Source: Balneolaceae bacterium (lineage in GTDB: Bacteria > Bacteroidota > Rhodothermia > Balneolales > Balneolaceae). From it: a stretch of DNA of 39,384 nucleotides. The notes under the pieces are model-generated. The model worked only from the letters and a program-made list of their open reading frames with translations. It searched no databases and was not told the origin of the DNA. Where the stretch lies: the NCBI GenBank assembly GCA_020832415.1, contig JAFIES010000084.1, positions 1-39,384 on the forward strand, given 5' to 3'. Positions 1 to 39,384 of this stretch are shown piece by piece. Positions within the stretch are counted from its first letter, which is position 1; every line of letters begins with the position of its first letter. A program made the position numbers and the translations under genes.

Positions 1-608
1 CCACCCTTCCCGATAATTTCTATATCAAACTCAACCGTGCAGGCCATCAATGGACCGGCTTTAACGGCAATTTGACCGGGAGAAATATTTGGATTTGTAT
101 GCATCCCATACACTTTCTTCACGCCTTCATTTTGCAATGCACCAGACTCGGTGAGCAGCCGTCCGCCGCCGGGAAGTTTCTCCTCTGCCGGCTGAAAAAT
201 CAGAACTACTTTCCCATCAATCCGGTCTTTCAGATCATTCAATATTTTTGCCGTGCCAAGTAAATTTGCTGTGTGAAAATCGTGTCCGCAACAGTGCGCC
301 GCACCGGGACGCTCACTCATGAACTCCTTTTTGGCATCCCCCTCTTCATCCATCGGGAGTGCATCGATATCGGCACGCAACGCAATCACGCTATCTGAAG
401 GATTCCCATCAATGATACCAATACAGCCGGTTTCCAGCGGGCGTTTGGTTTCTATTCCCAGTTTTTTAAGTTCATGGATAATGTAATCTGTGGTCTCAAA
501 TTCCTTGAAACTCACCTCAGGATTTTTGTGCAGATACCTTCTCGTCTGCACCATGTAATCGAAGTACTGCTCTGCTTTTTCGTGAATTTGATCCTGAATA
601 CGGCTCAT
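1..608 (-). CDS. M20-family amidohydrolase, N-terminal part (runs off the left edge)
   Basis: About 202 codons are visible from an ATG at 608 reading left; the C-terminus lies outside the window. The metal-binding signatures of M20D amidohydrolases (hippurate / N-acyl-amino-acid / IAA-amino-acid hydrolase type) are present: ALRADIDALPM, then AAHCCGHDFHTA, then the QPAEE segment with the general-base glutamate, and GMHTNP. Such enzymes hydrolyse N-acyl amino acids or related amides with a two-metal centre. The usual H(A)CGHD motif reads HCCGHD here, which keeps the Cys-Gly-His-Asp core. It is transcribed divergently from the alcohol dehydrogenase across a 114-base gap. The family is clear; the substrate is not predictable from sequence. 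Confidence 0.9.
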   Translation of the reverse strand, partial: MSRIQDQIHEKAEQYFDYMVQTRRYLHKNPEVSFKEFETTDYIIHELKKLGIETKRPLETGCIGIIDGNPSDSVIALRADIDALPMDEEGDAKKEFMSERPGAAHCCGHDFHTANLLGTAKILNDLKDRIDGKVVLIFQPAEEKLPGGGRLLTESGALQNEGVKKVYGMHTNPNISPGQIAVKAGPLMACTVEFDIEIIGKG

Positions 609-722
609 ATGAAATCTTATTTAATCGGGCGTTGTTGGTATATTGAAGAAAAAACTATTTTTATCTGATCCAAAAATTGCTCGTTTTCCTTTCGAAATAA
701 TGATAACCAAATTTTCCCAAAC

Positions 723-1952
723 ATGAACTCATTCGAAATCCACATCCCCACACGAATCTATTTTGGCAACTCCAAAGCCGGCTCATTTTTTGACAGGCTC
801 AAAGATTACGGATCGCGTGCACTCATCGTAATAGGCGGAGGCAGTGTGAAGCGAACCGGGTATCTGGATGAAGTGACTGATCACCTTTCAAGCAGAAATA
901 TTGATTATGTACTTTTTGAGGGAATTGAGCCCAACCCACATGCAGCAACCATCGATAAAGCTGCAGCTTTTGGAAAGGAGAATAGTGTGGATTTCGTTTT
1001 AGCATTTGGAGGCGGTTCAGTAATGGATGCTTCAAAAGCCATTGCAGGACTCATTCACAATGATGAAAAAGAGATCTGGCCATTTGTTCTGGGCGAACCG
1101 AAATACAAAACCATGAAAGGGGCACTTCCCGTTGCTACCATCCCAACCACAGCTGCTACTGCATCAGAAGTTACTGCGCATGCGGTAATTTCTAATCCCG
1201 AAGTGAAAGGAAAATCACCCATTAGTTACCCATTTTTGAAGCCATCTGCTTCGTGGCTGAACCCGGTATATCACACCTCATTACCGCTTGAAACTACTCG
1301 AGATGGGGCATCCGATATTCTCAGCCATGTTTTTGAAAATTACATTCTGGGCGGTAACGAATCGCCCCTTGCCGACAGGTACAGCGAGGGTGTTATGCAA
1401 ACTGTAATTGAAGCACTGCCCAACGTACTTGAAGATCCTGAAAACGAAGCACTTCGCGGGCAACTTCTCTGGGCATCTACTATGGCATTGAATACCATGC
1501 AAACTGCAGGCAGAGTGCCTACCACATTTCTGCTTCACAATCTTGAGCATGCCCTCAGTGGATACAACCCGAATCTGGCACATGGCCGTGGCCTGGCAAT
1601 TCTCTATCCCGCCTATTTTAAATGGCTGGTGCAGAACGATCGTTGTGTGGACAGGCTTGCCCTTCTGGGAGAAAAACTGTTCGATATCAAAACAGCGGAT
1701 ATCAATGAAAGTGCCGCAGAGTTTATTGCTGTTTTTGAGTTGTGGTTGGAAAATAACGGCCTGTACCAGCGACTGACAGATCAGGATATTCCTGTTGAGT
1801 CGTTCGATGAAATCGCAGAGTATGCACTTCGCGTATATGGTGATAGTGAAAAGATTGACGCTGCAGGACCGATAACTAAAGAGAACATCGTTGAAATATT
1901 CAGCCTCACGGAAGAGCAGGTTACAGAGAAACTGAGTGCAGAGGAGATCTGA
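723..1952 (+). CDS. Iron-containing alcohol dehydrogenase (YqhD/butanol dehydrogenase type)
   Basis: A 409-residue group III (Fe/Zn) alcohol dehydrogenase, probably a broad-range NADPH-dependent aldehyde reductase. The nucleotide-binding GGGSVKRTG lies near residues 38-46, and the Ser of GGGS fits the NADP-preferring YqhD/BDH subgroup. A second glycine motif, GGGSVMDASKAI, is near 96-107. By family alignment the metal ligands are D198 and H202 (DILSH) and H272 and H287 (LLHNLEH, then LAHG). The length matches YqhD-like enzymes (about 387-410). The ATG start follows an AT-rich leader without a strong Shine-Dalgarno. It appears to be a single-gene unit; a weak GATCT/AGATC hairpin followed by a T run lies just after the stop. 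The physiological aldehyde is unknown. Confidence 0.93.
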   Translation: MNSFEIHIPTRIYFGNSKAGSFFDRLKDYGSRALIVIGGGSVKRTGYLDEVTDHLSSRNIDYVLFEGIEPNPHAATIDKAAAFGKENSVDFVLAFGGGSVMDASKAIAGLIHNDEKEIWPFVLGEPKYKTMKGALPVATIPTTAATASEVTAHAVISNPEVKGKSPISYPFLKPSASWLNPVYHTSLPLETTRDGASDILSHVFENYILGGNESPLADRYSEGVMQTVIEALPNVLEDPENEALRGQLLWASTMALNTMQTAGRVPTTFLLHNLEHALSGYNPNLAHGRGLAILYPAYFKWLVQNDRCVDRLALLGEKLFDIKTADINESAAEFIAVFELWLENNGLYQRLTDQDIPVESFDEIAEYALRVYGDSEKIDAAGPITKENIVEIFSLTEEQVTEKLSAEEI

Positions 1953-2134
1953 CCAGATCAAAGATCACTTTTTTGATTATGTGGTTTTTCAATCTGATCA
2001 ACTTTATAAACTCTTCACGATTAAGTGGTAGAATGCCTTTATAGAGATTGAGTTTTAAAGAGGGGGAAAATTCTGAAACCAACTGATTTTTATTAGTTTG
2101 ACCCAGAAATGATTAGAAACCACAGATCAAGAAG

Positions 2135-3268
2135 ATGAAAAGAAAATTATCGGCTCCTTTAACCACATTGCTTGCCACACTGTTTCTGTTTGTTCCTGCC
2201 GTACAGGCCCAACTATCCGTAGATGTTGGCGGCTATCTGCAAAGCTGGTACATCGCCAACCAAAGCACCGAAGTTGTAACCACATCGCAGGGAATGCTTC
2301 CTGTACTCGGCACAGAAACCATCGAAACACAAGGATTCAGGCTTCGGCGGGCGCGAATTCTCACCAGGGCAAATATCAACGACACATTTAGTGTAACCTC
2401 ATGGATTGAACTTGCGGGTACATCGCCATCACTGTTATGTTTCTATGCAGATGCGCGCATCAGGCCCTGGTTTGTAGTGCGCGTAGGCCAGATCATGATG
2501 CCGGGCCAATCGTGGGATACAGCTAACAATGCCTCATCATGGTTACTTTTTTATGACAGGGCACCCATCACAACCACGCTCTCAAATGTAATGGGATATA
2601 GTGCTTTTCGAGATGTTGGAGTGATGGTTCATGGCCGCCAGGGAAGATTCTATTACGCTCTTCAGGCCGGTAACGGTGCCGGCCGATTTAACCAGGCAGG
2701 TTCAAATATAACCCAGCGAAAAGCTGGTGGCGGCCTTTATGGTGCCCGATTCGATTTTGAAATTGTTGACGGTTTAACGCTTGGCAGCCATTTTGCGACC
2801 AATCAACAGAGAGACGTGGTACTTTCCGGAACCGGGCCATTTGATATTGACCGAACCTCCTATTCATTTAGAGTAGCAACCGACAATTTTGCTGTAGACA
2901 GATTATTCTCGCACTTCGAATACATGAGCCTGACCGGAAAAGACGACAGTCGCGGTTTACAGCTAAATCAGAATGAGGAGTATAACCTGCATGGATTCTA
3001 CGCTCAAATTGGGTACAGAATTACCCGCGAATGGCACGTAATTGGACGATATGATGAAATGACTGAAAAGCCCGGTCAGGCAGGAATTAATGTTGATTAC
3101 GATCGGATATTCTCAAACAACTACGTTTTCGGTATTTCCAGGTATATTTTTGATGGAAACAGAGAGATCATGCGGGCACACCTGAACTATGGTTTTGGCC
3201 AAAGCGGCCCGATGGATCTGGATAATTCCATCCTTGTACTCGTATTCCAGCTGCGTTTTATTCCTTAA
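2135..3268 (+). CDS. Outer-membrane beta-barrel porin (OprO/OprP-like)
   Basis: A 377-residue protein with a Sec signal peptide (residues 1-25, ending VQA before Gln) and then alternating amphipathic beta-strands to the C-terminus (FQLRFIP). Internal features resemble phosphate-selective porin O/P family proteins: an RRARILTRANIND strand near the N-terminus, a conserved RVGQIMMPGQSWD block, FRDVGVMVHG, and GNGAGRFNQ. It should form a trimeric or monomeric channel in the outer membrane. Substrate specificity cannot be read from the sequence: no phosphate genes are nearby, and many Bacteroidota use this fold for other solutes. It stands alone, with 182 bases of non-coding DNA before it and 84 before the YciI-like gene. 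Confidence 0.78.
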   Translation: MKRKLSAPLTTLLATLFLFVPAVQAQLSVDVGGYLQSWYIANQSTEVVTTSQGMLPVLGTETIETQGFRLRRARILTRANINDTFSVTSWIELAGTSPSLLCFYADARIRPWFVVRVGQIMMPGQSWDTANNASSWLLFYDRAPITTTLSNVMGYSAFRDVGVMVHGRQGRFYYALQAGNGAGRFNQAGSNITQRKAGGGLYGARFDFEIVDGLTLGSHFATNQQRDVVLSGTGPFDIDRTSYSFRVATDNFAVDRLFSHFEYMSLTGKDDSRGLQLNQNEEYNLHGFYAQIGYRITREWHVIGRYDEMTEKPGQAGINVDYDRIFSNNYVFGISRYIFDGNREIMRAHLNYGFGQSGPMDLDNSILVLVFQLRFIP

Positions 3269-3307
3269 AACCCGGCAATTTAAAACATGCGTCTCAAAAA
3301 CTTTGGT

Positions 3308-3315
3308 TATCTTTG
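3308..3315 (+). promoter_or_regulatory. Candidate -7 promoter element before the YciI-like gene
   Basis: TATCTTTG is an exact match to the Bacteroidota-type -7 consensus TAnnTTTG, 38 bases before the ATG at 3353. No convincing TTTG -33 element is seen at the expected spacing, so the call rests on the -7 element and its position. Confidence 0.4.
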
Positions 3316-3352
3316 ATGTGAATAATTGACCATCAAAAAAAACGAAATACGT

Positions 3353-3655
3353 ATGCATTACCTGCTCATTTACGAACTTTCTGATGATTATCTCGATCGC
3401 CGGGGCGAATTCCGAACAGAACATCTTCAACTTGCCTGGCATGCAAGCAACAATGGCGATCTGCTCTTAGGCGGGGCGTTGCAGGAGCCGGCTGATAAAG
3501 CCTACCTCCTCTTTTCAGGCGATTCCCCGAAAGCAGCTGAAGAGTTTGCCGAAAACGATCCTTACGTAAAAAACGGGCTGGTTAAAAAATGGGAGATTCG
3601 CCCGTGGATGACTGTTGTGGGTGAAAATGCCGCATCTCCTGTTCGCGTTGATTAG
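3353..3655 (+). CDS. YciI-family protein
   Basis: About 100 residues from ATG 3353 (MHYLLIYELSDDYLDRR). An in-frame TTG at 3326 would add nine residues, but the family begins at the MHYLLIYEL strand, so ATG 3353 is preferred. It has the dimeric alpha+beta-barrel fold expected of YCII proteins: the HLQLAWHASNNGDLLLGGAL segment, then the FAENDPYVKNGLV motif with its conserved Asp-Pro. The biochemical role of YciI proteins is mostly unknown; some relatives are dehalogenases or muconolactone-isomerase-like. It lies 8 bases before mnmD, so the two are probably co-transcribed. Confidence 0.85.
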   Translation: MHYLLIYELSDDYLDRRGEFRTEHLQLAWHASNNGDLLLGGALQEPADKAYLLFSGDSPKAAEEFAENDPYVKNGLVKKWEIRPWMTVVGENAASPVRVD

Positions 3656-3663
3656 TAAGAATT

Positions 3664-4461
3664 ATGAATTCTGAAAAATTGGAGCCGCAAATCAGAGAAA
3701 CAAAGGACGGCTCCTCTACCCTGTTTTCGTCACAATTCGATCAGCATTATCACAATCCCAACGGGGCTGTGGCTGAGAGCCGTCACGTTTTTTTTGAAAC
3801 CACCGGACTGTCCCGGGAATTAGCCTCTGAAAATGCACTCACCATTTTTGAGACAGGGTTCGGTACAGGCCTCAATCTGCTGCTTTGCCTTGATTACCTG
3901 CATAAATCCAGCAGAAAAACACCGGTAACCTTTAAAAGTATCGAAGCCTATCCGATCGCTCCTGAAACAGCAGAAAAACTCACTTTTGGTGATGAGCCAT
4001 TTTTAAATCAGCAGGTACCACTTCTGGCAAATATTTTTGATCAGCTCACTCCGGGTATCAATCACTTCGAAATCTCTCCTCTGCTTCAGCTTGAGTTGTT
4101 TTACGGATATTTTGATGAATACCCCGGATTTTCAACAGTTTCCGAAGCTGACAATACCGGTTGCCACTTCATTTTACACGATCCGTTTTCGCCCGAAGTA
4201 AATCCTGAATTGTGGACTCCCGATGTATTTAAGAAACTCTTCTCAGTAAGCAGCCCTCAAGCTGTGATAGCTACATACTGTGCAGCAACCTCGGCACGGG
4301 CAGCCATGGCCGTTGCGGGATGGAACGTTGCCCGCGCAAAAGGAGCTTTAGGAAAGCGAGAAATGACAGTGGCGTCAAAAAGTGCTGATAAGCTTTCACT
4401 TTTCAAAAGAGTGAACGAAAAACGGTTAAAAGAGCGCTTTGAAAAAGGTGATTTTTCATGA
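3664..4461 (+). CDS. mnmD: tRNA U34 5-methylaminomethyl-2-thiouridine methyltransferase MnmD
   Basis: A 265-residue stand-alone version of the MnmC N-terminal methyltransferase domain (DUF752). It should use S-adenosylmethionine to convert the aminomethyl group on wobble U34 of certain tRNAs to methylaminomethyl. The SAM-binding loop ETGFGTGLN is near residues 68-76. HDPFSPEVNPELWT corresponds to the catalytic-Asp region of E. coli MnmC, and a YCAATSARAAMAVAGW segment and a GKREMTVAS block follow, all typical of the family. The C-terminal FAD-dependent oxidase domain of enterobacterial MnmC is absent, as in many non-proteobacterial homologues. It probably shares a transcript with the YciI-like gene upstream. 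Confidence 0.88.
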   Translation: MNSEKLEPQIRETKDGSSTLFSSQFDQHYHNPNGAVAESRHVFFETTGLSRELASENALTIFETGFGTGLNLLLCLDYLHKSSRKTPVTFKSIEAYPIAPETAEKLTFGDEPFLNQQVPLLANIFDQLTPGINHFEISPLLQLELFYGYFDEYPGFSTVSEADNTGCHFILHDPFSPEVNPELWTPDVFKKLFSVSSPQAVIATYCAATSARAAMAVAGWNVARAKGALGKREMTVASKSADKLSLFKRVNEKRLKERFEKGDFS

Positions 4462-4534
4462 AAACCCCGCCACATTTCCCCTCGTAAATTGATTCTTTAA
4501 ATCTGTACCTTACAAAAAAATACCACATAACTGC

Positions 4535-5719
4535 ATGCAGGAATTCGACAAGTTAGCCCAAACTCTCCAGCCATTTTACAGCCGATTTAATGTTGCCAAC
4601 CGTCTTCTCTTCACCGGGCATTCCCACCAAGCCTGGCCCGACACAGCATTTGATGGCGTACAAGAGTATATGAATGTTGTAGCCGATCAGGTTGACAAAA
4701 AATGGGGGTTTGGTTTTGAGAAAACAGAGATTATGCGGGAATATCTTCGCAATTTCTATGATGACCCCTCAGGAAAATATTGCCGCGAACAAAACACCCA
4801 TGTATTAATCATTGCTTGGCTTTCAGCTCTCGATCTGAAAAATAAGCCCAAAATCATCACAACCACGGGTGAATTTCATTCCATGTATCGCCAGTTAAAA
4901 AGCCTCGAATCTGTTGGAGTTGAAGTTGCGTACCTCCCCCATGAAGATGATGACCTGCTTTTTGAATCCATCAAAAAAGAACTGGATGAGCGAACTTCTG
5001 CCGTGATGCTCTCAAGAATCTATTACGAAACTTCAGAAATCAATACCCGCCTTTCTGATATTGCCCGGCTCACAAAACAAGCCGGAGTTCCATTGATGGT
5101 TGATGATTATCACGGCACAAATGTAGTTCCCATCTCATTTAAGGAGGAAGAACTGGAGCATATTTACCTGTTGGTTGGCGGTTATAAATACCTGCAGTGG
5201 GGTGAGGCGAACTGTTTTTTGAGATTTCCTGCGGATTGCAACCTGAAACCGATAATTACCGGATGGTTTTCGGCATTTGAACAGCTCGATCATCCCCGTA
5301 CCGATGGCCCCGTACAGTTTGATGATGGCGATCAAAAATATGCTACAGCCACGTACGATCCTATTTCCCAGTTCAGGGCTGCCGCTGTTACAGAGTTTTT
5401 TCAAGTGCAGGGACTAACTCCACAGGTATTACGAAATCAATATTCGGCCCAACTTTCCTATTTGCGATCACTGTTTGATGAGCATAATTTTGAAGGATCA
5501 GAAATTGAGCACGCCAATACAAGGCCTGTTGAGGAATCCGGTGGATTTTTGGCACTTCGATCACCCCATGCAAGAGAACTGCGTGCCGCACTGCTCGAAA
5601 AAGATATCTTCAGCGACGCCCGCGATCAAATTATCCGATTAGGCCCGGCACCCTACACAACATCACTTCAGTGTGAAAAGGTAATCAAAGCTCTTTTTGA
5701 TAGTTTAAAATCACTTTAA
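4535..5719 (+). CDS. Kynureninase-like PLP-dependent enzyme (aminotransferase class V fold)
   Basis: A 394-residue fold-type I PLP enzyme. The likely Schiff-base lysine is K218 in VGGYKYLQWGEANC, and the cofactor-pairing aspartates are at D190/D191 in LMVDDYHGTN. LFTGHSHQAWPDTAF near the N-terminus resembles the substrate-binding entry of kynureninases. True kynureninases cleave kynurenine to anthranilate and alanine, but no other tryptophan-degradation or NAD-from-Trp gene is nearby, so this may be a paralogue with another amino-acid substrate. It starts at ATG 4535 after a 73-base gap and appears to be a single-gene unit. The family is confident; the reaction is not. Confidence 0.8.
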   Translation: MQEFDKLAQTLQPFYSRFNVANRLLFTGHSHQAWPDTAFDGVQEYMNVVADQVDKKWGFGFEKTEIMREYLRNFYDDPSGKYCREQNTHVLIIAWLSALDLKNKPKIITTTGEFHSMYRQLKSLESVGVEVAYLPHEDDDLLFESIKKELDERTSAVMLSRIYYETSEINTRLSDIARLTKQAGVPLMVDDYHGTNVVPISFKEEELEHIYLLVGGYKYLQWGEANCFLRFPADCNLKPIITGWFSAFEQLDHPRTDGPVQFDDGDQKYATATYDPISQFRAAAVTEFFQVQGLTPQVLRNQYSAQLSYLRSLFDEHNFEGSEIEHANTRPVEESGGFLALRSPHARELRAALLEKDIFSDARDQIIRLGPAPYTTSLQCEKVIKALFDSLKSL

Positions 5720-5754
5720 GAAAAAAGTGTAAGGTTTTACAGAAATTTGGTTCA

Positions 5755-5832
5755 TACATATACTGTACATATATTCATTGCATAAACGGTTGCAGTGAAA
5801 AAGTTTTCAGCACCGGTGACATACTGTTGACA
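5755..5832 (+). promoter_or_regulatory. recA control region: tandem TACATATA repeats and a TTGACA -35-like box
   Basis: Two copies of TACATATA (5755-5762 and 5766-5773) lie 11 bases apart, one helical turn, with the palindrome TGTACA between and across them. A perfect TTGACA follows at 5827-5832, 48 bases before the recA ATG; the best -10 at 17-base spacing is a poor CAATAA. The repeats are in the right place for an SOS operator. They match none of the LexA boxes I know for Escherichia, Bacillus or alphaproteobacteria, so this is only a candidate. Confidence 0.35.
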
Positions 5833-5879
5833 CACCCGGTATTTATATTCAATAAACAATCATTAATCAGAAAGAAATT

Positions 5880-6929
5880 ATGGCAGCTTCAAAACAGGAC
5901 AGAAACAAAGCAATTGATATAGCAATCGGGCAGATTGAAAAGCAGCATGGCAAAGGTACTGTTATGCGTCTGGGTGATCACAACCCCAATGAGGTACCAA
6001 CTATTTCAACCGGTTCCATCATGGTGGATTATGCCTTGGGTGTAAATGGGATACCACGCGGACGTATCACAGAAATTTATGGACCTGAGGCAAGTGGTAA
6101 AACCACTCTCGCACTTCAGGTGATAGCTCAGGCACAAAAAGCTGGTGGGTATGCTGCATTTATTGATGCTGAGCACGCATTCGATCCCAAATATGCCCGT
6201 GCACTTGGAATCAATACAGATGAACTGCTTGTATCTCAACCGGATAGCGGCGAGCAGGCCCTCGAAATTACAGAGACATTAATCAGGTCCGGTGCGCTTG
6301 ATGTTATCGTGATTGACTCGGTGGCCGCACTTGTACCGCGGGCAGAGCTTGAGGGCGAAATGGGAGATTCTCACATGGGTCTGCAGGCAAGGCTGATGTC
6401 GCAGGCGCTGCGAAAAATTACCGGAGTGGTAAGCAAAACCCGCACATCCTGTGTATTCATAAACCAGGTTCGGGAAAAAATTGGTGGGATGTTTGGCAAT
6501 CCGGAAACCACAACCGGTGGGCGGGCACTGAAATTTTACGCTTCTGTACGAATTGATATCCGCAGAATTGGTGCCATCAAAAAGGGCGATGAGGTACTGG
6601 GCAACCGTACAAAAGTGAAGATTGCAAAGAACAAGGTGGCCCCACCGTTCAAGGTCGTTGAGTTTAATATTCTCTATGGAAAAGGAATTTCAAGAGTTTC
6701 TGAAATTCTGGACCTTGCCGTTGAGTACGATATTATTGAAAAGCGCGGAAGCTGGTATCGATACGATGGCGAACCCATCGGGCAGGGAACAGATGCTGCC
6801 ATTCAGTTCCTCGAAGAGGATGAAGAACTCTGCAACCGAATCGAAACGATTGTTCGTGAAAAACTGATGCCCACTGAGGTAAAAGAAGAGAAAAAAGCTG
6901 AGGAAAAACCTGTAGAAGCTGATGAATAA
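5880..6929 (+). CDS. recA: Recombinase A
   Basis: A 349-residue RecA, the ATP-dependent strand-exchange protein of homologous recombination and co-protease for SOS induction. Walker A GPEASGKT is at residues 68-75. The Walker B strand [22 protein letters not shown], the L1/L2 loop region with QALRKITG and [22 protein letters not shown], and the C-terminal domain are all intact. The tail ([17 protein letters not shown]) is highly charged, as in other RecAs where it tempers activity. recX starts inside the last codons (8-base overlap), so the two are transcribed and probably translated together. The long AT-rich leader holds repeats that may be an SOS operator. Confidence 0.99.
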
Positions 6930-7623
6930 CCGGCACAGAAATTCTGAAAGCGATCAATCATCCGCTATCAGAGATAAACTGCCCCTAACCATTACTGAAA
7001 TTTCGGTTCAAAAAAAGAATCGTGAACGTTTTTCCCTCTATCACAACAGTGAGTTTTTGATTGGAGTAAGCACAAAAACGTTAACTGATCTTTCAATAAA
7101 AAAAGGCGTCGAACTGACGCCTTTTTTATATGATGAGATCAGATCATCAGAGAACCTGAATTCCGTTAAAGAGAGTGCATTGCGTTATCTTGCAAGAAGA
7201 GATCATTCGTCGGGCGAGTTAAAAGTAAAACTTGGCAAAAAAGGGATTGATGATTCGGCCATCGCATTCATACTTGAAGAATTCTCGAATCGCGGTTACA
7301 TCGATGACGAATCTTTTGCCAAATCATTCGCAAAGGAAAAGGCTGAGATGAACAGATGGGGACCCAATAAAATTACAGCCGCGCTATACAAAAAGAGAGT
7401 TCCAAAAAAAATCATCGACAAAGCAATCAAAAATGTAACTGAAAATTTGCAGCAAGAGCAGATTTGTGTAGATTTGGCGTTAAAGAAGAAACAACGTTTT
7501 CTCAGGGAAGAAGACCTTATAAAGCGAAAACAAAAAATCTACAACTATCTTGCAGGCAGAGGCTTTTCAAACAGTATCATCAAAAAGTCGCTACCTCTGA
7601 TAACAGAAGCCCTCGATGCTTAA
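6922..7623 (+). CDS. recX: RecX, regulator of RecA
   Basis: A 233-residue RecX with the usual tandem three-helix repeats: [19 protein letters not shown], then [22 protein letters not shown] with [16 protein letters not shown], then a third repeat around the [15 protein letters not shown] region. RecX binds the RecA filament and limits or modulates its activity. An N-terminal extension of about 60-70 residues precedes the first repeat, as is common in this lineage. The ATG overlaps recA by 8 bases, and the stop overlaps the next gene's ATG by 8 bases. Most unusual is a strong terminator-like hairpin inside the coding sequence at 7105-7127, listed separately. Confidence 0.92.
7105..7127 (+). 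terminator. Intrinsic-terminator-like hairpin inside recX
   Basis: GGCGTC (7105-7110), loop GAACT, GACGCC (7116-7121), then TTTTTT (7122-7127), preceded by an A run. This is a perfect 6-bp GC-rich stem with a U tract, indistinguishable in form from an intrinsic terminator. It lies about 180 bases into recX, 175 bases past the recA stop. Because recA and recX overlap, it cannot sit between them as it does in E. coli. If active it would cut off most transcripts after recA and lower RecX and the downstream transporter. Translating ribosomes could suppress it. Confidence 0.6.
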
Positions 7624-8734
7624 AAATCTTACATTAGAAAAGATTGTAAAAACAGCGCTCTTCATCGCGGGTGTTGCTTTGGTTTTTATGGTTGTTTACA
7701 ACTATTTCAATCTGGCAATCTATGCACTCATTGCACTTTTCTTCAGCTATTTGCTTGATCCGATTGTAAACCGCATGCAAGCGGCAGGTATTGAGCGCAC
7801 ATTTGGAATCACCATCACCCTCACAACGGTTCTGCTACTGATTATCTGGATCTCTACCAGTGTGATTCCGATTGTTGCAAATCGGATGGCAGTTCTCACG
7901 AGGCAGTTACATGCCGAAAATCTCATTATGATTGCGAATCAGATTGAGATACATCTCAGGTCGAATTTTGATTTTATCCCGACCGGTTATCTCACTGATA
8001 ACGTTGCTGTTTTTGTTGAAGATCTTTTTGATTTCGGAAGAGTATCTGATATTGTTGGAGATCTAATCGGGATCTTTACCAACCTTTTTGCTGCATTTCT
8101 TGTGATACCCTTTGCTACCTTTTTTTTCCTCAAAGACGGGCACAAAATTAGGCGCGATATTCTTCAGCTGGTTCCCAACAAATATTTTGAAACCACATTA
8201 AGCCTTGTTGATAAAATTGAAACCCGACTCGGACGATATTTCAGAAGTGTACTTTTACAATGTACCATTGTTGGAATTGTTTCATGGCTGGCGCTTTCTG
8301 TTGCAGGGTTGAATAATGCCGGCACAGTTGGCATCACCATTGGCATCGCTAACTCTATACCATACTTCGGGCCTATTATCGGCTACCTCCTCTCCATTGT
8401 TGTATCTATCATCGAAACCGGTGATTTTTCTTTGGTTATTCCCTGTATTCTTGCTGTTATGGTTGCACAGATTCTGGACAATGTTGTGCTTCAGCCGCTT
8501 ATCTTCTCAAAATCTGCTGATATTCATCCCGTTGCTATTCTCTTCATCATAATGATCGGTGCACAAACTGCCGGAATTTTAGGCATGCTGGTTGCTATTC
8601 CAATCGCTACGATTATAAAAATCACGATCAACCAGGTTTCATGGAGTTTCAGCAACTACCATGTATTTCGGGCGGGGAGCGGCACCAATAAGCCGACATC
8701 AAGTAGTTCGCAACAGTATACCGGCATGGATTAG
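7616..8734 (+). CDS. AI-2E family (UPF0118) membrane transporter
   Basis: A 372-residue multi-pass inner-membrane protein of the AI-2E/PerM family. Hydrophobic segments occur near residues 10-50, 62-85, 155-180, 210-230, 235-265, 270-300 and 305-340. The family-typical FFSYLLDPIVNRMQ appears early, FATFFFLKDGHKIRRDI in the middle and a DNVVLQPLIFSKSADIHPVAIL block late. Members export autoinducer-2-like molecules or act as Na+/H+ antiporters; the sequence cannot decide between these. The ATG overlaps the end of recX, so the gene depends on the recA-recX transcript unless it has an internal promoter. That would make it subject to the intra-recX hairpin. Confidence 0.88.
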   Translation: MLKNLTLEKIVKTALFIAGVALVFMVVYNYFNLAIYALIALFFSYLLDPIVNRMQAAGIERTFGITITLTTVLLLIIWISTSVIPIVANRMAVLTRQLHAENLIMIANQIEIHLRSNFDFIPTGYLTDNVAVFVEDLFDFGRVSDIVGDLIGIFTNLFAAFLVIPFATFFFLKDGHKIRRDILQLVPNKYFETTLSLVDKIETRLGRYFRSVLLQCTIVGIVSWLALSVAGLNNAGTVGITIGIANSIPYFGPIIGYLLSIVVSIIETGDFSLVIPCILAVMVAQILDNVVLQPLIFSKSADIHPVAILFIIMIGAQTAGILGMLVAIPIATIIKITINQVSWSFSNYHVFRAGSGTNKPTSSSSQQYTGMD

Positions 8735-8807
8735 GCTGGAAATGGTTGACTGATTATTTTTTTTAGAATTAGTGCCAAATCAGCCAATATTTGCCTTCCT
8801 TTTTCTT

Positions 8808-8815
8808 TATCTTTC
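8808..8815 (+). promoter_or_regulatory. Possible -7 element for purN-purH
   Basis: TATCTTTC differs from TAnnTTTG by one base and lies 35 bases before the purN GTG. An upstream TTTG at 8790-8793 is spaced 14 bases away, closer than usual. No purine riboswitch or PurR box could be recognised in the 115-base gap. Confidence 0.25.
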
Positions 8816-8849
8816 GCCCGAAGAAAATCCCCCATAAGCAATCTAAAGT

Positions 8850-9428
8850 GTGAATAAACTTGTGTTTTTTGCATCGGGATCGGGCAGTAACTTTCAGGCT
8901 GTTATTGATGCAATTGAAAACAACGAAATAGACGCTGATATATCCGGGCTCATTACTGATAATGAGAATGCGGGGGCAATTCTACGTGCCAAGAATCACA
9001 ATATTAATATAAACGTTATTCGTGATTTTGGCACAGATCTTTCAATTGAACAGCTTGTAAATCAACTTTCTGAATGGCAGCCGGATTTGATTGTTCTTGC
9101 AGGTTTTTTAAAGAAAATCCCTGATGAAATTACCCGTTTGTACCCCAACAAAATCATTAACATTCATCCCTCCCTTCTGCCCAAATATGGCGGAAAAGGG
9201 TTTTATGGCAACCATGTGCACCAAGCCGTGTTAGACTACGGTGATACACTTTCAGGATGCACTGTCCATTTTGTGAACGAAAAATACGACGAAGGAAAAA
9301 TCATCAAACAAAAAACGGTAGATGTGTTACCGAACGACACAGCCGAGTCTTTGGCAAATCGTGTACTTTCTGAGGAACATAAATTACTGCCTGAAGTCAT
9401 CAAACAAATATTAAATCAAACGAACTAA
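8850..9428 (+). CDS. purN: Phosphoribosylglycinamide formyltransferase
   Basis: A 192-residue GART, transferring a formyl group from 10-formyl-tetrahydrofolate to GAR in step 3 of purine synthesis. The phosphate-binding loop ASGSGSNFQAV is at residues 8-18. The catalytic triad is N104 and H106 (INIHPSLLPKY) and D147 (KYDEGKII), matching N106/H108/D144 of the E. coli enzyme. The start is GTG at 8850; the protein begins directly at the first beta-strand (MNKLVFFASG), so no longer start is needed. The stop is 5 bases before purH, giving a two-gene purine operon. Confidence 0.96.
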   Translation: MNKLVFFASGSGSNFQAVIDAIENNEIDADISGLITDNENAGAILRAKNHNININVIRDFGTDLSIEQLVNQLSEWQPDLIVLAGFLKKIPDEITRLYPNKIINIHPSLLPKYGGKGFYGNHVHQAVLDYGDTLSGCTVHFVNEKYDEGKIIKQKTVDVLPNDTAESLANRVLSEEHKLLPEVIKQILNQTN

Positions 9429-9433
9429 ACCCA

Positions 9434-11008
9434 GTGGCATTACAACCATTATCTGCACTTCCAGAAACTCCACTTACAATAAAACGTGCGCTCCTTTCCG
9501 TAGCCGACAAAACAGGCATAGAGCAACTTGCTAAAACACTTCATGAAAATGGCATTGAGATTATCAGTACCGGTGGTACTGCTGCTGTAATTCGAAAAGC
9601 GGGTATTCCGGTAAAAGATGTAAATGAATTAACTGGCTTTCCGGAATGCCTGGATGGCCGTGTAAAAACCCTGCACCCAAAAGTGCATGGCGGTATTTTG
9701 GCCAGAACAAGTCATAAACCCGATAACGACGAAATAAATAAACTCGACATAACCCCTATTGAACTTGTTGTAGTAAATTTATACCCGTTTAAAAAGACCG
9801 TTAAAAATGAGGAAGTAACCCCGGCTATAGCAACTGAAAATATTGATATTGGCGGACCAACAATGATTCGGGCTGCAGCTAAGAATTTTGCACACGTATG
9901 CGCACTTACAAATCCAAATCAATACAAAGATTTTTCCGAAGAATTGACCGGCTCGAATGCCATCTCTTTTAAAACAAGAAGAAGACTTGCAAGAGAAGCA
10001 TTTGAACACACAGCTGATTACGATGCTGCCATAAGTGATTACTTTGCGAGGATTGATGATGTTGAACTTCTTGAACAACTCTCAGTAAGCCTGAAAAAGT
10101 CGGGTGATCTCAGATATGGTGAAAATCCACATCAGCGAGCCGGTGTATATGGAAAACAGACTGACTACATTGACTGTTTCCATGGCAAAGAGCTGAGCTA
10201 CAACAACTATCTGGATATCGACAGCGCGCTGCATCTTATCGCTGATTTCAAGGGTGACGATCCAACTGCCGCGATCTTCAAGCATACAGTGCCATGTGGA
10301 GTTGCCACCGGAAATTCTCTGAATGAAGCATATCAGCGCGCATTCAAAACAGATACCGTTTCACCATTTGGAGGGATCGTCATTTTAAACAAATCACTCG
10401 ATCTCGAAACAGCAAAATCGATTGATTCCATCTTTACAGAAATTATCCTCGCCCCGGAATATGAAGAAGGTGTGGCAGAGTTTCTGATGGAAAAGAAAAA
10501 CCGGCGGTTAATAAAAATATTAAAGCTGCCGGAAAATAAAGATCAATTCAGAGTACGATCCATTATAGGCGGCGCACTCTACCAGGAGGCTGATCATGTT
10601 ACGGTTACTGCAAAAGATTTGAAAGTAGTGACACACAGGCAACCGAATGAAGATGAACTCGCAGACCTGCTATTTTCTTGGAAAATTGTGAAACATGTAA
10701 AATCAAATGGAATTGTTTACGGTAAAGACCGCGCAACGTGCGGAATTGGAACGGGACAAACCAGCCGGGTTGAGAGCTCGGTTATTGCAGTACGAAAAGC
10801 CATGAATGCTGAACTTTCTCTGAAAGGTAGTGTGATTGCTTCAGATGCATTTTTCCCATTTGCTGATGGCGTGATTGCCGCGGCACAATCGGGTGCTACA
10901 GCCGTTATACAGCCCGGTGGCAGTGTTCGCGATGAAGAAGTGATAGATGCTGCAAACAAATATGATATGGCAATGGTGTTCACCGGAATACGCCATTTCA
11001 AACATTAA
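9434..11008 (+). CDS. purH: Bifunctional AICAR transformylase / IMP cyclohydrolase
   Basis: A 524-residue PurH that catalyses the last two steps to IMP. The N-terminal MGS-like cyclohydrolase domain covers about residues 15-160 (STGGTAAVIRKAGIPV, LDGRVKTLHPKVHGGIL, VVVNLYPF). The AICAR transformylase domain covers about 200-524, with RYGENPHQ at 227-234, the catalytic Lys-His pair K283-H284 in FKHTVPCGVA, SPFGGI and a C-terminal DAFFPFADG...PGGSVRD block. The usual Asn in KHxNPCG is Val here; that position varies in the family (human ATIC has Ser). The GTG start is 5 bases after purN. No terminator is evident after the stop. Confidence 0.97.
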   Translation: MALQPLSALPETPLTIKRALLSVADKTGIEQLAKTLHENGIEIISTGGTAAVIRKAGIPVKDVNELTGFPECLDGRVKTLHPKVHGGILARTSHKPDNDEINKLDITPIELVVVNLYPFKKTVKNEEVTPAIATENIDIGGPTMIRAAAKNFAHVCALTNPNQYKDFSEELTGSNAISFKTRRRLAREAFEHTADYDAAISDYFARIDDVELLEQLSVSLKKSGDLRYGENPHQRAGVYGKQTDYIDCFHGKELSYNNYLDIDSALHLIADFKGDDPTAAIFKHTVPCGVATGNSLNEAYQRAFKTDTVSPFGGIVILNKSLDLETAKSIDSIFTEIILAPEYEEGVAEFLMEKKNRRLIKILKLPENKDQFRVRSIIGGALYQEADHVTVTAKDLKVVTHRQPNEDELADLLFSWKIVKHVKSNGIVYGKDRATCGIGTGQTSRVESSVIAVRKAMNAELSLKGSVIASDAFFPFADGVIAAAQSGATAVIQPGGSVRDEEVIDAANKYDMAMVFTGIRHFKH

Positions 11009-11036
11009 TAATACCACTGAAACAGTTAACAAAATG

Positions 11037-11081
11037 TTCGCAAATAGGCAGTTATTCCTGTATTTTTGATTTGCCTGTTTG
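11037..11081 (+). promoter_or_regulatory. Predicted mreB operon promoter with a surrounding inverted repeat
   Basis: TATTTTTG at 11061-11068 matches the -7 consensus TAnnTTTG, with TTCG at 11037-11040 as a near -33 box at 20-base spacing. An inverted repeat (CAAATAGGCA at 11041-11050 and TGCCTGTTTG at 11072-11081) pairs over 10 bp with one G-T wobble and places the -7 box in its 21-base loop. It has no following U tract on the plus strand, so it is not a purH terminator. It may be an operator or a leader hairpin. Confidence 0.45.
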
Positions 11082-11106
11082 AAAAATCTTAAAAGCAATC
11101 TACCTA

Positions 11107-12171
11107 ATGTCAGATACCTACACCACTACTCAAAAAAGAGTGAAAAAAAATCAGAAAAAAAATGGCCTGTTTGACTTTCTCTACACTGACATCGCTATAG
11201 ATCTTGGCACGGCAAATACACTTGTTTATGCAAGAGGACAAGGTATTGTGTTGAATGAACCCTCGATCGTAGCGCTGAATAATCGTAATGAACCTGTGGC
11301 AACCGGCCACGAAGCCCGCCTGATGCATGAAAAAACGCATGGCAATATTCGTACAGTTCGCCCGCTGCGCGATGGTGTTATAGCAGACTTTGAAGTTGCG
11401 GAGTTAATGATCCGTGATATGATTAAGAAAGTGAAAATGAAATGGTATTCAACCACCAGGCAAATGGTGGTATGTGTGCCAAGCGGAATTACCGAGGTAG
11501 AGCGCCGTGCCGTTCGCGATAGTGCCGAGCATGCCGGTGCCAAGGAAGTATATCTTGTGGACGAACCAATGGCAGCGGCTATTGGAATTGGCCTTGATGT
11601 GCACGAACCCGTTGGCAACATGATTGTTGATATTGGTGGCGGTACAACTGAAATCGCCGTCATTGCACTCTCAGGTATTGTCCACGCTCAGTCAGTAAGG
11701 CTTGGCGGTGATGAACTAAATGATGATATCGCAAACTATTTCAGGAGAAATCACAACCTGCTGATTGGTGAGAGAACATCAGAAAAAATAAAGTGCGAAA
11801 TCGGTTCAGCAGCACCTCTTGATGAAGAACTTGAAATGATTACCAAAGGGCGTGATCTGGTTAATGGTGTACCACGTACCCGTCAGGTTACCTCAAAGGA
11901 TGTACGTGAAGCTATCTCCGAATCAGTAAATACAATTGTTGAGGCGATTACAAAATCACTTGAACAAACACCCCCTGAACTTTCTGCCGATATTCTTGAC
12001 AGAGGCATAATGCTAACCGGCGGCGGAGCGTTACTCAAAAACCTGGATCGTTTAATCATGGAAACCACCGACCTGCCTGTTCACATAGCTGAGGATCCCC
12101 TTACAGCTGTTGTGCGCGGAACCGGTGAAATTCTCGAAGACCTGAATTACTACAGAACAGTAATTACCTGA
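11107..12171 (+). CDS. mreB: Rod-shape-determining actin homologue MreB
   Basis: A 354-residue MreB, the actin-like filament that positions the elongasome under the inner membrane. The phosphate-1 loop IAIDLGTANTLVYARG, the phosphate-2 loop NMIVDIGGGTTEIAVIALSG and the adenosine motif GIMLTGGGALLKNLD are all present. A Lys-rich N-terminal stretch of about 18 residues (MSDTYTTTQKRVKKNQKK) precedes the usual GLFDFLYTDIAIDLG beginning. It may serve as a membrane or nucleic-acid-contacting tail, or the real start could be further in; no ATG is available near the core. It is first gene of the mreBCD-mrdA-rodA operon, with a likely promoter just upstream. Confidence 0.98.
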   Translation: MSDTYTTTQKRVKKNQKKNGLFDFLYTDIAIDLGTANTLVYARGQGIVLNEPSIVALNNRNEPVATGHEARLMHEKTHGNIRTVRPLRDGVIADFEVAELMIRDMIKKVKMKWYSTTRQMVVCVPSGITEVERRAVRDSAEHAGAKEVYLVDEPMAAAIGIGLDVHEPVGNMIVDIGGGTTEIAVIALSGIVHAQSVRLGGDELNDDIANYFRRNHNLLIGERTSEKIKCEIGSAAPLDEELEMITKGRDLVNGVPRTRQVTSKDVREAISESVNTIVEAITKSLEQTPPELSADILDRGIMLTGGGALLKNLDRLIMETTDLPVHIAEDPLTAVVRGTGEILEDLNYYRTVIT

Positions 12172-12189
12172 AACACTGCGTAATTTTGA

Positions 12190-13017
12190 ATGCGACAAAT
12201 AGCTGATGTTAAAGATTACATCATAACAGCGTTTATTCTGTTACTTGCCATCAGCATGATGGTTAGCAGGCATGATGGCGGTTTGCAAAATCTACGAAAG
12301 ATCTCCGTTGCCACATTGAGTTATTTAGAACAGCCACTATCTAATATCCGGGTATACAGGCAAGCGGTTTCAACAAACTCATATTTGCACAGACAGAATA
12401 TATTATTGCAGGATGAGCTTAGCAGGCTCAGATCCGTTGAGCAACAGAACAGGATTTTAAGAAGCCTGCTGAATTTACAACAAGAGAGCAATTTCCCGCT
12501 TGTTCCGGTTAAAATTGTTGCCAAAGATCTCATCAGTATGAACAGTTCCATGACAGTAAATGCTGGACTGTCTGATGGTGTTGAACCGGGAATGCCGGTT
12601 ATTAACTCCGATGGGTTGGTTGGCCAGATAATTATTTCGCAAAATAATTTTTCTCAAGTTCTTCCCTACTCAAATTCGATGTTTCGTGTGAGTGCACAAA
12701 TACAGGATAGCCGTGCTTATGGTATCGTTTCCTGGCCCGACAGAGGCGCAAGAGAACTTGTGATGCTCTATGTACCAGAAACCATCCCCGTTGAACCGGG
12801 GCAGCTTGTGCAAACATCCGGTTTTGGAAACCAATACCCGGCAGGCATCCCCATTGGAGAAGTTACCCGGGTTGAACCCGATGAGGGAATTCAAACACAA
12901 ACAATCTATCTTGAAGCATTTACCGATTTATACACAATCGCTGAAGGATTTGTTGTTCAGTTTAATCCCGATACTACCATTACAAATTTAAACGCCGAGC
13001 AACAGGAACTCTTTTGA
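12190..13017 (+). CDS. mreC: Rod-shape-determining protein MreC
   Basis: A 275-residue bitopic inner-membrane protein that activates PBP2-RodA. A single membrane helix lies near residues 10-26 (ITAFILLLAISMMV). A coiled coil follows at about 62-100 (rich in Gln, Leu and Arg), then the periplasmic beta-barrel pair typical of MreC, including MTVNAGLSDGVEPGMPVINSDGLVGQI and the LVQTSGFGNQYPAGIPIGEV block. The gene follows mreB by 18 bases; its TGA overlaps the TTG start of mreD. Confidence 0.95.
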   Translation: MRQIADVKDYIITAFILLLAISMMVSRHDGGLQNLRKISVATLSYLEQPLSNIRVYRQAVSTNSYLHRQNILLQDELSRLRSVEQQNRILRSLLNLQQESNFPLVPVKIVAKDLISMNSSMTVNAGLSDGVEPGMPVINSDGLVGQIIISQNNFSQVLPYSNSMFRVSAQIQDSRAYGIVSWPDRGARELVMLYVPETIPVEPGQLVQTSGFGNQYPAGIPIGEVTRVEPDEGIQTQTIYLEAFTDLYTIAEGFVVQFNPDTTITNLNAEQQELF

Positions 13018-13493
13018 TACGATCACAAAACTTACGGCTTTTTCTGTATGGTCTGGGAATTGTTGCCATTCAAATAATTCTGTTTCGTCATTTACGGGTT
13101 TTTGGAGCTCAAGCAGATCTTATACTGATCTTCATTCTCTGGGTATGCACAAAAAATTCAAAGACTTATTGCCTGCTTCTTGCTGCATCTCTTGGGTTTT
13201 TACAGGATGCCATGACGGATCTGTGGGGTTTAAATATGTTTTCAAAAACTCTGATTGTTTTTATACTACATAGTTACCTGAATCGTATATCTCAGAACAG
13301 ACTGATTTTTTGGCAAGTGTTGCTCATAATTTTCAGTGTGGCATTACTGCACAACCTCATACTTTTAGGTGTAAGCTATTTTTCTGATTTGTATTCAGCC
13401 GAATCTATCTTTTGGAGCTTCTTACTGATTAGCCCCTTATTTACAGCACTTACCGGCAGCTTTTTGCATATAGTTAAGGAGGATTCATTATGA
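13014..13493 (+). CDS. mreD: Rod-shape-determining protein MreD
   Basis: A 159-residue, almost entirely hydrophobic protein with five or six membrane helices, as expected for MreD. LFRHLRVFGAQADLILIFILW resembles the family N-terminus, and GFLQDAMTDLWGLNMFSKTLI is the conserved central block. The only suitable start is TTG at 13014, overlapping the mreC stop. The stop overlaps the mrdA ATG (ATGA). Overlaps on both sides show tight translational coupling within the elongasome operon. Confidence 0.92.
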   Translation: MIRSQNLRLFLYGLGIVAIQIILFRHLRVFGAQADLILIFILWVCTKNSKTYCLLLAASLGFLQDAMTDLWGLNMFSKTLIVFILHSYLNRISQNRLIFWQVLLIIFSVALLHNLILLGVSYFSDLYSAESIFWSFLLISPLFTALTGSFLHIVKEDSL

Positions 13494-15340
13494 TGACAGC
13501 CCATAACAATCCAAACAAGGTGAAAACTTCTATTCGGGTTTTACAGGGCATCATACTCGTTGGATTCATAGTTATGATTATTCGAATCTTTCAGCTTCAG
13601 ATACTCGACTACGAAACCTACTCACCTATCAGCATGCAGAACTCTCTTCGAATGGAAGTTCTGCAACCGGCCCGTGGCCTGATATTAGATCGCAATGGTA
13701 CAATTCTCGTTGAGAACCAGCCAATTTATTCCATCACAATTACCCCTTCAAAATTTCAGATGGATAAGCTTCCGCTATTATCCAAAATTCTGCAAATCGA
13801 TGAAGAAATCGTACTGAACCGAATTCGCGCAGCACAGGCATATTCATGGCAGCGAACTTCCCGCCTTTTCACAGAAGTGCCATTTGAGGTTTTTTCAGCT
13901 ATCCAGGAAAACGCTTGGCAACTGCCCGGTATCAGCCATCAGCTGGAGAGTAAAAGACACTATCCTACGGATGTACAAGCACCCCATATATTTGGTTACC
14001 TGAGAGAGGCCTCTTTAGAGGAGTACCGCGCCGACGACAGAATCCGGCTTGGTGATCGTATAGGAAAAAGCGGTCTTGAACGATCGTATGAAAATTATCT
14101 GCGGGGTGAAATTGGAACTGAGTACGTACGTGTTAATGCTTTCGGGCAATCTTTGGGTACTTATGAAGGAGCCGGACTAAATGTAACACCCATTAGAGGT
14201 TCTGACCTGTTAACTTCCATTGATGCTGAAACACAGGCACTCGCAGAAAAAATTATGGAAGGCAAGCGTGGCGGCTTGGTGGCAATGGATCCACAGACGG
14301 GCGGAATCATTGCAATGGTTAGTGCTCCGCAGTTTGATCTCTCAAAGCTTGCAGGGCGTATGGATGCTGAATACTGGCGCGATTTAAACACAAATCCCAA
14401 TACCCCTCTTTATAATCGTGCCATCTCATCAAGACAGCCACCGGGTTCAACCTTTAAACCATTTATGGGACTTGTTGGATTAGAGATGGGTCTTGTAACT
14501 CCACAAACACAAATCTACAATCCCGGTTTCTATTTGCGGGGGCGCCGTTATAATGACCTGGCCGACCCGGGCTATTATGATCTTGAGCTTGCAATTGCCA
14601 AATCGAGCAATACCTACTTCTTTTGGATCATGGACAGAATTGCATCACGCGGCCAGTTAAACCGATGGGCAGAGTTGATCAGTGATTTTGGTATCGGTCC
14701 GTTAAATAACATTGATCTTCCATCAGAACGCAGTGGCATTATTCCTGACAGCACATACATGAACCGTACTTTTGGAGAACGAAGGTGGGGAATTGGAGAT
14801 CTGATGAGTCTTGGAATCGGGCAGGGAATGGTATCAGCATCACCGCTTCAAATGGCTGTTGCAACATCAACTCTTGCAAATGGCGGGTATAAAGTACAGC
14901 CTCATGTAGTAAGCGGCATTCGAAATAGAGATGGAAGTATTGAATATACACAGCCGGTTTTGGAAAAAATTGAGTGGGTTCGTGATGAAGATGTTGAAAC
15001 CTTAAAAAGAGGTATGTTCAGAGTAATTACAGAGGGTGGTGCACGGTGGAGATCCCTCATACCCGGTATCGATATGGCAGGGAAAACCGGTACATCGCAA
15101 AATCCGCATGGTGAAAATCATGGCTGGTTTATAGCTTATGCCCCGATGGATAATCCTCAAATTGCAATCGCAGTATTAACTGAAAATACCGGTTTTGGCT
15201 CTCAATCCGCTGCGCCTATCGCATCACTTATCATTGAACAGTATTTAACGGGAGAACTTAACAGACAGCACGTTTTGGATTATGTTCTGTACGATTTTCC
15301 GGGTCAAATCATATCTGCAACTCGAGAAACCGGCGATTAA
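13490..15340 (+). CDS. mrdA: Penicillin-binding protein 2 (elongasome transpeptidase)
   Basis: A 616-residue class B PBP that crosslinks peptidoglycan during elongation together with RodA. One membrane anchor is at about residues 16-38, and the pedestal/dimerisation domain covers about 60-230 (ARGLILDRNGTILVENQP, GRIGKSGLERSYE-like block). The transpeptidase domain carries the nucleophile S320 in STFK, an SSN motif at 372-374 and K532-T-G in GKTGTSQNPHGENHGWF. All three active-site motifs are intact. It starts at ATG 13490, overlapping mreD by 4 bases; a second ATG follows immediately. The stop overlaps the rodA start by one base. Confidence 0.97.
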   Translation: MMTAHNNPNKVKTSIRVLQGIILVGFIVMIIRIFQLQILDYETYSPISMQNSLRMEVLQPARGLILDRNGTILVENQPIYSITITPSKFQMDKLPLLSKILQIDEEIVLNRIRAAQAYSWQRTSRLFTEVPFEVFSAIQENAWQLPGISHQLESKRHYPTDVQAPHIFGYLREASLEEYRADDRIRLGDRIGKSGLERSYENYLRGEIGTEYVRVNAFGQSLGTYEGAGLNVTPIRGSDLLTSIDAETQALAEKIMEGKRGGLVAMDPQTGGIIAMVSAPQFDLSKLAGRMDAEYWRDLNTNPNTPLYNRAISSRQPPGSTFKPFMGLVGLEMGLVTPQTQIYNPGFYLRGRRYNDLADPGYYDLELAIAKSSNTYFFWIMDRIASRGQLNRWAELISDFGIGPLNNIDLPSERSGIIPDSTYMNRTFGERRWGIGDLMSLGIGQGMVSASPLQMAVATSTLANGGYKVQPHVVSGIRNRDGSIEYTQPVLEKIEWVRDEDVETLKRGMFRVITEGGARWRSLIPGIDMAGKTGTSQNPHGENHGWFIAYAPMDNPQIAIAVLTENTGFGSQSAAPIASLIIEQYLTGELNRQHVLDYVLYDFPGQIISATRETGD

Positions 15341-16590
15341 TGAACGATAAACGCGAATTCAGCTGGTCGGTAATCTTTATCTGGGTTACACTGTTCAGTA
15401 TAGGCTTAACAGCCATTTACAGTGCTACCATGGGGCCTGTTGCGCAATTTTTACCTTCTTACATACTTGATAATTTTACTCGTCAGGCTACCTGGATAGG
15501 TATTTCAACAGTGATACTTATTGGAATCCAGTTTGTCTCACCCCGAACATTTCAGGAAGGAGCATACATATTTTATGCCATCGGTTTGGTTCTTATGGTG
15601 ATAACAATTTTCTTCGGTGCAGAAGTGAGCGGATCCCGGAGTTGGCTCAGAGTTGGTCCGTTCAACGTTCAGGTTGGTGAAGTTATGAAAGCTGCTACAA
15701 TATTAGCTGCAGCCAGCTACCTCACAAGCCAAAGAAATGTCTCAGCAGAAAATCTTAAAACAGCGCTGGTAACTGTTGCCATTTTTCTGGTTCCGGTTAT
15801 ACTGCTTTTGCTCCAGAATGAAGCGGGTGTTGGGATCGTTTATCTTGGAATTTTACCGGTTGTCCTTTTTTGGTCGGGTTTACCATACGGTATTTCCCTC
15901 TTAATGATTTCTCCTGCATTGATCGGTTATTTTACCGTTGTAGATGTGAGACTGGGTGTAATAGTAGCAATCCTCGTCACTATTGGGATATTTATACTTC
16001 AGAGAAGAACATGGCTTACAGTTACTTCTCTGATATTTGGAGCGCTTGTAATTATCGGTACGGAAGTAGCTTTGCATCAGGTTTTGCAACCTCACCAGCG
16101 TGCACGGATTGAAGCATTTGCCAATCCTACACTTGATCCTCTCGGTTCCGGCTGGAATGTTATTCAGGCAAAAACTGCAATTGGATCAGGAGGTCTTCAT
16201 GGAAAAGGCTTCATGGAAGGTACCCAAACACAGCTTCGATTCTTACCTGAACAGTGGACTGATTTTATATTCTGCGTAGTTGGGGAAGAATTTGGATTCA
16301 TTGGCGCAGGAGTTTTGCTCATTCTTTACACATTACTGTTCATGCGTTTACTGCATATGGCAGCAACACATAAACACCCGTTTGCGCAGCTTGTTATTAT
16401 CAGTGTTACATTCCTGTATTTTGTTCACTTTGTAATAAATATTGGCAGTGCTACAGCTTTACTTCCAATTATTGGTATACCGCTTCCATTTATCAGTTAT
16501 GGCGGTTCTGCATTTCTTACAAACACCATTCTGCTTGCCATCTGTTTGAACCTCGATTTTAATAAACGCTCACTCAGTATTTACAGATAG
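15340..16590 (+). CDS. rodA: RodA, SEDS-family peptidoglycan polymerase
   Basis: A 416-residue polytopic membrane protein with about ten helices. It polymerises glycan strands from lipid II and pairs with PBP2. SEDS hallmarks are seen: SRSWLRVGPFNVQVGEVMK near residues 92-110 (with the WxxxGPxxxQPSE-like motif), LQNEAGVGIVYLGI with the conserved acidic residue, GSGGLHGKGFMEGTQTQLRFLPEQWTDFIFCVVGEEFGFIG, and a C-terminal PIIGIPLPFISYGGSAFLT. Its ATG shares one base with the mrdA stop. It ends only 3 bases from the convergent rnhB stop, with no terminator in between, so the two transcripts probably overlap. Confidence 0.97.
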   Translation: MNDKREFSWSVIFIWVTLFSIGLTAIYSATMGPVAQFLPSYILDNFTRQATWIGISTVILIGIQFVSPRTFQEGAYIFYAIGLVLMVITIFFGAEVSGSRSWLRVGPFNVQVGEVMKAATILAAASYLTSQRNVSAENLKTALVTVAIFLVPVILLLLQNEAGVGIVYLGILPVVLFWSGLPYGISLLMISPALIGYFTVVDVRLGVIVAILVTIGIFILQRRTWLTVTSLIFGALVIIGTEVALHQVLQPHQRARIEAFANPTLDPLGSGWNVIQAKTAIGSGGLHGKGFMEGTQTQLRFLPEQWTDFIFCVVGEEFGFIGAGVLLILYTLLFMRLLHMAATHKHPFAQLVIISVTFLYFVHFVINIGSATALLPIIGIPLPFISYGGSAFLTNTILLAICLNLDFNKRSLSIYR

Positions 16591-16593
16591 GTA

Positions 16594-17211
16594 CTATTTC
16601 ACAAATTTCTTCTCTGTTCTCAGTTTAAAAGATTTTCTGTGATGCTGAGTGTACCCGTACTTTTCAAGCCCTTCAAAATGCTTTTTTGTGGGATATCCTA
16701 CATTTTTATCCCAACCATACTGCGGATATTCTTCATGAATTTTTGCCATGTAATCATCCCGATATACTTTAGCAAGAATGGATGCTGCTGCAATGGAAAC
16801 CGATCTGTTATCACCTTTTGTGATGCATTGATGAGGGATTAGTGTATTCGTGAAGCGATTACCATCTATAAGTAAATAGTCAGGTTCGGCACCAATGCTC
16901 TCTGCACACCTAAGCATGGCCTCAATGGAAGCCTTCAGAATATTTAACTGATCAATTACCGTCGGTGAACATTCGTTTATGGAGTAGAACAAAGCTGACT
17001 CTTTTATCTCATCAGCCAATGCCCGTCTCGAATGTGATGAGAGCGTTTTGCTATCCCGGATATCTGAGTTTAGTTTACTGTTGGGCTTCAAAATTACACC
17101 TGCTGCAACCACAGGACCACATAAACACCCCCTGCCAACTTCATCTAAACCCATTACCCGAATAAAACCATCTGCCCAGAGTTTATTTTCAAAATGATAT
17201 CTGTCAATCAT
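16594..17211 (-). CDS. rnhB: Ribonuclease HII
   Basis: A 205-residue type 2 RNase H that removes ribonucleotides and RNA from RNA-DNA hybrids. The catalytic carboxylates are D23 and E24 in MGLDEVGRGCLCGPVVAAG, D116 in LLIDGNRF and D152 in KVYRDDYM. The KGDNRSVSIAAASILAKVYRD block and the C-terminal YPQYGWDKNVGYPTKKHFEGL are typical. It is transcribed alone, convergent with rodA (3-base gap), and divergent from the VWA gene across about 104 bases. Confidence 0.97.
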   Translation of the reverse strand: MIDRYHFENKLWADGFIRVMGLDEVGRGCLCGPVVAAGVILKPNSKLNSDIRDSKTLSSHSRRALADEIKESALFYSINECSPTVIDQLNILKASIEAMLRCAESIGAEPDYLLIDGNRFTNTLIPHQCITKGDNRSVSIAAASILAKVYRDDYMAKIHEEYPQYGWDKNVGYPTKKHFEGLEKYGYTQHHRKSFKLRTEKKFVK

Positions 17212-17244
17212 ACGAATTCAACAAATCGGAATAATATTTAAAAT

Positions 17245-17252
17245 TATGTTTG
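17245..17252 (+). promoter_or_regulatory. Candidate -7 element before the VWA-domain gene
   Basis: TATGTTTG matches TAnnTTTG exactly and lies 64 bases before the ATG at 17316, in the divergent rnhB/VWA spacer. No clear TTG -33 box is seen. Confidence 0.35.
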
Positions 17253-17315
17253 CAATGATTTCATAAAAATCAGAGTTGTAAAGGTAGTAAACAGAGCCAC
17301 CATAATTTACAGTTT

Positions 17316-18428
17316 ATGCATTTTATCTACTCAAAATGGGATGATCGTTTCCACAAACAGGATGGAAAAACATCATTCGATACACTTTTCAACCTGTTTC
17401 AGGATTTACTCTCTATTGCCGGCGGCGATGTTTCACAAGCTTTGCGATGGCTCAATCAAATTGATGAAGAGTATAAAATAACTGAGCAGTTTGAAGACAA
17501 TTATGGAATCGGTGATTTTATTGAAGACCTCAAAGATAGAGGTTATATAGAGTTCGATGACCAAAATACAGTAATGGTACCAACCTCCAAAACCAACAGG
17601 AGTATTCGTCAAAAGGCTTTGGAAGATATCTTTACACAGTTAAAGAAAGGCGGACAAGGTGGCCACAAAACACCCTATACAGGGAGAGGCTTGGAGCGAC
17701 AGCCTGAGAGCAGGCATTGGAAACCCGGTGATGACATAACCCACATTGACAGTACCGGTACAATGATGAATATGTTGAAACATAGTAACATTAATCAATT
17801 TGATCTGCGGGAAGACGATTTGCAAGTCTACCATACCGATCACTACACATCTGTTTCAACTGTTCTTCTGATCGATTTGAGCCACTCGATGATTCTCTAT
17901 GGTGAAGACAGAATTACTCCTGCAAAAAAAGTTGCTATGGCTCTATCAGAACTCATCATGAATAATTATGCCAAAGACTCACTCGACCTCGTGGCTTTTG
18001 GAAATGAAGCGTGGAAAATTGAGGTGAAAGACCTCCCCTACCTGCAAGTTGGCCCATATCATACCAATACACTGCAAGGGTTGCAGGTTGCCCGGCATAT
18101 TTTACAGCGCAAAAAGTTTGCCAACAAGCAGATCTTTATGATAACGGATGGTAAACCTTCGTGTATGATTGAAGGTGGTAAGATGTACAAAAACAGCTTC
18201 GGTTTAGACCGTAAAATTGTAAATAAGGTTCTTGATGAAGCCGTTAAATGCCGAAAAGAGAATATCGATATTACAACATTTATGATCGCACGCGATCCCT
18301 ATTTACAAAATTTTGTGCGAGAGCTTACCGAAGCAAACAAAGGGCGCGCATATTACTCTTCGCTTGATAATCTGGGCGGTTATATTTTTGAAGACTATAT
18401 CAAGAACCGAAGAAAACGTACCAAATAA
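17316..18428 (+). CDS. von Willebrand factor A-domain protein
   Basis: A 370-residue cytoplasmic protein with no signal peptide or membrane helix. Residues 1-110 form an uncharacterised helical region. A Gly-rich linker (KKGGQGGHKTPYTGRG) leads into a VWA domain at about 180-355 with the MIDAS metal site: DLSHS at 187-191, a Thr in the TNTLQG loop, and the Asp in MITDGKPS. This resembles the VWA partner of MoxR/Mg-chelatase-type AAA+ ATPases (ChlD/CobT-like), which together remodel or metallate client proteins. No MoxR-type ATPase is in this window, so it would have to act with a distant partner. It ends just before a strong bidirectional terminator. Confidence 0.82.
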   Translation: MHFIYSKWDDRFHKQDGKTSFDTLFNLFQDLLSIAGGDVSQALRWLNQIDEEYKITEQFEDNYGIGDFIEDLKDRGYIEFDDQNTVMVPTSKTNRSIRQKALEDIFTQLKKGGQGGHKTPYTGRGLERQPESRHWKPGDDITHIDSTGTMMNMLKHSNINQFDLREDDLQVYHTDHYTSVSTVLLIDLSHSMILYGEDRITPAKKVAMALSELIMNNYAKDSLDLVAFGNEAWKIEVKDLPYLQVGPYHTNTLQGLQVARHILQRKKFANKQIFMITDGKPSCMIEGGKMYKNSFGLDRKIVNKVLDEAVKCRKENIDITTFMIARDPYLQNFVRELTEANKGRAYYSSLDNLGGYIFEDYIKNRRKRTK

Positions 18429-18430
18429 AA

Positions 18431-18464
18431 AAAAGGCGAAACTCTGTAAAGAGAATCGCCTTTT
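18431..18464. terminator. Bidirectional intrinsic terminator
   Basis: AAAAGGCGA (18431-18439) pairs with TCGCCTTTT (18456-18464), and inner CTCT/AGAG adds pairs around a small loop. With A and T tracts on both sides it can end both the VWA transcript (+) and the envelope operon finishing in the ompH genes (-). It sits exactly in the 55-base convergent gap. Confidence 0.85.
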
Positions 18465-18483
18465 GAATAGATTTCAGGTTTGG

Positions 18484-19029
18484 TTAGATGTCAAGATCAG
18501 CCATTACAGCATCTGTGATATCATATTCTGCCTGTACCTGAGGAGATACATAGAGAATAATTACATCACCGGTTGAGGTGGTTGTATTCAAAACGTAATC
18601 CAGTCCACGCTGAGAGGCTACATTATTAATAGACTCCTGAATTTGCTGAAGCAAAGGTGCCATTAGATTTGCACGCTGCTGCTCAATTTCCTGCTGAGCC
18701 TGGTTCTGTAACTGACGAAATTCCTGATCGAGCTGTGTAAGTCTCTCTTCCTCGTTCTGACGTGCTTGCTCTGAGATTACACCAACTTTTTGCTGATATA
18801 GTTCGATTTCAGTTTGCAGCTCACGCTCTTTAGTAACCAGTTCGTTCTGTTTTCTTTCAACAAGGTTCTGAAGCCGTTGCTGTACAGCACGCATTTCTGG
18901 CATTCTTTCCAAAATAGCCCGTGGCTCAACAAAACCGATCTTCATATCCTGAGCGTTTGCAGCCGGTGCAACAAGAAGTGTTGACAGTGCAATAAGTAGT
19001 GTTATAAAAACGATGCTTAAATTTTTCAT
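18484..19029 (-). CDS. OmpH/Skp-family periplasmic chaperone, third tandem copy
   Basis: 181 residues from ATG 19029 (MKNLSIVFITLLIALSTLLV), chosen because a signal peptide starts there; an upstream in-frame ATG at 19080 would bury it. Cleavage is expected after ANA. The mature protein opens with the Skp strand MKIGFVEPRAILERMPEM, continues as long Gln/Glu-rich coiled-coil arms (about residues 45-130) and ends with a LDYVLNTTTSTGDVIILYVS strand. Skp trimers hold unfolded outer-membrane proteins on the way to BamA. It follows the second copy by 28 bases and is the last gene of the block before the terminator. Confidence 0.88.
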   Translation of the reverse strand: MKNLSIVFITLLIALSTLLVAPAANAQDMKIGFVEPRAILERMPEMRAVQQRLQNLVERKQNELVTKERELQTEIELYQQKVGVISEQARQNEEERLTQLDQEFRQLQNQAQQEIEQQRANLMAPLLQQIQESINNVASQRGLDYVLNTTTSTGDVIILYVSPQVQAEYDITDAVMADLDI

Positions 19030-19057
19030 GGTAATTTTTTTGTAATGTTGGGTCGGG

Positions 19058-19579
19058 TTAATTTTGTGTGAGTTTTTCAATTACGCGCTCTGTTATGTCG
19101 GAAGCACGTTGTGATGCAAAATAGACGATTGGGTCGCCTGTGTTGGAAGTTTTGTTCAGTACAAAATCGAGGCCAAGTTCCTCAGATACTTCTGCCATTG
19201 CATCTTCCACTTTTACCAAAAGTGGATTAAACAGATCGTTCTGGCGTTGTTGTATCTGATTTTGAATCCTGTTCTGGAAGCTGTTTAATTCTTCTTGCAG
19301 TTCCATAAGGCGTTCTTCCTGACGAGCTTGTTCCTGCTCGCTTAATGCCCCGGCTTCAACCTGCTCAGAGTATTCTGTTAGATCATTAATCCAGTCCTGA
19401 TAGCGCGTTTGAAACGCATTTTGGCGCTCCTGAATATACTGCTCTAATTGTTGTTGTACCTGAGCTGCTTCCGGCATGGCATCAAGTACATCATCAGGAC
19501 TCATGATCCCGATTTTTAGTTGAGCCATTGCCATGGCCGGCAATAGTAAAAACAGTGTAGTTATGATTATTTTTTTCAT
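19058..19579 (-). CDS. OmpH/Skp-family periplasmic chaperone, second tandem copy
   Basis: A 173-residue protein with a signal peptide (MKKIIITTLFLLLPAMAMA), the Skp opening strand LKIGIMSPDDVLDAMPEAAQ, Gln/Glu-rich coiled-coil arms (about residues 40-125) and a C-terminal LDFVLNKTSNTGDPIVYFA strand that closely parallels the third copy. It lies 41 bases after the first copy. Similar length and matching N- and C-terminal motifs show tandem duplication. The arms have diverged much more than the core strands, which may mean different client ranges. Confidence 0.88.
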   Translation of the reverse strand: MKKIIITTLFLLLPAMAMAQLKIGIMSPDDVLDAMPEAAQVQQQLEQYIQERQNAFQTRYQDWINDLTEYSEQVEAGALSEQEQARQEERLMELQEELNSFQNRIQNQIQQRQNDLFNPLLVKVEDAMAEVSEELGLDFVLNKTSNTGDPIVYFASQRASDITERVIEKLTQN

Positions 19580-19620
19580 TGTCTGATTTTTTTTAGCACC
19601 AAATTTAAGGTTTATATCAA

Positions 19621-20163
19621 TTAATTTCTTGGGTCGTCGATACCTAATTCTAACATCACTTCATCCGTCAGGTTCCACTGTTGCCTGGTAAATAAAAATC
19701 TGGTTTCATTTGCACGATCAAATACAAAGTCGAAATCTTCCCGATTTGCTACCCGTGTTAACGCATCAAATATCAATCTTTGTATAGGTTCAAGCAGTTC
19801 TTTTTGCCGTGTAAAGTAATCTCCCTGCGGACCAAACCTGGTTTCAATTAATCTGTCCAGCTCATTACGTTTTTGGGAGATTTCATTGAGCCGCTGTTCC
19901 CGAATTTCATCAGTAAACAGAATTTCACGTGCATCAAAATCCCTTTCGAGCTCATCTAATTCGCTTTCTAACTCATTTATTTCCTGCCGCCAACCATCAC
20001 TTAGCAGAGAAAGTCGCTGTTCAATCCCGGAGTATTCCGGCATGTTTTGCAGAATAATATCAGAATCGATAAATCCAATCTTTTGGTTCTGTCCAACTAT
20101 ATCAGTTACCGGCCATAAACATACAGCTGCAATGAGTAATGATATTGGCACCTTTCTTGTCAT
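19621..20163 (-). CDS. OmpH/Skp-family periplasmic chaperone, first tandem copy
   Basis: 180 residues from ATG 20163 (MTRKVPISLLIAAVCLWPVT), which is one base after the bamA stop (TAACATG). A longer in-frame start at 20250 would overlap bamA and hide the signal peptide. It has the Skp core QKIGFIDSDIILQNMPEYSG, acidic coiled-coil arms (about residues 50-120), and a C-terminal FDFVFDRANETRFLF strand. This is the most divergent of the three: it lacks the TGD turn shared by the other two. Its placement right behind bamA suggests translational coupling. Confidence 0.85.
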   Translation of the reverse strand: MTRKVPISLLIAAVCLWPVTDIVGQNQKIGFIDSDIILQNMPEYSGIEQRLSLLSDGWRQEINELESELDELERDFDAREILFTDEIREQRLNEISQKRNELDRLIETRFGPQGDYFTRQKELLEPIQRLIFDALTRVANREDFDFVFDRANETRFLFTRQQWNLTDEVMLELGIDDPRN

Positions 20164-20164
20164 G

Positions 20165-21202
20165 TTAGAACGGTGCACCAATATTAAACAGGAATTCCCA
20201 CTCTCCGGGGCGTAATCCCGGACCTTCAGTAGATGATGGGGTGCCATCAAGCCGGTAACCGTAACTCAGGTCAACCAGTCCCAAAATCGGGAGGAATATC
20301 CGGGCACCAAAACCTACAGAACGCTTCACATCAAATGGATCGAAATCGGTCATTCCATTAAAGGCGTTACCCGCATCCATAAATACATACGGAATAAGCT
20401 GAAGCTGTTCAGAACTTACTGCAGGATAGCGTAATTCAAGAGAGTATTTGTTATACACCCGGCCACCCACAAGGTTTTGATTATCATCTAATGGCGAAAT
20501 TACACCGTTAAAGCCACCGGGGAAGCCACGAAGGTCAACATTATCGTTCAGGAAGTTTTGACGCTGCTGAATTTGAGTACCGCCAATAAAGAATCGCTGG
20601 AAATTACTCCTGTTGTTTTCACTGAAATAACCCATGTAACCATATTCAGCCACACCACTCAGTACCAGTCGTCCCGTAATTGTATAGTGATGCTGATATT
20701 CAGTTTTTAATTTGTAGAACTGAGCAAAACCCGGAACTGGAAGTGCAACCTCACCGGAGAGACTGAATTTTGAACCATCACGCGGAGAAATAGGGTTATC
20801 TATCGAATTTCTCTCAATAATTTGTCGCAGTGTTAACAGGTCAGCCCGTCCGTCATCAAATACATTGCTGAATCCGAGCACATTAAATCGATTGTACGTT
20901 AACACCGTTCGCTGTGAAAACAGATCATCGGGCCATTGTAATCTTCGGCCAAGGCTAACACTTGCAGAGAAAAGTTCATTACGCCTGTCCGGTTGCTGAA
21001 AGCCACCGAATGAAGGCTGGCGGCCAAAGTTCAGGAAATCGTAAGATAAACTGACTCCTAATGAAGTTGGACGACCACGCAGCCATGGCTCTGTAAAGCT
21101 GAAATTATAGCTTTGATAGCCCCTGCCCGTAACCTGCACACCAAGTGAAAGGCGCTGACCATCGCCGGATGGAATGGGTGTCCAGCCTCCGGGTTCAAAC
21201 AT
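20165..21202 (-). CDS. bamA: BamA, C-terminal part (barrel strands 3 to 16), separated by an in-frame stop
   Basis: 345 residues in the same frame as the upstream bamA part, beginning ATG directly after its TGA (TGAATG). It holds most of an Omp85 barrel: RGYQSYNFSFTEPWLRGRP is the conserved strand-3/4 region, DLRGFPGG is the loop-6 (V/I)RGF motif, VYNKYSLELRYP and FMDAGNAF are late strands, and the chain ends in the canonical terminal Phe (FNIGAPF). Nothing else is degraded. It has no signal peptide, so on its own it could not reach the envelope. No Shine-Dalgarno precedes the ATG, although stop-start adjacency could allow reinitiation. Either the TGA is a sequencing error or recent mutation, or it is read through. 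Confidence 0.85.
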   Translation of the reverse strand: MFEPGGWTPIPSGDGQRLSLGVQVTGRGYQSYNFSFTEPWLRGRPTSLGVSLSYDFLNFGRQPSFGGFQQPDRRNELFSASVSLGRRLQWPDDLFSQRTVLTYNRFNVLGFSNVFDDGRADLLTLRQIIERNSIDNPISPRDGSKFSLSGEVALPVPGFAQFYKLKTEYQHHYTITGRLVLSGVAEYGYMGYFSENNRSNFQRFFIGGTQIQQRQNFLNDNVDLRGFPGGFNGVISPLDDNQNLVGGRVYNKYSLELRYPAVSSEQLQLIPYVFMDAGNAFNGMTDFDPFDVKRSVGFGARIFLPILGLVDLSYGYRLDGTPSSTEGPGLRPGEWEFLFNIGAPF

Positions 21203-22681
21203 TCAGCGCACAGAGAAGTTATTGAAATTTACACGGGCTGCTAAAATAACACCGATTTGCCGGCCGCCAAAACCACCGGAAAATTCAAAGTTATCCGTTC
21301 CCTGAGTTTCATCAAGGCCGTATATAATATCTACGGTACGGTTTTCCCGATCTGGCTGAAGATCGGGTGTTATCCCCTCAGGATTAAAGTAACCAAGCTG
21401 ACCAAGTTCCCGAATAGATCGGATAATGTTGGATCTGCTGTAAGTCTGGCCGGGCCGGGTACGTATCGTTCGGCGCACCACATCATCATGAGTTTTGGTA
21501 TTTCCGTGGAAAGAGACTTTTCGGATGGTTGCGATTTCATCCTCAACTATTTCGAACGTAATATCAAGTGAATCACCCTCAACTATTTGAATATCAGGGT
21601 ATATATCAAAAAACAGATAACCAATATTCTGATATAAACTCAGGATATCGCGCTCATCCCTTCTGCCACTGATGTTGTCATCAAAACGTCCCTGGTCGAA
21701 AATATCTCCTTTTTGAAAATCGAAAAATGTAGTGAGCTGCTCATCCGTATATACGGTGTTACCATCCCATTCAATATTTCTGATGCGGTATTGCGGCCCC
21801 TCTTCTATACGGATATTGAAATATACGCCCTCTTTACGTCTCCAGTCATCAACATAAACAGTATCAGATACCACACGGATATCCATAAAGCCATTATTCC
21901 GATAGTAGCTTAACAGATTTTCAATACCCTCTTCGTAATCATCCTGGGTATAGACGTGGCGTTTAAAGATTCTCCACCATCGATCTTCTTTAATGGTTGA
22001 AAACTCTTTTCTCAAGCGGCGATCAGTAAACTCTTCATTACCGGTAAAGCTGATATCTCTCACTTTTATTCTTTCACCGGGATCGATCTCAAAGGTTACG
22101 ATTACTCGATTTCTTTCATCTCCGGTGAGCTCTTCACTAATTGAAATTTGTGTATCCCAGTAGCCCCTGTCGCGGTAATAGCGGCGGATGGTGCTCAATG
22201 CCTGTTCTTTTACAGTATTGGTAAACGCAAATCCAGATATAAGATTTAGTTTCTCTCGCAGATCGCGGCGATGAGATCTTCGGGGACCTTCAATTTCGTA
22301 ACGATGAAGACGAGGCTGCTCCTGCACTCTGATTTCGATATTTACACCATTGCCTCCAACACGTTCATGCAGAATTTGCACATCTGAAAAAAGGCCAATT
22401 CTGTAAAGTTGTCTTACGGCATTGGAAATTGCCTCACCGGGTATTTCAATCGTATTACCGGCTCTCAATCCGCTGCTTGCAAGAATATGCGCCTCCCGAC
22501 CTGTAACCAAACCTGTTACAGTTACTTCACGAATTTCGTACTCACGAGAGGGGTTTTGGGTGGGATCTTGAATCTGAATCCTCCCGGTATCCTGAGCTTT
22601 TAAATCCTGAATGATTAGTGTTCCCGATAGCGCAATAAATAAAAATACAAAGATGTGCTTTATTCTTAACACGTGATACAA
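21203..22681 (-). CDS. bamA: BamA, N-terminal part (signal peptide, five POTRA domains, first barrel hairpin)
   Basis: 492 residues. BamA is the core of the machine that inserts outer-membrane beta-barrel proteins. The signal peptide is about residues 1-29. Five POTRA repeats follow: about 46-115, 116-200, 201-291, 292-377 and 378-455, each with the alpha-beta pattern and Gly turns (for example FTGNEEFTDRRL, WDGNTVYTDEQL, FHGNTKTHDDVV). The last 38 residues (NFEFSGGFGG, then GVILAARVNFNNFSVR) are barrel strands 1 and 2. It then stops at TGA (21203-21205), where homologues continue through the turn into strand 3. Both parts plus one residue give 838, a normal BamA length. It follows uppS by 17 bases. 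Confidence 0.9.
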   Translation of the reverse strand: MYHVLRIKHIFVFLFIALSGTLIIQDLKAQDTGRIQIQDPTQNPSREYEIREVTVTGLVTGREAHILASSGLRAGNTIEIPGEAISNAVRQLYRIGLFSDVQILHERVGGNGVNIEIRVQEQPRLHRYEIEGPRRSHRRDLREKLNLISGFAFTNTVKEQALSTIRRYYRDRGYWDTQISISEELTGDERNRVIVTFEIDPGERIKVRDISFTGNEEFTDRRLRKEFSTIKEDRWWRIFKRHVYTQDDYEEGIENLLSYYRNNGFMDIRVVSDTVYVDDWRRKEGVYFNIRIEEGPQYRIRNIEWDGNTVYTDEQLTTFFDFQKGDIFDQGRFDDNISGRRDERDILSLYQNIGYLFFDIYPDIQIVEGDSLDITFEIVEDEIATIRKVSFHGNTKTHDDVVRRTIRTRPGQTYSRSNIIRSIRELGQLGYFNPEGITPDLQPDRENRTVDIIYGLDETQGTDNFEFSGGFGGRQIGVILAARVNFNNFSVR

Positions 22682-22698
22682 ACTTTCTTTCCTTACGT

Positions 22699-23532
22699 TT
22701 ACGATGTAATATGGTTTATAACTGTTGCAGATATACTTTTGTTATATCCGTTTTTAACTTTCCCGTATCTGCGATCACGTTTCTGATAGGAGAAGATAGC
22801 ACGATATAGCTCATCCCTTCTAAAATCAGGCCAGTAGGTTTCTGTAATGAAAAGTTCGGAGTAGGCCAATTGCCATAACAAAAAGTTACTGATTCGATAT
22901 TCTCCGCTAGTACGGATAATCAGATCAGGGTCCGGTATGGCTGCCGTTGAGAGGTATGAGCCAATAAGGTTATCATCAATTTGATCAGGATTGATGTTTC
23001 CGTTATCCACCTCTTTTGCAATTTGTTTTACTGCTTCAGTGATATCCCACCGGCCTGAGTAGCTTAATGCAAGGCAAAGCTGCATTCGCTTATTATCTTT
23101 AGTAAGATCTTTCACTTCCTGCAGTTGCCGCTGGCATTTTGCAGGTAAACGTTCAATCTGACCTATGGTTACCAGTTTGATATCATTTTCTTTGAGCCGG
23201 TCTGCTTCATCGCGCAGTGCCTGAACAAGTAATTTCATCAGCCCGTTGATTTCTGCAGATGGCCGGTTCCAGTTCTCAGTTGAGAATGCATAGAGAGTGA
23301 GATATTTAACACCAAGCTGTGCACATGATTCTGTAATATCTCTTACAGATTTAACGCCGGCTTTATGGCCATGCAGCCGGATATTGCCTTTTTTCTGTGC
23401 CCAACGCCCGTTACCATCCATTATTATGGCAATATGCGCAGGTATAGAACCGGAAGCCTTTACCTCTTCCTGAAGCTTTTTATCCTCTTCTGACTGCTCT
23501 GTATCTGTGATTGTTAGCGGTTCGCTGGCCAT
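22699..23532 (-). CDS. uppS: Isoprenyl transferase (undecaprenyl diphosphate synthase)
   Basis: A 277-residue cis-prenyltransferase that elongates farnesyl diphosphate with isopentenyl diphosphate to make the C55 carrier lipid for peptidoglycan and O-antigen. The catalytic D39 is in IAIIMDGNGRWAQKKG. LRLHGHKAG-type residues, YLTLYAFSTENWNRP, and the C-terminal DPDLIIRTSGEYRISNFLLWQLAYSE with FTETYWPDF-like end are all present. An acidic N-terminal extension of about 30 residues makes it longer than the usual 245-255. It is 61 bases downstream of ribH and 17 upstream of bamA, the order commonly seen in Bacteroidota relatives. Confidence 0.97.
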   Translation of the reverse strand: MASEPLTITDTEQSEEDKKLQEEVKASGSIPAHIAIIMDGNGRWAQKKGNIRLHGHKAGVKSVRDITESCAQLGVKYLTLYAFSTENWNRPSAEINGLMKLLVQALRDEADRLKENDIKLVTIGQIERLPAKCQRQLQEVKDLTKDNKRMQLCLALSYSGRWDITEAVKQIAKEVDNGNINPDQIDDNLIGSYLSTAAIPDPDLIIRTSGEYRISNFLLWQLAYSELFITETYWPDFRRDELYRAIFSYQKRDRRYGKVKNGYNKSISATVINHITS

Positions 23533-23593
23533 TTTTTAGAAATCTTTGTAGCTCTACATATTAGAGTTATTTTCAACGTTTTTCAAGCTCTAT

Positions 23594-24064
23594 TTAACTT
23601 GCTTCATTTTGAATGGAGAGCTTCAGCTCAATCATTTCGCACAATGCAATTGCTGCCTCAGCACCTTTATTTCCTTTATCAACACTTGCCCGTTCTTCAG
23701 CCTGTTCAACATCATCTGTAGTTAAAATTCCAAAAGAAACCGGCCTCGAAGAACTCATATTCAAATCTGTAATACCACGGGTAACAGCATCACAAACATA
23801 ACCAAAGTGTGGTGTTCCACCTCGGATAACTGCGCCGATAGCAACTACTCCATCAACATCTAAATGTTCCAAACACCATTTGCAGGTAAGTGGAATTTCA
23901 AACGATCCGGGGCATCTGTAAACAAATATGTTTTCGTCCGAAATGCCTTTGTCCTTTAATGAGTGAATTGCTGCTCCAAGCATCTCATCAGTAATAAATG
24001 AGTTCCATTTTGCAGCAACAAGTGCCACTTTAATCTTCTGCCAATCTACATTAGATTCTCTCAT
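23594..24064 (-). CDS. ribH: 6,7-dimethyl-8-ribityllumazine synthase
   Basis: A 156-residue RibH that condenses the ribityl-amino-uracil with dihydroxybutanone phosphate, the penultimate step of riboflavin synthesis. Seen are the phosphate/ring site around AKWNSFITDEML, the PGSFEIPLTCKW segment, GAVIRGGTPHFGYVCDAVTRGI with the catalytic H86, and the FGILTTDDVEQAEERA end. The common acidic residue after HF (HFDYV/HFEYV) is Gly here, a mild oddity near the active site. No other rib gene is in the window; it sits 5 bases after the PHP gene, inside the envelope block. Confidence 0.95.
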   Translation of the reverse strand: MRESNVDWQKIKVALVAAKWNSFITDEMLGAAIHSLKDKGISDENIFVYRCPGSFEIPLTCKWCLEHLDVDGVVAIGAVIRGGTPHFGYVCDAVTRGITDLNMSSSRPVSFGILTTDDVEQAEERASVDKGNKGAEAAIALCEMIELKLSIQNEAS

Positions 24065-24069
24065 ATCAG

Positions 24070-24921
24070 TTAATTATAAACGTTTACTATTCGTTTTCGA
24101 TTTTCTGAAGTTCTCTTTATTGCTTCAATATACTGGTCCCCTAAGGTAACTATACCAAAGTAGGGATCATATTCTGATTTACCTGTTCCATGGTAATCGC
24201 TGCCTCCTGTAATCAGGAGATTTCCGCTTTTGGCCAATGCTGTGAATTTTCGCTGCGTACTAAAGTTATGGCTTGGGTGTATACATTCTAAACCATCAAG
24301 CCCTTCATCGATTAATGCCCTTACCTCACCATCTGTATAGAGTCTTCCTGGATGTGCGAGGGACACCACTCCGGCGGCATCTTTTGTTGTGCGAATTACC
24401 TCTTCTATGGGCGCGTAATTTGTTTTTACCCCCTGCAATTTCTCGGATGAGAGATACCTGATAAACGCCTCTGCCACGCCGGATACATACCCACGTTTAA
24501 TCAGGATTGATGCCGCGTGGGGACGCCCCACATTTCCCATATTTGCCTCAGCCAGAATCTCATCGTACTCAATATCCAAACCCTGCGCATTCAGTACTTC
24601 TACAATTGCCTGCATCCGTAATTTTCGGGCGGATTTTTGTTTAATAAGTAAATTTCGAAATGATTGATGTTTGTCATCAAAATTGTAGGCAAGCAGATGA
24701 ACTTCTTTTGAATTCCATAACGCCGTTATTTCAACACCGGAAATTAACTCAATTCCATAGTCGGGTGCCATCTCTTTGGCTTTCAGATATCCTTTGATGG
24801 TGTCGTGATCGGTAATAGCCAGTGTTTTTAGTTTTTTTGACTGAGCCTTTTTCAAAAGCGCTTCGGGCGATAAATCCCCATCAGAGGCATTGGTATGTGT
24901 ATGTAGGTCAGCTTTTCCCAA
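24070..24921 (-). CDS. PHP-domain phosphoesterase (RNase AM / YciV-like)
   Basis: A 283-residue single-domain PHP metallo-phosphoesterase. Motif 1 is ADLHTHTNASDG at residues 4-15, motif 2 ITDHDTIKGY near 37-46, followed by GVEITA near 62-67, VVSLAHPGRLY near 175-185 and a C-terminal GGSDYHG. Together these give the trinuclear metal site. The layout matches E. coli YciV (RNase AM, also a 3',5'-nucleotide bisphosphate phosphatase), which trims RNA 5' ends or hydrolyses pAp-type nucleotides. It lies 3 bases after ctp and 5 before ribH, so it is within one transcript. Confidence 0.87.
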   Translation of the reverse strand: MGKADLHTHTNASDGDLSPEALLKKAQSKKLKTLAITDHDTIKGYLKAKEMAPDYGIELISGVEITALWNSKEVHLLAYNFDDKHQSFRNLLIKQKSARKLRMQAIVEVLNAQGLDIEYDEILAEANMGNVGRPHAASILIKRGYVSGVAEAFIRYLSSEKLQGVKTNYAPIEEVIRTTKDAAGVVSLAHPGRLYTDGEVRALIDEGLDGLECIHPSHNFSTQRKFTALAKSGNLLITGGSDYHGTGKSEYDPYFGIVTLGDQYIEAIKRTSENRKRIVNVYN

Positions 24922-24924
24922 AAA

Positions 24925-26562
24925 TTAAGGCCTTAGTACAGTTTGGTATTCAAAGGGGTTTGACAGGGTTTGAATGGCTTTTAGCACATTTTCATCAATC
25001 TGCAATAGAGCTTCATTCCGCCTGTTTTCCCCTAGTGTCTGAGTAATCCACTCAATTTGCAGATTGTGCTCTATCATCTCCTGATTATCATAAATCTGTG
25101 AGATTTTATAATCCCTTAACAAGGCTTTTAACTCTTCCAGATTGCCCTGGGCAGACTCCTCTTTTGAGAAGTTTTCAATATTTGATTCGATCGCTGCAAG
25201 ATGCCTGTCAACAGGAGTTTCGAAGGTAAAACCTTCTTCGATGAGGCTGCGGGTAAATCGTTTAAAGAGATCATCCGGCATTTCAGCATCCGGCTCACCA
25301 TCTGATTCAGAAATAATATCATTTACAAAAAAGAAATACCGGTTGCTCTGCTGCAATGCCAGATCTAAAAGTGAAGATGTTTGCCCGGGCATAGCCACAT
25401 CAGGCTCGATACCATCTCCATCAAATACTACCCTGCCATTTTTTGTGCGAAATGCTCTTCGCAACGAATCGGGCATTGATCCTCTGCTGCCATCCAATTG
25501 TAACGGCTGTATACTTCTTCCGCTTGGTATGTAGTATTTTGAGATGGTTATTTTTAATGATGTATTATATGAAAGCGGCCTGATTGTTTGCACAAGCCCT
25601 TTTCCAAAACTGTTCTCCCCGATGATTACCGCCCTGTCGAGATCCTGAAATACACCCGCCACAATTTCTGATGCACTGGCGCTGCCCTCATTTATCAGCA
25701 CGGCGATGGGCAGATCCTCAAACATTGCCGGCTCAGAAGTAACCATAGTACTGTTATGGTTTTCCGATCTCCCGCGTGTCTCCACGATTGTTACTCCGGG
25801 CTCTACAAATTTATCAATCAAATCTACCGCTTCATTCAGCAGTCCACCGGGGTTGTTTCTGAGATCAAGAACCAGCCCTTCAAAAGATCCCGACTGGCTA
25901 AACTCAATGAGTTTGTTTCGAACCTCTTCGGCAGTTTGCTGGCCGAACCGTGCAAGATGTATGTAGCCATACTCGTTATTCTCGCCTATTTTTGAAGCGT
26001 AATTGATATTATTTACCTCAATCCGTTCTCGCTCAAGATTAAACGTGATGTTTTCGTCAAGAGCAGGGCGGCGAATAGTAATTTGAATTTCAGTGCCGGC
26101 ATCACCAAGTGTTAATCTCTGAACTTCTTCCGGCGACATCCCCCTTACCTCAACATCATTCACACTTACGATAATATCACCCGGACGCATACCCGCACGC
26201 TGAGCCGGGTAACCTTCAATCGGTGCAATGATCACAATCTGATCGCCTCTGAAACCCGCTTCGATGCCAATACCGCCATAAGAACCTGATGAAAGTATCT
26301 CCATCTGCTGCTGTTCGCCCTCATCAATAAAAACTGTATATGGATCCAGCGTTTCGAGCATGGCATTTATACTGCTCTTCATTAACGTTTCGGGGCTGAT
26401 ATCCTCCACATACTGCGTTGCAACTTCGCGATAAACATCGCTGAAGATGGTTAGCTGTTTTTTTATCTGAAAGAACAGATCGTTGCTCTTAACAAAAGCA
26501 ACACTTGTAATAAGAAATGCTGTTATGAAGAGTAGTGCTGCAAGCCTGCCTGCATATTTCAT
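24925..26562 (-). CDS. S41-family C-terminal processing protease (CtpA/Prc type)
   Basis: A 545-residue periplasmic serine protease with an N-terminal signal or anchor (about residues 5-25). A PDZ domain lies at about 95-170 (GIGIEAGFRGDQIVIIAPIEGYPAQRAGMRPGDIIVSVN). The S41 catalytic domain has LRNNPGGLLNEAVDLIDKF, the serine in NEGSASASEIVAG, and the lysine in GENSFGKGLVQTI. A C-terminal helical region of about 150 residues follows, longer than in minimal CtpA. These proteases trim or degrade envelope proteins from their C-termini. It lies 7 bases after the mltD-like gene, which is notable because Prc-type proteases limit murein hydrolases in E. coli. Confidence 0.93.
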   Translation of the reverse strand: MKYAGRLAALLFITAFLITSVAFVKSNDLFFQIKKQLTIFSDVYREVATQYVEDISPETLMKSSINAMLETLDPYTVFIDEGEQQQMEILSSGSYGGIGIEAGFRGDQIVIIAPIEGYPAQRAGMRPGDIIVSVNDVEVRGMSPEEVQRLTLGDAGTEIQITIRRPALDENITFNLERERIEVNNINYASKIGENNEYGYIHLARFGQQTAEEVRNKLIEFSQSGSFEGLVLDLRNNPGGLLNEAVDLIDKFVEPGVTIVETRGRSENHNSTMVTSEPAMFEDLPIAVLINEGSASASEIVAGVFQDLDRAVIIGENSFGKGLVQTIRPLSYNTSLKITISKYYIPSGRSIQPLQLDGSRGSMPDSLRRAFRTKNGRVVFDGDGIEPDVAMPGQTSSLLDLALQQSNRYFFFVNDIISESDGEPDAEMPDDLFKRFTRSLIEEGFTFETPVDRHLAAIESNIENFSKEESAQGNLEELKALLRDYKISQIYDNQEMIEHNLQIEWITQTLGENRRNEALLQIDENVLKAIQTLSNPFEYQTVLRP

Positions 26563-26569
26563 GTATAAA

Positions 26570-28561
26570 TTATCTTCTTCGAATCGTCAGTGTTTGTCCT
26601 GCATAAATGCGCGACCCACTGATATTATTGTCTCTTTGGATATCAGCTACTGAAACACCATGCCTGTTTGCAATACCGATAAGTGTATCATTTCTTCGAA
26701 CCGTGTATCTGATGGGACCATCACTGCTTGATGATGAACCATCAAAACGCAAGGCGTAAATATCTTCCCCGGCTCGTTGTCGCCTTTCAAGTTCCTGCTT
26801 TTGAGCAAAGGTTAGGCCGTCAACCTGCCGGTAATAATCAACACGGTTGCTTGGTACATGAATGGTTAAACGCTGGCCTACCCGAATGGTGTTACTGATT
26901 CCGTTCCAGCTTCTGATTTGCCAGGCTCTTACATCAAACCATTCAGCTATGTGGCCAATGGTATCACCGCTTTTTACTGTATAAGTAACAGAGGTTGTAT
27001 TAGATGGTGCCTGAGCCTGCTGTGTTTGCTGTGTTGATGATGATGAAGTCGTTGTTCTTTGTGGCTGGTTTGAAGGCCTGTCAGCTGCAATTTGCCCGGC
27101 AGAGCTCGCTGCAACCGGCACAACAATTCGCTGCCCCGGGTGGATGATATTTGACAGCCCTTCGTTCGATTCATACAGAGCACGTACAGTAGTACCGTAT
27201 CGTTGCGCAATAAAACCGAGCGATTCACCTCTGCTAACAGTATGCATTGCCACTTCCTGAGCACGATTCTCCTTAGGAATTTCCTGATACGCTGCCAGAA
27301 ATTCGTCCACAGTTCCTTTCGGAATTTTCAATGGATAACTATCGCCGGGAGGCGTTGCCCACCGAAGCAGTTCCGGGTTTAAATCCCTGAGTTCCTGCAG
27401 GGAAATATTGGCCGCATTTGCAAGGTCTTCAAGGGGTACAAGTCCGTCAACCTCTGCAATATCAAATTCGTAAGCTACACCATTTCGCGGTCTTTCAAAT
27501 CCAAACTCTTCCGGGCTCATGGCAATCATTGTGGCAGCGATATAGCTGGGCACATAACCACGTGTTTCTCTTGGCAGGTACGGATATGCCACCCAGTAAT
27601 CTTCCACACCACCGGCTGCATTGATAGCTCTTCTCAATCCACGAGGGCTGAGATTATAGTTTGCAAGTGCAAGGTGCCAGTCTCCCCATACATCGTGCAG
27701 ATCACGCAAATGTTGTGCAGCTGCTCTGGTTGATTTAATCGGGTCGCGGCGTTCATCAACCCACCAGTTTACATCAAGACCGTAAAATCTTCCAGTAGCG
27801 CCTATAAACTGCCATAAACCAACTGCTGATGCCCAGCTTCTTGCGGTTGGTACAAGTCCGCTTTCTATCATAGAGAGGTGAATCAATTCAAGTGGCACTC
27901 CCTCATCCTCAAATATTTCACGCATCATAGGAAAATAATATTGAGACCGCTCGAGCCATCGCTCCATTACATCGGGCCGGCGAACAGTATAATACATTAA
28001 CATTCTGTTTACATGCTGATTTTGAATGAGGGGAACATCTGTATTGTTGATTGTCAGATTTTCGGGTAACACAAAGCCTTCTGCAATCCAGTCATCCTGC
28101 TCTGAAAAAAGTTCTGTTCTGATATCGAAAATATCGCCTTCAGTTTCACTCCTTACTTCTGTGATCCCGTAAAATTCGCTATGCTCGGCCATTACTGATC
28201 GGTACAGCTCAGCAAAACGCCGGCTGTTCTGTATTTCAGGGTATTCATCAAGCAGCGACTGTATCGCGCCAAAAGATTCATTGATATAGTTTTCGGCCTG
28301 AACAAGATCGCCCTGAACCTGTGCGTCTATTGCTAAAACGTGCAGCCGGTAGACATTTGAAATTCTCCTCAGCATTTCCGTATCCAGCTCGGTTGTGGCA
28401 ACCGGCTGATCAATAACCCGCAACTGCTCCCGGGTGTCTGTAAGCGGATTGGAATAGGGAAGCAGTTTTGGAGGCATCTCTACTTCTGTTGATTCGGTTT
28501 GTTGTGCAAGTACTGATGTGCCAATTAGCAGAATTGAAAGAAGTAGTAGTAACTGTTTCAT
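26570..28561 (-). CDS. MltD-like lytic transglycosylase with three LysM domains
   Basis: 663 residues. A signal peptide (1-19, ending VLAQ) is followed by a helical region, then an SLT lytic transglycosylase domain at about 215-340 with catalytic E233 in LIHLSMIESGL, AVGLWQFIGATGRFYGL and ALANYNLSPRGL. Three LysM peptidoglycan-binding repeats follow at about 440-485 (HTVSRGESLGFIAQRYG), 525-570 (YTVKSGDTIGHIAEWFD) and 618-662 (YTVRRNDTLIGIANRHG), with Ser/Thr/Gln-rich linkers. The enzyme cleaves glycan strands to anhydromuropeptides. E. coli MltD has fewer LysM copies. It begins the minus-strand envelope block; 107 bases separate it from nadE upstream. Confidence 0.92.
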   Translation of the reverse strand: MKQLLLLLSILLIGTSVLAQQTESTEVEMPPKLLPYSNPLTDTREQLRVIDQPVATTELDTEMLRRISNVYRLHVLAIDAQVQGDLVQAENYINESFGAIQSLLDEYPEIQNSRRFAELYRSVMAEHSEFYGITEVRSETEGDIFDIRTELFSEQDDWIAEGFVLPENLTINNTDVPLIQNQHVNRMLMYYTVRRPDVMERWLERSQYYFPMMREIFEDEGVPLELIHLSMIESGLVPTARSWASAVGLWQFIGATGRFYGLDVNWWVDERRDPIKSTRAAAQHLRDLHDVWGDWHLALANYNLSPRGLRRAINAAGGVEDYWVAYPYLPRETRGYVPSYIAATMIAMSPEEFGFERPRNGVAYEFDIAEVDGLVPLEDLANAANISLQELRDLNPELLRWATPPGDSYPLKIPKGTVDEFLAAYQEIPKENRAQEVAMHTVSRGESLGFIAQRYGTTVRALYESNEGLSNIIHPGQRIVVPVAASSAGQIAADRPSNQPQRTTTSSSSTQQTQQAQAPSNTTSVTYTVKSGDTIGHIAEWFDVRAWQIRSWNGISNTIRVGQRLTIHVPSNRVDYYRQVDGLTFAQKQELERRQRAGEDIYALRFDGSSSSSDGPIRYTVRRNDTLIGIANRHGVSVADIQRDNNISGSRIYAGQTLTIRRR

Positions 28562-28668
28562 ATATATATGGCAGGTTTCAGGGTAAATAAAATTTAGTTA
28601 GCGGTATGTAAAAGTTTTGGGTAACACACGTTTAACGGGGTGTAAGGGGAACAAATTTTATGCAGATT

Positions 28669-30351
28669 TCAAAATTTGTTGTTTAATGTCCAGCGCTGAA
28701 CAATCGGCCATCTTCTGCCGCTGCCAAATGATTTTGAACTGAGTTTAAGTATCGGTGCTGCCTGATATCTTTTAAACTCATTAAAATCAACAAGCCTCAG
28801 CACATCAGATACAACATCTTTTTGATGTCCGGCGGCAACAATTTGCCGGGGAGTTTCAAGCAATTCAATATAACGATAAAGTATGTTATCTAACACTTCA
28901 TAATCTGGAAGACTGTCACTGTCTTTTTGGTCCGGCCGCAGCTCTGCACTGGGAGGTTTATGGATGGTATTTTCAGGAATAATTTCTTTTTCGAAATAGT
29001 CGCTGTTCAGCCATTTAGCCATCTCGAAAACTTCTGTTTTGTAGAGATCCCCGATTATGCCCAAGGCTCCGTTCATATCGCCATAAAGTGTGGCATAACC
29101 TACAGCATACTCCGATTTATTACCGGTAGTAAGCAAAAAATGGCCAAATTTGTTTGAGTAGGCCATCAGTAGTGTGCCGCGAATACGGCTTTGAAGGTTC
29201 TCTTCTGCCACTCCAAATCCGGTACCTTCAAATATCGTTTTCAGTTTATCAGTGAATTCACTGAACAGAGATTCTATCGAAACTTCATGCAGCTCTACAC
29301 CCAGATTTTTTGCCAATAGCTGGGAATCGTTAACACTTCCTTCACTCGAAAATTCGCTTGGCATTGTGATTGCCACTACATTCTCCGGTCCCAAAACATC
29401 GGCTGCAATAGTACATACCAGCGCAGAATCAATACCGCCGCTCAACCCAACCAGTGCCCTGGCGGTTATCCCGGTTTTTTTGAAGTAGTCTGAAAGACCG
29501 CATTTTATAGCTTCAAAGTGCCTTTCGGGGCCTTTCCGCGGATATACAGGTTGCGAGAGATTCGAAACAGGTTCAATCTCTTTCTTTTCGAAGTTCCAGA
29601 TAAGATCGCAATAATCCGGTGTAAAAGAGCGAGTGGTTGCTATAATTTCAGCCCGGGAATTGATTCCCATTGTATCACCATCAAACACAATATCTGTATG
29701 TGAACCGGTTTGATTGCTATAAAGTACGGGCAGATTCAGTTTTTTTGCATGATTTTGAAGCATTCGTTTTCTGTTCTCATGCTTTGATCCGGTATATGGT
29801 GATGCCGATACATTAATGATTAGATCGGCACCCAGTTCTGCAAGCCGTGCAGCCGGATCCGACTCGTAGGTGTGATACTGAACTTCATTTTCGTTATACC
29901 AGATATCTTCGCAAATGGTGATACCCAGATTTATCCCATCAAAATCCACACATTTGAACTCTTTATTTGGCTCAAAATATCTGAAATCATCAAATACATC
30001 GTACGTAGGAAGCAGCGTTTTATGTACAACAGAGTGCAGTTTACCTTCACTTGCCAGCAAAGCAGAGTTATACATTTTGCGCCCGTACCCCTGATTGGGC
30101 GTAATCGAACCGAATAAGATTGCCGTTTTTTTTGATGCAAGCAGAATCTTTTCGTTTGCCGCGTAACAAGCTTCACGAAAAGAACTGTTTTCGTAGAGAT
30201 CCTGAGCAGGGTACCCGGCAACAACAAGCTCTGGCAGAATTAGCAGATCAATTCCGTCTGATTCTGCTTTATCCAGTGATTGCAGAATGGCTGTGGTATT
30301 GCCTTCTATATCTCCAATGATGGGGTTAAGTTGTTCAAGCCGTATTTTCAT
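28669..30351 (-). CDS. nadE: Glutamine-dependent NAD+ synthetase
   Basis: A 560-residue two-domain enzyme. The N-terminal nitrilase-like glutaminase domain covers about residues 1-265, with Glu in LLILPELVVAGYPAQD, Lys in VHKTLLPTYDVFDDFRYF and nucleophile Cys in GITICEDIWYN. The C-terminal ATP-pyrophosphatase synthetase domain covers about 280-560, with LVGLSGGIDSALV and a TTGNKSEYAVGYATLYGDMNGA block. It amidates nicotinic-acid adenine dinucleotide with ammonia channelled from glutamine. The ATG overlaps the stop of the amidohydrolase by one base (TAATG), so the two are co-expressed. Confidence 0.96.
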   Translation of the reverse strand: MKIRLEQLNPIIGDIEGNTTAILQSLDKAESDGIDLLILPELVVAGYPAQDLYENSSFREACYAANEKILLASKKTAILFGSITPNQGYGRKMYNSALLASEGKLHSVVHKTLLPTYDVFDDFRYFEPNKEFKCVDFDGINLGITICEDIWYNENEVQYHTYESDPAARLAELGADLIINVSASPYTGSKHENRKRMLQNHAKKLNLPVLYSNQTGSHTDIVFDGDTMGINSRAEIIATTRSFTPDYCDLIWNFEKKEIEPVSNLSQPVYPRKGPERHFEAIKCGLSDYFKKTGITARALVGLSGGIDSALVCTIAADVLGPENVVAITMPSEFSSEGSVNDSQLLAKNLGVELHEVSIESLFSEFTDKLKTIFEGTGFGVAEENLQSRIRGTLLMAYSNKFGHFLLTTGNKSEYAVGYATLYGDMNGALGIIGDLYKTEVFEMAKWLNSDYFEKEIIPENTIHKPPSAELRPDQKDSDSLPDYEVLDNILYRYIELLETPRQIVAAGHQKDVVSDVLRLVDFNEFKRYQAAPILKLSSKSFGSGRRWPIVQRWTLNNKF

Positions 30352-32015
30352 TACTCCCTTTCATACACTTTTTCTCCTGCCAGCCATGTTTGCAGAACTT
30401 CAATCTGCCAATTTTCTGAAGCGGGAACATCGAAATAATCGCGATCAATTAGGATGAAATCCGCCCATTTTCCGGGTTCCAGTGTCCCTATCACATCCTC
30501 TTGATGAGCTGCAAAAGCTGCATCCAGTGTAAACGATCGAAGGGCTTCAATTCGGCTCATCTGATGCTCACTGTACCAGCCACCGGGAGGCATTCCTTCA
30601 TGATCTTTTCTTGTTACAGCTGAATAGAGTCCATAAAAAGGGTTTACATCTTCAACCGGAAAATCCGAACCGGCAGCGATTACAGTACCTTGATTTAAAA
30701 AGGTTTGCCATGCATAGGCGCCTTGAATTCGTTCAGATCCAACCCTGTCTTCAGCCATATTCATATCGCTGGTAGCGTGCGTTTGCTGCATGGATGCGAT
30801 CAGATTTAGATCAACAAAACGAGGAATATCTTCCAGGGCTACAATTTGTGCGTGTTCAATTCGGTGGCGAAGTTCACTTTGATCACCCAATTCATTCTGA
30901 ACATATTCAAATCCATCCAGAACCTGTCGGTTGGCTGCATCTCCAATGGCATGGATGTTCATCTGAAATCCATTGGATGCTCCTTTCAGCAGCATTTGAT
31001 TCATCTCATCCTGGGTAAAAAAGAGAAGTCCTTTATTGCCGGGCTCATCACTATAATCTTCTAATAGTGCGGCACCACGGCTTCCAAGTGCACCATCGGA
31101 AGAAATCTTTACACTGCGCAGTGCAAGAAGATCATTTGCATAGCTTGAAATCGGGCCCGCTGCAGCCATCTCATCGAAAATATCACCTGTTCCGGCTATC
31201 ATGGCATAAATCCTCGAAGTTAGCCGGCCATTATCAGCGAATGATTGATAAAGTGCCCATTCTTCAACATTTGTACGGGCATCGTGCACAGAGGTGATTC
31301 CATATTTTGCCATTTCAGCGAGGGCAAGTTCAAGTGCGAGTTCGTAATCCTGATGATTTCTTTCCGGAATCTCAGAACGGATATATCGCATAGTGGCATC
31401 AACAAAAATACCGGTTGCGTCGCCATTATCATCGCGTAAAATTACTCCGCCTTGCACATCCGGCGTATCACGATCAATTCCGGCAATTTCCATTGCACGG
31501 GTGTTTGCCCAGGCCGCATGTCCATCTACCCTGGTCAGATATACGGGCCGATCAGGAACTACGGCATCAAGGTCGGCAGCTGTAGGAAATTCGTTCTCTT
31601 CCCAAAGTACCTGGTTCCATCCCCTGCCGGTAATCCACTCCCGATCCGGATTTTCTTCGGCAAACCGCCTTACGGTTTCGAGTGTCTCCTCCAGAGAACG
31701 TATACCGGCGACGTTCACATCGAGCTCTCTCACCCCCAATCCCATAACATGTGCATGGGCATCAATGAGGCCTGGAAGCATGGTTTTTCCGTTGCCATCA
31801 ATTTGTTCAAATTCGGCATAGCGATCTGTTATATAATCGATTGAACCATGCTCTATAACGATTCCTTCCTTAATGGCAATCGCATCAAAACCAACCAGCT
31901 GACCATCATTCTGAAGGGTGTAGCCATTTACATTGTGCAGAACAAAAGCATTTTCGGGTTGCTGAGAACAAGAAGCAAAAAGTAGAGAAAGGCAAAACAG
32001 TAGAATTAATCGCAT
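30351..32015 (-). CDS. Amidohydrolase-3 family lipoprotein (YtcJ-like)
   Basis: A 554-residue metal-dependent hydrolase of the amidohydrolase superfamily. It has a lipoprotein signal peptide (lipobox LFASC, lipidated C16), so it is anchored in the envelope. Metal and catalytic motifs are MLPGLIDAHAHVMGLG near residues 80-95, then VDGHAAW, MNIHAIGDAANRQVLD, RIEHAQIV and AAGSDFPVEDVNPF near the C-terminus, followed by GTLEPGKWADFILIDRD. YtcJ/NfdA-like enzymes hydrolyse N-substituted formamides or other amides; the substrate here is unknown. It is translationally coupled to nadE, a pairing with no evident metabolic logic. Confidence 0.9.
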   Translation of the reverse strand: MRLILLFCLSLLFASCSQQPENAFVLHNVNGYTLQNDGQLVGFDAIAIKEGIVIEHGSIDYITDRYAEFEQIDGNGKTMLPGLIDAHAHVMGLGVRELDVNVAGIRSLEETLETVRRFAEENPDREWITGRGWNQVLWEENEFPTAADLDAVVPDRPVYLTRVDGHAAWANTRAMEIAGIDRDTPDVQGGVILRDDNGDATGIFVDATMRYIRSEIPERNHQDYELALELALAEMAKYGITSVHDARTNVEEWALYQSFADNGRLTSRIYAMIAGTGDIFDEMAAAGPISSYANDLLALRSVKISSDGALGSRGAALLEDYSDEPGNKGLLFFTQDEMNQMLLKGASNGFQMNIHAIGDAANRQVLDGFEYVQNELGDQSELRHRIEHAQIVALEDIPRFVDLNLIASMQQTHATSDMNMAEDRVGSERIQGAYAWQTFLNQGTVIAAGSDFPVEDVNPFYGLYSAVTRKDHEGMPPGGWYSEHQMSRIEALRSFTLDAAFAAHQEDVIGTLEPGKWADFILIDRDYFDVPASENWQIEVLQTWLAGEKVYERE

Positions 32016-32046
32016 TGGTACTTTTGTAAGGTTGACGTTTCCGATG

Positions 32047-32054
32047 CAAATATA
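32047..32054 (-). promoter_or_regulatory. Candidate -7 element for the amidohydrolase-nadE unit
   Basis: On the minus strand TATATTTG matches TAnnTTTG exactly, 31 bases before the ATG at 32015. No clear TTG -33 box is seen; GTGG sits near the expected place. Confidence 0.4.
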
Positions 32055-32112
32055 AGAAAAGCGTTGCGGGGTACCACGGTCTGAATCAGAATTATTCAGA
32101 ATTAAGTAAAAG

Positions 32113-32149
32113 CCGAAGAAGAGTAATGAGTTGCCGCTCTACACTTCGG
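32113..32149 (-). terminator. Possible terminator overlapping the NUDIX stop codon
   Basis: On the minus strand CCGAAG (32149-32144) pairs with CTTCGG (32118-32113), with an inner AGAG/CTCT pairing, followed by CTTTTACTT. The 5' arm includes the last codons and abuts the TAG. The loop is long and the U tract imperfect, so this is a moderate candidate for ending the pyrG-NUDIX transcript. Confidence 0.4.
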
Positions 32150-32621
32150 GACTTGTAATCACATGAACAATTTTATCGGGTAATTTACCACCGTTTTTGC
32201 AGCTCTCTTTTAAGAATTCCGGATATATAGGAAAGCTGTCAGTATTATTGAACGGGATAAACTTCAGATCAAGTAAAATCTGATTGTCTGATGAATGTTC
32301 AGGATCGGCGCCTAGTTTAAGTCCGCCGCCGGCAATAGAACATTCAAAATAAAATTCAATCGCGTGAAAAGGGTCTTCTAAAAATTCATGAACCCATAAA
32401 AGTCGCGTAGGCTCAACAATAAGGCCGGTCTCTTCTTTAACCTCACGGATAAGTGCATCTTTAATCGGTTCACCAAATTCTATACCGCCACCAGGGGGCA
32501 TCCATATTGGCACTTTTTTGGTGGGCGAATTGTGTTTGGCGAGCAATATCCAATCGTTGCTCACAATTACCGCACAAGCCCGGTTTCGCAGTTTATTTTT
32601 ATAAAGATCCTGATCAGCCAA
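32139..32621 (-). CDS. NUDIX hydrolase
   Basis: A 160-residue NUDIX protein. The Nudix box (Gx5Ex7REUxEExGU) is complete: GGIEFGEPIKDALIREVKEETGL at about residues 44-66, binding the divalent metals needed to hydrolyse a nucleoside diphosphate linked to another group. There is no specificity domain, so the substrate cannot be assigned; nucleotide clean-up is plausible beside pyrG. The start is TTG at 32621, one base after the pyrG stop. No other start exists before the Nudix box, and the N-terminal strand CAVIVSNDWILLAKH would otherwise be lost. Confidence 0.9.
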   Translation of the reverse strand: MADQDLYKNKLRNRACAVIVSNDWILLAKHNSPTKKVPIWMPPGGGIEFGEPIKDALIREVKEETGLIVEPTRLLWVHEFLEDPFHAIEFYFECSIAGGGLKLGADPEHSSDNQILLDLKFIPFNNTDSFPIYPEFLKESCKNGGKLPDKIVHVITSPEV

Positions 32622-32622
32622 A

Positions 32623-34322
<1,700 letters not shown>

Positions 34323-34357
34323 CAAACCAAATAGCTAATCTATGTAAAAAAGTTTTT

Positions 34358-35137
34358 TTAATACCCGGTTGAATGATCCTGATACTTATTATAAACGTTT
34401 CTCAAAAGGTCCGGTTTGTCACTAAACAGGCCGGATGCACCATGTTTGATCCACCGTTTCATCGCCCAATTCCTGTTGATTGTATAAAGCAGATAGGGAA
34501 TGTTGTTCTTTTGTAGATCTTTTTGCCACGAACTTTTCATCTCTCTTGAACTGCAGTGGAAGAAGTCTGCCCCATTCTCTTCTATCAAATCAGATGGCAT
34601 GTTCCCTTTCGATTGATTCTTCTCATAGAGCAATCCGGTTTTTATATCACTCTGAATCTGTTTGAACCTCTTTACTGCTACATAGTTGAAGCTGGAGAGA
34701 AGCACCTTGTGCCGAAGTTTTTTTTGCTCCACAAGTTCGATCACTTTCTCTTCAATTCCGTTTGATCGGTTTTCTGTAACTGTTTCAGGTTTTATCTCGA
34801 TATTCAGAAGCATTTCATTAGGAAGCCAGTCTAAAACCTCTTCAAGTGAGGGGATTTTTTCACCGGAAAACTTTTTTGAAAACCGGGTACCTGCATCAAG
34901 TTGTTTCAACTCCTCGAATGTAAATCCGGAAACCGGCCCACTTCCATCAGTCAGTCTTCTTACATCTTCATCATGAAAAACTACCGGCCTACCGTCTTTT
35001 GTCAGCAGTACATCCAGCTCAATCATATCTGCCTGCATTTCATGAGCCAGCCTGAATGCTGCCATTGTGTTTTCGGGGGCGTATTTGCTCGCTCCGCGGT
35101 GGGCAATTATTAAAAAAGGTTTCCCGAAAAGAGTGAT
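34358..35137 (-). CDS. Glycerophosphodiester phosphodiesterase, apparent ATC start
   Basis: About 259 residues of the GDPD family, which hydrolyses glycerophosphodiesters to glycerol-3-phosphate and an alcohol. The catalytic and metal motifs are IIAHRGASKYAPENT at about residues 11-25, then MIELDVLLTKDGRPVVFHDEDVRRLTDG, and a later LNIEIKPE. The first in-frame ATG (35065) lies after HRG and ENT and would remove the active site. Upstream to the in-frame TAG at 35147-35149 there is no ATG, GTG or TTG. ATC at 35135-35137 lies 6 bases after a strong AGGAG and gives the usual N-terminus, so it is the best start; ATT at 35105-35107 is a weaker choice. A point change from ATG is also possible. Confidence 0.8.
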   Translation of the reverse strand: MTLFGKPFLIIAHRGASKYAPENTMAAFRLAHEMQADMIELDVLLTKDGRPVVFHDEDVRRLTDGSGPVSGFTFEELKQLDAGTRFSKKFSGEKIPSLEEVLDWLPNEMLLNIEIKPETVTENRSNGIEEKVIELVEQKKLRHKVLLSSFNYVAVKRFKQIQSDIKTGLLYEKNQSKGNMPSDLIEENGADFFHCSSREMKSSWQKDLQKNNIPYLLYTINRNWAMKRWIKHGASGLFSDKPDLLRNVYNKYQDHSTGY

Positions 35138-35174
35138 ACGTTGCTCCTATTCTGTTTTTTTACAGATCGTGGAG

Positions 35175-35504
35175 TTAGACAGAAAATCCGCGATCACGTT
35201 CTGATTGCATGTGTTCAATTAAAAAATTGATCTGTTTAACCTGGAAATAGATGAGAAGCAGATTTAGCGAAAAAATGCCAAACAACAGATAATAGAACCA
35301 GTCGCCAAATGTGGTAAGTCCCTGCGAATACATGTAAATAAACAGGAATATTATAGAGACATTCAGGCCGAGCTGAATCCATTTTGAACGGCGCTTCTTT
35401 TCGAGAAATGGAATTTTTTCATCATCAGAGAGCTCATTTTTTGACCGCAGGTGTACTTGTTTGTAGAGCTCAATTTTCTCCGCATCGGCTGATGAGTTCG
35501 GCAT
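35175..35504 (-). CDS. Small membrane protein of unknown function
   Basis: 109 residues, not recognised. The N-terminal 45 residues are charged and probably cytoplasmic (EKIELYKQVHLRSKNELSDD). Two hydrophobic helices follow (about 46-62, VSIIFLFIYMYS; and 68-90, WFYYLLFGIFSLNLLLIYF), then a charged tail. It begins 4 bases after the next membrane-protein gene, so the two form a pair that probably acts together. It lies upstream of the GDPD gene on the same strand. No motif points to a function. Confidence 0.65.
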   Translation of the reverse strand: MPNSSADAEKIELYKQVHLRSKNELSDDEKIPFLEKKRRSKWIQLGLNVSIIFLFIYMYSQGLTTFGDWFYYLLFGIFSLNLLLIYFQVKQINFLIEHMQSERDRGFSV

Positions 35505-35508
35505 ATGC

Positions 35509-35856
35509 TTAATTTTGTGAGTTGATCACCCTTCGGATGGCCTGGTTCAGCAATCCATCAAAACTACCCTGTTTTGTAATTGTGTAATAGATCAAAAATA
35601 CACCGGCCATGCTTAATATACTTCCCAATAGACTCATTACCGCTGATAACCAAAGTGGCTCAATTAAACCTAAAATGGTTATACTAACCAATATGAGGCC
35701 TGAAAAAACCTGAAGAGCACCTGAGAGCAACGGCAGCAATGTATGGCTGTAACGTAACAGCGACCAGACGCGACCATTCGATACACCCTTCCCATTCTCT
35801 TTTGTGGGATAGCGCTTCACAAACTCGAAGCTTGTATTTTTAGAATTTCCGGTCAT
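35509..35856 (-). CDS. Small membrane protein of unknown function
   Basis: 115 residues, not recognised. A basic N-terminal segment (about residues 1-35, FVKRYPTKENGKG) precedes two or three closely spaced helices (about 36-62, LLPLLSGALQVFSGLILVSI; and 66-92, LWLSAVMSLLGSILSMAGVF), then a short basic tail (LLNQAIRRVINSQN). It is the first gene of a pair with the 109-residue membrane protein. It is divergent from rlmB across 72 bases. Confidence 0.65.
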   Translation of the reverse strand: MTGNSKNTSFEFVKRYPTKENGKGVSNGRVWSLLRYSHTLLPLLSGALQVFSGLILVSITILGLIEPLWLSAVMSLLGSILSMAGVFLIYYTITKQGSFDGLLNQAIRRVINSQN

Positions 35857-35928
35857 CGGTTTGGCCTCTATTTTTTACTATTTTAATTATTCAAACTATG
35901 GCAAACAAGTAAAAAAATTCAATCTCGT

Positions 35929-36678
35929 TTGGACGATCAAAATCAATTTATTTACGGCAGAAAACCTGTTGAAGAACTTCTGAAGACAAATCCGCAGCAG
36001 GTAGATAAGGTATTTCTAAAAAAGGGTGTTGGAAGTAGCTCTTTATCAAAAATCTCTGACCTTTGTTCAAAAAACCGAATACCCGTGGTTGACGTTCCGG
36101 GATCCAAGCTTTTTGATCTGGTAGGCCGGGTGAATGATCAGGGTGTGGTAGCAGCCATCAGCCAGGTTGAATATGTTGATTTTGAAGACTGGCTGGTTTC
36201 CATCAAACCTGATAACAAAACTGCCGTTCTTCTGCTGGATGAGATTGAAGATCCGCACAATTTTGGAGCAATTTTAAGAACAGCTGCGGCATCCGGCATT
36301 AGTGCCATTATTGTACCTAAACACCGGCAAGCACCCGTAAATGCCACAGTTTTTAAAACCAGTGCCGGTACTGCAGGGCGAATTCCGATTGTGAGAGCTG
36401 TGAATCTGAATCAAGCCATGCTTCAGCTGAAAGAGAATCAATTCTGGATTGCCGGGCTTGATATGGATGGTACTTCCATGTTGTGGGAGCAAACATTTGA
36501 TGTACCCATGGCTTTTGTGATTGGCAATGAAGGGCGAGGAATGCGAAAAAAAACCGGCGAACATTGCGATTTCCTGCTCTCCATCCCGATGGAAAACGGT
36601 GTTGAATCACTCAATGCATCGGTAAGTGCTGCATTGGTTTGTTATGAATGGCAAAAACAGAGAATGAACCGTTCATGA
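35929..36678 (+). CDS. rlmB: 23S rRNA (guanosine-2251-2'-O)-methyltransferase (SpoU/TrmH family)
   Basis: 249 residues. The N-terminal substrate-binding domain starts IYGRKPVEELLKTNPQQVDKVFL (residues 8-30). The SPOUT knot follows with LLDEIEDPHNFGAILRTAAASG (motif 1, including the conserved NxGAI-LR), VIGNEGRGM (motif 2) and IPMENGVESLNASVSAAL (motif 3). The family methylates the ribose of G2251 in the peptidyl-transferase loop; other TrmH-type targets cannot be fully excluded. The start is TTG at 35929, since no ATG lies before the IYGR motif. It is a single plus-strand gene between minus-strand genes; its stop is 28 bases from a convergent gene with no hairpin evident. Confidence 0.9.
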   Translation: MDDQNQFIYGRKPVEELLKTNPQQVDKVFLKKGVGSSSLSKISDLCSKNRIPVVDVPGSKLFDLVGRVNDQGVVAAISQVEYVDFEDWLVSIKPDNKTAVLLLDEIEDPHNFGAILRTAAASGISAIIVPKHRQAPVNATVFKTSAGTAGRIPIVRAVNLNQAMLQLKENQFWIAGLDMDGTSMLWEQTFDVPMAFVIGNEGRGMRKKTGEHCDFLLSIPMENGVESLNASVSAALVCYEWQKQRMNRS

Positions 36679-36706
36679 TCTGAATGCAAAAGTTCTAATA
36701 CTCAGC

Positions 36707-37159
36707 TTACAGGCCGGCCGATTTTTGAATCGCTTCGAGCAATTCCCGGGGTTCATTGGTTCCAATTCGGGTACTTTTTCCGTTTTTTCGAATAATTTCC
36801 ACAGCATACGAACCGGATACACTGTATAACATTCCCCTGAATGGATTCCAGCGAATTCCTACTCCTTCCCAAATCGGAGCACGGGTAATTGCAGCAAATT
36901 TAACCTCATCAACCTTTATCCTGAACTTCCAGAGCCCGGGACCAAAATACCAGATGATTTCTTTCCGGTTAACTTTTACTGTTAAGGTTGAAAAGTTTAT
37001 TAAAAATATGATTAGAAAGAGCAGTGTAACCGGCAGAACAATACTTTCACTTTCGGAAAGTAAACCGCTTGTATATACTGAAAAAACAATGATAAGTACC
37101 ACAGAAAATATCAAAATTATAAAATATCCAATTTGAGTATTTTTATAATTTTCCATCAT
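36707..37159 (-). CDS. Membrane protein with a PH-like C-terminal domain
   Basis: 150 residues. Two membrane helices (about 12-32, FIILIFSVVLIIVFSVYTSG; and 42-58, LPVTLLFLIIFLINF) precede a small beta-rich domain beginning LTVKVNRKEIIWYFGPGLWKFRIKVDEV and ending with a helix (EPRELLEAIQKS). This layout resembles bacterial PH (bPH2-like) membrane proteins, but the function is unknown. The start could also be the second ATG at 37156. It is convergent with rlmB and starts 15 bases after the DUF1343 gene, so co-transcription with that gene is likely. Confidence 0.7.
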   Translation of the reverse strand: MMENYKNTQIGYFIILIFSVVLIIVFSVYTSGLLSESESIVLPVTLLFLIIFLINFSTLTVKVNRKEIIWYFGPGLWKFRIKVDEVKFAAITRAPIWEGVGIRWNPFRGMLYSVSGSYAVEIIRKNGKSTRIGTNEPRELLEAIQKSAGL

Positions 37160-37174
37160 ACTGCAGGTAATAAG

Positions 37175-38455
37175 TTACTCATAGAGCAAATAGGGTTTTC
37201 GCTGTTCGAGATAGCCATTCAGTTCAAAGTTTAAATCGGCAACCTCTTTATCTCCGTTTAACAGCTCATCAATTTCTGTTGAACCTGTTAGTCTGTACAG
37301 AAATGACCGGGTTTCGTAGTCTGAGGTGGCTCTTACAACGGTCACAAACATCTCCAATCCGGCAAGTACCGGATCAAAATCAAAACCGGTAACATCAGCC
37401 TTAATACCATAGCAGACTTCATCCTGATGTTTCGGTGTTGGCGCAACACCCGGAATGGAGACCGGTGTAAACTCAGTTTCTTCAATTCGAATATTATTGG
37501 AAATTGTACGGAGTCTTTCAATATCAGCGTCGCTCAAATTGGTTGTTGGATCGCCCATCGTAAGGAAAGGATCATTCGTTCCACGCCCTTCTGATAGCGT
37601 AGTCCCTTCAAAGAAAACGGTTCCCAGATACAAAAAGGCATGGCTGAATGTTGGAAGATTTGGTGAGGGAGGCACCCAGTTCAGCCCCGTGCTGTACCAT
37701 CGCATATCGCGGCTCCAGCCTTCCATTTCTACTACATGAATTTCGGGCTCTTCATCAAATTCAATCCACCTCTCACCGATCATCATTTTTGCGATTTCAC
37801 CCATTGTAAGGCCATGTGCAATCGGAATAGGATACGGACCAACAAACGACTGAAATTCATCCTCCATCATCCATCCGCTCACATAATTTCCGCCAATTGG
37901 GTTGGGACGATCGAGCACCCAAACCGGAACCCCGGCTTCAGCTGCCGCTTCAATTACAAGACCAAGCGTGGCTATGTAGGTGTAGAAACGGGCACCAACA
38001 TCCTGCATATCAAAAATAAGCAGATCTACGTGCTCCAGCATTTCGGATGTGGGTTTGCGCGTCTCACCGTAAAGAGAAAAAACGGGCAACCCAGACTCCT
38101 GATCAATTCCGTCTTCAATCAGCTCTCCGGCTCCGGCCTCACCCCGAAATCCATGCTCGGGGGCAAAAAGTGCACGTATATTTACATCCAGTGCCAAAAG
38201 GGAATCCAGCACATGAACATCTCCAATTCGTGCCGTTGGATTCATTACCAGGCCAACCCGTTTATCTGCCAAATCATCGAGATGGCGATCGATCAATATT
38301 TCGGCGCCTACAGTGACTTGTTCAATTTCCGAATCGGGCTGAATACTTCCCGTCATCATCGGTTCAGTTTCGGTTTGCCTGTCGGCACAAGCTGCCAGCA
38401 TGAGCATTAAGCTTATGGAGAAAAGAGTTGGATAAAAAGAGTTCAGCATAATCAA
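37175..38455 (-). CDS. DUF1343 lipoprotein, NamZ-type exo-beta-N-acetylmuramidase family
   Basis: 426 residues. A lipoprotein signal peptide has its lipobox Cys at about residue 23 (LAAC), followed by an acidic linker. The DUF1343 domain covers about 50-426: VGLVMNPTARIGDVHVLD, ALFAPEHGFRGEAGAGE, FSLYGETRKPTSEMLEHVDLLIFDMQDVGARFYTYI, VWVLDRPNPIGG and a C-terminal LFFEGTTLSEGRGT-like block. The family founder NamZ removes terminal N-acetylmuramic acid from peptidoglycan fragments, so a role in wall recycling at the outer membrane is likely. ATG 38449 is an alternative start. It lies 15 bases upstream of the PH-like membrane protein. Confidence 0.88.
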   Translation of the reverse strand: MIMLNSFYPTLFSISLMLMLAACADRQTETEPMMTGSIQPDSEIEQVTVGAEILIDRHLDDLADKRVGLVMNPTARIGDVHVLDSLLALDVNIRALFAPEHGFRGEAGAGELIEDGIDQESGLPVFSLYGETRKPTSEMLEHVDLLIFDMQDVGARFYTYIATLGLVIEAAAEAGVPVWVLDRPNPIGGNYVSGWMMEDEFQSFVGPYPIPIAHGLTMGEIAKMMIGERWIEFDEEPEIHVVEMEGWSRDMRWYSTGLNWVPPSPNLPTFSHAFLYLGTVFFEGTTLSEGRGTNDPFLTMGDPTTNLSDADIERLRTISNNIRIEETEFTPVSIPGVAPTPKHQDEVCYGIKADVTGFDFDPVLAGLEMFVTVVRATSDYETRSFLYRLTGSTEIDELLNGDKEVADLNFELNGYLEQRKPYLLYE

Positions 38456-38527
38456 ACAGATGAGTTAGCAGTTAATTATGCTGAATATAACTATGAAGAA
38501 GAGGAGAATTCCAAAAAAATATAAATA

Positions 38528-38553
38528 ATCTCCCCGATTTAACCCGGGGAGAT
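38528..38553 (-). terminator. Intrinsic terminator of ndk
   Basis: ATCTCCCCG (38528-38536) and CGGGGAGAT (38545-38553) form a perfect 9-bp GC-rich stem with an 8-base loop. On the minus strand it is followed by TATTTATATTTTTTT, giving a U-rich tail 12 bases past the ndk stop. Confidence 0.8.
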
Positions 38554-38565
38554 CAAAAAGAAAGA

Positions 38566-38997
38566 TTATGCCTGATTAGCAACTACTTCTGATTCAGCAA
38601 AGAAATAGGCTGCTTCAATTTTTCCATTCTCCACAGAATCTGAACCGTGAATAATGTTCTCACCAAGACTGTCGGCAAAATCGGCACGGATGGTTCCCTC
38701 GGCGGCTTCGGCAGGGTTCGTTGCTCCAATAAATTTACGGAAATCGGCAACAGCGTTCTCTTTTTCGAGGATCATGGGCACACAAGGTCCGCTGCTCATA
38801 AAGTCGGTGAGTTCGCCAAAAAAGGGACGCTCTTTATGAACGGCATAAAATCCGCCTGCGGTATCTTTGGTAAGGCGTGTTAATTTCATTGCCACAATAT
38901 TAAATCCTGCTTCCTGGATACGGCGTGTTACCTCTCCGATCAGATTTTTTCGTACACAATCGGGTTTGAGGATGGTTAGTGTTCGTTCTACTGCCAT
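38566..38997 (-). CDS. ndk: Nucleoside diphosphate kinase
   Basis: A 143-residue NDK that equalises nucleoside triphosphate pools by ping-pong phosphotransfer. K11 in [12 protein letters not shown] and the phospho-acceptor H117 in ENIIHGSDS are present, with a conserved [15 protein letters not shown] segment. The length is typical. It is a single gene with its own strong terminator. Upstream on the minus strand TATCTTTA (39065-39058) is one base off the TAnnTTTG -7 element. Confidence 0.98.
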
Positions 38998-39140
38998 GTT
39001 AATTCTTTTTTTATTAATCGTTTAATTGATGGTTTTAAAAGTTGTTTATATATCTTTTAAAGATACAGGGATTTGCGGAAAATGACGAGGGTGTTTTTGG
39101 GGAGACGGGAGACGTGAAGCTACCAAATTCAAAACTCAAC

Positions 39141-39384
39141 TGTCCATCCCTAACATAGCTTGACCGTATTAAACCCACAAGTTATGAACACACGAAAACT
39201 CAATAAACGTCGTACATTTAGCAAACAGATCAAACGTCAGGCAGTGGCCGATTTTCGTCGGGGCAAGTATACAGCGTTAGAACTGGCAGAATTGTATCAG
39301 TGTCACCACCAAACCATTTACAATTGGATTTATAAATATTCACCCGGGGATTCCCCACAAATCAACGTCGTCGAAATGAGTGAT
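39141..39384 (+). mobile_element. Left end of an IS3-like insertion sequence (runs off the right edge)
   Basis: A transposase OrfA-like reading frame begins at 39184. About 43 bases upstream the sequence TGTCCATCCC (39141-39150) begins with TG, as IS3-family terminal repeats do, and is the best candidate for the left end. The matching right end and OrfB lie outside the window, so the boundary is a guess. Confidence 0.55.
39184..39384 (+). CDS. IS3-family transposase OrfA, N-terminal part
   Basis: 67 codons are visible from ATG 39184 and the frame is open to the window edge. A basic N-terminus (NTRKLNKRRTFSKQIKRQAV) leads into a helix-turn-helix (LELAELYQCHHQTIYNWIYKY) at about residues 33-53, the DNA-binding layout of IS3/IS911 OrfA proteins (HTH_Tnp_1-like). 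In these elements OrfA binds the terminal repeats and is fused to the OrfB integrase by a programmed -1 frameshift; that part is not in view. It sits just upstream of ndk on the opposite strand. It is the only sign of transfer in the window. Confidence 0.8.
   Translation, partial: MNTRKLNKRRTFSKQIKRQAVADFRRGKYTALELAELYQCHHQTIYNWIYKYSPGDSPQINVVEMSD

Follow-up and report, generated by a model that had tools for sequence, protein, structure and literature searches.

Architecture of the interrupted bamA locus

The window analysed here, a stretch of 39,384 nucleotides, is contig C6 of a draft genome (3.94 Mb, 152 contigs, 95% complete) most closely related, among named genomes, to Balneolaceae MAGs and Rhodohalobacter isolates. 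On its minus strand lies a bamA gene in which two open reading frames sharing one frame, the first of 492 aa with a TTG start and the second of 345 aa with an ATG start, are separated by an in-frame TGA (AAC TTC TCT GTG CGC TGA ATG TTT GAA CCC on the minus strand; Table 1). This is the only internal stop in the 839-codon translation, as the preliminary description of the locus, which reported a gene split by one TGA with its parts in register, had indicated. The gene is flanked by uppS on one side and by OmpH/Skp-like genes on the other.

Table 1. Coordinates of the interrupted bamA frame and its neighbours in the window
Feature	Coordinates	Strand	Description
bamA, whole interrupted frame	20165..22681	(-)	839 codons, both stops included
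bamA, first part	21203..22681	(-)	signal peptide region, POTRA domains, barrel strands 1-2; terminates at the in-frame TGA
bamA, in-frame TGA	21203..21205	(-)	codon 493; stands in place of an Arg invariant across 51 distinct related contigs
bamA, second part	20165..21202	(-)	remaining Omp85 barrel from strand 3 on; first codon ATG, an ancestral internal Met
OmpH/Skp-like genes	18484..20157	(-)	three in a row, directly downstream of bamA
uppS	22699..23532		neighbour on the other side of bamA

Read across both parts, the frame displays the arrangement typical of BamA (TIGR03303), namely POTRA repeats followed by an Omp85 barrel, and the two halves match consecutive segments of that model (positions 2-423 and 425-723, respectively). 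The POTRA repeats (PF07244) are detected in the first part and the Omp85 domain (PF01103) in the second, in agreement with the earlier assignment of a POTRA part before the stop and a barrel part after it; the assembled gene departs from the family in that the TGA at codon 493 breaks what would otherwise be a continuous open reading frame. In an AlphaFold2 model of BamA from the closest relative with an intact gene (moderate confidence, mean pLDDT 68), residue 493 falls between strands 478-489 and 505-518, which is consistent with the earlier suggestion that the stop would lie in the turn joining barrel strands 2 and 3.

The BamA proteins of Balneolaceae and Rhodohalobacter have the same sequence and POTRA-plus-barrel architecture, with the nearest relative 96% identical at the protein and 82% at the nucleotide level, but they lack the stop, which is a feature of this assembly. 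Furthermore, the profile of the intact relatives aligns along the solved BamA chains, the stop site included, and the best match, PDB 9n2d chain A, is one continuous polypeptide, unlike the interrupted bamA described here.

Conservation of the stop site and selection on both halves

The barrel was found in 54 of the 57 related genomes searched, and the frame is open through the site wherever the contig covers it (in one of the 54, G024, the barrel match is truncated before the stop site). Residue 493 is always Arg, encoded by AGA, CGA, AGG, CGT or CGG, in 71 aligned loci that come from two overlapping collections and represent 51 distinct contigs, and the column is invariant in an alignment of 28 sequences. 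None of the relatives covering the site has a stop at codon 493. In the four nearest relatives the Arg codon is AGA or AGG, and in the nearest of all it is AGA, from which TGA differs by one base change.

The preliminary description had also drawn attention to the ATG that directly follows the TGA. The adjacency itself is real, but as a signal it does not hold up: we consider it a coincidence because the Met directly after the site is a normal, ancestral residue in nearly all members of the genus, and TGAATG shows no enrichment in the window (38 observed vs. 40.8 expected). These observations bear on the idea of a genuine two-piece BamA, in which the halves would be made separately, with a restart at the ATG, and would form a joint barrel. 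The position of the ATG and the intactness of both halves are what such a protein would call for, but the ATG is an internal Met by ancestry, no relative has a split gene, and the second half would start inside the barrel, without a signal peptide, so that this arrangement appears exceedingly improbable.

With respect to selection, dN/dS against the nearest relative is 0.016 in the POTRA part and in the barrel part alike, a value that is approximate given that dS is already high (~1.8-1.9); the estimate was confined to this relative because dS against more distant ones is very high or saturated. Judging from these substitution rates, both halves of bamA are under equally strong purifying selection, with no apparent relaxation after the stop. 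Moreover, at 324 otherwise invariant positions the gene carries two private changes (I89V and the stop), compared with 0-5 in other members of the genus.

Decoding of TGA and copy number of bamA

The full conservation of the half downstream of the stop would also be expected if full-length BamA were restored by functional recoding, be it a local change of the code, a suppressor tRNA or programmed readthrough of UGA. However, among 155 genes compared with a relative, the gene-ending stops are TAA in 94, TGA in 33 and TAG in 28, and the RF2 gene is present and intact, which sustains the earlier doubt about genome-wide reassignment of TGA. No UCA anticodon is present among the tRNAs read, which are those other than a pair of 84-nt tRNAs and the tRNA fragments lying at the ends of two contigs. 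The tRNA-Trp is ordinary, with anticodon CCA, A9 and a full 5-bp anticodon stem (CTGGT/ACCAG), in contrast to the form with a 4-bp anticodon stem that has been linked to UGA reading (PMC13092985); on the tRNAs read, a suppressor tRNA was rejected. Selenocysteine at codon 493 was rejected as well: the tRNA-Sec required for a selenoprotein was not found in the genome search, in which the sole match at the RF01852 cut-off was tRNA-Ser(UGA).

At the RNA level, no recoding structure was detected after the stop: the 80-nt stretch that begins with it shows no better folding than shuffled sequences do (z -0.65) and behaves much like its counterparts in intact relatives. With RF2 present, TGA in use as a stop, and neither the stop nor a downstream element conserved in any relative, the gene does not have the properties of programmed UGA recoding or reassignment. 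Thus, the option of readthrough raised in the preliminary description finds no sign in its favor, and we regard functional recoding as extremely improbable. Even taken together, recoding and a two-piece BamA are highly improbable; that the organism truly has the TGA and nonetheless makes a working BamA, be it through readthrough or as two parts synthesized independently, is very improbable too.

A further option was a second intact bamA elsewhere in the genome. Searches with the first half and with the complete gene at the DNA level both matched this locus only, in an assembly that is 95% complete. Some sequence is necessarily absent from such an assembly, distributed as it is over 152 contigs, and if that sequence included an intact bamA, or if an intact strain variant of the locus existed, the present copy would be a pseudogene or a minor variant. 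Nevertheless, nearly all relatives have just a single match to the barrel query, and the copy examined here is flanked by uppS and the ompH genes. Five Omp85 proteins besides BamA are encoded in this genome; none of them looks like a private replacement of BamA, because multiple Omp85 proteins, some of similar lengths (~650, 797 and 386 residues), likewise occur in relatives whose bamA is intact, and replacement by an Omp85 paralogue was rejected on these grounds. Hence, we consider an intact copy or strain variant missed by the assembly unlikely.

Origin of the stop and other lesions in the draft

In Gammaproteobacteria and Bacteroidota, BamA is reported to belong to the essential core (PMC12578637), and it is presumably essential in this lineage too; a fixed null allele is unlikely on that account. 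A real, fixed stop would mean that an essential outer-membrane machine can work in two pieces or relies on stop-codon readthrough. The TGA is present in the assembled sequence, and a biological role for it is without any support. Accordingly, the gene is most likely not a new kind of gene, functional splitting, readthrough and a code change all being unsupported.

We propose that this isolated one-base lesion is probably a consensus error in the draft assembly, the leading explanation among those considered here: at codon 493, one wrong base would have replaced the invariant Arg with TGA in an otherwise ordinary, single-copy gene under selection, and in the living organism the gene would most likely encode one continuous BamA of ~838 residues. 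This explanation accords with the uninterrupted frame in all covering relatives, with the Arg shared by the distinct contigs, with the equal constraint on both halves, with a number of private changes that lies within the range of the genus, with the fact that 4.1% of all single-base changes in bamA create a stop, and with the further isolated lesions that this draft contains, described below. The preliminary description had offered a sequencing error or a recent nonsense mutation as one option, and it is this option that the isolated lesion, the intact relatives, the failure to find a second bamA and the absence of any sign of readthrough or reassignment favor.

The second member of that pair, a genuine nonsense mutation that arose very recently in the population sampled, remains a tenable though less probable alternative. 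It would imply a minority or dying lineage, or one in which the stop is tolerated via low-level natural UGA readthrough or restart. The AGA codon of the nearest relative is one base away from TGA, the full selection signature in both halves is as expected of a very young change, and, when compared with 27 relatives, the sense genes between 9 and 31 kb of the window showed no further stop or frameshift, an otherwise clean background that speaks against a consensus error. On the other hand, BamA is treated as essential and was found in a single copy, and the second half lacks an export signal. Furthermore, the E. coli bamA101 mutant is viable with ~five-fold lower surface BamA (PMC3585180), whereas basal readthrough would be predicted to give far less BamA than that level. 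For these reasons we favor a consensus error over a real recent mutation.

The frequency of comparable lesions in the draft was assessed by comparison of ~1.09 Mb of this genome with a relative assembled in 7 contigs (G023), which yielded 175 matched ORFs, one of them an antisense match at an HU-like gene (L167) that was removed from the lesion list by hand. Besides bamA, there are ~3 lesions in 174 compared sense genes, whereas with the direction of comparison reversed the number is 0 of 171, a difference that rests on small counts; isolated lesions of the bamA kind elsewhere in the draft thus affect roughly 1-2% of the compared genes. A codon-usage scan of the same 1.09 Mb for genes broken by stops was abandoned in favor of this homology comparison, having no power (bamA itself fell below the cut-off). 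Some of the lesions are in accessory-type genes and may be genuine pseudogenes, which, together with the small counts, weakens the argument for a consensus error in bamA. Single-base lesions in draft genomes, be they consensus errors or young pseudogenes, follow the same pattern of a lone lesion in a gene that is otherwise intact and under selection, although bamA differs from the usual cases in being regarded as essential. A literature search yielded no reports of stop-codon errors in metagenome-assembled genomes. As the evidence stands, the bamA stop calls for caution with regard to single-base lesions in draft genomes.

The lesions in question comprise an M28 peptidase gene close to the end of contig C30 (L151, 5-661, minus strand), with one in-frame TAA where a relative has Tyr; a small ORF of the four-helix type (L164, 11004-11270, plus strand) that stops at TAA where a relative reads on with Cys; and a nucleotidyltransferase-like ORF (L042, 15710-16140, plus strand) with a frameshift relative to L172 (19540-19971).
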